Below are positions 1 to 35,349 of a DNA stretch of 35,349 nucleotides, piece by piece. The notes beneath the pieces are model-generated. The model had not been told where the DNA came from, did not search any database, and saw only the letters and a list, made by a program, of their open reading frames with translations. The DNA is taken from the IMG/VR virus record IMGVR_UViG_3300042505_000337, positions 1-35,349 of that record; one strand, 5' to 3'. Origin of the DNA: a virus. Numbering within the stretch: the first letter of the stretch is position 1; each line of letters begins with the position of its first letter. Both the position numbers and the translations under genes were made by a program.

Positions 1-28
1 CTTGTTAGGCATACCCCAAATCTTTAAG

Positions 29-460
29 TTATTCATTTATGGCGCGTTTTTGTGGGTTATACGACATAAAGCCTTGATGCACCTTGCCTGCGCGTGGAAT
101 GATGTTAGTGTAACCAAGTTTAACCATAAGCGTTATGTCCATGTCAGGCACTTCAGGTAATGGTTCATCGGGCTGTTCTATGTTCTTTGCAGGGTCGCGA
201 TAACGCCACACATAAGGTTGGTCGCTTATAGTTGTGTAACCACAAGCCCATTGACCATTGACTTTAGCAACGCGTTCATGTTTAGACATATAGCCATCTT
301 CTACTAGGTTAAGCAGGTGGATGTTAATGCCTTGGCATGGTATGTTTAACCGTTCCGCTAATTGTCTGATAGTTAATATATCGTAATGGCAAGCATCCAT
401 GATGGCTTGTCGTGTGCGTGTTGATTTCTCTATCCTTACTTTACTGCGTGGCTTAATCAT
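29..460 (-). CDS. Winged-helix DNA-binding protein
   Basis: 143 aa. Residues 13-60 look like a helix-turn-helix or winged-helix domain: a helix from TRTRQAIMDAC, then LTIRQLAERLNIPCQGINIHLLNLVEDGYMS, which has the spacing of an MarR/ArsR-like recognition helix and wing. The C-terminal half is acidic and proline-rich with no recognised motif. The ATG at 460 is preceded by an AGGAT ribosome site and lies 3 bp after the stop of the HNH gene, so it is the last gene of the left minus-strand block. In a circular molecule the next gene is the small terminase, so a role in late regulation or packaging control is possible but inferred. Confidence 0.6.
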   Translation of the reverse strand: MIKPRSKVRIEKSTRTRQAIMDACHYDILTIRQLAERLNIPCQGINIHLLNLVEDGYMSKHERVAKVNGQWACGYTTISDQPYVWRYRDPAKNIEQPDEPLPEVPDMDITLMVKLGYTNIIPRAGKVHQGFMSYNPQKRAINE

Positions 461-463
461 GTC

Positions 464-877
464 TTATCCTACTATTATATTGTAATCGGCATCCGTATAG
501 GTATGCACTCCGTCTTGTGTGTAATACAAGTATTGCCCATGCGCTTCCATTTGTGTCTTTAGTGTGTGGCACGATTGGCATAAGGACTGATAGATGTTGC
601 GCTTAAACTTATCGTTGTTCTGCCTATGTGGAAACACATGGTCTATGTGTTCAGCCTGCACCACTTTACCTGCACATAAGCAACCAGCACATAACGGCTG
701 TTGGCTTAACTGTATTGTGCGTTGTTTTTTCCATGCGGCACTTGAGTATAGTTTGCTGTTAGCCTTACCCTTATCCGTTATGCCACCGCCATGTTCATTA
801 CAGAAACAAGACCGCGTTGTTTTAGGATTGTTACACCCTAACTCGCGGCACTTATTATTTTTTGGAACTGTCGGCAA
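464..877 (-). CDS. HNH endonuclease
   Basis: 137 aa. An N-terminal zinc-binding cluster (C10, C15, C24, C26, H29) precedes a classic HNH nuclease. The nuclease has a CxxC pair at C63/C66, the EHIDH core with H77 and H80, and a second zinc pair C100/C103 followed by H104. In HK97-type phages an HNH protein beside the terminase assists cos cleavage. Here it is separated from the small terminase only by the winged-helix gene if the genome is circular. The only upstream start is a TTG at 877, inside the preceding gene and without a good ribosome site, so the exact N-terminus is uncertain and translational coupling is likely. Confidence 0.82.
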   Translation of the reverse strand: MPTVPKNNKCRELGCNNPKTTRSCFCNEHGGGITDKGKANSKLYSSAAWKKQRTIQLSQQPLCAGCLCAGKVVQAEHIDHVFPHRQNNDKFKRNIYQSLCQSCHTLKTQMEAHGQYLYYTQDGVHTYTDADYNIIVG

Positions 878-1049
878 CTGGATTAAGTTTGGCTAATACT
901 AATAATACTGTTTGTTCAACTGAACCGTCTTTAGCATCGGCTAATGCTTTTGCTACATCGGCTGGTTCAAGTGTATAACGCTGTGCATCTTCAACAACGC
1001 TACGGTATGTGCTAACAAGTTGCTTAACTGCGGCTTCAACTGCTTTCAT
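855..1049 (-). CDS. Small hypothetical protein
   Basis: 64 aa, predicted mostly helical (KAVEAAVKQLVSTYRSVVEDAQ, then PADVAKALADAKDG). It has no cysteines and no recognised domain. The ATG at 1049 has a strong AGGGGAA ribosome site. Its 3' end overlaps the presumed TTG start of the HNH gene by 23 bp, so it sits in the same transcript. Function unknown. Confidence 0.6.
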   Translation of the reverse strand: MKAVEAAVKQLVSTYRSVVEDAQRYTLEPADVAKALADAKDGSVEQTVLLVLAKLNPVADSSKK

Positions 1050-1073
1050 GGTGTTCCCCTTACTTTAAAAATG

Positions 1074-1148
1074 TTAGTTTATAAATAGCGTTAAAAAGAA
1101 CGAACCAACAGTTTCCTGCGCTTCGTTGATGTTAAATGTGTGTTTCAT
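1074..1148 (-). CDS. Possible 24-aa peptide
   Basis: An ATG at 1148 with an AAGGGG ribosome site opens a 24-codon frame (MKHTFNINEAQETVGSFFLTLFIN) ending at 1074. It overlaps the stop of the Ref-like gene by 4 bp, the same ATG/stop overlap used elsewhere in this genome. It fills the only gap in this part of the operon. It may be a real micro-peptide or a chance frame. Confidence 0.35.
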   Translation of the reverse strand: MKHTFNINEAQETVGSFFLTLFIN

Positions 1149-1435
1149 ATTTCGCCCCTTAAAATCTTTGTGGTGTGTTCTAGCAATTCCGATTCTGTTC
1201 CATACTTGGCTTCAAATGTCTTTTTTCCTGCGTGAAATGCAACGCCATGTCCGCCGTTAGTATGATGCAAAGGGCATAAGGGTATTGCTAATAAATAATG
1301 CGACCTTTGTGCCATGCCAACACCATGTCTTATGTGATGGATATGTGGCATTGTATAACCCAACCCCTCACGATGGCAAACAATACATCCGATTTGACTT
1401 AATTTATCAAAATGTTGCCGTTCTGCTTTTGTCAT
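1145..1435 (-). CDS. Ref-like RecA-dependent nuclease
   Basis: 96 aa, matching the nuclease domain of phage P1 Ref (recombination enhancement, RecA-dependent HNH-type nuclease). Visible features are C17/C20, the HIHHIRHGVGMAQR segment with H33/H34, the PLCPLHH segment with C54, H57 and H58, and the GGHGVAFHAGKKTFEAKYGTE tail typical of the family. P1 Ref cuts within RecA-made D-loops; the catalytic domain alone is present here, without P1's long disordered N-terminus. It directly follows the NinB-like gene, as recombination genes often pair in phages. Confidence 0.85.
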   Translation of the reverse strand: MTKAERQHFDKLSQIGCIVCHREGLGYTMPHIHHIRHGVGMAQRSHYLLAIPLCPLHHTNGGHGVAFHAGKKTFEAKYGTESELLEHTTKILRGEI

Positions 1436-1741
1436 TTAATCTTGTAACCATATATTGTGTTCAGCCGCCCATCGTTCTACGCGTGCCATAAAATCGTTTA
1501 ATTCAGCAACATTGCAATCAGCCGTTGATTTTAATTCGGTAATTACTTTGCCGCTTGATGTTTTCCATTCATTATATCCCAACCATCTATCCTTAAACAT
1601 TATCTTCCACCAATGATGGTTATGATAAAGCCCATCGGCGGCAGGCACATTGGCGGCAATTTCAGTAAATAATAAATGCAATCGGTTGTTCTGCGGTAAT
1701 GACCGTTTGGCTTCTTGCCCACATTCTTTACACTTTGCCAT
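1436..1741 (-). CDS. ninB: NinB-like recombination protein
   Basis: 101 aa. The core KRSLPQNNRLHLLFTEIA and the later WWKIMFKDRWLG and VAELNDFMARVERWAAEHNI match the NinB/Orf family. Lambda Orf (NinB) is a recombination mediator acting on single-stranded DNA and SSB. An extra N-terminal CKECG gives a possible half zinc-ribbon. It overlaps the preceding small gene by 14 bp and abuts the Ref-like gene, so the pair probably acts together in replication-linked recombination. Confidence 0.75.
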   Translation of the reverse strand: MAKCKECGQEAKRSLPQNNRLHLLFTEIAANVPAADGLYHNHHWWKIMFKDRWLGYNEWKTSSGKVITELKSTADCNVAELNDFMARVERWAAEHNIWLQD

Positions 1742-1910
1742 CGTTCAATTCTTCCGCTTTGTCTTTAGCGTCTTTTGCGCTGTCAAAATAACCATGATTA
1801 GTGTTTTTATGTGATAAGCCGTATTTAATTGTTCCATCGGCTTTGTAATACTTAGCAATAAACCATTCACCCGATTTAATGCAATAGTTGTCTAGTTTTT
1901 GCCATTTCAT
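1728..1910 (-). CDS. Small hypothetical protein
   Basis: 60 aa, basic and aromatic (WQKLDNYCIKSGEWFIAKYYKADG), with the look of a short beta-hairpin fold. It starts inside an ATGA overlap with the PD-(D/E)XK nuclease gene and overlaps the NinB-like gene at its end, so it is translationally coupled on both sides. I do not recognise the family. Confidence 0.65.
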   Translation of the reverse strand: MKWQKLDNYCIKSGEWFIAKYYKADGTIKYGLSHKNTNHGYFDSAKDAKDKAEELNDGKV

Positions 1911-2287
1911 TTTATGTATTTGTCTTTTAGTTTATTAACAACATCGTTTAATTTTTCACCGCTATTTATTTCAACCCATTTTTTTTCCCATCGGATTTTA
2001 GTAAGAATTGTATTGCCCAAATCAATATCTTCACCTTTAGGCGTGTTATGACTTGTTACTAATACCGTTGCTATCCTGCCCGATTCAAAGATTGCATCGC
2101 ATATTCGTTCTAATGCCAATCGCTGACCTGTTGGCATTTGTGCGTCTAAATACTTTGTTTCAATAATAATAAACAACCTATCATTAAATTCAATAAACGC
2201 ATCAAAATCTGTTGGGGCTAACTTGCCATGTGTCATGCTTGCAAAACTGACTATTTGACTAAAGTGTTCGCGGCTTTTTATGGTCAT
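1907..2287 (-). CDS. PD-(D/E)XK family nuclease
   Basis: 126 aa. The segment APTDFDAFIEFNDRLFIIIETK carries the pattern of a PD-(D/E)XK active site: D27/D29, then E43-x-K45 at the end of a hydrophobic strand. Its length fits a minimal single-domain nuclease such as phage Holliday-junction or repair nucleases. The substrate cannot be told from the sequence. It is coupled by ATGA overlaps to the probable helicase loader upstream and a 60-aa gene downstream, so a role in replication or recombination is likely. Confidence 0.6.
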   Translation of the reverse strand: MTIKSREHFSQIVSFASMTHGKLAPTDFDAFIEFNDRLFIIIETKYLDAQMPTGQRLALERICDAIFESGRIATVLVTSHNTPKGEDIDLGNTILTKIRWEKKWVEINSGEKLNDVVNKLKDKYIK

Positions 2288-2700
2288 TTTAAAGCCATCG
2301 CTTCCTGTGCATACTTAAGGCTTATTTCGGGAAAATTATTTGGGTTTTCAATAATGCGCTTTGCCCATGCCCGATGGTCTGTTTTTGGCTTAAGTTTCTT
2401 AGCCACAAAAGTTGTTAATTCTTCAATGTGTTTTTTGTTTTCAGCATAATTAACAGGCGATGGTAATGCAAAGTAAACATCTTCCCTTGGCTTGCATAAG
2501 GCAATGATGTCGGCAGGCTGTGGCAATTTGTTAGGTGTGTCTGTCCATGTATCAAAAGCCTTACCAACAACGCTAAATTCAAAGCGTTCTAATTTATGCC
2601 ACCATATACGCAACATTTCCTTTTCGGGTGCGCTTTTGTTATAAATAGAAAATACCGCATTTATCATGTCGGCAAATGGTCTTTTATCAGTTTCAATCAT
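2284..2700 (-). CDS. Probable replicative helicase loader
   Basis: 138 aa, helical. The stretch FADMINAVFSIYNKSAPEKEMLRIWWHKLERFEFSVVGKAFDTWTD resembles the N-terminal part of G39P/lambda-P-type helicase loaders, followed by LPQPADIIALC. It sits directly after the replisome organiser, the position of lambda P relative to O. It has no ATPase motif, so it is not DnaC-like. The assignment rests as much on position as on sequence. Confidence 0.6.
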   Translation of the reverse strand: MIETDKRPFADMINAVFSIYNKSAPEKEMLRIWWHKLERFEFSVVGKAFDTWTDTPNKLPQPADIIALCKPREDVYFALPSPVNYAENKKHIEELTTFVAKKLKPKTDHRAWAKRIIENPNNFPEISLKYAQEAMALK

Positions 2701-2708
2701 ATAGTTTC

Positions 2709-3389
2709 CTAGAATGGGTTCATATCAACAACGGGCTGTTCATCTTGCCAACGCCCTTGGTTTAAGTATGTTGCAGGGTTTGGTATAAATTGCCCATCAT
2801 TCCTGCGCCATTGGTCTGATTCTTTTTGCCATGTTAATGCAGGCAATACATCATCAATTCGGGCTTTAGTCTTAGACCAGGACTTTGCCGCCGCATCTTT
2901 GCCAACCTTTTTTGGATATGCTTGCCAAAATTCTTCAAATCCATCATCAAGCGATTTATCGCGAATAGGTTTACTTGCCTTAACTAAACTATCCTTACCT
3001 AACCTAACCTGTGCTTCCACTTTGGCAACATCTTGGAAACATTGTGTATCCATTGTGTAAACATTGTTGTTTTTTATAGTTAATTTAGCCTTTTCATCAA
3101 TGTAAACACTAGGCTTATATCGGTCTTTTTGAATAAGGTTATGAATTTTCCAATGCTTAATTACACACACGCCACTTTCAAACGGTATGACAAAATTCTT
3201 AGCCATCAATATCTTTAAATCATCATCCGCGCAACCAATCATTCGCTGTATTTTTTTAGCGTTGTTTATAAATCCATCATCATCGGCACGCATTGATAAA
3301 TGAAAATATAATGATTGTGTGGAACAAGGCATATCTAAAAACGCATCGCTGTCAATGATGGTTTTTGCAAACATTCTTCGTTCAGCCAT
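2709..3389 (-). CDS. Phage replisome organiser (replication initiator)
   Basis: 226 aa. The N-terminus MAERRMFAKTIIDSDAFLDMP followed by LYFHLSMRADDDGFINNAKKI is the hallmark of the phage replisome-organiser N-terminal winged-helix domain. The C-terminus (FEEFWQAYPKKVGKDAAAKSWSK ... FIPNPATYLNQGRW) is the DnaD/helicase-recruiting type tail seen in many phage initiators. Such proteins bind origin DNA and recruit helicase and loader. A GGGGGAAAG ribosome site lies 5 bp before the ATG, directly after a structured leader and a U-run, with a promoter and DnaA boxes further upstream. Confidence 0.88.
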   Translation of the reverse strand: MAERRMFAKTIIDSDAFLDMPCSTQSLYFHLSMRADDDGFINNAKKIQRMIGCADDDLKILMAKNFVIPFESGVCVIKHWKIHNLIQKDRYKPSVYIDEKAKLTIKNNNVYTMDTQCFQDVAKVEAQVRLGKDSLVKASKPIRDKSLDDGFEEFWQAYPKKVGKDAAAKSWSKTKARIDDVLPALTWQKESDQWRRNDGQFIPNPATYLNQGRWQDEQPVVDMNPF

Positions 3390-3400
3390 TTCTTTCCCCC

Positions 3401-3486
3401 AAAAAAAAGGGCTACAACTACTAACTCCACCTTTTTAGGGTGGTTGGTGGAACGGTCTAGTAACCGCCAGTTAGTATGTGTAGCCC
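3401..3486 (-). ncRNA. Structured leader / attenuator before the replication operon
   Basis: An 18-bp arm at 3409-3426 pairs with 3469-3486 at 16 of 18 positions. Inside lie two smaller hairpins, CCACC/GGTGG (3427-3431 with 3439-3443) and CGGT/ACCG (3453-3456 with 3463-3466). On the minus strand the closing stem is followed at once by eight T (3408-3401), then the ribosome site of the initiator gene. The shape is that of an intrinsic terminator with a branched loop, so it could act as an attenuator or riboregulator. It is not a recognised riboswitch class. Confidence 0.65.
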
Positions 3487-3519
3487 CACTAGATTTAATC
3501 GCCACCACGCGATTTGTGA

Positions 3520-3548
3520 ATCTTAATTTATCTAATTTAACTTTGCAA
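3520..3548 (-). promoter_or_regulatory. Promoter for replication genes
   Basis: Minus strand TTGCAA (3548-3543), 17-bp spacer, TAAGAT (3525-3520). The same hexamers recur in the plus-strand early promoter near 5294. Expected start near 3513, giving about 124 nt of leader that contains the branched hairpin before the initiator gene. Confidence 0.65.
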
Positions 3549-3673
3549 GCGTTTATTTACAACCTTATTTTAGCCAAAAATGCCTGTTTTAGCACTTTAA
3601 TCATGCCCACCAAGGGGCTTTTTAAGCGTTTTGACGCGTTTTAAGGGTCGGCTATATGGTAGCCTTACCGCCT

Positions 3674-3758
3674 TGTGGATATGCTGTGCATTAAACGGCT
3701 AAAATCTGTGGATGAATTGTGCATAACTTTTTGACTAAAACGCCAAAACTGTGGATAA
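3674..3758. other. DnaA-box array, likely replication origin
   Basis: The 371 bp between 3390 and 3760 hold no gene. Five DnaA-box-like 9-mers, all in one orientation, lie at 3674 (TGTGGATAT), 3685 (TGTGCATTA), 3707 (TGTGGATGA), 3718 (TGTGCATAA) and 3750 (TGTGGATAA). The last is the exact complement of the consensus TTATCCACA; the fourth fits TTWTNCACA. Boxes 1-2 and 3-4 form pairs 11 bp apart, and the pairs repeat 33 bp apart. An AT-rich stretch at about 3515-3600 may be the unwinding element. GCGTTTT repeats near 3626-3642 could be initiator sites. Confidence 0.72.
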
Positions 3759-3760
3759 CT

Positions 3761-4108
3761 TTACGGGGCTAAATACTCATTTATGATGTCTTTTGCTTCT
3801 TCAAAACCATAGCAAACAACTGACATATAACCAAGCAAAGTTGCCATGCCCATAAATTCTTTTTGGTTTTCCTGCAACTTGCCGCCTTTAATTTTCATTT
3901 CAATGAACATCCCATGCCAACCATTTTTGGGAATCATTAGGAACAAATCGGGAACGCCTGCAACGACACCTTCCGCTTTTAACTTAACGGCTGTTCCAAT
4001 ATGTCGTGCGCCACCGTTAGGAATTGCCCATAAGCATTTGGCATATTTTGGGTATTGGTAACGAAACCAAGTTACGGTTGCTACCTGTTCAGCGTGTTCA
4101 GTTGTCAT
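3761..4108 (-). CDS. VRR-NUC domain nuclease
   Basis: 115 aa, a stand-alone VRR-NUC (PD-(D/E)XK) domain. The order IPNGGARHIGTAVKLKAEGVVAGVPDLFLMIPKNGWHGMFIEMKIKGGKLQENQ is diagnostic, with catalytic D54 (GVPDLF), E70 and K72 (IEMK) and Q82. Stand-alone phage VRR-NUC proteins process branched or flapped DNA. A promoter lies just upstream, but no ribosome site precedes the ATG at 4108, so it may be translated from a very short leader. Its stop lies 2 bp from the consensus DnaA box, placing it immediately beside the likely origin. Confidence 0.88.
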   Translation of the reverse strand: MTTEHAEQVATVTWFRYQYPKYAKCLWAIPNGGARHIGTAVKLKAEGVVAGVPDLFLMIPKNGWHGMFIEMKIKGGKLQENQKEFMGMATLLGYMSVVCYGFEEAKDIINEYLAP

Positions 4109-4122
4109 GGGGTTATTCTACC

Positions 4123-4151
4123 ATTAAAAAATAAATGCAAAATAATTGCAA
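4123..4151 (-). promoter_or_regulatory. Promoter for the VRR-NUC gene
   Basis: Minus strand TTGCAA (4151-4146), 17-bp spacer, TTTAAT (4128-4123). The predicted start would leave only about 8-10 nt before the ATG at 4108, consistent with the missing ribosome site. It lies back to back with the plus-strand early promoter. Confidence 0.5.
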
Positions 4152-4157
4152 AAAGTG

Positions 4158-4186
4158 TTGTATTACAATAAAAAGGTATGTAAGAT
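4158..4186 (+). promoter_or_regulatory. Early promoter 1
   Basis: TTGTAT (4158-4163), 17-bp spacer, TAAGAT (4181-4186). It aligns over about 45 bp with the second early promoter at 5294-5321, sharing the AAAATAATT lead-in, the TACAAT block in the spacer and the -10 hexamer. The start of the first early gene lies about 40 bp beyond the predicted transcript start. Confidence 0.65.
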
Positions 4187-4232
4187 GCAGTTGTGGTTGT
4201 TAAACACGCTAACGGAAACCAAAGGAAACTAT

Positions 4233-4829
4233 ATGACACGCAATGTTGAATTTTATGTAAACCGCGCTAACGAAAAATTTGAAGCAGGTTTTACTTCAAT
4301 GGCATCACAAAAAGATGCGTTACAAAATCTTGGTCATGCTTACGATATTCTTAAACAAGACATCAAAAAATTCTGTCTTACATTTCCAATGGAAAGCAGA
4401 ACAGAACAACAAGACAATGTTTACTGGAACATTCCACATAACTTACACCAATGGAAAGCAAAACACACTTCATTAGTTTTAAGCGTATTTCCACACGCTG
4501 AAACATTAACAGCACAAATTGAAAATTTGGTTGAATTACGCAACACAATCAAATCAGCAGAAATCGTTAAAGTTGAACGCAAAGCAAACGACAAAGTTGC
4601 GACAATAACTAAAACAATCCATGAAATGATTGCATTAAGAAAATCACAATTTGAAACAGGCATGAAATTATGTGAAGTGTTTGGCAACTTGCCAATTTCA
4701 ATGAACTGGCATTATGTTGTTAATCAACACGGCACAAGTTTCATTCGCGTGTTTTATTACATGGCTGGCAAATTAACACCGCTAAACATGATTTGCTATA
4801 TCTTGGAACAAAACGACCTTAAAAAATAA
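4233..4829 (+). CDS. Hypothetical early protein
   Basis: 198 aa from the ATG at 4233, chosen because it has AAAGGAAAC directly upstream and lies downstream of the promoter; in-frame codons further upstream fall inside the promoter. The protein is largely helical (MTRNVEFYVNRANEKFEAGFTSMASQKDALQNLGHAYDILKQ) with a possible coiled coil at residues 95-145. It has no signal peptide or membrane segment. First gene of the early operon, function not recognised; host-takeover roles are common at this position but that is inference. Confidence 0.75.
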   Translation: MTRNVEFYVNRANEKFEAGFTSMASQKDALQNLGHAYDILKQDIKKFCLTFPMESRTEQQDNVYWNIPHNLHQWKAKHTSLVLSVFPHAETLTAQIENLVELRNTIKSAEIVKVERKANDKVATITKTIHEMIALRKSQFETGMKLCEVFGNLPISMNWHYVVNQHGTSFIRVFYYMAGKLTPLNMICYILEQNDLKK

Positions 4830-4834
4830 CCAAC

Positions 4835-4848
4835 GGGGCGCAAGCCCC
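4835..4848 (+). repeat. Intercistronic hairpin, copy 1
   Basis: GGGGC-GCAA-GCCCC: a 5-bp GC stem closed by a GNRA tetraloop and followed by TTT. It is the first of a repeated set between early genes (also 5606, 5858, 5886, and an 8242 variant). Likely a weak terminator or transcript-stabilising hairpin. Confidence 0.7.
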
Positions 4849-4866
4849 TTTAAAGGACAATACAAA

Positions 4867-5274
4867 ATGACATACCAATACAACGATGGCGGAATGATTG
4901 CCGCAGGCTTTAAAAAACCTAAAAAGGATTGCGTGGTTCGCGCCATAGCGATTGCAACCCAAATGACCTATGTTGAAACCAACGACCTAATCAACCAAGT
5001 TGCTGGCAAGGATGTAGATGCTAGAAACAATGGCGTAAACAAAAAGGTTTGGAAAGACTTGATGAAACAGTTGGGTTGGACATGGACACCAACCATGTTG
5101 GTCGGGTCGGGTTGCAAGGTTCATCTTGTTGCCAATGAATTGCCAATGGGTCGCCTTGTGGTTAGCGTCAGCAAGCATTTAACAGTAATGATTGATGGTG
5201 TCATCCATGATGTTTATCCTAATGTCGCACGCGGCGGCAAAAGGGCTGTTTACGGGTATTGGAAAAAAGATTAA
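4867..5274 (+). CDS. Putative cysteine-peptidase-fold protein
   Basis: 135 aa with an AAAGGA ribosome site. A conserved-looking DCVVRAIAIAT helix places C22 at the start of a helix, as in papain-like folds. Later VVSVSKHLTVMIDGVIHDVYP supplies H104 and D110 or D115, giving a Cys-His-Asp order. I recall similar proteins as common uncharacterised phage genes with the DCVVRA and SKH..VIDGVIHD blocks. It has no signal peptide, so it would act in the cytoplasm. Peptidase or transglutaminase-like activity is inference; a non-enzymatic member is equally possible. Confidence 0.6.
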   Translation: MTYQYNDGGMIAAGFKKPKKDCVVRAIAIATQMTYVETNDLINQVAGKDVDARNNGVNKKVWKDLMKQLGWTWTPTMLVGSGCKVHLVANELPMGRLVVSVSKHLTVMIDGVIHDVYPNVARGGKRAVYGYWKKD

Positions 5275-5293
5275 AAATAATTTTACAAAACGC

Positions 5294-5321
5294 TTGCAAT
5301 ACAATGAAATATCATTAAGAT
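5294..5321 (+). promoter_or_regulatory. Early promoter 2
   Basis: TTGCAA (5294-5299), 16-bp spacer, TAAGAT (5316-5321). It shares both hexamers with the replication promoter on the other strand. The predicted start near 5328 would place a small hairpin, GTGCT-GATTT-AGCAC (5329-5343), at the very 5' end of the transcript, an arrangement that can protect mRNA from 5'-dependent decay. Confidence 0.65.
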
Positions 5322-5370
5322 AGGAACTGTGCTGATTTAGCACTAACGGAAACTTAAAGGAAACTTAAAA

Positions 5371-5598
5371 ATGACACTAGCAATCGCAAAAATTCAAAAC
5401 AAAAAATCTTACTTAAAATTCGGTGCGCCTGTTATCGCGTGGCAATTAGTAACATTTGCCAACGGCACTAAAGGTGCTTATCTTAACAACGAATTGATGC
5501 CGCTAACCTTGGCTGTTAAATTGCATGAAGTTACTGACAGCGTTTACACAATGACATCAATCTTGCACAAACACGCAGAATTCAAAACACTTAACTAA
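5371..5598 (+). CDS. Small hypothetical early protein
   Basis: 75 aa, basic, beta-rich (YLKFGAPVIAWQLVTFANGTKGAYLNNELMPLTLAVKLHEV). It has an AAAGGAAAC ribosome site and is the first gene after early promoter 2. It has no motif I recognise, no cysteines and no membrane segment. Confidence 0.68.
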   Translation: MTLAIAKIQNKKSYLKFGAPVIAWQLVTFANGTKGAYLNNELMPLTLAVKLHEVTDSVYTMTSILHKHAEFKTLN

Positions 5599-5605
5599 AT
5601 TAAAC

Positions 5606-5619
5606 GGGGCGCAAGCCCC
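5606..5619 (+). repeat. Intercistronic hairpin, copy 2
   Basis: GGGGC-GCAA-GCCCC, identical to the copy at 4835. It is followed by a leader block (ACTTGGAAACCAAAGGAAAC) that recurs almost unchanged after copy 3, so hairpin and ribosome-site segment repeat as one cassette. Confidence 0.7.
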
Positions 5620-5644
5620 AACTTGGAAACCAAAGGAAACTAAA

Positions 5645-5851
5645 ATGAACATTACTAAAAATGCTTTAAAAGAATTGTTGGATGATTTGCAAGAAGATTA
5701 TCGCGCTTATATGGATTCTTCAGTTTCCATAACTAACGCGCTTGTTGAAAATCCAAATCATAACGATAAAGAATCTATGCTTAAATTTGTGCAAGCAAAG
5801 CATAGGGATTATCTAACCTCACGCAAAGCAATTTTGGCTTTAATTAACTAA
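5645..5851 (+). CDS. Small helical early protein
   Basis: 68 aa, predicted entirely helical (ALKELLDDLQEDYRAYMDSSVSITNALVE, then DKESMLKFVQAKHRDYLTSRKAILALIN), probably a helical hairpin. It has an AAAGGAAAC ribosome site and is flanked on both sides by the repeated GC hairpins. No family recognised. Confidence 0.65.
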   Translation: MNITKNALKELLDDLQEDYRAYMDSSVSITNALVENPNHNDKESMLKFVQAKHRDYLTSRKAILALIN

Positions 5852-5857
5852 TCAATG

Positions 5858-5869
5858 GGGCGCAAGCCC
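5858..5869 (+). repeat. Intercistronic hairpin, copy 3
   Basis: GGGC-GCAA-GCCC, a copy of the cassette hairpin with one C lost from the 3' arm (the arm now ends GCCCA). It is followed by AACTTGGAAACCAAAA and then hairpin copy 4. Confidence 0.6.
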
Positions 5870-5885
5870 AAACTTGGAAACCAAA

Positions 5886-5901
5886 AGGGGCAAAAGCCCC
5901 T
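5886..5901 (+). repeat. Intercistronic hairpin, copy 4
   Basis: AGGGGC-AAAA-GCCCCT, a 6-bp stem with an AAAA loop followed by ATTTG. It is the second hairpin in the same intergenic gap and sits just before the ribosome site of the gene at 5926. Confidence 0.65.
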
Positions 5902-5925
5902 ATTTGTAAATTAAAGGAAACTAAA

Positions 5926-6222
5926 ATGAAATATATCCGCCCTGTTTTTGATGATGATTATTCAGAAAATACCCCCGTCAATTTAAAAGACCTTGTTGAA
6001 CAGTTTTTAATCAACAGCCACAACTTATCAGATTATGTTGAAGAAACAGATTTGATTGCCAACCAAGTGTTGGTTATTCTTTACGATGCCAACGATGATA
6101 AGTTAGGTCGTATTCGCGACATTTACAACAAACGCATTGGTGAAGTTGCCTATTTCGTTGATGAAAATTACGATGTAGATGGCTATGCAAAATTTATGCT
6201 TGACCAAGTAAAGGATTGGTAA
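5926..6222 (+). CDS. Acidic hypothetical early protein
   Basis: 98 aa, strongly acidic (about one residue in four is D or E) and poor in lysine. Segments such as VFDDDYSENTPVNLKDLVEQF and LYDANDDKLGRIRDIYNKRIGEVAYFVDENYDVDG recall DNA-mimic-like composition, but that is only compositional. It has an AAAGGAAAC ribosome site. Its stop lies 2 bp before the next gene's ATG. Function unknown. Confidence 0.65.
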   Translation: MKYIRPVFDDDYSENTPVNLKDLVEQFLINSHNLSDYVEETDLIANQVLVILYDANDDKLGRIRDIYNKRIGEVAYFVDENYDVDGYAKFMLDQVKDW

Positions 6223-6224
6223 AA

Positions 6225-6350
6225 ATGACTGACTACAAAAACCTAGTTGTAAAATCTGAAACAAACTGGTTGCACATTGCTGTTGAAACCGTTTGCTTTG
6301 TTGGTAGCATGGTGGCAATAGGCTTCTTGCTTTGCTTGTTGTCTGCTTAA
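6225..6350 (+). CDS. 41-aa single-pass membrane peptide
   Basis: ATG at 6225 with TAA ending at 6350. A polar N-terminus (MTDYKNLVVKSETNWLHI) precedes one transmembrane helix (ETVCFVGSMVAIGFLLCLLSA) running to the C-terminus. It sits 2 bp after the acidic gene and 16 bp before the annealing-protein gene in a tightly packed operon. Early phage membrane peptides often act in superinfection exclusion; here that is speculation. Confidence 0.55.
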   Translation: MTDYKNLVVKSETNWLHIAVETVCFVGSMVAIGFLLCLLSA

Positions 6351-6366
6351 CATTAAAGGATAAGAT

Positions 6367-6891
6367 ATGAGTTACGCAAAATTAAGAAAATTAAATGTTA
6401 ATGACAAAACCGAAAAAAAGGGAAACCTAACTTATTTGTCTTGGACTTATTGTGTGGATGAATTATTGAAAGCCGATGAATCTGCCACATGGTATTTTCC
6501 TGAACCAAAGTATTACGGCGAAACGGTAATGGTGTTTTGCAATGTTACCGCCTTTGGCAAGACCATGAAGATGCAACTGCCTGTCATGGATAACCGCAAC
6601 AATGCTATTACTAACCCATGTGCGCGTAAAATTAGCGATGCAACGATGCGATGCCTTGCCAAGTGTTGTGCGTGCTTTGGAATTGGATTGTATATATACG
6701 CTGGTCAAGACCTGCCGCAAATAGATGCTGAAGATTATACTGAAGAACTAATTGCCTGCATTACCTTGGATGAATTGCAAAAAGCCTATCTGCGAATTGT
6801 GCCAATTTTTAAAACTGACGCTGAATCGCTTGCCGTTATAACAAAAACCAAAGACCTTATGAAAGCCAAACTAACAAAGGATGCCCAATGA
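6367..6891 (+). CDS. Sak3-like single-strand annealing protein
   Basis: 174 aa. The N-terminus KLRKLNVNDKTEKKGNLTYLSWTYCVDELLK and the block LPVMDNRNNAITNPCARKISDATMRCLAKCCACFGIGLYIYAGQDLP match the DUF1071/Sak3 family of phage single-strand annealing proteins. These form rings or filaments on ssDNA and pair complementary strands, the Red-beta role. The C-terminal 45 residues are a variable helical tail. A YqaJ-type exonuclease follows two small genes later, giving the usual exonuclease/annealase pair. An AAAGGA ribosome site precedes the ATG. Confidence 0.82.
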   Translation: MSYAKLRKLNVNDKTEKKGNLTYLSWTYCVDELLKADESATWYFPEPKYYGETVMVFCNVTAFGKTMKMQLPVMDNRNNAITNPCARKISDATMRCLAKCCACFGIGLYIYAGQDLPQIDAEDYTEELIACITLDELQKAYLRIVPIFKTDAESLAVITKTKDLMKAKLTKDAQ

Positions 6892-7031
6892 TTATTGCCA
6901 GCCTTTATAAATTTCCACCCCCAAGCCAACAGTCTATTGAATTGCGCGATAAGCAAATTGCTAAGTGCAAACAAATGATGGGCGACAAATACTTGCTTGC
7001 TAAACCAATACAAAAAAAGGATAAAAAATGA
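6888..7031 (+). CDS. 47-aa hypothetical protein
   Basis: ATG at 6888 in an ATGA overlap with the annealing-protein stop; its own TGA overlaps the next ATG in the same way. The sequence begins MIIASLYKFPPPSQQSIELRD and ends in a lysine-rich tail (KPIQKKDKK). Coupling at both ends supports it as real. Function unknown. Confidence 0.58.
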   Translation: MIIASLYKFPPPSQQSIELRDKQIAKCKQMMGDKYLLAKPIQKKDKK

Positions 7032-7309
7032 CTGAACAATTACCCGATTCTGAAATGCAATTGCTAGTTGCCGATGCTGTGCGCTACCGCTTCCTGCGCG
7101 ATGTTGTTCCTGCAATCATCAATGAAATTTATAAAAACGATGAAAATTATGATTGGGAACATTTTGTTGGTTTTGAAAATATCTATTATTCACAAGGCGA
7201 TGGAACAGTTGAACAAATTGATGGGCAAGATTTAGATAATGCCATTGATGCTGAACTTGGCATGATTGTTGATAAGGAAATTGCTGAACATTTAAAGGAA
7301 ACAGAATGA
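7028..7309 (+). CDS. Acidic hypothetical protein
   Basis: 93 aa, acidic, starting LPDSEMQLLVADAVRYRFLRD, an opening helix seen in many small phage proteins. It is linked by ATGA to the 47-aa gene before it and overlaps the exonuclease start by 4 bp. The close coupling to the exonuclease suggests a partner or modulator role, but nothing in the sequence proves it. Confidence 0.65.
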   Translation: MTEQLPDSEMQLLVADAVRYRFLRDVVPAIINEIYKNDENYDWEHFVGFENIYYSQGDGTVEQIDGQDLDNAIDAELGMIVDKEIAEHLKETE

Positions 7310-7929
7310 ACGAAATCCAAGGTTCGGATGAATGGTTTGCCGCCCGATTGGGCAAGGTTAGCGCAAGCCGATTAGCCGATGTATTAGCCACCGTTAAAAC
7401 AGGTGAAGCGGTAACGCGCCGCAATTATCGTATGCAACTGGTTTGTGAACGCTTGACGGGGCGCAAAGCCGAAACCTATACCAACGCCCACATGGAACGC
7501 GGAAATGCGTTAGAACCGCTTGCAAGGGCTTCGTATGAACTAAAAAAAGGCGTCATGGTTGATGAAGTTGGCTTTGTTCAACATCCAACCATTGAAATGG
7601 CAGGTGCAAGCCCCGATGGATTGGTTGATGGCGGCAGTATTGAAATAAAATGCCCAACGCCTGCTAATCACATTGAAACCGTATTGCGCGGAACAGCACC
7701 AAGCCAATACTTTGCACAAATGCAATGGCAAATGGCTTGCCTAGGCGATTCTTATAAATTTGTGGATTTTGTGTCCTATTGCCCCGATGTGGGTGAAGAT
7801 TTGGAATTGTTTATTGTTCGCGTTCCACGCGATGATGAATGGTTGCAACAAGCGGAAAAGGATGTGATTACTTTTCTAAATGAAGTGTCGGAAACATACA
7901 GTCAATTAAAATCACTTAAATGGCTGTAA
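7306..7929 (+). CDS. YqaJ/lambda-Exo-like recombination exonuclease
   Basis: 207 aa. N-terminal GSDEWFAARLGKVSASRLADVLA is the YqaJ viral-recombinase signature. The active site is complete: E70 in GNALEP, D104 in GASPDGLV, then E113 and K115 in IEIKCP. The QYFAQMQWQMAC helix that follows is also typical. The enzyme resects double-stranded ends 5' to 3' for the annealing protein. Its length fits the family, and it starts in an ATGA-type overlap with the acidic gene. Confidence 0.92.
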   Translation: MNEIQGSDEWFAARLGKVSASRLADVLATVKTGEAVTRRNYRMQLVCERLTGRKAETYTNAHMERGNALEPLARASYELKKGVMVDEVGFVQHPTIEMAGASPDGLVDGGSIEIKCPTPANHIETVLRGTAPSQYFAQMQWQMACLGDSYKFVDFVSYCPDVGEDLELFIVRVPRDDEWLQQAEKDVITFLNEVSETYSQLKSLKWL

Positions 7930-7955
7930 TTATTTAATCAACTAAAGGAAATAAA

Positions 7956-8222
7956 ATGGCAATAACCCATGAACTAATCGCCCGTGGCGAAACTTATAAA
8001 GACAAAGATGGAAACGATAAAACCCGTTGGATTCGTTGCGGTGTGGTTATGGACACAAAATCGGGCGGTCAAGCAATCCATCTTGAAAGCCTACCAATTA
8101 ACTTTGATGGTTGGCTAATGATGAAAGAACCTATGCCAAAGGAAAATCAAAAGCCTTATAGCAAATCGGGTTCGGTTTCTGAAAAACCAATTGAAGATAT
8201 TGAATCGGATATTCCGTTTTAA
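7956..8222 (+). CDS. SSB-like small protein with DIPF tail
   Basis: 88 aa. A beta-rich core (TRWIRCGVVMDTKSGGQAIHLESLPINFDGWLMMKEPMP) is compatible with a reduced OB fold. A disordered linker follows, and the C-terminus is EDIESDIPF. The last four residues match the acidic tip by which bacterial SSB recruits RecO, RecQ, PriA and other partners. Position straight after the exonuclease fits a recombination or replication role. It is much shorter than bacterial SSB, so a phage ssDNA-binding protein or an SSB-tail mimic are both possible. Confidence 0.65.
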   Translation: MAITHELIARGETYKDKDGNDKTRWIRCGVVMDTKSGGQAIHLESLPINFDGWLMMKEPMPKENQKPYSKSGSVSEKPIEDIESDIPF

Positions 8223-8241
8223 TAATACCGTTCTAACTAAC

Positions 8242-8255
8242 AGCCCTACGGGGCT
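8242..8255 (+). terminator. Intercistronic hairpin (UNCG type)
   Basis: AGCCC-TACG-GGGCT followed by TTT: a 5-bp stem with a UACG (UNCG-class) tetraloop in the 46-bp gap after the SSB-like gene. It is related in position to the GNRA hairpins upstream. Partial terminator or mRNA 3'-end stabiliser. Confidence 0.55.
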
Positions 8256-8268
8256 TTAAGGAAACTAT

Positions 8269-8442
8269 ATGTATATTACTGACGAACAGTTTGATGAAAC
8301 CATTGAACGCGCATTTACACGCGGCATGGAATTCCAAAAAGCAAACCAGCGCGACCTTGAAAATGCTTGGTTTGACATTGGGTATAACGCAGGTTTAAAA
8401 ATCGCTAAACTTAATCAAGGGGAATATGATGCCATGCAATAA
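8269..8442 (+). CDS. 57-aa hypothetical protein
   Basis: ATG at 8269 after a TAAGGAAAC ribosome site; TAA at 8442. Helical and acidic (MYITDEQFDETIERAFTRGMEFQKA). Its end overlaps the next gene by 17 bp. First of a run of six tiny genes. No family recognised. Confidence 0.6.
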   Translation: MYITDEQFDETIERAFTRGMEFQKANQRDLENAWFDIGYNAGLKIAKLNQGEYDAMQ

Positions 8443-8644
8443 GATTGATTGCAATCAAGGGCGTTGTGATTGCCCAAGGGATAACGACAGGGCTGTTGTT
8501 GTGGTTGTTTTGTCTATATTACTAATAGTTTCTATGGGTTGTTTAGTGTTTAAACTTTTAAATGGAAATAGCGGAACACCATGTGCGGTTGAAGTGCAAT
8601 TTAGCGGCGGTTCAAAGGCAATTTATATTGGAACAAGTGTATGA
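8426..8644 (+). CDS. Cys-rich small membrane protein
   Basis: 72 aa with tandem ATG codons at 8426 and 8429 and an AAGGGG ribosome site. A cysteine-rich N-terminus (CNKIDCNQGRCDC) precedes one transmembrane helix (VVVVVLSILLIVSMGCLVFKLL) and a periplasmic-type tail containing SGGSKAIYIG. The stop overlaps the next ATG. The N-terminal cysteines could bind a metal. Function unknown. Confidence 0.62.
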   Translation: MMPCNKIDCNQGRCDCPRDNDRAVVVVVLSILLIVSMGCLVFKLLNGNSGTPCAVEVQFSGGSKAIYIGTSV

Positions 8645-8763
8645 ACAAACTGTGTATGTCATGCCAAAAAATGCCTGCAATAAAAAAGGTTGGTTGTCGG
8701 GTTTTATGCAAAAACTGTGTTGATGCTAGAAACAAAGCAATCATAAAGGCTAAGAAAATATGA
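8641..8763 (+). CDS. 40-aa zinc-ribbon peptide
   Basis: ATG at 8641 within an ATGA overlap; TGA at 8763 overlaps the next ATG. Two CxxC knuckles, C5/C8 and C23/C26, with an extra C19, make a complete four-cysteine zinc ribbon in 40 residues, ending in a basic tail (ARNKAIIKAKKI). Such mini zinc ribbons in phages can bind nucleic acid or host polymerase, but no specific role can be given. Confidence 0.6.
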   Translation: MNKLCMSCQKMPAIKKVGCRVLCKNCVDARNKAIIKAKKI

Positions 8764-8936
8764 ACGGATGCCATAGCGATTTAGTGCCTGACCGTTGCCA
8801 ACATGAAAAGGTATTTCATAGCGATGGCAAAACATCATGGGATTATATTTTTACGCGTGATTGCCAATACTCAAAACAACCAATTATTGATGATGGGTGT
8901 TTTGGCTGTAAAAATAATGCAAAGGAATTAAAATGA
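8760..8936 (+). CDS. 58-aa Cys-rich protein
   Basis: ATG at 8760, TGA at 8936, coupled by ATGA on both sides. It contains C4, C13, C35 and a C47/C50 CxxC-like pair (DDGCFGCKNN), so probably a second small metal-binding protein. Not recognised. Confidence 0.57.
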   Translation: MNGCHSDLVPDRCQHEKVFHSDGKTSWDYIFTRDCQYSKQPIIDDGCFGCKNNAKELK

Positions 8937-9106
8937 AAAAACTACTTAACTATTTAACCGCCAAAGATTATACTTTTATTGATGTATTGGGTAATTCTAT
9001 AATTGGTGCGCTTGTTTATAACGGCAGTCTTTGGTGGCTTTTATTAATTATCCCAATTGCTTTAATCAACGCTGTTTTAAGAAAATTAAATTGTAGGATT
9101 TTATGA
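8933..9106 (+). CDS. 57-aa membrane peptide
   Basis: ATG at 8933, TGA at 9106. Two hydrophobic stretches (FIDVLGNSIIGALVY and SLWWLLLIIPIALINAVL) end in a basic C-terminus. Coupled by ATGA to both neighbours. Probably an inner-membrane peptide of one or two passes; no family recognised. Confidence 0.57.
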   Translation: MKKLLNYLTAKDYTFIDVLGNSIIGALVYNGSLWWLLLIIPIALINAVLRKLNCRIL

Positions 9107-9351
9107 GTAAAAACGACATTACGGGCGATGCCATTGTTAGCAAGTTTAGTAACACTTATGCCGACAAATACGATGCTATATTTCGCAACAAGGATTTAGC
9201 CAAGTGTGCAGGGCAAGCCCCCGATGGAACGATGGTCTGCGCTTACAGGGAACAATGCAAACGCTACACTATGCCTGCAAGCAACCACCAAGCGTGGACT
9301 GACTTTTGGAAAGGTGGCGATGATTGCGCTAGTTATATATCACTTATTTAA
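9103..9351 (+). CDS. Cys-containing hypothetical phage protein
   Basis: 82 aa. The block KCAGQAPDGTMVCAYREQCKRYTMPASNHQAWTDFW is one I recall from many phages as an uncharacterised conserved protein. C35, C46, C52 and C75 could bind one zinc. It is the last gene of the early operon; its 3' end overlaps the convergent phosphoesterase gene by 8 bp with no room for a terminator. Confidence 0.68.
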   Translation: MSKNDITGDAIVSKFSNTYADKYDAIFRNKDLAKCAGQAPDGTMVCAYREQCKRYTMPASNHQAWTDFWKGGDDCASYISLI

Positions 9352-10504
9352 GCATATCGCTGTTAATGGTTAGCCTTGAAACTTCACCAAATCTTTTGTC
9401 GTAAGTAATAACCTTGGCATCGCGCCCCGATAACCAACCGCCACGCGCTGAATAAGCGTCAGCAGGTGCAAGGGTGCGGTGTTGTTCAATAATCATTAAC
9501 CCGTTTTCTTTAACTTCAGTATGGTGCAGATGCCCCATGTGTGCAAACGCATATTTAGTGCGCCCAAACATTTCCCTAAACTGCGCGGCAAACACTTCGC
9601 TAACATTGCTTACTTTGCGTTTATGACCATGATGAAAGAATAATGAAACCTTGCCAAATTCAAATGCGTTATACGGGTTGGGCGACCTATCCACCGACAC
9701 GCGCGGTTCATTTTCATACATAACAGCAAACCATTCGCGCAACCATATTTGGCTTACAGGGTCATGGTTAGCGTCTGCCATTATAATGTGCAGGCTTTGA
9801 TGCTTTTGTAGCAACATATCTATAATGGTTCGCAATACCCGTATTGATGAACGAACCAATTTTGAAAAGCGACTGTCCACATCTAGCAAATGTTTTGATG
9901 CAGGCGTTACGGCATCCATCCCATCAAAGTGCAGGAAATCAGACATTTGGGCAAAAACGGCTTGGTTAGCCTGTGGCGATTGATAGATGGCTTGGGCAAA
10001 CCATTTAATAATTAATTCTTCGGCAATCTTTAAATCCCAATCATCGCCGTTTGTTTCTTCATGCCATGCCAACATACCCATGTGATAGTCGGTAATGACA
10101 TAACAGTTTAAAAGATTGTCGTTGCCTAAAGGTGGCGGTTCGGTCATTGAAATTCGCGGAATTGTTTCCTTTAACGCTTCAATCGTTTCCAACATGATGG
10201 CTTGCATTTTGTCATCATCTAGGCGTGTTTTAACCCATTGACCGCTTGCTTTGCCCTCGGCGTTGTAATAGGTTGAAATGCCACGCACCACAAATGGTTC
10301 AGGGGCAACCCTTGTCATGTCATGTTCGGGTGAATATCCGCGACTTGCGGCTTTGCGTTTTAGGCGGTCAATTCCGTTTTGAACTGTGCCTGCGGAAATC
10401 TGTAATCTTTCGGCGGCTTTTCTGTATGAACCGTATTTAATTATTGCGTCAATAAATTCAATCTGCCTAACCGTTCCAAACTGCTTTAAATTTTCATCAA
10501 TCAT
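9344..10504 (-). CDS. Metallophosphoesterase with N-terminal HTH
   Basis: 386 aa. Residues 10-50 are a helix-turn-helix (YGSYRKAAERLQISAGTVQNGIDRLKRKA). The C-terminal two thirds form a calcineurin-like phosphoesterase with D139-x-H141 (TDYHMG), a DF..FDGMD block near 189-197, the GNHD equivalent ADANHDP (244-249), HHGH (291-294) and GHLHH (324-328). All metal ligands appear present. Similar proteins occur in many siphoviruses, usually called phosphoesterase. The HTH suggests it is targeted to DNA, perhaps as a nuclease, which is inference. It is the final gene of the late operon, past the lysis genes. Confidence 0.85.
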   Translation of the reverse strand: MIDENLKQFGTVRQIEFIDAIIKYGSYRKAAERLQISAGTVQNGIDRLKRKAASRGYSPEHDMTRVAPEPFVVRGISTYYNAEGKASGQWVKTRLDDDKMQAIMLETIEALKETIPRISMTEPPPLGNDNLLNCYVITDYHMGMLAWHEETNGDDWDLKIAEELIIKWFAQAIYQSPQANQAVFAQMSDFLHFDGMDAVTPASKHLLDVDSRFSKLVRSSIRVLRTIIDMLLQKHQSLHIIMADANHDPVSQIWLREWFAVMYENEPRVSVDRSPNPYNAFEFGKVSLFFHHGHKRKVSNVSEVFAAQFREMFGRTKYAFAHMGHLHHTEVKENGLMIIEQHRTLAPADAYSARGGWLSGRDAKVITYDKRFGEVSRLTINSDMLK

Positions 10505-10683
10505 TGGCGTTCCAATTCAAGGATATATTCGCCAAGTTTGGCGGCGTTGTCTTTAGTTAGGCAAATGCCACCGTCAATTTGTTTTTGAATCTGAAGTGTT
10601 GGCTTGGTCGGCTTGGTTGGTATCTGTTGGCACGCCGTTAAAATGACCAACAAACCAATCGGCAGGGCTTTTAAGCAATTCAT
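10501..10683 (-). CDS. Outer-membrane spanin lipoprotein (Rz1-like)
   Basis: 60 aa from the ATG at 10683, chosen for its AAAGGA ribosome site over the in-frame GTG just upstream. It carries a lipoprotein signal peptide ending in the lipobox LTAC with C18, then a proline/threonine stretch (QQIPTKPTKPTLQ), the usual Rz1 style. About half the gene is nested in another frame inside the preceding spanin gene, as in lambda Rz/Rz1. The o-spanin joins the i-spanin to fuse inner and outer membranes at lysis. Confidence 0.75.
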   Translation of the reverse strand: MNCLKALPIGLLVILTACQQIPTKPTKPTLQIQKQIDGGICLTKDNAAKLGEYILELERQ

Positions 10684-10777
10684 CACGATTCCTTTGCGCT
10701 TTTAACTGTTCGCGCTGAACCGCCCACTTCACAAAAAGTAAAAGCAGGCGGTCTATTATGTCAATTATCTTGAACAT
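10574..10777 (-). CDS. Probable inner-membrane spanin (Rz-like)
   Basis: 67 aa. A hydrophobic N-terminus (MFKIIDIIDRLLLLFVKWAV) is followed by a charged helical stretch (QREQLKAQRNRDELLKSPADW) and a polar tail. Its reading frame contains the start of the lipoprotein gene, the classic Rz/Rz1 nested layout. It is short for an i-spanin and the coiled coil is brief, so the role rests mainly on the overlap and position. Begins right after the holin-like stop. Confidence 0.6.
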   Translation of the reverse strand: MFKIIDIIDRLLLLFVKWAVQREQLKAQRNRDELLKSPADWFVGHFNGVPTDTNQADQANTSDSKTN

Positions 10778-10948
10778 TTAGGGCTTGTCTTTGGTAAATA
10801 CACCCAATAAGCCTATTAAGGCTAATCCTGCGCCCACTATGGCGTTTGTTTGTTCAGGTGATAGCGTTACCCCAACTGCTGTTAATAAAGCCGTCAGACC
10901 GCGCCATGTTGATGCTTCTTTTAATCTTGCAAGTAAGTAATCTTTCAT
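10778..10948 (-). CDS. Holin-like small membrane protein
   Basis: 56 aa from the ATG at 10948. The sequence ASTWRGLTALLTAVGVTLSPEQTNAIVGAGLALIGLLGVFTKDKP has two hydrophobic helices separated by a short PEQ turn and a charged C-terminus. This pattern is common in small phage holins that sit beside endolysins. The start overlaps the endolysin stop by 4 bp. Assignment as holin is by pattern and position. Confidence 0.65.
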   Translation of the reverse strand: MKDYLLARLKEASTWRGLTALLTAVGVTLSPEQTNAIVGAGLALIGLLGVFTKDKP

Positions 10949-11361
10949 AATGTTTTCCCTTTTTGAAAATCGGTTAAACTTAAACCGCCTGTGAATTGGC
11001 AATGTGCCGTTTCTTTAAACTTACCACTCCATGCGCCAGCCCATTCAAGACCAAGCGATTCGGCAATGCGCCCACACTTAGCAAACAGACCAGCATCATT
11101 CCAAACACACTTGCCACCAACGATAGGCACAAAATCAAAAGCAACCCGATAATTGTGAAAGGATTGCCCTGCCTTGGCATTGGTAACGATATTGCCTTTA
11201 GTCGTGCGCCCTTGTTCATATAAAGCCTTTTGCGATTCCATATCGCGGTAAGTGCTAGTAATTAAAACATCAATGCCAACCGCATCGCAAGCGTGAATAA
11301 ATTGTTCGCATAGTCCTTTAACTTTAGGATGCAAATCATCAAGTTTGCGACTGTTAATCAT
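10945..11361 (-). CDS. Endolysin, M15 D,D/L,D-carboxypeptidase type
   Basis: 138 aa from the ATG at 11361. It contains the M15 (VanY/T5-endolysin-like) zinc motif S67-x-H69 ... A-x-D76 (QSFHNYRVAFDF), and a later KETAH with E117 and H120 as the catalytic base and third ligand. ITSTYRDMESQKALYEQGRT is the usual substrate-loop strand. The enzyme cuts the L-alanyl-D-glutamate (or D,D) bond of peptidoglycan stems. It has no signal sequence, so release depends on the holin. An upstream in-frame start at 11397 is less likely. Confidence 0.9.
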   Translation of the reverse strand: MINSRKLDDLHPKVKGLCEQFIHACDAVGIDVLITSTYRDMESQKALYEQGRTTKGNIVTNAKAGQSFHNYRVAFDFVPIVGGKCVWNDAGLFAKCGRIAESLGLEWAGAWSGKFKETAHCQFTGGLSLTDFQKGKTL

Positions 11362-11587
11362 TACGGCGTTTTTCCAATATATCAAATAAACGGGCAATCA
11401 TGTCTTTTAACTCTTTAACATCTTGCCGATAATCATCTTTAACAACATATTCTTTTGGCAATTCTTCACGCAATTTTGCAAGGTCGCCTTTTAATTCTTT
11501 AACAGCCGCCCATAATTCGCGTAAAAACCAACCAAGGATTAACCCTGCGGATGAAAATAAAAGGTTAAGTAATGATTGTGTGTCCAT
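11354..11587 (-). CDS. Membrane/coiled-coil lysis-cassette protein
   Basis: 77 aa. One N-terminal transmembrane helix (LLNLLFSSAGLILGWFLRELW) is followed by a long charged coiled coil (AAVKELKGDLAKLREELPKE ... DVKELKDMIARLFDILEKRR). It overlaps the endolysin start by 8 bp. This is the architecture of an i-spanin or a BhlA-like holin helper. With another candidate i-spanin downstream, the division of labour is unclear. Confidence 0.65.
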   Translation of the reverse strand: MDTQSLLNLLFSSAGLILGWFLRELWAAVKELKGDLAKLREELPKEYVVKDDYRQDVKELKDMIARLFDILEKRRND

Positions 11588-11605
11588 GATTTTGCCTTAT
11601 TACTT

Positions 11606-11950
11606 TTAGATAGTTACAACAGGGGTTGGTTGTGGTTGCCAAGGCAATGGTGGTGATTCTAATTGCTGTTGGCTTAACAATGCTTGATTAACGCTATTTT
11701 TATATTGTTCAATCACTACTAATGGCGTGTATGTATCAATCCAACCTAAAACTATTTCTTCTGTTAATTGGTCAAATGGCACAAATGATGAACCTGCCAT
11801 TGTTGGAACATAAGTCATTGCAGGGCATGAAGTTGTATAAGTATCTTCTGTTCCTATTAAACTCCAATAAATGTTATAAACAACATTAACTTCGCCGTCT
11901 AATTCTTTATAAGCCTGAATAGAACTAATTTTTTTTGTATAAGTAATCAT
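11606..11950 (-). CDS. Tail-fibre-associated hypothetical protein
   Basis: 114 aa, beginning in an ATGA overlap with the fibre stop. I recall similar short proteins directly behind S74-type fibres in aquatic phages. The C-terminus is proline- and glutamine-rich (ESPPLPWQPQPTPVVTI). It could be a fibre chaperone or a minor tip protein; no motif decides. Confidence 0.6.
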   Translation of the reverse strand: MITYTKKISSIQAYKELDGEVNVVYNIYWSLIGTEDTYTTSCPAMTYVPTMAGSSFVPFDQLTEEIVLGWIDTYTPLVVIEQYKNSVNQALLSQQQLESPPLPWQPQPTPVVTI

Positions 11951-14505
11951 TTTTGACCTTTCAATTTGGCAATTTCAATTTTTAATTCTTCAATTTCTTT
12001 TCGTAACAAGTTTACGCCCTCAACAAGCAATGGTGTAATTTTGTCATAATTAATGGTTAAATAATCGTAATCTTGCTGTGTGCCATCTTCATTAATTCTA
12101 TTCAAGGATTTATTTATTGCAACCGCGTCAGGCAATATGGCTTGAACTTCCTGTGCAATTAAACCAATTTCTTCTTTGCCAACCTCAATATCCAATTCTA
12201 ATTCTTTAACTTTGCTATTCCAGTTAAATCTATAAGTTGTAAGTTTGCTAAGAATATCCAATGATTCATTGCGAATTGGAATTAAGTTTTCTTTCAACCT
12301 GCGGTCTGACCAATATGCTTGAACTAAGCCAGGACTATAAAAGTTTGTTCCCTCAACATAATAACGCCAACCACCACCTGTATTTCTATGCACTCCAACA
12401 GCACCGTCATTCATCATTAAGGTTTGCTGTCCATCAAATTCAAGCCCTTTCCATCCATTGCGCGAACCATCTATGCGCCATGACCCGTATGAACCACTAT
12501 TAGGGTAAAAATGCGCCCCATTTATAGGGGAATAAAGCCCTGAATAGTTTGGCATTTCAATCCATTCGCGGCTGTAATTTCGCACCGATGAATCTATGCG
12601 ACCTGCTGTTGTTGCGTTAGTAGCCGTTGCCGCGTTGCCTGAACATGATGCTGATGAACCTGCTGTGTCCGCATATCCAGCCGCAGTTTTAGTCCATGCC
12701 CCCCAAGATGTTGCTTCTTTATATCTAATCCATTGATAAGGATTTGTTGTGTTTCGCAATACGGCAGTTTGCATTGCATATTGCGAATAAGGATAATCAT
12801 TTCCAAGACCAACAGAATTAGTATAAAACTGACCACTTTGCGGAACATCCCCAGCCGCAGAATTTTGCATAAACCAAACACCAAAATCAGGTATAGCACC
12901 AAAAGATTGATAAGTTGAATGATTTTGCCCACTATTGTTCCACATTTGAACTTTAGTAAGACTATTTAATTGACTTGCGTTTGTAGCCGTTGCCGCGTTA
13001 CCACTACAAGCCGCAGATGTTCCTGAACTTGTAATAAACCCAGCACCATTGGTTAGTTGGTTTGTATTAGTTACATTAGTTGCGCCTGCCGCTATGCCAT
13101 CAAGTTTGCTTGCATAAGTGCTAGTCATATACCCATTGACCGATGCAGTTGCCGCCGCCATGCTTATTGCAGGTGTTGAACCACCACTTGAAACAACGGG
13201 TGCTGTTCCTGTTACGCTAGTAACACCACCACCTGAACCATTTGCCGCCGCCGTAATGCGCCCTTGTGCATCAACGGTAATGTTTGTGTTGGTATATGAA
13301 CCTGCGGTAACTGCTGTATTGGCAAGCGATATTGTGCCTGTTGTTGTTATTGTGCCACCTGTTAAGCCTGTTCCTGTGGCAACACTTGTAACTGTGCCTG
13401 TTGTGTTTGATTTATTGTTAAAGGTGTTCCAATCGGTGCTTGTTAAATAACCTGATACCGATGTTGTTGCGGCAGGCATTGAAATAACAGGGTTTTGACC
13501 ACCGCTTGATGCAACAGGGCTTGTGGCTGTAACGCCTAAAACACCGCTATTGGTAATGCTTGAACCAGCGTTTGTTTGTGTTACGGTAATGCCTGTTGAT
13601 GCTGTAATGCGTTGCGTTACAGTTACACGAATTTGAATAACACCACCGCCAACGCTTCCGCCATTAACAACGGCGGCAACGGTAACAATTAAACCGCTTG
13701 TTGGAAAAGTTGTTGTAAAGCCACCCGTTACGGCTGAATTGTAATAAAGAATATCGCCGTCAGCAAAAGCCGATGTGTTTACATTTCGCAATTCACCAAA
13801 TGTTTGAACATAACCAAAGCCATTGTTTGCAATAGATTCAGCCGCTACGCCAACAATGTATTGTCCATTTGTTACGCCTGTTGCAGGTGCGCCAGTTATA
13901 ATGCCACTTGCGCCAACAGAACCCGTAAACATAATCACTTGCCCTTTAGTGATTGCGGCTGTGGCTTTAATGTATATGTAAGTATCTTCACCAATATGCT
14001 GAATGATATTACCGCCCGACATACCATAGGCAAGCGAATTAAAGGTGTTATCCCAACCTAATTGTCCTGCCGTTAAAGGCGTTGCATAGGCAGTATTAAA
14101 ACCAATAGTGTCAGGGTCGGTTATTGAATTAACCCCTGAAACATTACCGCTATCATCAATAACAACAACAGAATTTTGAATTATTTTGCCTGTTGTTCCA
14201 TCATATCGTGCAATAGCATTGTCGGTAGAACTTGCGCCACCAACAACATCGCCCGAACCGCTACCTGTTGCATTAACCCATGCTGTGCCGTTATAAGACA
14301 GGCTTTGACCGTTTGTTGGTGAAGTTATAGTTACATCGCCAAGGGCTGACAATAAGCCAGCCCCGACTTGAACAACGGATGTGCCATTGTTTATGTAAAC
14401 CTTTCGGTCTGCCATGTTTACACCTAATTCACCCGAAACTAATTCGGATGTGTTAGGCACTTTGCTTGCGGTGTTACTGCGTTTTGGTTTTATCGTGTTA
14501 GCCAT
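11947..14505 (-). CDS. Tail fibre with C-terminal S74 autocleaving chaperone
   Basis: 852 aa. The N-terminus (IKPKRSNTASKVPNTSELVSGELGVNMADRKVYINNG) is the common phage fibre attachment module. The middle is low-complexity Ser/Thr/Gly repeats (GTVTSVATGTGLTGG, SVTGTAPVVSSGGSTPAISM), consistent with a triple beta-helix. The end is an intramolecular chaperone domain: catalytic S733 in WSDRRLKENLIPI, then EEIGLIAQEVQAILPDAV and a coiled coil. The chaperone is expected to trimerise the fibre and cleave itself off near residue 733. Likely the receptor-binding protein. Confidence 0.9.
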   Translation of the reverse strand: MANTIKPKRSNTASKVPNTSELVSGELGVNMADRKVYINNGTSVVQVGAGLLSALGDVTITSPTNGQSLSYNGTAWVNATGSGSGDVVGGASSTDNAIARYDGTTGKIIQNSVVVIDDSGNVSGVNSITDPDTIGFNTAYATPLTAGQLGWDNTFNSLAYGMSGGNIIQHIGEDTYIYIKATAAITKGQVIMFTGSVGASGIITGAPATGVTNGQYIVGVAAESIANNGFGYVQTFGELRNVNTSAFADGDILYYNSAVTGGFTTTFPTSGLIVTVAAVVNGGSVGGGVIQIRVTVTQRITASTGITVTQTNAGSSITNSGVLGVTATSPVASSGGQNPVISMPAATTSVSGYLTSTDWNTFNNKSNTTGTVTSVATGTGLTGGTITTTGTISLANTAVTAGSYTNTNITVDAQGRITAAANGSGGGVTSVTGTAPVVSSGGSTPAISMAAATASVNGYMTSTYASKLDGIAAGATNVTNTNQLTNGAGFITSSGTSAACSGNAATATNASQLNSLTKVQMWNNSGQNHSTYQSFGAIPDFGVWFMQNSAAGDVPQSGQFYTNSVGLGNDYPYSQYAMQTAVLRNTTNPYQWIRYKEATSWGAWTKTAAGYADTAGSSASCSGNAATATNATTAGRIDSSVRNYSREWIEMPNYSGLYSPINGAHFYPNSGSYGSWRIDGSRNGWKGLEFDGQQTLMMNDGAVGVHRNTGGGWRYYVEGTNFYSPGLVQAYWSDRRLKENLIPIRNESLDILSKLTTYRFNWNSKVKELELDIEVGKEEIGLIAQEVQAILPDAVAINKSLNRINEDGTQQDYDYLTINYDKITPLLVEGVNLLRKEIEELKIEIAKLKGQK

Positions 14506-14544
14506 TTGGCATCCCTTTATTTGCTATATAGCAGGGTTAAAAAA

Positions 14545-15744
14545 TTAGAATGTGCCACCGTCAATAGTAATGCCATCAAAGGTAGTTAAGTTAATAATTG
14601 AACCCCCTGTAATTGCAACATTGCTTGCCGCTTGAGTGGACATAGTGCCAAGACCACTAACTTGCGTGTTAGCAATTGCAATCGCTTGTGCTGATAACGC
14701 AGTTAATTGACCTTGTGCATTTACGGTTGCAGACAATGTGTTGCTTGCAGAACCAAATGCGCCTGCGGTAACGGATGTGTTAGTAATGCTAAATTCACCA
14801 CCTGTTAGCGTTAAGCCTGTGCCTGCGGTGTATGTGCCTGCGCCACTAAATTGAACAAACGGAATTGGGGTTGTGCCTAATGTTCCGCCAGCATTTGCAG
14901 TTGTAACCCAACCTGTGTCCGCTTGTGTTGTTCCATCTTCAATAAATGTAAAAGCATTTGGCACTTCAGCCCAAGCATCCATATCTAATGAACGCGACCA
15001 TGTGCTTGCTGAAACAATATAAATACCATTGTTTTGTGGCAATGTTTGATTTTTAACCAACACCCTGTCGCCTACAATAACAGCCACGCCATCAATAGTT
15101 TGAGTGCCTGACAAGGTAATGTTTGCAGTTGTAGCCGCAACGCATGATGCTTTAGGGTCTAAACCTTGTGCCACGCTATCAACATATTGTTTAGTAGCCG
15201 CGTCTTGTGCTGATACGGGGTCGGCAAGACCTGTAATTTTAAAGCCGCCAAAACCATAATCAGCCGTTGGTGCTGTTAAATCATTGATGTTTGCTGAAGT
15301 TGCCGCAGTAACAAGACCTTTAGCATTAACAGTTGTTTTTAAGAATGTGCCAACATTGCTGTTTACAGTTGCAAGCGTTAATGCTTGTGAATAGTTAGCC
15401 GTGCCATCAAATGTTCCTGAAGCAGTTGCATCGCCTGTTAAAGCGATTGTGCGTGCTGTTTGCAAGGCTGTTGCTGTGCCTGCATTACCACTAACTGAAC
15501 CTGTAATGGTGTTGCTGAATGTTTTAGTGCCGCCAACGGTTTGTGTCGTTGATGTATCAACAAATGCGCCGTTACCTGCAATAGCGATAACTGATGTTGC
15601 TGAACCGCCTGAACCACCTGTGCCTGTTCCATAATAAAGTATATTACTTGCTTCGTTAAATGCTAACTCCGCGTTTTCCAATGATGTTGGTGCGCCTGCG
15701 CCACCACTACTTGCCCTGCGTTTAATTCGTATTGTATTTGACAT
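14545..15744 (-). CDS. Second tail-fibre-type protein
   Basis: 399 aa. It starts IRIKRRASSGGAGAPTSLENAELAFNEASNILYYGTGTGG, an attachment module of the same type as in the large fibre, followed by repeats (VGGTKTFSNTITGSVSGNAGTATALQTARTIALTGDATASGTFDGT). A central KQYVDSVAQGLDPKASCVAATTANITLSG block matches phage fibre sequences I recall. It has no S74 domain, so it is probably a separate short fibre or a shaft segment. Confidence 0.75.
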   Translation of the reverse strand: MSNTIRIKRRASSGGAGAPTSLENAELAFNEASNILYYGTGTGGSGGSATSVIAIAGNGAFVDTSTTQTVGGTKTFSNTITGSVSGNAGTATALQTARTIALTGDATASGTFDGTANYSQALTLATVNSNVGTFLKTTVNAKGLVTAATSANINDLTAPTADYGFGGFKITGLADPVSAQDAATKQYVDSVAQGLDPKASCVAATTANITLSGTQTIDGVAVIVGDRVLVKNQTLPQNNGIYIVSASTWSRSLDMDAWAEVPNAFTFIEDGTTQADTGWVTTANAGGTLGTTPIPFVQFSGAGTYTAGTGLTLTGGEFSITNTSVTAGAFGSASNTLSATVNAQGQLTALSAQAIAIANTQVSGLGTMSTQAASNVAITGGSIINLTTFDGITIDGGTF

Positions 15745-15757
15745 GATAATTCCTTAA

Positions 15758-16051
15758 TTAAAAATTGCCGCCATCGCTTATTTCAGTTTGATTTACATTA
15801 TTCCATTGGTTAGTGCCAAACATAACAACATCGCGATATTGAACATTTGACATAACTACTGGATAACCGCCGATAAAATCCCCACCATCCCTGCCTGCTA
15901 CACCGCGATTGATTTGAATAACTTGCGTTGGTGTTGGAATAACTTCAAGATTGATATTATTTCCACCTTGAACATTTAGGCTTAAATTGTTAGCGTCTTG
16001 AACCGTAACGCTTGTGTTACTAGGAACAGTTTGCACATTCAATGTTGCCAT
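15758..16051 (-). CDS. Small fibre-region protein
   Basis: 97 aa, Asn/Gln/Val-rich beta-type sequence (SVTVQDANNLSLNVQGGNNINLEVIPTP) with a GVAGRDGGDF turn reminiscent of collagen-like or fibre hinge sequence. It has a GGGGGG-rich ribosome site and lies between two structural genes. Likely a minor fibre or hinge component; not recognised. Confidence 0.6.
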   Translation of the reverse strand: MATLNVQTVPSNTSVTVQDANNLSLNVQGGNNINLEVIPTPTQVIQINRGVAGRDGGDFIGGYPVVMSNVQYRDVVMFGTNQWNNVNQTEISDGGNF

Positions 16052-16059
16052 AAGCCCCC

Positions 16060-16554
16060 CTAAACTTTAACGATTGCGTCTGAACGCACAAGGAAAAGTA
16101 AAAAGATAATGTTATCTTCGGCAGGTGTCGCACCGCCACCCCTTGCAGGGAAACTTATTTTAATGCGCCCTGAAAAGCCTGCGCCGTTTATGCTATCTAT
16201 GGCAAGGCTTGGGTCGCTTGCAACAGCAATCCATGATGTATCATCAATCAATAAAGTAAATGAACCCGTTGCATCAACGCGGTTGGTTATGCTTAATGGT
16301 ATGGCTGTTGGTGTTGGGGTATAGTCGCCAATGTCAAATGAAAGCCCATAACGGGAATCTTGCACATTAGATAGCGTTCTGCGGATAATTTGTGCATCAA
16401 TGGTTGCGCCTGTTAAATTTACAGGGGTTGTTCCATCTTCGGATGTTAGCGACAAATTCCAATAGGTTTTTTGCTGATAGACTAATTCGCCTGTGATACA
16501 TGGGTTGTCAAACCCACTAACTTGGGTAATGCTGTTTTTGTTAAATACTGCCAT
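16060..16554 (-). CDS. Minor tail / fibre-base protein
   Basis: 164 aa, all-beta in appearance (LVYQQKTYWNLSLTSEDGTTPVNLTGATIDAQIIRR), like small Ig-fold or baseplate upper-protein domains in phage tails. It is the first gene of a sub-block with its own promoter and a 61-nt hairpin leader; the GGGGAAA ribosome site partly lies in the hairpin's closing stem. Function is inferred from position. Confidence 0.65.
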   Translation of the reverse strand: MAVFNKNSITQVSGFDNPCITGELVYQQKTYWNLSLTSEDGTTPVNLTGATIDAQIIRRTLSNVQDSRYGLSFDIGDYTPTPTAIPLSITNRVDATGSFTLLIDDTSWIAVASDPSLAIDSINGAGFSGRIKISFPARGGGATPAEDNIIFLLFLVRSDAIVKV

Positions 16555-16562
16555 GTTTTTCC

Positions 16563-16623
16563 CCTACAAGGTAATGACGCGCCGATGCCCTCACCGAAAC
16601 GCGGTCTTATATTATCTTGTAGG
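16563..16623 (-). ncRNA. Long hairpin leader before the fibre block
   Basis: Arms of 13 bp at 16563-16575 and 16611-16623 match at 12 positions (CCTACAAG-x-TAAT). The stem continues as GACGCG against CGCGGTC with one bulged base, and the minus-strand tip folds as CGGTG-AGGG-CATCG. The hairpin begins at the predicted transcript start and ends in the ribosome site of the gene at 16554, so it could hold down translation. No T-run follows, so it is not a simple terminator. Confidence 0.6.
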
Positions 16624-16630
16624 TTAAAGC

Positions 16631-16659
16631 ATTGTATAACTAATTAAACTGTTTGCCAA
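16631..16659 (-). promoter_or_regulatory. Internal promoter for the tail-fibre block
   Basis: Minus strand TTGGCA (16659-16654), 17-bp spacer, TACAAT (16636-16631). This is the closest match to a sigma-70 consensus seen in the window. It lies across the end of the gene at 16644-17075, so fibre genes can be transcribed apart from the main late transcript. Confidence 0.65.
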
Positions 16660-17075
16660 ACTTCCTGTGGCATTTCATTAAATACAGGTAATGTTCCAGC
16701 AACAGGCGTTACTGCTATTGCGCGAATTTGACTGCGCCATGCAATAAATTCAGTCTGATTAGCAAGATATGGATTTGACATTTGTGAATTGCCTACATCG
16801 GCAATAGTTGTCCAATCGGTTTGTTGCAATAAATTAACTGCCGTTGCTTTGTTATAATCTGCTGTCGGAACATAAGGAACATATTCTGCAATTGTTCCAT
16901 AATTACCTGCAACACATTCGTCAAAAATTTGTTTTGAACTAGAATTACTTGTGTCTAAAGGATTGGCAGTAAAAGGAACTATTCCTAAATTGTCGGTTGT
17001 AAAATCAACCATACAATTTATTAAACTATGTTCTGCATTAACCCAAATAGGATTTGTTACGCTTGTATATTCCAT
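16644..17075 (-). CDS. Tail-fibre assembly-like protein
   Basis: 143 aa from the ATG at 17075, which shares bases with the upstream stop (TAATG) and has an AAGGA ribosome site. The C-terminus NQTEFIAWRSQIRAIAVTPVAGTLPVFNEMPQEVW resembles the end of XkdW/DUF4376-type tail-fibre assembly proteins. The N-terminal half (VNAEHSLINCMVDFTTDNLGIVPFTANP) resembles the short tail-protein front end of the same group. Likely an assembly chaperone or minor tip protein. Confidence 0.68.
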   Translation of the reverse strand: MEYTSVTNPIWVNAEHSLINCMVDFTTDNLGIVPFTANPLDTSNSSSKQIFDECVAGNYGTIAEYVPYVPTADYNKATAVNLLQQTDWTTIADVGNSQMSNPYLANQTEFIAWRSQIRAIAVTPVAGTLPVFNEMPQEVWQTV

Positions 17076-17392
17076 TATGCAATCCTTAAAAATATAGTTG
17101 TAGCGCGAACAGCCGAACTGGAAGCCGTCCGCCCCATGCAACGCCATGTTCCTGTGCCAGTCTGACCAAAATTTTCCCCCGAACAATTACTTACAAGCAT
17201 TGTGTTTCCTGCAACAGTAGCACCATTGGCTAAAGCATCCCCTGTAAGACCTATGGTGTAACTGCCTACAGCCAAACCTGCTAATCCTGCTGTTGCTGTT
17301 CCTACTTGTGCTGTTGTTGGTGCGCCACCTGCTGTTGTTTGAATTGAATTATCAGGGAATTTAACCCCAGTTGATACTAATGATGTTGGCAT
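17075..17392 (-). CDS. Small tail-tip/fibre protein
   Basis: 105 aa. It opens TSLVSTGVKFPDNSIQTTAGGA, a sequence style I recall from fibre-associated proteins of aquatic phages, then Ala/Gly/Thr-rich repeats. C-terminal TGTGTWRCMGRTASSSAVRATTIFLRIA is a probable beta-sheet end. It is coupled to the downstream gene by TAATG. Confidence 0.65.
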   Translation of the reverse strand: MPTSLVSTGVKFPDNSIQTTAGGAPTTAQVGTATAGLAGLAVGSYTIGLTGDALANGATVAGNTMLVSNCSGENFGQTGTGTWRCMGRTASSSAVRATTIFLRIA

Positions 17393-17402
17393 TTTTTACT
17401 CC

Positions 17403-17666
17403 TTAAATTGTTCCGTTTGATACAATATCGCCTAATACTGTTAATGTTCCTGCTGAAGTTAATTTTCCAACATTTGTGCCATTATAATTAAAAAACAATG
17501 TTGTTCCACTAGGAGTTATGTTCCATCCACCAGCATTTGCAATAGCCCCTGCCGCGTTTGCTGTTGTCGCCGATGGAACTGTTCCGCTTATGCCTGTTGC
17601 GCCATTTAACTGACCGCTTGTGTTTACATAATTTGCTAACTGACTTAAATTAAATGCTTGTGTCAT
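17403..17666 (-). CDS. Small tail-tip/fibre protein
   Basis: 87 aa. It opens MTQAFNLSQLANYVNTSGQLN, a head typical of short fibre-type proteins, and ends WNITPSGTTLFFNYNGTNVGKLTSAGTLTVLGDIVSNG, a beta-rich trimerisation-like motif. Follows the tail-tip gene by 8 bp. Confidence 0.65.
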   Translation of the reverse strand: MTQAFNLSQLANYVNTSGQLNGATGISGTVPSATTANAAGAIANAGGWNITPSGTTLFFNYNGTNVGKLTSAGTLTVLGDIVSNGTI

Positions 17667-17674
17667 TTTATCCC

Positions 17675-20600
17675 CTATGCCGCACCAACAGATGCAAATG
17701 TTTGTTGTTGCATGATACTAGCACCGTTTGTATTTGTTGCTAATACATAACTATTAGTGCCTGTCGTGTAATCCGTTCCTTGTTTCATTAAAGCCCCGTT
17801 AATATATAACACAAATGATAACGAATTAAAATTGAATGAATATGTTACCACCCCACTAGACGCATAAGCAACTACATTTGACATCGTGCCAGTTGGTGTT
17901 GTTAAGTTATTTGCGCTAAATTGTATCATAGTCATTTTGCCAGTTGCGACAGACGGCAAGTTTACTATTGAATTGCTTGAAATATCATAATCTTGTTCAT
18001 TGATAACTGTTCCATTTAAAAACAACAATTCATACGCGCTATGAACCGCCCATTCTGTTGGCGTGTAACTGCCTGCGTTTGTTAAATCAAATGCCCAACG
18101 GCTAAATACGCGATAAGAACTTCCTGTTGTTCTATATTGATAAATAACCGCACCTGCCGTAACAGTTACGCTTGTTGAAAATGTAATGGTGCGCGTTGTG
18201 TAATTAACGCCTGTTACTGTGTATTGCGTTGGCGTTCCTGTGTTAGCAAAAGTAATCTTGTCGCCCACATCAATTAGTTGCCAAGGCATTGTTGCGCTAT
18301 CCCAAACAACCGTATTGGTTGATGATGATGCAACCGTTAAATTTATTGTGGTGTAAGTATTTCCAGCCGCCACCGCACGCATAGTTATACAAGTAATAAT
18401 GTCGCCTGTCGTTGCGCCAACGCTTAGTGTAAAGTTTGTGCTTGTTTCGCTATATTCGCTTGTATCAAGTAACAATCCATTTTTAAAAATTAAATCTTGC
18501 CCTGTTATATAACCAGCCTGTCTTGTTGTTGGTGTAAATACAGTTTGACCGCTAGTTGCTGTAAATGCTTGCTGATTAAAGTAAAAATTATCAGGCGGTG
18601 AAAATCCAACAATCCGCCCATAAATATCAACCGTAATGGTTGCGGCAGAACTTGTAAATGTTGAACCACCGTCAGGGAATGTTAAAAACTCCGCCAATGA
18701 TGCAACAAGTTGTCCGTCAGGCGTGTTTGTAACGGCAATTTGACCTGCACTTGCAGATGGCATACCTGTGATAATGGCTTGCCCTGTTGCCCTATCTAAA
18801 TCAATAATGTTTGTTCCGTCAGGCAATGCCGACCAAATTCTAAAATCAAATTTACTTGTTGTTGTTGGCACAAATGCGCCACCACTACCAGCCACATCCG
18901 TTCCGCCTGCATAAATAGCAAAATCTGAATCAAAGCCAAACTTGCGGTTTTGATAATTGATGTAGGCTAAATAAATGTTAGTGCCAAAAGCAGGGTCGGC
19001 TAAATACCATTTATAGTCGCTTGCTGTGCTTGACGGTGTGCTTGATGCTTGATTATATAAACCAAAATAAGTTTTATTGCGTGGGTCTAAACTAAAGCCT
19101 GTGCCTGTAATGCTTGTTGCATAAGCAACAGATAAATACTGTTCGTTATATTGAAATGTTGTTGGTCGCCATTGCAATACGCCTGAAGCCAAAGAAAAAT
19201 CGCTTGAAGCGATACTGTTTACCATGCGACTAAAAAAATACCAATTGCCAGCAGGAATGTTAAATAATTGAACAGCAGGCATCAATTCGCCTTGACCATA
19301 AGGATTGCCATTAGCATTAACTTCAGTTATTCCTGCAAATATGCGCTGTTCGGATGTTGGGTATTGATAAACAGAATACCAAACTTCAGCATATTGCGTA
19401 ATTCCTGCGGTTGAACTTGTAATCATTACACTAAATGCAGGATTAGCGGCACTTGGCAAAATGTTTGTTATATATGGCGGCGGAACTATGCCAAAAGTAA
19501 TTGGTGAACCAATTCCTGTGTTTGGTGCTGGCGTAAATTGCGTTACATTTTTATCGTCATAAACTGCGCCGTTAAATTCCATTAAACTTAATGTGGCTGT
19601 AACTTGACCGCTATCATTAAATTTTTGCGTTACTTTTCCAATTCGGAATTGTTTTGCAACCCAACCATAGTTAGCATTAGTAACCGTTACAATGTCGCCT
19701 GCATCAAGTTGCAAGCCTGTGTAATCTATGTCCACTTGCATTTGCAAATCTTCACGCGCCGCTTCCAAAAAGCGATTTGCTGTATATTGCGCTTGAACAT
19801 TGTTGTTGCATAAAGGCAAACTAACAGATTGTTTGTTTACAGGTTCATTTGGAAATAACAATGCAGGGTTAATTACCGCCAAATCAAATGTTGCGCTGTT
19901 GAAACTATCTTGGGATGAACTGTCAGGAAATTTTACTTCAATGATATTAAATGAATTTGATAAATCAATAGGGCTAATTGAAATTGCTGAAACCATATTG
20001 CTATCGTTTATATTCATAGCAATAGAATTAGTTGGCGTTTGCACAATAACGCCCCATAACGATGTTATTTCAGAATAACGAACCAAACAATCACAACAAT
20101 CAGCCATTGATTGAATGTTAGCCATTATTTTTTGTGTTGTATCAACCGTTCCATTAAATTTAAAGCGTGATTGTGTTGATGAACCGCCGCTATAAGGTGT
20201 ATATGTAATTGACGCATTAGAATAAGTATTTAATGCTGTCATGCTTGCAGTATCAACATTTGCAATGTCTATTGCCGCGCCATACCTTGTGCTAGTCAAA
20301 TAATCTTTTATGCAATCGCCTGTTGAATTGCGCGGATTATTTACTTGAAAACGGGTTGCATTTAATGAAACAAGATTGCGTGATTGGCTGTATTTAATAT
20401 GCACAATAGCAAAAGCGCAGTTTGACATTAACTTACTACTATCCCAAGTGTAAACAAGACCACTTGAACTCATTACGCTTATTGCGTTTGAACTGCTATT
20501 AGTTGGCGTATAAGAACCATTGCTGTATAAATAAATATCCATATAGCCTGCAACATCTTGTGATAATCCTGTGCTTTCATCAAGCAAACTTGTTACGGAT

Positions 20601-21043
20601 GCGCCTGAACCAAACACGCATTTTTTACCACCCCAATAAACATCGCCAAAAGTAAACACATCGGGCGTGTTGCCGTTTTCGCTATTGGTAACTTCGCTTA
20701 ATGCCATAACCCAATAAATGTCTTGATTATCTTGCGAAATAGACATATCAACAATTATGCCGCCAACCCATGCAGAACCATAAACAACAGGTAATTTATT
20801 ATCGCCCGCAGGTGAAAGTTGTTGGCGATTGCCGAGATTTGGTTCAGCCTGTTGATTTTGATTTGGGCTATTTGGCGCAAAGATTTTGGAAATAATCATT
20901 GTTGCAACCATGTTGATTGCAAATGCGGTTATTGCGCCTGCCGTTGTTGCCAAAAATGCCGTGGATAAAATAAGTGAAGCCACCGCAAATGCAGGTGAAC
21001 AATAGGTAAACCAAACTATAAAAAGCAGTAAAAATTTAATCAT
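17675..21043 (-). CDS. Tail tip attachment protein (lambda J-like)
   Basis: 1122 aa from the ATG at 21043, which overlaps the acetyltransferase stop by ATGA; a TTG three codons upstream is less likely. Two hydrophobic N-terminal segments (IKFLLLFIVWFTYCSPAFA and FLATTAGAITAFAINMVATMII) precede LSPAGDNKLPVVYGSAWVGGIIVDMSI, a hallmark of J-type central tail-tip proteins. Later parts include phage-tail hub domains (DAGDIVTVTNANYGWVAKQFRIGKVTQKFND), then fibronectin-like and low-complexity C-terminal repeats. It closes the tail tube and contacts the receptor. The first hydrophobic segment looks like a Sec signal peptide, which is odd for a cytoplasmically assembled tail. Confidence 0.85.
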   Translation of the reverse strand: MIKFLLLFIVWFTYCSPAFAVASLILSTAFLATTAGAITAFAINMVATMIISKIFAPNSPNQNQQAEPNLGNRQQLSPAGDNKLPVVYGSAWVGGIIVDMSISQDNQDIYWVMALSEVTNSENGNTPDVFTFGDVYWGGKKCVFGSGASVTSLLDESTGLSQDVAGYMDIYLYSNGSYTPTNSSSNAISVMSSSGLVYTWDSSKLMSNCAFAIVHIKYSQSRNLVSLNATRFQVNNPRNSTGDCIKDYLTSTRYGAAIDIANVDTASMTALNTYSNASITYTPYSGGSSTQSRFKFNGTVDTTQKIMANIQSMADCCDCLVRYSEITSLWGVIVQTPTNSIAMNINDSNMVSAISISPIDLSNSFNIIEVKFPDSSSQDSFNSATFDLAVINPALLFPNEPVNKQSVSLPLCNNNVQAQYTANRFLEAAREDLQMQVDIDYTGLQLDAGDIVTVTNANYGWVAKQFRIGKVTQKFNDSGQVTATLSLMEFNGAVYDDKNVTQFTPAPNTGIGSPITFGIVPPPYITNILPSAANPAFSVMITSSTAGITQYAEVWYSVYQYPTSEQRIFAGITEVNANGNPYGQGELMPAVQLFNIPAGNWYFFSRMVNSIASSDFSLASGVLQWRPTTFQYNEQYLSVAYATSITGTGFSLDPRNKTYFGLYNQASSTPSSTASDYKWYLADPAFGTNIYLAYINYQNRKFGFDSDFAIYAGGTDVAGSGGAFVPTTTSKFDFRIWSALPDGTNIIDLDRATGQAIITGMPSASAGQIAVTNTPDGQLVASLAEFLTFPDGGSTFTSSAATITVDIYGRIVGFSPPDNFYFNQQAFTATSGQTVFTPTTRQAGYITGQDLIFKNGLLLDTSEYSETSTNFTLSVGATTGDIITCITMRAVAAGNTYTTINLTVASSSTNTVVWDSATMPWQLIDVGDKITFANTGTPTQYTVTGVNYTTRTITFSTSVTVTAGAVIYQYRTTGSSYRVFSRWAFDLTNAGSYTPTEWAVHSAYELLFLNGTVINEQDYDISSNSIVNLPSVATGKMTMIQFSANNLTTPTGTMSNVVAYASSGVVTYSFNFNSLSFVLYINGALMKQGTDYTTGTNSYVLATNTNGASIMQQQTFASVGAA

Positions 21044-21474
21044 TGAATCCAACTTTCTTCTATTTTAGTAAACCCAAACTTTTCATATTTAATATCAGGG
21101 CTTGAAATCATTTTGTTCATAGTAAACAATTTAATCCTGCCCTCATCTTTTAACTTATTAGCGTGCAATACATACGCGCTTAAAAGCCTATAACCAACGC
21201 TTGTGTTTCTGTTTTCAGGTTTAACATACCAAGCCAATTCATATAACGCAAAAGTTTTGTCGCACCATATTGTCGGTTGAATAACGCCAATAATCATGCC
21301 AACATTTTCTTCAATATAAATTACGCCTTGACCTGCAATCAAATTGTCTAACAAGCGGCTTATATATTCAACATTGTTTAAATCTTTATATTGTTGAATG
21401 GGGCTTTCATCCCTAAACAATCGCATCAAATCCATGATGCCGTCTTTATCAAACTTGTTAGCAAGCCTTATCAT
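21040..21474 (-). CDS. GNAT-family acetyltransferase
   Basis: 144 aa. It shows the GNAT layout: N-terminal MIRLANKFDKDGIMDLMRLF, a central strand GVIYIEENVGMIIGVIQP, the acetyl-CoA loop region LAWYVKPENRNTSVGYRLLSAYVLHANK, and C-terminal YEKFGFTKIEESWIQ. The substrate is unknown. It is locked between two tail genes by 4-bp ATGA overlaps on both sides, so it is co-translated with the tail tip and may modify a tail or host protein. I recall such a gene at this place in other aquatic phages. Confidence 0.85.
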   Translation of the reverse strand: MIRLANKFDKDGIMDLMRLFRDESPIQQYKDLNNVEYISRLLDNLIAGQGVIYIEENVGMIIGVIQPTIWCDKTFALYELAWYVKPENRNTSVGYRLLSAYVLHANKLKDEGRIKLFTMNKMISSPDIKYEKFGFTKIEESWIQ

Positions 21475-22097
21475 GTTTTATATGCTTTAGGGTCTGCGTC
21501 TTTGCCAAAAAAGTAATTTATAGATTGAATAAAATTAACACGCGCCATTGATGTATCACCTGCATTAAAAAACTGCCAAGCATTGTCATTGGTATAACGC
21601 CCTGCCGTTCTATTTTGCAAAATAATTTGTATGCTTGATGCGCTAACATTTATTGTGCCAACAAAAAGCCTTATTTCTTCCATCCATTGTTCACTAATGG
21701 TGAATGAATTGATGTAGCCTGTAAAAAATTTATAAAGCCCACCATCGCCGCCTGTTGTAATCAAAGCATTGTTTGTGTCAAAAAAACCATGCCACATTTC
21801 AATCTTTGAACCTTTAATGTTTTGTCCTAAAACCCAACCAAGCAATGCAGTATCAATACCAACAAGCGTAACCGATGTTTCATTGGCTGTGGATTTAATA
21901 TCGCGCTGAACATCGCCAATTTGCACCAAGGCTGATAAACCGTTAAACGGATTGGCATCAACGGATGGAACAGTAATTGCATAAGGCGCAGTTGAAAATA
22001 ATGATACGGTTGTTACGCCTAAAACTTCCGTTGTAACGCGCACAAAATCCGCTAGGCGGATGTTATTTGTATTTTGAACAGGAACTATGTTTTGCAT
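21471..22097 (-). CDS. Minor tail protein (distal tail/hub region)
   Basis: 208 aa, all-beta. It lies between the tail-tip side and another minor tail gene, the slots of lambda L/M. DFVRVTTEVLGVTTVSLFSTAPYAITV and YKFFTGYINSFTISEQWMEEIRLFVGTINVSASSIQIILQNR resemble baseplate-hub proteins of short siphovirus tips. The start shares bases with the upstream stop (TAATG). Confidence 0.7.
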   Translation of the reverse strand: MQNIVPVQNTNNIRLADFVRVTTEVLGVTTVSLFSTAPYAITVPSVDANPFNGLSALVQIGDVQRDIKSTANETSVTLVGIDTALLGWVLGQNIKGSKIEMWHGFFDTNNALITTGGDGGLYKFFTGYINSFTISEQWMEEIRLFVGTINVSASSIQIILQNRTAGRYTNDNAWQFFNAGDTSMARVNFIQSINYFFGKDADPKAYKT

Positions 22098-22780
22098 TAT
22101 AAGACCGCTTCAAACGCTTTAAAAGTGCCGTTCCATGCAATGAAACTGTCATTTGTCATTGGAACTAATGTGTAAGTTGGATATTCACGCAAGATAACGC
22201 AAAAGGTTGTTCCAGTAAATGTGCCGCCACCTAAAGCAATGGTTGTTCCATATTGACCAATTACCGCATTAACAGGACTTGTTAAAGTTGCAATTAAGTT
22301 ACGGTGAACGGGAATGTTTACAGTTGAACCACTACCACGCACTACATCGGCTGTTGCAATATACGCATATCGCCCAACTTGACAAAAATCGCCTGTGCGA
22401 ACTATGTATGTTCCGCTTGAAACTGACGGCAAAGCCCCTAGAACCAATGTTTTATTTGCGCTTGATGTCTGCCATTGACAAGCCCCTATTTGCGATTCTG
22501 ACAAGTTGCCTTGATAGGAAATATAATTTACCCAACCTGTTGAACCAAAATTTAAGTATTGTTCCGTTGCTTTGTCTGCTTCACGCAATGCGCTTAACAA
22601 TGGTCGGTTTTGACTATAAAGCAAATATGCCATTGGCTTCATTTCAAAGCCAAACGGTTGCACGGTAAGAATTTCGGATGTGCTTATGCGTTGGTTGCGT
22701 GATACTACCTGCCCAATAAAGCGTTGGTCGTTTATACCAACCGATTCTGCAACAGATAGTATTGTGTTTAATGTTGTCAT
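22097..22780 (-). CDS. Minor tail protein
   Basis: 227 aa from the ATG at 22780; the TTG at 22786 overlaps the tape-measure stop region and is less likely. Beta-rich sequence with a central RTGDFCQVGRYAYIATADVVRGSGSTVNIPVHRNL typical of distal-tail-like proteins. The gene directly follows the tape measure, where the distal tail protein is expected. Confidence 0.7.
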   Translation of the reverse strand: MTTLNTILSVAESVGINDQRFIGQVVSRNQRISTSEILTVQPFGFEMKPMAYLLYSQNRPLLSALREADKATEQYLNFGSTGWVNYISYQGNLSESQIGACQWQTSSANKTLVLGALPSVSSGTYIVRTGDFCQVGRYAYIATADVVRGSGSTVNIPVHRNLIATLTSPVNAVIGQYGTTIALGGGTFTGTTFCVILREYPTYTLVPMTNDSFIAWNGTFKAFEAVL

Positions 22781-22786
22781 ATCCAA

Positions 22787-24787
22787 TTACCTTGATTGTG
22801 GCAAGCCGCGTTGCGCTGATTGGTTAGCGGCAAATATAGCGTTCTTGTTTTTAGCAAGGAATTGAACACCGCTTTGCGTATCAATAGCACTCATGTTTTG
22901 TATTACCGTTCCATTATAAACTGTTTGTGGTTGACCGCCCATCATTGATGATAATGAACTGTTTGGAATAATAGTGCCTGCGGTGCGTGGAACAAATAAT
23001 TCTGCGCCGCGTTCGCCAACTATACTTGGAACGCCAACTGGCGGTTCGCCACCATCGGCAAAAAATCCACCAAGCAACCCTGCGCCATTATTGAAATCAG
23101 TTGAACTGCTAAACAATCCACCAATACCGCCACCACCGCCGCCACCAAATAAACCAAATAAACCACTCATTTGTGATTGCATTGAAAAGCGCAATAGGTC
23201 TTTAATCATACTGCCAATTAAATTGCCAAATGAAAGTTTGCCAGTTTCAACAAATCTATCTAATGCCGATGTCATGCTGTTGGTCATGTTGTTAAACAAT
23301 TCAGCACCAATAGCCGCACTATCTTGCGACCTTTCAATAAAATTGTTATAGGCTTTATCCCAACCTGCTTGAAAAGTGTTTTGCGCCCGTTCGTTTAATT
23401 CCTGCGCTTTAATGCGATTCATTTCAGCATTAGCAAAATTGGAAATGTATCTTTCATCAAAACCCTGCTTTTGCATATCTAAAATCTTTTTCTGCAAATC
23501 AAAGTATTCCAATGCCAACTGAACTTGCGTATCGCTTAACCCAACCATTTGGCGTTCAACATCTAATCGTTCAGTTGCAACTTGGCTGTTATAAATTAAA
23601 TCATTGGCTTGTTTTGCCATGTCCAATCGCTTGGCTTCAAATTCAGCCGAATACTTTGCGGCATCAACTAATCGCGCCGCATTTAATAATCTTGCCTGTT
23701 CTTCTGCGCTTGTGTGTTGATATTTTTTACCTTGGTCTAACTCAATGTTAATTTTTTCAACTTCGCTTAATACTCTGCCTGCCGCATATCTTTGTGCGTC
23801 ATAAGCAATAACTTGGTCTGCCAATGATTCTTTTTGTTTTTTAATTTCGTTATTTAATTTTTCTGCATCTGATTTTGCTTTTTCTGCGGCTTTATCTTTT
23901 TTGGCTTGTTCTTTATCGCTTAAATCTTGACCGCGAACACCGCCTGCTTGATATTCGGATGGCAAATTAAATGCGCCAAATGCAGGGTCATCGCCTATGC
24001 GTGGGGCATTGCGTGGTGTCCACATTCCACCACCATTTTTAGCGCGGTTGGCTTTATCAATAGCCTTGGTTAAATTATCCCAACCAAAGATTGCGGCATT
24101 TAAAAAAGTAACTGAATTGGATAATGCAGGGGCTAAATTGGTGGCTAATGATGTGCTGACACGCTTAGTGAAAATGTCCATCTTATCAATGGCTTCACCA
24201 ATATCTTTAAAAGCCTTTTCAGCGTCATCAAACTTGCCTGCGTTATTAAAGTAACTATCGGCAACGCCTTTCATATCAACATTTTTTGCGGCTTTACCAA
24301 ACACATCCATTGCAAGTGCATTACGGGTAATGGGGTCTTTTATTGCATTTAACCCTTGTAATGTTTTTTCAAACAATGCGGTTTCATCAAGACGGCGTAA
24401 ATCATTAACTGAAACACCAAGTTTTTCAAATGATTCGCGCCCTTTGTCATTACCATTTGCGGCTTCATCTATTTTGTTTGTTAGCGATGAAAAAAGTTTA
24501 CCTACATTTTCACTATTGCCGCCACTAACAGATAAGGCTTCAGATAATTTAAGAACTGTGCCAACGGCAACATCGTTTGCTTTTGCTGTGTCGTTTATGC
24601 TGTCGGCATATTGAATAGCATTAACAGCCGCGCCAACTAATGCTGTGCCTAATGCCGCTACACCTAATCTTGAACTAATCGTTGATGATGCAAATCCACC
24701 AAGTTTAGATTGTGCTAAACCCAAGCCCTGATTAAATTGGGCTGAATCTAGTCCTAACACAACACCTAATCTTGATACGATTGCCAT
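22787..24787 (-). CDS. Tail tape measure protein
   Basis: 666 aa. The N-terminus LGLDSAQFNQGLGLAQSKLGGFASS, a long central coiled coil (about 310-480, KDKAAEKAKSDAEKLNNEIKKQKESLADQ), a Gly-rich segment (GLFGGGGGGGIGGLFSS) and the end ADGGEPPVGVPSIVGERGAELFVPRTAGTIIPNSSLSSMM form the standard tape-measure design. The C-terminal GERGAELFVP block is diagnostic. Tape length scales with tail length; at 666 residues a tail of roughly 100 nm is expected. It follows the two assembly chaperones as in lambda. Confidence 0.92.
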   Translation of the reverse strand: MAIVSRLGVVLGLDSAQFNQGLGLAQSKLGGFASSTISSRLGVAALGTALVGAAVNAIQYADSINDTAKANDVAVGTVLKLSEALSVSGGNSENVGKLFSSLTNKIDEAANGNDKGRESFEKLGVSVNDLRRLDETALFEKTLQGLNAIKDPITRNALAMDVFGKAAKNVDMKGVADSYFNNAGKFDDAEKAFKDIGEAIDKMDIFTKRVSTSLATNLAPALSNSVTFLNAAIFGWDNLTKAIDKANRAKNGGGMWTPRNAPRIGDDPAFGAFNLPSEYQAGGVRGQDLSDKEQAKKDKAAEKAKSDAEKLNNEIKKQKESLADQVIAYDAQRYAAGRVLSEVEKINIELDQGKKYQHTSAEEQARLLNAARLVDAAKYSAEFEAKRLDMAKQANDLIYNSQVATERLDVERQMVGLSDTQVQLALEYFDLQKKILDMQKQGFDERYISNFANAEMNRIKAQELNERAQNTFQAGWDKAYNNFIERSQDSAAIGAELFNNMTNSMTSALDRFVETGKLSFGNLIGSMIKDLLRFSMQSQMSGLFGLFGGGGGGGIGGLFSSSTDFNNGAGLLGGFFADGGEPPVGVPSIVGERGAELFVPRTAGTIIPNSSLSSMMGGQPQTVYNGTVIQNMSAIDTQSGVQFLAKNKNAIFAANQSAQRGLPQSR

Positions 24788-24789
24788 AA

Positions 24790-25133
24790 TTATTCCTTTG
24801 TAAACTTACTCATGCTAAACCCTTGCGCTTGCGTCATAAATGTTAGCAAAGCCTGACTTGCATTTGGCGGTGTTGCAGGATATAAATAACCATAAACACT
24901 ATTTAAAATGCTTTTTAATTCATAAGGCTGACTATTAGGCGAACGCATATAATTAAAAACGCCTGCCGTTAAATTGCCCATCGTTTGCAACAATCCATAA
25001 TTACCTATTGCGCCGTCTGCAAACATAACGGTTATTTCATTTAATGTTGCTTCATCTAATTCGGCAATGCTGTCTTGCGTGTGTCCGTTGAAAATCATTG
25101 CCGCTTTCACTTGCGTTCGCAACGAACCTGTTA
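24790..25133 (-). CDS. Tail assembly chaperone, frameshift extension (T-like)
   Basis: The frame upstream of 25122 has no good start (first candidate TTG at 25122). It is open back to about 25139, in the -1 frame relative to the preceding chaperone. It ends TPPNASQALLTFMTQAQGFSMSKFTKE. In lambda the T extension is made only by a -1 frameshift from G, and the same layout is seen here with GGAAAAG just before the G-like stop. The predicted product is a fusion of the whole upstream chaperone with about 113 residues of this frame. The boundary at the 5' end is approximate. Confidence 0.7.
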
Positions 25134-25610
25134 CTTTTCCTTAATAGCCTTGTAATCGGGCGATATAACTTCGCTGATTTTATCAATCATTTGTATTTGA
25201 ATTGACAAAGGAAATTCTTCTTCAATGTCGGCATATTCTAAATCGGCTAAAGATTGCCCATCTTCAGGTATTAAAAATTTAAAGTATTCTACAATTCTGT
25301 ATTGCAGAACAACCCTGTTACGGGCGGCTTCCATCATTGAACGCCCATCAACAACCACATCTTTATCGCTGTAAACAACGCCATCGGGGGTTGTGTCTTT
25401 AATGCTAACCAAATCATAGGTCATGCTTTTAAATGCCGCATCAACCAAATCTTGATTTGGCGATTTAAAGTAATTATAGATTGCTTCAATTTCATGCACC
25501 GCAGGCACACGCACGCGAAAAGTATGGTCGCCCAATACAAATGTCCGCGTCATTACTGACAAACGATTTTCTTGATACTTACCGCCCAAGGCGGATGCTA
25601 TTTTACTCAC
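25131..25610 (-). CDS. Tail assembly chaperone (G-like)
   Basis: 159 aa. TRTFVLGDHTFRVRVPAVHEIEAIYNYFKSP and FPLSIQIQMIDKISEVISPDYKAIKEK fit phage tail-assembly chaperones that hold the tape measure during tail-tube growth. It lies just before the frameshift frame and tape measure, the usual order. The last codons read GAA AAG TAA, forming a candidate slip site. The start overlaps the gp10-like stop by ATGA. Confidence 0.8.
   Translation of the reverse strand: MSKIASALGGKYQENRLSVMTRTFVLGDHTFRVRVPAVHEIEAIYNYFKSPNQDLVDAAFKSMTYDLVSIKDTTPDGVVYSDKDVVVDGRSMMEAARNRVVLQYRIVEYFKFLIPEDGQSLADLEYADIEEEFPLSIQIQMIDKISEVISPDYKAIKEK
25134..25140 (-). other. Candidate -1 ribosomal frameshift site
   Basis: Minus-strand GGAAAAG immediately followed by TAA. 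A -1 slip keeps AAG on AAA in the A site and re-enters the open -1 frame that carries the T-like extension. Lambda G/T uses GGGAAAG. Only the A-site re-pairing is perfect here, with the stop codon acting as the pause. Confidence 0.55.
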
Positions 25611-26131
25611 AATGATTTACTCCTGTATTTTAATATATTTTGATTTAGTATTTCACCTAATTTTGTTGCCACCATAGATGCTTGGCTTTCTAATGACAAT
25701 CGCATAAATGGCTGTGCAGTCATTTTTGCTGTGCCAAATTCATTTGCTACTGCGCGTGCGTCATATAATCTATTTTTACTTTCATAAAACTTTTTCTTTT
25801 CACTTCTACTCATGCCAATAGATTGCTGTTTTAACTTTTTAGGAATTGGCTTTGTTGTAACAATAGCAATGACAGAATCACCTTTATTAATATACTTGGA
25901 TTTTTTGTCATTCCTACTAGGGCGGCGTGCAACTATTGTTAATGTTCTTTCAAGCAACCCTGTATCTTTTGGCGACAAACTTTTTGCCATAGCCAAAACA
26001 GGTTTCATTGCTTCACGAACGGATGGAATAAGAATTTTTGAACGCGCGGTTTTATCGCCTATTTCGTTTTCCAAATCTTGAAAAACTTGTAAGGTTTCTT
26101 TTAGTCCGCTAATTTCAAAAGATGTTGCCAT
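25607..26131 (-). CDS. HK97 gp10-like head-tail/tail-completion protein
   Basis: 174 aa. FEISGLKETLQVFQDLENEI, then REAMKPVLAMAKSLSPKDTGLLERTLT and DARAVANEFGTAKMTAQPFMRLSLE, are the signature of the HK97 gp10 family (the FGT...AQPF block near the C-terminus). These proteins normally act at the neck. Here the gene lies after the major tail protein rather than before it. It shares bases with the upstream stop (TAATG). Confidence 0.82.
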   Translation of the reverse strand: MATSFEISGLKETLQVFQDLENEIGDKTARSKILIPSVREAMKPVLAMAKSLSPKDTGLLERTLTIVARRPSRNDKKSKYINKGDSVIAIVTTKPIPKKLKQQSIGMSRSEKKKFYESKNRLYDARAVANEFGTAKMTAQPFMRLSLESQASMVATKLGEILNQNILKYRSKSL

Positions 26132-26352
26132 TAGTCAGCCTTAATTAACTTTTGATAAATGTTGTTGTTTAACGAAACAACATAATCCACCACTTCATCG
26201 GGCGACATTTTATCAGCGTGATTAGCGGCAATTTCATGCGCCAAGTTAATCCCTGTCAAGCGTTGCTGTGCAAAGCCAAACCAGTTTTTTTGCCCACTAC
26301 CTGCTTGCGTTATCAGAAACCCAAGCAGGTCATTCTGCGATTTAATTTCCAT
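26131..26352 (-). CDS. Small hypothetical protein in the tail region
   Basis: 73 aa, helical (QNDLLGFLITQAGSGQKNWFGFAQQRLTGINLAHEIAANHADKMSPDEVVDYVVSLNN). It follows the terminator behind the major tail protein and is coupled to the gp10-like gene by TAATG. AGGAT ribosome site. Not recognised. Confidence 0.6.
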   Translation of the reverse strand: MEIKSQNDLLGFLITQAGSGQKNWFGFAQQRLTGINLAHEIAANHADKMSPDEVVDYVVSLNNNIYQKLIKAD

Positions 26353-26370
26353 ATCTTATCCTATAAAAGA

Positions 26371-26393
26371 ACAACCCCTTTCGGGGCTGTTGT
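26371..26393 (-). terminator. Terminator after the major tail protein
   Basis: On the minus strand ACAA-CAG-CCCC-GAAA-GGGG-TTGT with a three-base bulge, then TCTTTTAT. A GNRA loop and GC stem just after the major-tail-protein stop. A partial terminator that would cut read-through into downstream tail genes. Confidence 0.5.
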
Positions 26394-26394
26394 A

Positions 26395-26889
26395 TTAAGC
26401 GTTGTTTGACCAACCATATTGGTTGCCACGCGGATGTATTGTAAACATACATTTTGCTTCAGCACCTACGGCAGAATCAATTTGGAAATTGCCCACACGC
26501 GCGTTAAACGCATAGTAAACAATGCCTGTGCCATCGGTTGCTGAAATGATAAATGTTCTATCAACTGTGCCTGAATAAGCATCGCCACGAATTAACAATA
26601 ATTGTGCATCAGATGGATTCCATGCGGCAGTTATTGACATTGATGTTGGTGCATTTTGAACAGGTATTTTGTCGCCTTGGCGTGAACCAGCAACACCGAA
26701 TGAAGCAACAGCATCATCCATACCAAACGCAGGAATGTTTTCAACAGGAATAACATTGGCAGGAATAGCAAGTGCGGCAACAGTCGCAACAGTTGATAAG
26801 CCTGCTACCGTTAAAGGGGTTGGGGTTGCAGTTGGCTGGCAATATAGGGTTGCGGAAAAGCCTGGTAATACTTTATTTGGTAATGCCAT
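26395..26889 (-). CDS. Major tail protein
   Basis: 164 aa, all-beta (FSATLYCQPTATPTPLTVAGLSTVATVAALAIP ... VASFGVAGSRQGDKIPVQNAPTSMSITAAWNPSDAQLLLIRGDA ... RTFIISATDGTGIVYYAFNARVGNFQID), with the tail-tube repeat pattern NPSDAQLLLIRGDAYSG seen in phage major tail proteins. It lies between tail terminator and chaperone genes, as expected, and has its own candidate promoter and terminator, which suits a highly expressed subunit. Confidence 0.82.
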   Translation of the reverse strand: MALPNKVLPGFSATLYCQPTATPTPLTVAGLSTVATVAALAIPANVIPVENIPAFGMDDAVASFGVAGSRQGDKIPVQNAPTSMSITAAWNPSDAQLLLIRGDAYSGTVDRTFIISATDGTGIVYYAFNARVGNFQIDSAVGAEAKCMFTIHPRGNQYGWSNNA

Positions 26890-26923
26890 GATAATTAATC
26901 CTCATTAAAATTAAAAAAATCGT

Positions 26924-26951
26924 ATCTTATGATGGAATGTAAAGTGTGCAA
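26924..26951 (-). promoter_or_regulatory. Candidate promoter for the major tail protein
   Basis: Minus strand TTGCAC (26951-26946), 16-bp spacer, TAAGAT (26929-26924), the same -10 hexamer as the early and replication promoters. It lies across the end of the tail-terminator gene. The predicted leader would be about 28 nt to the major-tail-protein ATG. Confidence 0.45.
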
Positions 26952-27343
26952 TCCATGTAGATGCTATGCAAGTTAATATCGTTGTCATAACTATTATATA
27001 ACCAATTGACATCCGCTTTGGAAATTTGGAAACCTGATACGCCGCCAAACTGTCCTGCATAGCCATGCAATGCTTGTATTATTGTATTTGACAGATTAAA
27101 CCCATCCGCCATGTTTGTTGTAAAAATACTTATTTGAAAAATTGGTGAATCAGCACCTTTATTACTTTGATAAATACCTGTGTAAACGGGTTGGTGAACA
27201 TCCCTTAACTGCCATGTTATAAACTTTGTTTCAGTTGCCCAGTTACGATTAAAGTTTGCGTAAACAGGAACAGGCGTGGCAATGCTTGTTAGTTGCGCCT
27301 GTATTGCCCTTGCATAGTTACTAACATTGTTTTGCGTTGTCAT
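26927..27343 (-). CDS. Tail terminator/completion protein
   Basis: 138 aa. The order YARAIQAQLTSIATPVPVYANFNRNWATETKFITWQLRDVHQP and QISIFTTNMADGFNLSNTIIQALHGYAG fits DUF3168-like or gpU-like tail terminators, which cap the tube and meet the head. It lies directly before the major tail protein. The sequence match is to a general pattern only. Confidence 0.65.
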   Translation of the reverse strand: MTTQNNVSNYARAIQAQLTSIATPVPVYANFNRNWATETKFITWQLRDVHQPVYTGIYQSNKGADSPIFQISIFTTNMADGFNLSNTIIQALHGYAGQFGGVSGFQISKADVNWLYNSYDNDINLHSIYMDCTLYIPS

Positions 27344-27344
27344 G

Positions 27345-27689
27345 TTAAGCCTTTGTAGCAGGGTCAGAACGATAGCACATTAAAGTAACACTCATTCTAT
27401 CATTGCTTTCAATAACATCGGTTATTCGCCATTCATTACCGCGCCAAGTTACGCTGTAATTGTTTTGCCCGTCTGCAATAGTTTTCATATTAGGCGTGTA
27501 ATTAAATTTAAAAGTAATCAAATCTGAATACACACGATAGCGTTCAGTAATGGCAACTGAATTTCTAACTTCAGAAACCAACGGGCGACCAACAAACCAA
27601 AGTGTCGTTGTTGTTGTATATTCGCCAAAACTATCAACACCAAAACTAAGCGTGTTAATGTTTACATTTTCAAAGCGTGCAATAGCCAT
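27345..27689 (-). CDS. Head closure (head-tail joining) protein
   Basis: 114 aa, beta-rich, with MKTIADGQNNYSVTWRGNEWRITDVIESNDRMSVTLMCYR. The last part (W-I-T-D-V...RMSVTLMCYR) is the usual end of SPP1 gp16/HK97 joining proteins: a strand, a glycine turn and a second strand. It lies between the connector and the tail terminator, the expected slot. It starts 4 bp after the connector stop. Confidence 0.7.
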   Translation of the reverse strand: MAIARFENVNINTLSFGVDSFGEYTTTTTLWFVGRPLVSEVRNSVAITERYRVYSDLITFKFNYTPNMKTIADGQNNYSVTWRGNEWRITDVIESNDRMSVTLMCYRSDPATKA

Positions 27690-27693
27690 AGAA

Positions 27694-28344
27694 TCACATC
27701 ACAAGCGGTTTATATTGCCTTAGCAATACATCCACCCCAAACGGTATTCTTTGTAAAGCCCCAGCCGTTGTTTCGCTTCTATTGTTATATAGGTGCGTAA
27801 GCAATAACAAGCCTGCTTGTTTAATAACAGGGTATTGCGCCAATATGCTTGAATTGATTGTGTAACTGCAAACAACTGGCGATGTCATAAATGTATTAAG
27901 GTCAGTAGGCAAATCATTAAGAATCACCTTGTTACCTGTAACATCATAAAAATATGAACTTGACGCAACGGTTGTTAAAACTGTTGGGCTTGCATCGTTA
28001 TAATACTTAACGCTGTTTATTGTTACGCCGTTTTGTGAAACTTCAGGCAAATCCAATGTCAATGGCGTTCCGTATAATGCTGACGCGCCATAATAAACAG
28101 TATAAGACTGATTAAAAATTGGTAAACCTAAATAATCTTCAATGTGCATCCGCACCGCAACTTCTAAATCACTTAAATAACTATCCTGTGATTCATCGCC
28201 AAACAAGTTTAATTGATTGGTAATTTCATCAAGGGTTAGCCATTGTGTTTGTAAATCGCGGCTTGTTTGAACAACCTTATCATAGTTAAACGGATTGCGC
28301 GTGGGCGCAAGATTTACTACACCACTAATGTTGTTCACCGCCAT
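27694..28344 (-). CDS. Head-tail connector, gp6-like
   Basis: 216 aa. WLTLDEITNQLNLFGDESQDSYLSDLEVAVRMHIEDYLGLPIFNQSYTVYYG matches the phiE125 gp8/HK97 gp6 family of connector rings, with the L..E.....L residues of the N-terminal helix bundle and C-terminal IKQAGLLLLTHLYNNRSETTAG...IPFGVDVLLRQYKPL. The final VDVLLRQYKPL is characteristic. It forms the adaptor ring below the portal. Begins 2 bp after the second capsid gene. Confidence 0.85.
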   Translation of the reverse strand: MAVNNISGVVNLAPTRNPFNYDKVVQTSRDLQTQWLTLDEITNQLNLFGDESQDSYLSDLEVAVRMHIEDYLGLPIFNQSYTVYYGASALYGTPLTLDLPEVSQNGVTINSVKYYNDASPTVLTTVASSSYFYDVTGNKVILNDLPTDLNTFMTSPVVCSYTINSSILAQYPVIKQAGLLLLTHLYNNRSETTAGALQRIPFGVDVLLRQYKPLVM

Positions 28345-28346
28345 GA

Positions 28347-29390
28347 TTAAACGCCTTTCAAGAACACGCCAGCAAATACATCGCGAATTGAAGATGCCAT
28401 CCGCATTTCAGCATACATAGTTACAAAACCTGCCTGCGTTTGGTCAAAGCGTTTAATTGTCATTGTTTCAGCATCGGCAATAGTCAAGAATCTATCCCAG
28501 TTTGCTAATGCAAGTGTTACTTTGCCTGCGCCAGTAAAATCCATGTATGGGTTTGGAATTACTGGAAAGCCAAACATATTTAAAACAGCACCGCCATCAT
28601 CATCGCCTGCTTCAATAAATAAGCGTGAAGCATTACCTGTTGTTGCCGCTTTAAGTTGACGCAAATCGTGAATTACATTTGGATGGGCGTGCCAAGCAGT
28701 TGTTGGGGTTGCATAGTATTGTGGTGGCAATGCTTTAACTAAATTTACAACATCGTCATAATTAATAGCCGCGTTGTTTTGATTTACAGCTAAAACTGTG
28801 TGCCTGCCGTTGGTCATTGCCGTGCCGCTAGTGCCAAATGCCGCCGCAGTTGTGCTTGTTGGGTATGTAAACACACCGCGCAAACCGTCTGTTGCACCTG
28901 TTACTGTTGTTGTTGAACCTGCTTGGTCATTATTAAGTGCCATAGATGCGGCTTCAATTTGACCAAACTCAAAGGCTAAATCTTCAACAATTTCCAATTC
29001 CAAACCGTTTACATCGCTTAACACCGCGCTACGGATTGGCAACTGTGCTGAAATTGCACGCATAGGCAACTGCCAAATGCTTGTATCTATATTAGGTGAA
29101 CCGCTATTAGGATTAACTGCGTAACCCCAAGGGTCTGTTGCATCTGCGGCATTACCCGTTTTAGCAACAAATTGAATATCTGATTCTACTGCTGTTATTT
29201 GTCTTGCGCCCATGCGGAATGGATTTGCATAACGCGCGGCGGCAAAAGCATCATCAAAATAGGTGCGACCACCAACATTTGAACCGCTTCCAGTAATCGC
29301 GCTTGCTTCTTCAACTTTTAAATTAACGGTGGCTTCACCATCAATTAAGGCGGTTTTTATGCCCTCTAAAACTCTTTCAGCGATTTTCAT
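28347..29390 (-). CDS. Second major-capsid-type protein without delta domain
   Basis: 347 aa, HK97-fold capsid protein, clearly a paralogue of the upstream 449-aa gene. Shared blocks include EASA.TG.G.N.GGRT, DTSIWQ, QLPIRSAVL/QFPIRTAAL, LEL.IVEDL..EF.Q.EA.SM..NNDQ.GS.TTV.G..DGLRG and KRFDQT..GF.T...E.R.A.S.RD.FAGV. Unlike its neighbour it begins directly at the N-arm and has no coiled-coil scaffolding domain. A terminator separates the two genes, so the two forms may be made in different amounts. It could fill a special position (pentamers, as T4 gp24 does) or replace the larger protein; which one is not shown by the sequence. Confidence 0.88.
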   Translation of the reverse strand: MKIAERVLEGIKTALIDGEATVNLKVEEASAITGSGSNVGGRTYFDDAFAAARYANPFRMGARQITAVESDIQFVAKTGNAADATDPWGYAVNPNSGSPNIDTSIWQLPMRAISAQLPIRSAVLSDVNGLELEIVEDLAFEFGQIEAASMALNNDQAGSTTTVTGATDGLRGVFTYPTSTTAAAFGTSGTAMTNGRHTVLAVNQNNAAINYDDVVNLVKALPPQYYATPTTAWHAHPNVIHDLRQLKAATTGNASRLFIEAGDDDGGAVLNMFGFPVIPNPYMDFTGAGKVTLALANWDRFLTIADAETMTIKRFDQTQAGFVTMYAEMRMASSIRDVFAGVFLKGV

Positions 29391-29410
29391 TTTGGTATGT
29401 CCTTTAGGTT

Positions 29411-29442
29411 AAAAAAAGGGCGGCGATTATTTCCACCGCCCT
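29411..29442 (-). terminator. Terminator between the two capsid genes
   Basis: On the minus strand AGGGCGG and CCGCCCT form a perfect 7-bp GC stem (29442-29436 with 29423-29417) around a 12-nt loop, followed by a run of seven T. A textbook intrinsic terminator, placed right after the first capsid gene. Confidence 0.82.
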
Positions 29443-29454
29443 AAGCCTAATTAT

Positions 29455-30804
29455 TTAGTTAGCGGCTGTGCCAGTAGAACGGAAACGAACACCAGCAAAC
29501 GGGTCGCGAACAGATGTTGCCAAGCGTTTTTCACCAAAGAATGTGATAAAGCCAGGCAATGTTTGGTCGTAACGGCGCAACACCATGTTTAAACGGTCAA
29601 TAATGGTGTAGAACTTTTCCCAATCGCCAAAGAACATTGGGTATTTGCTAACTGTGCCTGCCGCCGCAGTTGTTAGTTGTGATGGTGTGTCTAAGTATTT
29701 ATTAACAACAACATCAAAGCCTAACAATGAACCAACAATGCCGTCTGTGCGTGATAAACCATCAACATAGATTGGGCGACCTTGCAAATCTGTCAAACCA
29801 CGAATTGCTTGTAACAAGATTGGGGAAACCATGAATTTTGCTGATTCTGTCCAGTATTGTTGTGGCAAAGCGTAAATGAAGTTAATGACATCTTTGTAAG
29901 TAATGTTGTTTGCGCCAACTGTGTTTGCATTGGTTGTCAATTGGTCATAAGTAGCAAGTGAGTGTAAACCTGTTGCTGAACCTGTGCCGCTTGAACCAAA
30001 TGCCGCAACTGAACAAACACCACCTGTGTAAGTTGTGTTGTTACCTGCGTATTGGTCTAAACCGCGCAAGCCGTCAGCACCACCAGTTGCAACTGTTGTG
30101 CCTGAACCTGATTGGTCGTTGTTTGAAATCATTGATTGCGCTTCAGTTTGTGCAAACTCGGCAAGCATATCATCAACAACATTTGCTTCTAAACCATCAA
30201 TGTCATCCAAAGCGGCTGTTCTGATTGGGAATTGAACATTTAGGTCTTTTAAAACGATTTGCCAAATGCTTGTATCTTCAGTTGTTGCCGCGCCGTTGTT
30301 TTGGATAGCATAGCCGAATTGCGCGCCTGCATTGCCAGTTTTTACGCGGAATTGATAGGATGAACCGTCAGTTGCAACTGTTCTTGCACAACCACGCATA
30401 GGGTTTGAAAGACGCAATGCAACAAATACAGGGTCATAGGCTGTGCGACCACCTTGGTTGTTACCGCCGCCTGTTAAAGCAGACGCTTCTTTTAAATATG
30501 CTGAATAATGGCTTTCATCTTCAAACATTTTTAATTCTTTTTCGGTGCGGCTATTGCTTTTGTGGAAAGCGGCTAATTGTTCTTTAACCATTTTGTTTAC
30601 ATCGCCACGAATGGTTTTTTCAATTTTTAAGATTGATGGTGCAGGGTTGATAGATGCAACTTTGGCTTCCAAAGCGGCTACTTTTTCAGAAAATGACGCT
30701 TCAACTGCATCAACTTTTGCAGTTACGGCTTCAGTAACTTTAGCAATTTCAGCAACATTATTTGCTTCAATCGCGTCTAACTTTTCAATAATTTCAACTG
30801 ACAT
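29455..30804 (-). CDS. Major capsid protein with scaffolding (delta) domain
   Basis: 449 aa, HK97 family. Residues 1 to about 95 form a charged coiled coil (EIAKVTEAVTAKVDAVEASFSEKVAALEAKVASI, then KTIRGDVNKMVKEQLAAFHKS), the delta domain usually removed by the prohead protease. The mature shell protein follows from about EASALTGGGNNQGGRTAYDP, with N-arm, A-domain and P-domain regions and C-terminal DRLNMVLRRYDQTLPGFITFFGEKRLATSVRDPFAGVRF. It lies directly after the protease, the standard order. The size fits HK97 gp5 plus about 65 residues. Confidence 0.9.
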   Translation of the reverse strand: MSVEIIEKLDAIEANNVAEIAKVTEAVTAKVDAVEASFSEKVAALEAKVASINPAPSILKIEKTIRGDVNKMVKEQLAAFHKSNSRTEKELKMFEDESHYSAYLKEASALTGGGNNQGGRTAYDPVFVALRLSNPMRGCARTVATDGSSYQFRVKTGNAGAQFGYAIQNNGAATTEDTSIWQIVLKDLNVQFPIRTAALDDIDGLEANVVDDMLAEFAQTEAQSMISNNDQSGSGTTVATGGADGLRGLDQYAGNNTTYTGGVCSVAAFGSSGTGSATGLHSLATYDQLTTNANTVGANNITYKDVINFIYALPQQYWTESAKFMVSPILLQAIRGLTDLQGRPIYVDGLSRTDGIVGSLLGFDVVVNKYLDTPSQLTTAAAGTVSKYPMFFGDWEKFYTIIDRLNMVLRRYDQTLPGFITFFGEKRLATSVRDPFAGVRFRSTGTAAN

Positions 30805-30807
30805 GAT

Positions 30808-31608
30808 TTATCCTTTAATTCGTTTATTAAGTTGTTTTAACAATTCACGCTTATTTAATTCGGCTAGAATCGTTTGATTAACCGCCGCGTCTGATTCACT
30901 CAAATTTGGTGGCGTTTCAACGGTTTCATTACCTGCATCACGCAGTTTAATTACTTTGTTGAAAATGCTAGATGCGGCGGTTGCGTGCATCTTTGTCAAT
31001 CCTGCATCACGCAGAACAGATTCTACTTCTTTAAGGTTTATTGTTCCGTCAGCACGATAAACATTTTCAAGTTTGTTTATATTTGCTTCAGGATTGTTTG
31101 GGTTCATCACGATAGACACTTCGCGCAAACCACCTTTAGTAATTTGAAAGTAACCCTCATCATAAGCAGGGTCTAATGGGTTCATAACCTCATTATTAGC
31201 ATTTACCATTTGATATTCATCGGCGTATGCGCCAACTGAAACACCACCAACCATGTTTGGCGATTCTTTCATAATTGTATATAGGTCTTTGCCAATAGTT
31301 GTATTAGTAAACAAGCGACCTTTGCCCGTCATGCCTACATCATCAAATTCAAACATAGTCCACTCGCCAACAGGCAATGATTCGTCATTGTGTTGGAAAT
31401 ACATTGGCAAAGGCTTGCCCATTTCAGCGTAACCTGCCGCCCATTCTTTAAACGCTTCAGGTTGATAGTTAAAACGCCTACCGTCTGCACCCTCGCGTGC
31501 GCCCCATGTTGTCAAAACGGCTTCAATCGTTCCGCACATTTCGGCTTCATCGGCACTCACGCCTAAAGCAACTTCGCTTTCATAAAAAAACTTAACATCT
31601 TTAGCCAT
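30808..31608 (-). CDS. HK97-type prohead protease
   Basis: 266 aa. The catalytic region of the U35 prohead protease family is visible: H73 in YFQHND and S124 in VGGVSVGAY, with a following LREVSIVMNPNNPEA strand that includes the usual E-V-S-I pair. It processes the delta domain of the capsid protein and then itself. The C-terminal 90 residues (NLKEVESVLRDAGLTKMHATAASSIF) are an extra helical scaffold-like tail. Starts in an 8-bp overlap with the 44-aa gene; ends 4 bp before the capsid ATG. Confidence 0.88.
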   Translation of the reverse strand: MAKDVKFFYESEVALGVSADEAEMCGTIEAVLTTWGAREGADGRRFNYQPEAFKEWAAGYAEMGKPLPMYFQHNDESLPVGEWTMFEFDDVGMTGKGRLFTNTTIGKDLYTIMKESPNMVGGVSVGAYADEYQMVNANNEVMNPLDPAYDEGYFQITKGGLREVSIVMNPNNPEANINKLENVYRADGTINLKEVESVLRDAGLTKMHATAASSIFNKVIKLRDAGNETVETPPNLSESDAAVNQTILAELNKRELLKQLNKRIKG

Positions 31609-31735
31609 GAATAATAACCCCTTTGTTTTCCATACCGTTTGTTTTAAGCGACATTTTAACGCGCTTGTCTGCCGCTTGTTTCATTTGAACGGTTAATAAT
31701 AATAATCTTAATTCTTTCAACTCTTTTTTTGTCAT
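31601..31735 (-). CDS. 44-aa helical protein between portal and protease
   Basis: ATG at 31735 shares bases with the portal stop (TAATG), and the frame ends at 31601 overlapping the protease start by 8 bp. The sequence is MTKKELKELRLLLLTVQMKQ and a basic remainder (AADKRVKMSLKTNG), probably one amphipathic helix. Coupling at both ends supports a real gene. It is missed by annotation that uses a length cut-off. Function unknown. Confidence 0.6.
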   Translation of the reverse strand: MTKKELKELRLLLLTVQMKQAADKRVKMSLKTNGMENKGVIIHG

Positions 31736-33144
31736 TATGCTTTGCCTGCTTGACCTGTTTTGCCAACGCTTGATGTGTTGCCGCCGCCGCCAGTATCTTG
31801 TGGCGAACTGCCTGCAATCGGACTTGCTGGCTTGGCTTTATCTTTTAATTCGTTTGCGCCCTCAATTTCAGCCCTGCCAAGATATGCACGCGCTTCGTTA
31901 GGCGTTAGTATTCCGTTATTGACACCAGCAACCACATAATTCATTTGGTCAAGCGGCGCACCGCTTAAAAACGATTCTGTTTGAAATTCAACGCATAGGT
32001 TTGGATAGCCTTGCAACAAACTTTGTTTCAGTTTTTGCTGAATGTTTACCAACATCGGGAAAATTGTTGATTTATAGAATTCATCAAGCATTGTTTGACT
32101 GTTGTTAAACTTGCCATCTTCAATAGATAGCATTGCAACTGGCACACCAAACAAACCGCATATACGCTTCATTGTTTGCATTTTAAGGTTGGCGCAATCA
32201 GCATCTTGCAGGTTAAGCATATCAATCGGCAAGTATTTCATGCCGTTATCAAGCAACATGGATTGTCCAGGCTTACTTAGGTCTGTTGGGCGTGAACCTG
32301 TCATGCTTGACCACGCTTCTTTAAGCCTTGCCGCAATTTCTTTGTATTTTGTGTCAGGAATTACTTGGTCAGTAACAAACATTCCGCTTGGCTTCGCGCC
32401 ATTGGTCATTATAAAGTTTGCATAAAGGTCAATGTCTTGGTCAAGCGATACTAATTCAACCGCTAAGATGCCTTTGTTAAAACCTGCTGAACCTTGCCAT
32501 GCCGCTTCTTTTAAGTGCATAACTTGATGGGCTTGTAATGGCGCATCTTTACTAAAACCGTAAGATGGCGTTGAAAGCCTATAAGTTGGGTAACGGGTTG
32601 GCGTGATAGTTGCGCTTATAAGCGTGCTGTCTAACACATACATTTCCAAAGGTGTTTGTTGGCTGTTTTCTTGGTCTTTACGCCATAGAACAGTAAACAC
32701 TTCACCCGATAGGTCAAGCCACATACAGAATTGATACCAAAATTCGTATTGGCTTTGAAAGTTATTAGGGGCTTGCAATAATGAAAGAACGGATTTGGCT
32801 TTGGCTTTATCGCGTGCCGTTACTTTATCGCTTAATGTGGCATCAACTAATGAACCATCATCGGTTGTTGCCATAATCTTAATGGGTAATTGTGCAAGTG
32901 CGCGTGCTTTAACGCCTACGCAAGACATAATGGTTGAATTTCGGCTTAGAACCGACATATCCACCAAGCGACCTGCTTCATTGGCACTTGATGTTGTTAC
33001 ATATAATAATTGGCTAGATGATGCGAATTGTTTCGCACCTGCGTTGCGGATGATGTTATTACCAAGGGCTGTTTGACCAAAAAGCGTATTGCTTTCGCTT
33101 GCGTTTGCCGATGATTTTCTTTTGAAAATATCTAAAATTGCCAT
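31735..33144 (-). CDS. Portal protein, HK97 family
   Basis: 469 aa. It shows HK97-family portal order: VDMSVLSRNSTIMSCVGVKARALAQLPIKI near the N-terminus, LLQAPNNFQSQYEFWYQFCMWLDLSGEVFTVLWRK, then LKEAAWQGSAGFNKGILAVELVSLDQDIDLYANFIMTNGAKPSGMF, FGVPVAMLSIEDGKFNNSQTMLDEFYKSTIFPMLVNIQQKLKQSLL and a GGGGNTSSVGKTGQ tail. The dodecameric portal is the DNA gate and docking site for terminase. Starts 9 bp after the large terminase stop. Confidence 0.92.
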   Translation of the reverse strand: MAILDIFKRKSSANASESNTLFGQTALGNNIIRNAGAKQFASSSQLLYVTTSSANEAGRLVDMSVLSRNSTIMSCVGVKARALAQLPIKIMATTDDGSLVDATLSDKVTARDKAKAKSVLSLLQAPNNFQSQYEFWYQFCMWLDLSGEVFTVLWRKDQENSQQTPLEMYVLDSTLISATITPTRYPTYRLSTPSYGFSKDAPLQAHQVMHLKEAAWQGSAGFNKGILAVELVSLDQDIDLYANFIMTNGAKPSGMFVTDQVIPDTKYKEIAARLKEAWSSMTGSRPTDLSKPGQSMLLDNGMKYLPIDMLNLQDADCANLKMQTMKRICGLFGVPVAMLSIEDGKFNNSQTMLDEFYKSTIFPMLVNIQQKLKQSLLQGYPNLCVEFQTESFLSGAPLDQMNYVVAGVNNGILTPNEARAYLGRAEIEGANELKDKAKPASPIAGSSPQDTGGGGNTSSVGKTGQAGKA

Positions 33145-33153
33145 GTTAATCCC

Positions 33154-34812
33154 TTATAAACTACGGAAACCGTATGATGATGAAGCCAAGGGATTATCAA
33201 GCGAACAATGCATGGCAATAATTAGTGCAATAATGCCATCAACCTTTGCTGATTTATCTGCTTCGTTCTTACGCACCTTGATGTTCCCGTTTACATCTTC
33301 ATAAACTTCGCAGTTGCCTAACTGCCAACCTACAAATGGGTTGCCATCGTGTCTTATGAATTGCGACATTACCAGTTTTTCTATGTGCTTGGATGGGTTA
33401 CTTAAAACCGCCATTCCTTGCCCAACCTTTTTAACGGGTATGCCAGCATCGTGTAAACGCGCAATTAAAGATGCGGCGTTATAAGCATCATAGCCAACTT
33501 CTTTCACATTGTAAAGTGTCGCTTGACTTTTTATATAATCGCTTATTTCGCGGTCATCCATTACATTGCCTTGGGTAATATGCAATATGCCTGACTTAAC
33601 GGCTTGGTCAAATACATCGCGGTAATGTGTAGGCACTAATGCCAAGCCATCTTCAGGCAGGAAAAACTTAAACTCGGCATGGTAATCTTCATTGCTATAC
33701 CTTTTAAGCGTGCAGACAGCGTTTAAATCGCGTGTGGCGGCAAGGTCAAAGCCTATAAATACCGATTCGGGTTCGCCTTTGCTTTCACCAACGCTATCAT
33801 CCCAGTATTGTCGGTCAAGCCATGCGCTGTTTGCGGACACATAAACATTAAGTGTTTTGCATAAAAACTCATTTAATGCGGCAGGTTTTAACTTTGCCTG
33901 TTCGCACCGTTCAGCAATAGCGTCTTGATAAATGCTAATGCCGTGCATAGGGTTAGCCTTTGCCCATGTTGTTGGGTCGCGCCAATCATCTTGTGGGTCA
34001 AGCCCATATAACAAGCCAAACCAATGTGGGTTGTCTGACGCATCGCCATGCAACATGGCTTCAAACATTTGCATATCTTCATAAAACTTAGTATCTTTAG
34101 TAAACGATGCAGTTGTTATGTATATGCGTAAAGGGTTGCGGCGTGCCACCATGCCCGAATGAATAACTTCAATGCTGTTTCTATCTACAATCTGCGCGGC
34201 TTCATCTACTATGGCGCAACTGGCGTTCTTACCATCGCCCGACTTTTTGTTGTCGCGTGATAGGGCTTTAAACATAGATTGCAAATCGCTAGTTTTTTTA
34301 ATTTCGTATTTGCTGACATCAAACACATTTTGAACTTCAGTCGGCATATTATCAACAAAGCCCTTAGCGGCATCAAACACAATAGTTGCCTGTTCGCGGT
34401 TAGTTGCCAATGTAAACACTTCCGCACCTGCTTCGCCAAACTGTAATTCGTAAAGGCTTATGCCTGCGGTAAATGTTGATTTGCCTGCTTTGCGTGGAAT
34501 AAAAATAATGACATCCGTTACCATGCGTTTTTCATGGTCTTTTTTACTACGAAAACCATAGATGGCACATAGGGCAAAGATTTGAAACGGTTCAAGGATT
34601 AGCGGTTTGCCTGCATCCGCGCCTTTAGTGTGTTTAAGCGTTCCAAAGAATTTAAGAATGTGTTCCACATGGTCGGCAACAAATTCATATTCCCAATGCT
34701 TGTTTTCTAATTGGTCAAGGAATCGCTGGCAAGCCAACTTAACATTATTGCAAACAGGCGTGTTGCCTTTGACTACATCTATTGCGTAAAAAATCCCATC
34801 TTCTAATTTCAT
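33154..34812 (-). CDS. terL: Large terminase subunit (TerL)
   Basis: 552 aa. ATPase: Walker A-like PRKAGKST (106-113) and Walker B CAIVDEA (199-205) with D203 and catalytic E204. C-terminal nuclease: FIGFDLAATRDLNAVC (about 347-362) gives the first acidic residue of an RNase-H-like fold, with a later GYDAYNAASLIARL segment. This is the HK97/P27-type TerL that cuts and pumps DNA into the prohead. Overlaps the small subunit stop by 4 bp. Confidence 0.95.
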   Translation of the reverse strand: MKLEDGIFYAIDVVKGNTPVCNNVKLACQRFLDQLENKHWEYEFVADHVEHILKFFGTLKHTKGADAGKPLILEPFQIFALCAIYGFRSKKDHEKRMVTDVIIFIPRKAGKSTFTAGISLYELQFGEAGAEVFTLATNREQATIVFDAAKGFVDNMPTEVQNVFDVSKYEIKKTSDLQSMFKALSRDNKKSGDGKNASCAIVDEAAQIVDRNSIEVIHSGMVARRNPLRIYITTASFTKDTKFYEDMQMFEAMLHGDASDNPHWFGLLYGLDPQDDWRDPTTWAKANPMHGISIYQDAIAERCEQAKLKPAALNEFLCKTLNVYVSANSAWLDRQYWDDSVGESKGEPESVFIGFDLAATRDLNAVCTLKRYSNEDYHAEFKFFLPEDGLALVPTHYRDVFDQAVKSGILHITQGNVMDDREISDYIKSQATLYNVKEVGYDAYNAASLIARLHDAGIPVKKVGQGMAVLSNPSKHIEKLVMSQFIRHDGNPFVGWQLGNCEVYEDVNGNIKVRKNEADKSAKVDGIIALIIAMHCSLDNPLASSSYGFRSL

Positions 34813-35276
34813 TTTTTGGTAACTTTAACGCCTGCTAATAAATCATTATAAGAACCTGTGTTGGTTGATGTTTTGTTTAATCTGCCTTTAGGTGTCAAAC
34901 CCAATTCATTCATCAACACTACAATCTTGCTTAATGTTTCTTTCATAATTGAAAAGTAAATGTTTGCACCTTTTGTTACGCCACCATTAAATTCAGTAAT
35001 AAGCCCCTCACGCGCCACACCTTTCTTCGCTTCAACATACATTGAAATTTGGTCAGCCAACATTGCAAGCAAATGCTTGTCTTGGTCAGCGTCAATCCCG
35101 TAAATGTCATACATGAAATCGGATGTTTCTTTAATAAACTTGCTTGCGTTCCACGCATCGGGGTTTTCCAACCAATCAGCCTGCGGAATCCTTGCGCGGA
35201 TTTTTTCAGGCAACACAACTTCCTTATCCGTTGAACGAACAATGCGTAAATTTGATGGTAATGTTTTCTTTGTCAT
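34809..35276 (-). CDS. terS: Small terminase subunit (P27-like TerS)
   Basis: 155 aa from the ATG at 35276, chosen because AAAGGAAAAGAC lies directly before it; a TTG at 35327 adds 17 residues but has no ribosome site. EKIRARIPQADWLENPDAWNASKFIKETSDFMYDIYGIDADQDKHLLAMLADQISMYVEA, followed by a KGANIYFSIMKETLSKIVVLMNELGLTPKGR helix pair, is typical of P27-family small terminases. It recognises packaging sites and brings DNA to TerL. Confidence 0.85.
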   Translation of the reverse strand: MTKKTLPSNLRIVRSTDKEVVLPEKIRARIPQADWLENPDAWNASKFIKETSDFMYDIYGIDADQDKHLLAMLADQISMYVEAKKGVAREGLITEFNGGVTKGANIYFSIMKETLSKIVVLMNELGLTPKGRLNKTSTNTGSYNDLLAGVKVTKK

Positions 35277-35349
35277 GTCTTTTCCTTTTGCGTTTAGGGA
35301 AATCCCTGAAACTACCCCCGTTTTCAAAATCGTTTTGCGAACGATTGTG
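35277..35349. other. Non-coding end segment with inverted repeats (possible packaging site)
   Basis: Upstream of the small terminase. It contains a perfect 7-bp inverted repeat AATCGTT/AACGATT (35328-35334 and 35340-35346, 5-nt loop) and a second, AGGGA/TCCCT, near 35296-35307. With positions 1-28 it would form an approximately 100-bp gap in a circular molecule between the HNH/winged-helix genes and terminase, the usual place of cos or pac. I cannot see the actual cut site. Confidence 0.4.

Follow-up and report, generated by a model that had tools for sequence, protein, structure and literature searches.

A structured leader in front of the replication initiator gene

The window, by which we mean the whole 35,349-nucleotide stretch of viral DNA that was analysed, carries a replication gene on its minus strand. 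Ahead of this gene lies a structured leader containing an RNA element that we assign to a family named here family A. The features of the locus, from the promoter to the gene, are:

3543–3548, minus strand: −35 element TTGCAA (from the sequence)
3520–3525, minus strand: −10 element TAAGAT (from the sequence), with a probable transcription start near 3513
3405–3515, minus strand: the family A element, consisting of P1, P2 with a three-way junction (P3, P4) and then a U-run, with pseudoknots PK1 and PK2
3497–3514, minus strand: P1, the 5′ hairpin at the extreme 5′ end of the leader (helix 1, 96.2% of cells paired)
3502–3508, minus strand: 5′ strand of PK1, formed by the P1 loop (GUGGUGG in the window, UUGGCGG in most relatives)
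3487–3493, minus strand: 5′ strand of PK2 (UCUAGUG) in linker J1/2, directly abutting P2 and complementary to the P3 loop
3469–3487, minus strand: 5′ strand of P2, 19 positions with a central mismatch
3451–3468, minus strand: P3 hairpin, opening with a G-U pair
3456–3462, minus strand: 3′ strand of PK2 (UACUAGA) in the P3 loop, pairing with the linker
3444–3450, minus strand: 3′ strand of PK1 (CCACCAA), the junction strand J3/4, pairing with the P1 loop
3427–3443, minus strand: P4 hairpin (from covariation)
3408–3426, minus strand: 3′ strand of P2, the closing strand of the terminator-like stem (from covariation)
3401–3408, minus strand: run of eight U directly 3′ of P2 (from the sequence)
3396–3400, minus strand: ribosome-binding site GGGGG, outside the structure (from the sequence)
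2709–3389, minus strand: DnaD-like helicase loader or replication initiator, the first gene of the operon, with its ATG at 3389 (phrog_8489, E = 1.5e-78)

The initial annotation had described a TTGCAA-17-TAAGAT promoter, which was located at 3520–3548 on the minus strand, and a leader of about 124 nt, a length that agrees with the distance to the ATG from a start placed near 3513. The minimum free energy fold also bore out its long stem enclosing two hairpins and followed directly by eight U; P1 and both pseudoknots had been missed. The fold of the window leader has a z-score of −2.9, and 3 of 200 dinucleotide-shuffled sequences were as stable. A terminator scan of the window returned nothing, because the branched stem exceeds the loop limit of the scan. 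Translational control through sequestering of the ribosome site was rejected, as the GGGGG site is not part of the fold.

Just upstream of the leader promoter, at 3674–3758, lies a cluster of DnaA-box-like 9-mers, with TGTGGATAA at 3750–3758 and variants at 3674, 3707 and 3719. The cluster is likely a replication origin, and similar boxes occur in relatives L001, L004 and L005. A 45-bp stretch at 3603–3647, centred on a GCCC-GGGC hairpin, is 84% similar to non-coding DNA of Enterococcus phages (blastn, E about 1e-3); this weak similarity looks like a shared hairpin and was set aside as unrelated to the leader.

Conservation and distribution of the leader RNA

Proteins related to the loader were taken from viral contigs and the DNA upstream of their genes was compared. 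About two thirds of the close loader relatives (21 strong matches) carry the same type of leader. Viral contigs were then scanned with a DNA pattern that left everything free except parts of the P1 loop, its partner and the T-run. Family A proved widespread, with at least 130 pattern matches, and accompanies several kinds of replication protein. Among the matches listed, the two 7-mers are exactly complementary in 124 of 130 and not in the other 6, and they occur in several versions (GGCGG 85, GGAGG 13, GACGG 11, GCAGG 9, GGTGG 4); a few of the 124 complementary matches listed lack the rest of the architecture. A covariance model trained on 31 diverse members, with the window excluded, matches the window once (80.8 bits, E = 1.3e-15). 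The window shows the full family A architecture: P1-P2(P3,P4), PK1, PK2, a 19-position P2, a promoter before P1 and a U-run after P2. The covariance check on relatives that the initial annotation had called for was thus run and found conserved pairing, and the proposed leader came through it strongly.

Across 98 distinct sequences, P1, P2, P3, P4 and PK1 are paired in 98.3% of cells, and in 28 of the 37 pairs both sides have changed. The score for covariation was 0.637, against 0.184 in shuffles (reached in 0 of 500) and at most 0.10 when the pairing was slid. PK1, between the P1 loop and the junction strand, is paired in 99.6% of cells, and three of its pairs have undergone compensatory change; the invariance of PK1 is partly imposed, because the pattern by which most members were collected fixed some PK1 bases. 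The pairing is nonetheless kept in members found without the pattern, namely the window, L005 and L015 (both found through their proteins), L378 and Iodobacter phage phiPLPE. In L378, UUGGUCG pairs with CGACCAA, and in phiPLPE a U-A pair replaces the usually fixed G-C. PK2, between the linker after P1 and the P3 loop, has a mean of 5.8 contiguous pairs; when partners are swapped the figure is 3.4 and never exceeds 3.68 in 200 trials. The 5′ strand of P2 is exactly 19 nt long in 91 of 98 elements, with a mismatch near its middle, and the base of P3 is a G-U pair in all 97 members with letters at that position. In relatives L001 and L004, P4 is a stem of different sequence in which pairing is retained. 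Nearly all conserved bases fall in helices or pseudoknots, and no unpaired conserved pocket is apparent. These data confirm that the leader is real and conserved, and that it is more structured than the initial annotation had recognised.

Within the conserved pairs, 276 G-U cells stand against 7 A-C cells, and 177 against 5 once the fixed G-U pair and the mismatch column are left out; it is therefore the sense-strand RNA that selection keeps. In 94% of 64 independent loci P1 is immediately preceded by a −10 hexamer, compared with 8–17% of control windows, which places P1 at the extreme 5′ end of the leader. The sense RNA starts at P1 or within a few bases of it and folds into P1-P2(P3,P4) with two pseudoknots under strong selection. 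At its other end, the leader closes with the terminator-like stem and U-run before the ribosome site; at least five U follow the stem in 21 of 23 elements found without the T-run requirement. Two copies in bacterial genomes (L329 and L330, 1501–1602) have only three U after P2 and lie beside genes resembling HNH/AP2 endonucleases; they are possibly decayed or carried by a mobile endonuclease.

The same signals bear on two further readings of the locus. An element acting as DNA, such as an origin hairpin, would fit the DnaA-box-like 9-mers just upstream in the window and in close relatives, but the excess of G-U over A-C, the conserved promoter at the 5′ edge and the U-run make this barely credible. 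An attenuator controlled by a countertranscript from the other strand, as in plasmids pIP501 and pT181, would account for a leader and terminator ahead of a replication gene. However, among the 64 independent loci the antisense strand showed no −10-like enrichment in or after the element, and antisense terminators were no commoner than in the control (6 against 7 of 94), so we consider this reading very improbable. Integron attC-like and T-box-like readings were considered by eye and dropped.

Family A elements are short, strongly conserved and found in many freshwater and soil phages ahead of DNA-replication genes. Exactly one copy is present in 11 of 15 records searched, comprising ten viral records and a Polynucleobacter genome; the four without it carry family B or C. 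In searches of host genomes, matches were found in 3 of 398 (family), 2 of 399 (order) and 1 of 369 (class) genomes, with the Polynucleobacter genome among them each time. Matches in Photobacterium and Deinococcales genomes (L324, L325) were dismissed as chance pattern matches without the architecture. In the cultured Polynucleobacter strain the element sits in a prophage-like region, adjoining a repressor-like gene and a replication gene. In the cultured phage phiPLPE it occupies the space between gp08 and gp09 and precedes the antirepressor gene ant, which is nearby in no other carrier.

The gene that follows the element usually serves replication and is sometimes an HNH, GIY-YIG or ParB gene. 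First genes encode DnaD-like, DUF1376, Lin1244-like and other replication proteins, as well as HNH/NUMOD4, GIY-YIG and ParB-like proteins. The initial annotation had described a leader in front of the replication initiator. Its promoter, structured leader and terminator logic ahead of such a gene stand; the RNA is not tied to the gene in question, the DnaD-like helicase loader, because unrelated replication proteins, endonucleases and ParB-like genes also follow it. This variety of first genes behind a constant element points to transcriptional control at the level of the operon.

Two records gave observations on annotation. In L379 (MW202462.1), the annotation places a hypothetical protein (UOF77143.1) antisense over the RNA element at 817–1059 and omits the replication gene at 1027–1728 on the opposite strand. 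L381 (PQ492659.1), the 39-kb Limnohabitans phage DC33, is filed under Inoviridae, a family of filamentous phages that are normally much smaller; this taxonomy looks wrong.

Proposed attenuation and its alternatives

A second, unrelated leader, family B, consists of two long hairpins with mutually complementary 7-nt loops, the second hairpin being the predicted terminator. It precedes replication genes and covaries, with loop pairs GGUCAAG/CUUGACC, GGACAAG/CUUGUCC, GGACUAG/CUAGUCC and GUGCAAG/CUUGCAC, and one of 6 nt (GAGCAG/CUGCUC); its carriers include L009, L011, L085, L089, L104, L119, L120 and L143. In the one carrier locus scanned against Rfam (L009), the family B leader had no match. A third kissing-loop leader (GUGCAAG/CUUGCAC) with different stems was seen upstream of a related loader in L031 (2395–2490) and in L021. 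In L010 (type A) and L011 (type B), the first 150 residues of the loader are identical and the promoter and ribosome site nearly so, while the leaders are unrelated; A and B leaders have therefore been exchanged as cassettes. What the two families share is a plan in which the loop of a 5′ hairpin is complementary to the apex of the terminator stem. That an unrelated family has the same plan and swaps with family A suggests attenuation.

We give about even weight to the reading that family A attenuates transcription in cis from the extreme 5′ end of an early phage operon, against all others together. In its favour are the covariation of P1–P4 and PK1, the complementarity of PK2, the excess of G-U over A-C, the −10 box directly before P1, the varied first genes and the ribosome site free of the structure. 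In addition, a stem followed directly by a U-run stands upstream of the first gene, and the geometry of PK2 would set the pseudoknots against the terminator. PK2 shares the first nucleotide of P2. In a straight A-form model with P2 complete, the end of PK2 lies 17–20 Å from the nucleotide that it must join, where about 7 Å is allowed; this is a coarse rigid-body estimate, and the central mismatch could bend P2. On the same coarse rigid-helix model, PK2 can form only if two or more of the basal P2 pairs beside the U-run open. PK2 could thus not coexist with a complete P2 in this model, which favours an attenuator whose pseudoknots work against the terminator.

In such an attenuator, P1, P3, PK2 and then PK1 would, given the order of synthesis, be able to form while the 3′ strand of P2 is still to be transcribed. 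With the linker next to the base of P2 held in PK2, the last pairs beside the U-run would stay open and the polymerase would read through. If the pseudoknots were disturbed, P2 could zip to its base and transcription would stop, the product being a stable leader RNA about 110 nt long. Candidate triggers are a host factor, the speed of transcription, or a terminated leader that pairs in trans through the same loops and would thereby signal dosage or immunity. We infer termination and switching by the leader, and the RNA is probably an on/off valve for its operon. The strict 19-position length of P2 is not explained by switching alone, and the two bacterial copies with only three U (L329 and L330) also count against attenuation.

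The terminated leader could instead be the product: a trans-acting small RNA for immunity or copy-number control, whose loops pair with the leader as it is transcribed, either from the same phage or from one that co-infects the cell, the operon being made by read-through. The layout of promoter, RNA and terminator, with stems at both ends, would suit such an RNA. By analogy with IsrK and the P4 CI RNA, three observations make it plausible: two unrelated leaders are swapped between a near-identical promoter and an identical initiator, as immunity cassettes are; the loop pairs vary in sequence yet stay complementary; and the phiPLPE element precedes gp09 and ant, much as IsrK of Gifsy-1 precedes an antirepressor gene (PMC4825925). 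Intramolecular pairing, however, is enough to explain the covariation, and we regard this reading as possible but rather unlikely. With slightly more reserve still, we raise the prospect that these leaders form a class of phage regulatory RNA that has so far gone undescribed. Two pseudoknots, together with a terminator stem of an invariant 19 positions, would make up a protein-independent switch, and the terminated leader would signal immunity or copy number by acting in trans as an RNA, families A and B serving as interchangeable specificity cassettes.

Sensing was the suggestion of the initial annotation, which had named an initiator protein, a metabolite or a phage product as the possible signal. 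A ligand- or protein-binding riboswitch or an autoregulatory leader, with P2 as the expression platform, would match the compact two-pseudoknot fold and its strongly conserved junction bases. A metabolite riboswitch is nevertheless not favoured, because nearly every conserved base sits in a helix or pseudoknot; the neighbours, replication genes and endonucleases, are not a metabolic context either. Feedback by the initiator is disfavoured by the A/B swap, in which identical initiators follow unrelated leaders. The initiator is near-universal among carriers (10 of 11 genomes) and no other phage protein is common to them, so that a shared phage-encoded regulator was also rejected: the one candidate fails on the same swap. 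Sensing of these kinds is improbable overall, and so, in equal degree, is an RNA like putL of phage HK022, whose fold binds RNA polymerase and makes it resist pausing and downstream terminators. Such an RNA would occupy the same place, directly after an early promoter, and would fit the rigid dimensions of the element, its varied downstream genes and the fact that only the replication initiator is common among the 11 genomes. A U-run directly after the stem would be odd for a pure antiterminator, and put, in the accessible part of its description, is an RNA of about 70 nt with two hairpins, with no U-run or pseudoknot mentioned.

Relation to known systems

Searches of Rfam 15 with the window and 12 loci gave no RNA match at the gathering threshold except a tRNA, and permissive scans of the window element and L261 gave chance matches only; the c4 antisense RNA (RF01695) had no covariance-model match in either set. 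The searchable literature holds analogues but no description of family A; subscription papers and some motif collections were outside this search. Family A works like a known kind of regulator, the leader attenuator, with an architecture that matched no family checked. We know of few phage early operons with RNA-only control. Should the switch prove real, it would illustrate the gating of a terminator by pseudoknots with no ligand involved, and the exchange between A and B leaders suggests a specificity between phages that is based on RNA. The cultured carriers, Iodobacter phage phiPLPE and the Polynucleobacter strain, are open to testing.

Several known leaders resemble family A in part. The rep leaders of IncI and IncB plasmids are controlled by a pseudoknot, act on translation and have an antisense RNA. 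As in family A, they precede a replication gene and have a UUGGCG-type U-turn loop that pairs with a strand farther downstream; in family A, by contrast, the ribosome site is free and no antisense promoter was seen. The crcB and pfl riboswitches are likewise conserved structured leaders that overlap a terminator (PMC2864571), whereas in family A no unpaired conserved pocket is apparent and the terminator stem is itself conserved and of fixed length. HK022 put is also a structured RNA right after an early phage promoter and independent of the downstream genes. It works without protein factors and suppresses termination (PMC9378689); the family A fold is not a two-hairpin RNA of some 70 nt, and it ends in a terminator-like stem.

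Two further parallels are phage-borne RNAs. Gifsy-1 IsrK and c4 have the layout predicted for family A, with a promoter, a structured RNA, an intrinsic terminator and read-through into an operon, and IsrK stands ahead of an antirepressor operon as the family A element does in phiPLPE. Unlike family A, c4 pairs antisense with ant mRNA, at its ribosome site; the family A pairings are internal and its usual neighbour is a replication gene. The phage P4 CI RNA, with seqA and seqC, is similarly an untranslated leader of a replication operon, with RNA–RNA pairing and with premature termination of the kind predicted for family A. There, a processed antisense RNA acts against flanking copies, whereas family A is one compact element with two pseudoknots and its own predicted U-run terminator.
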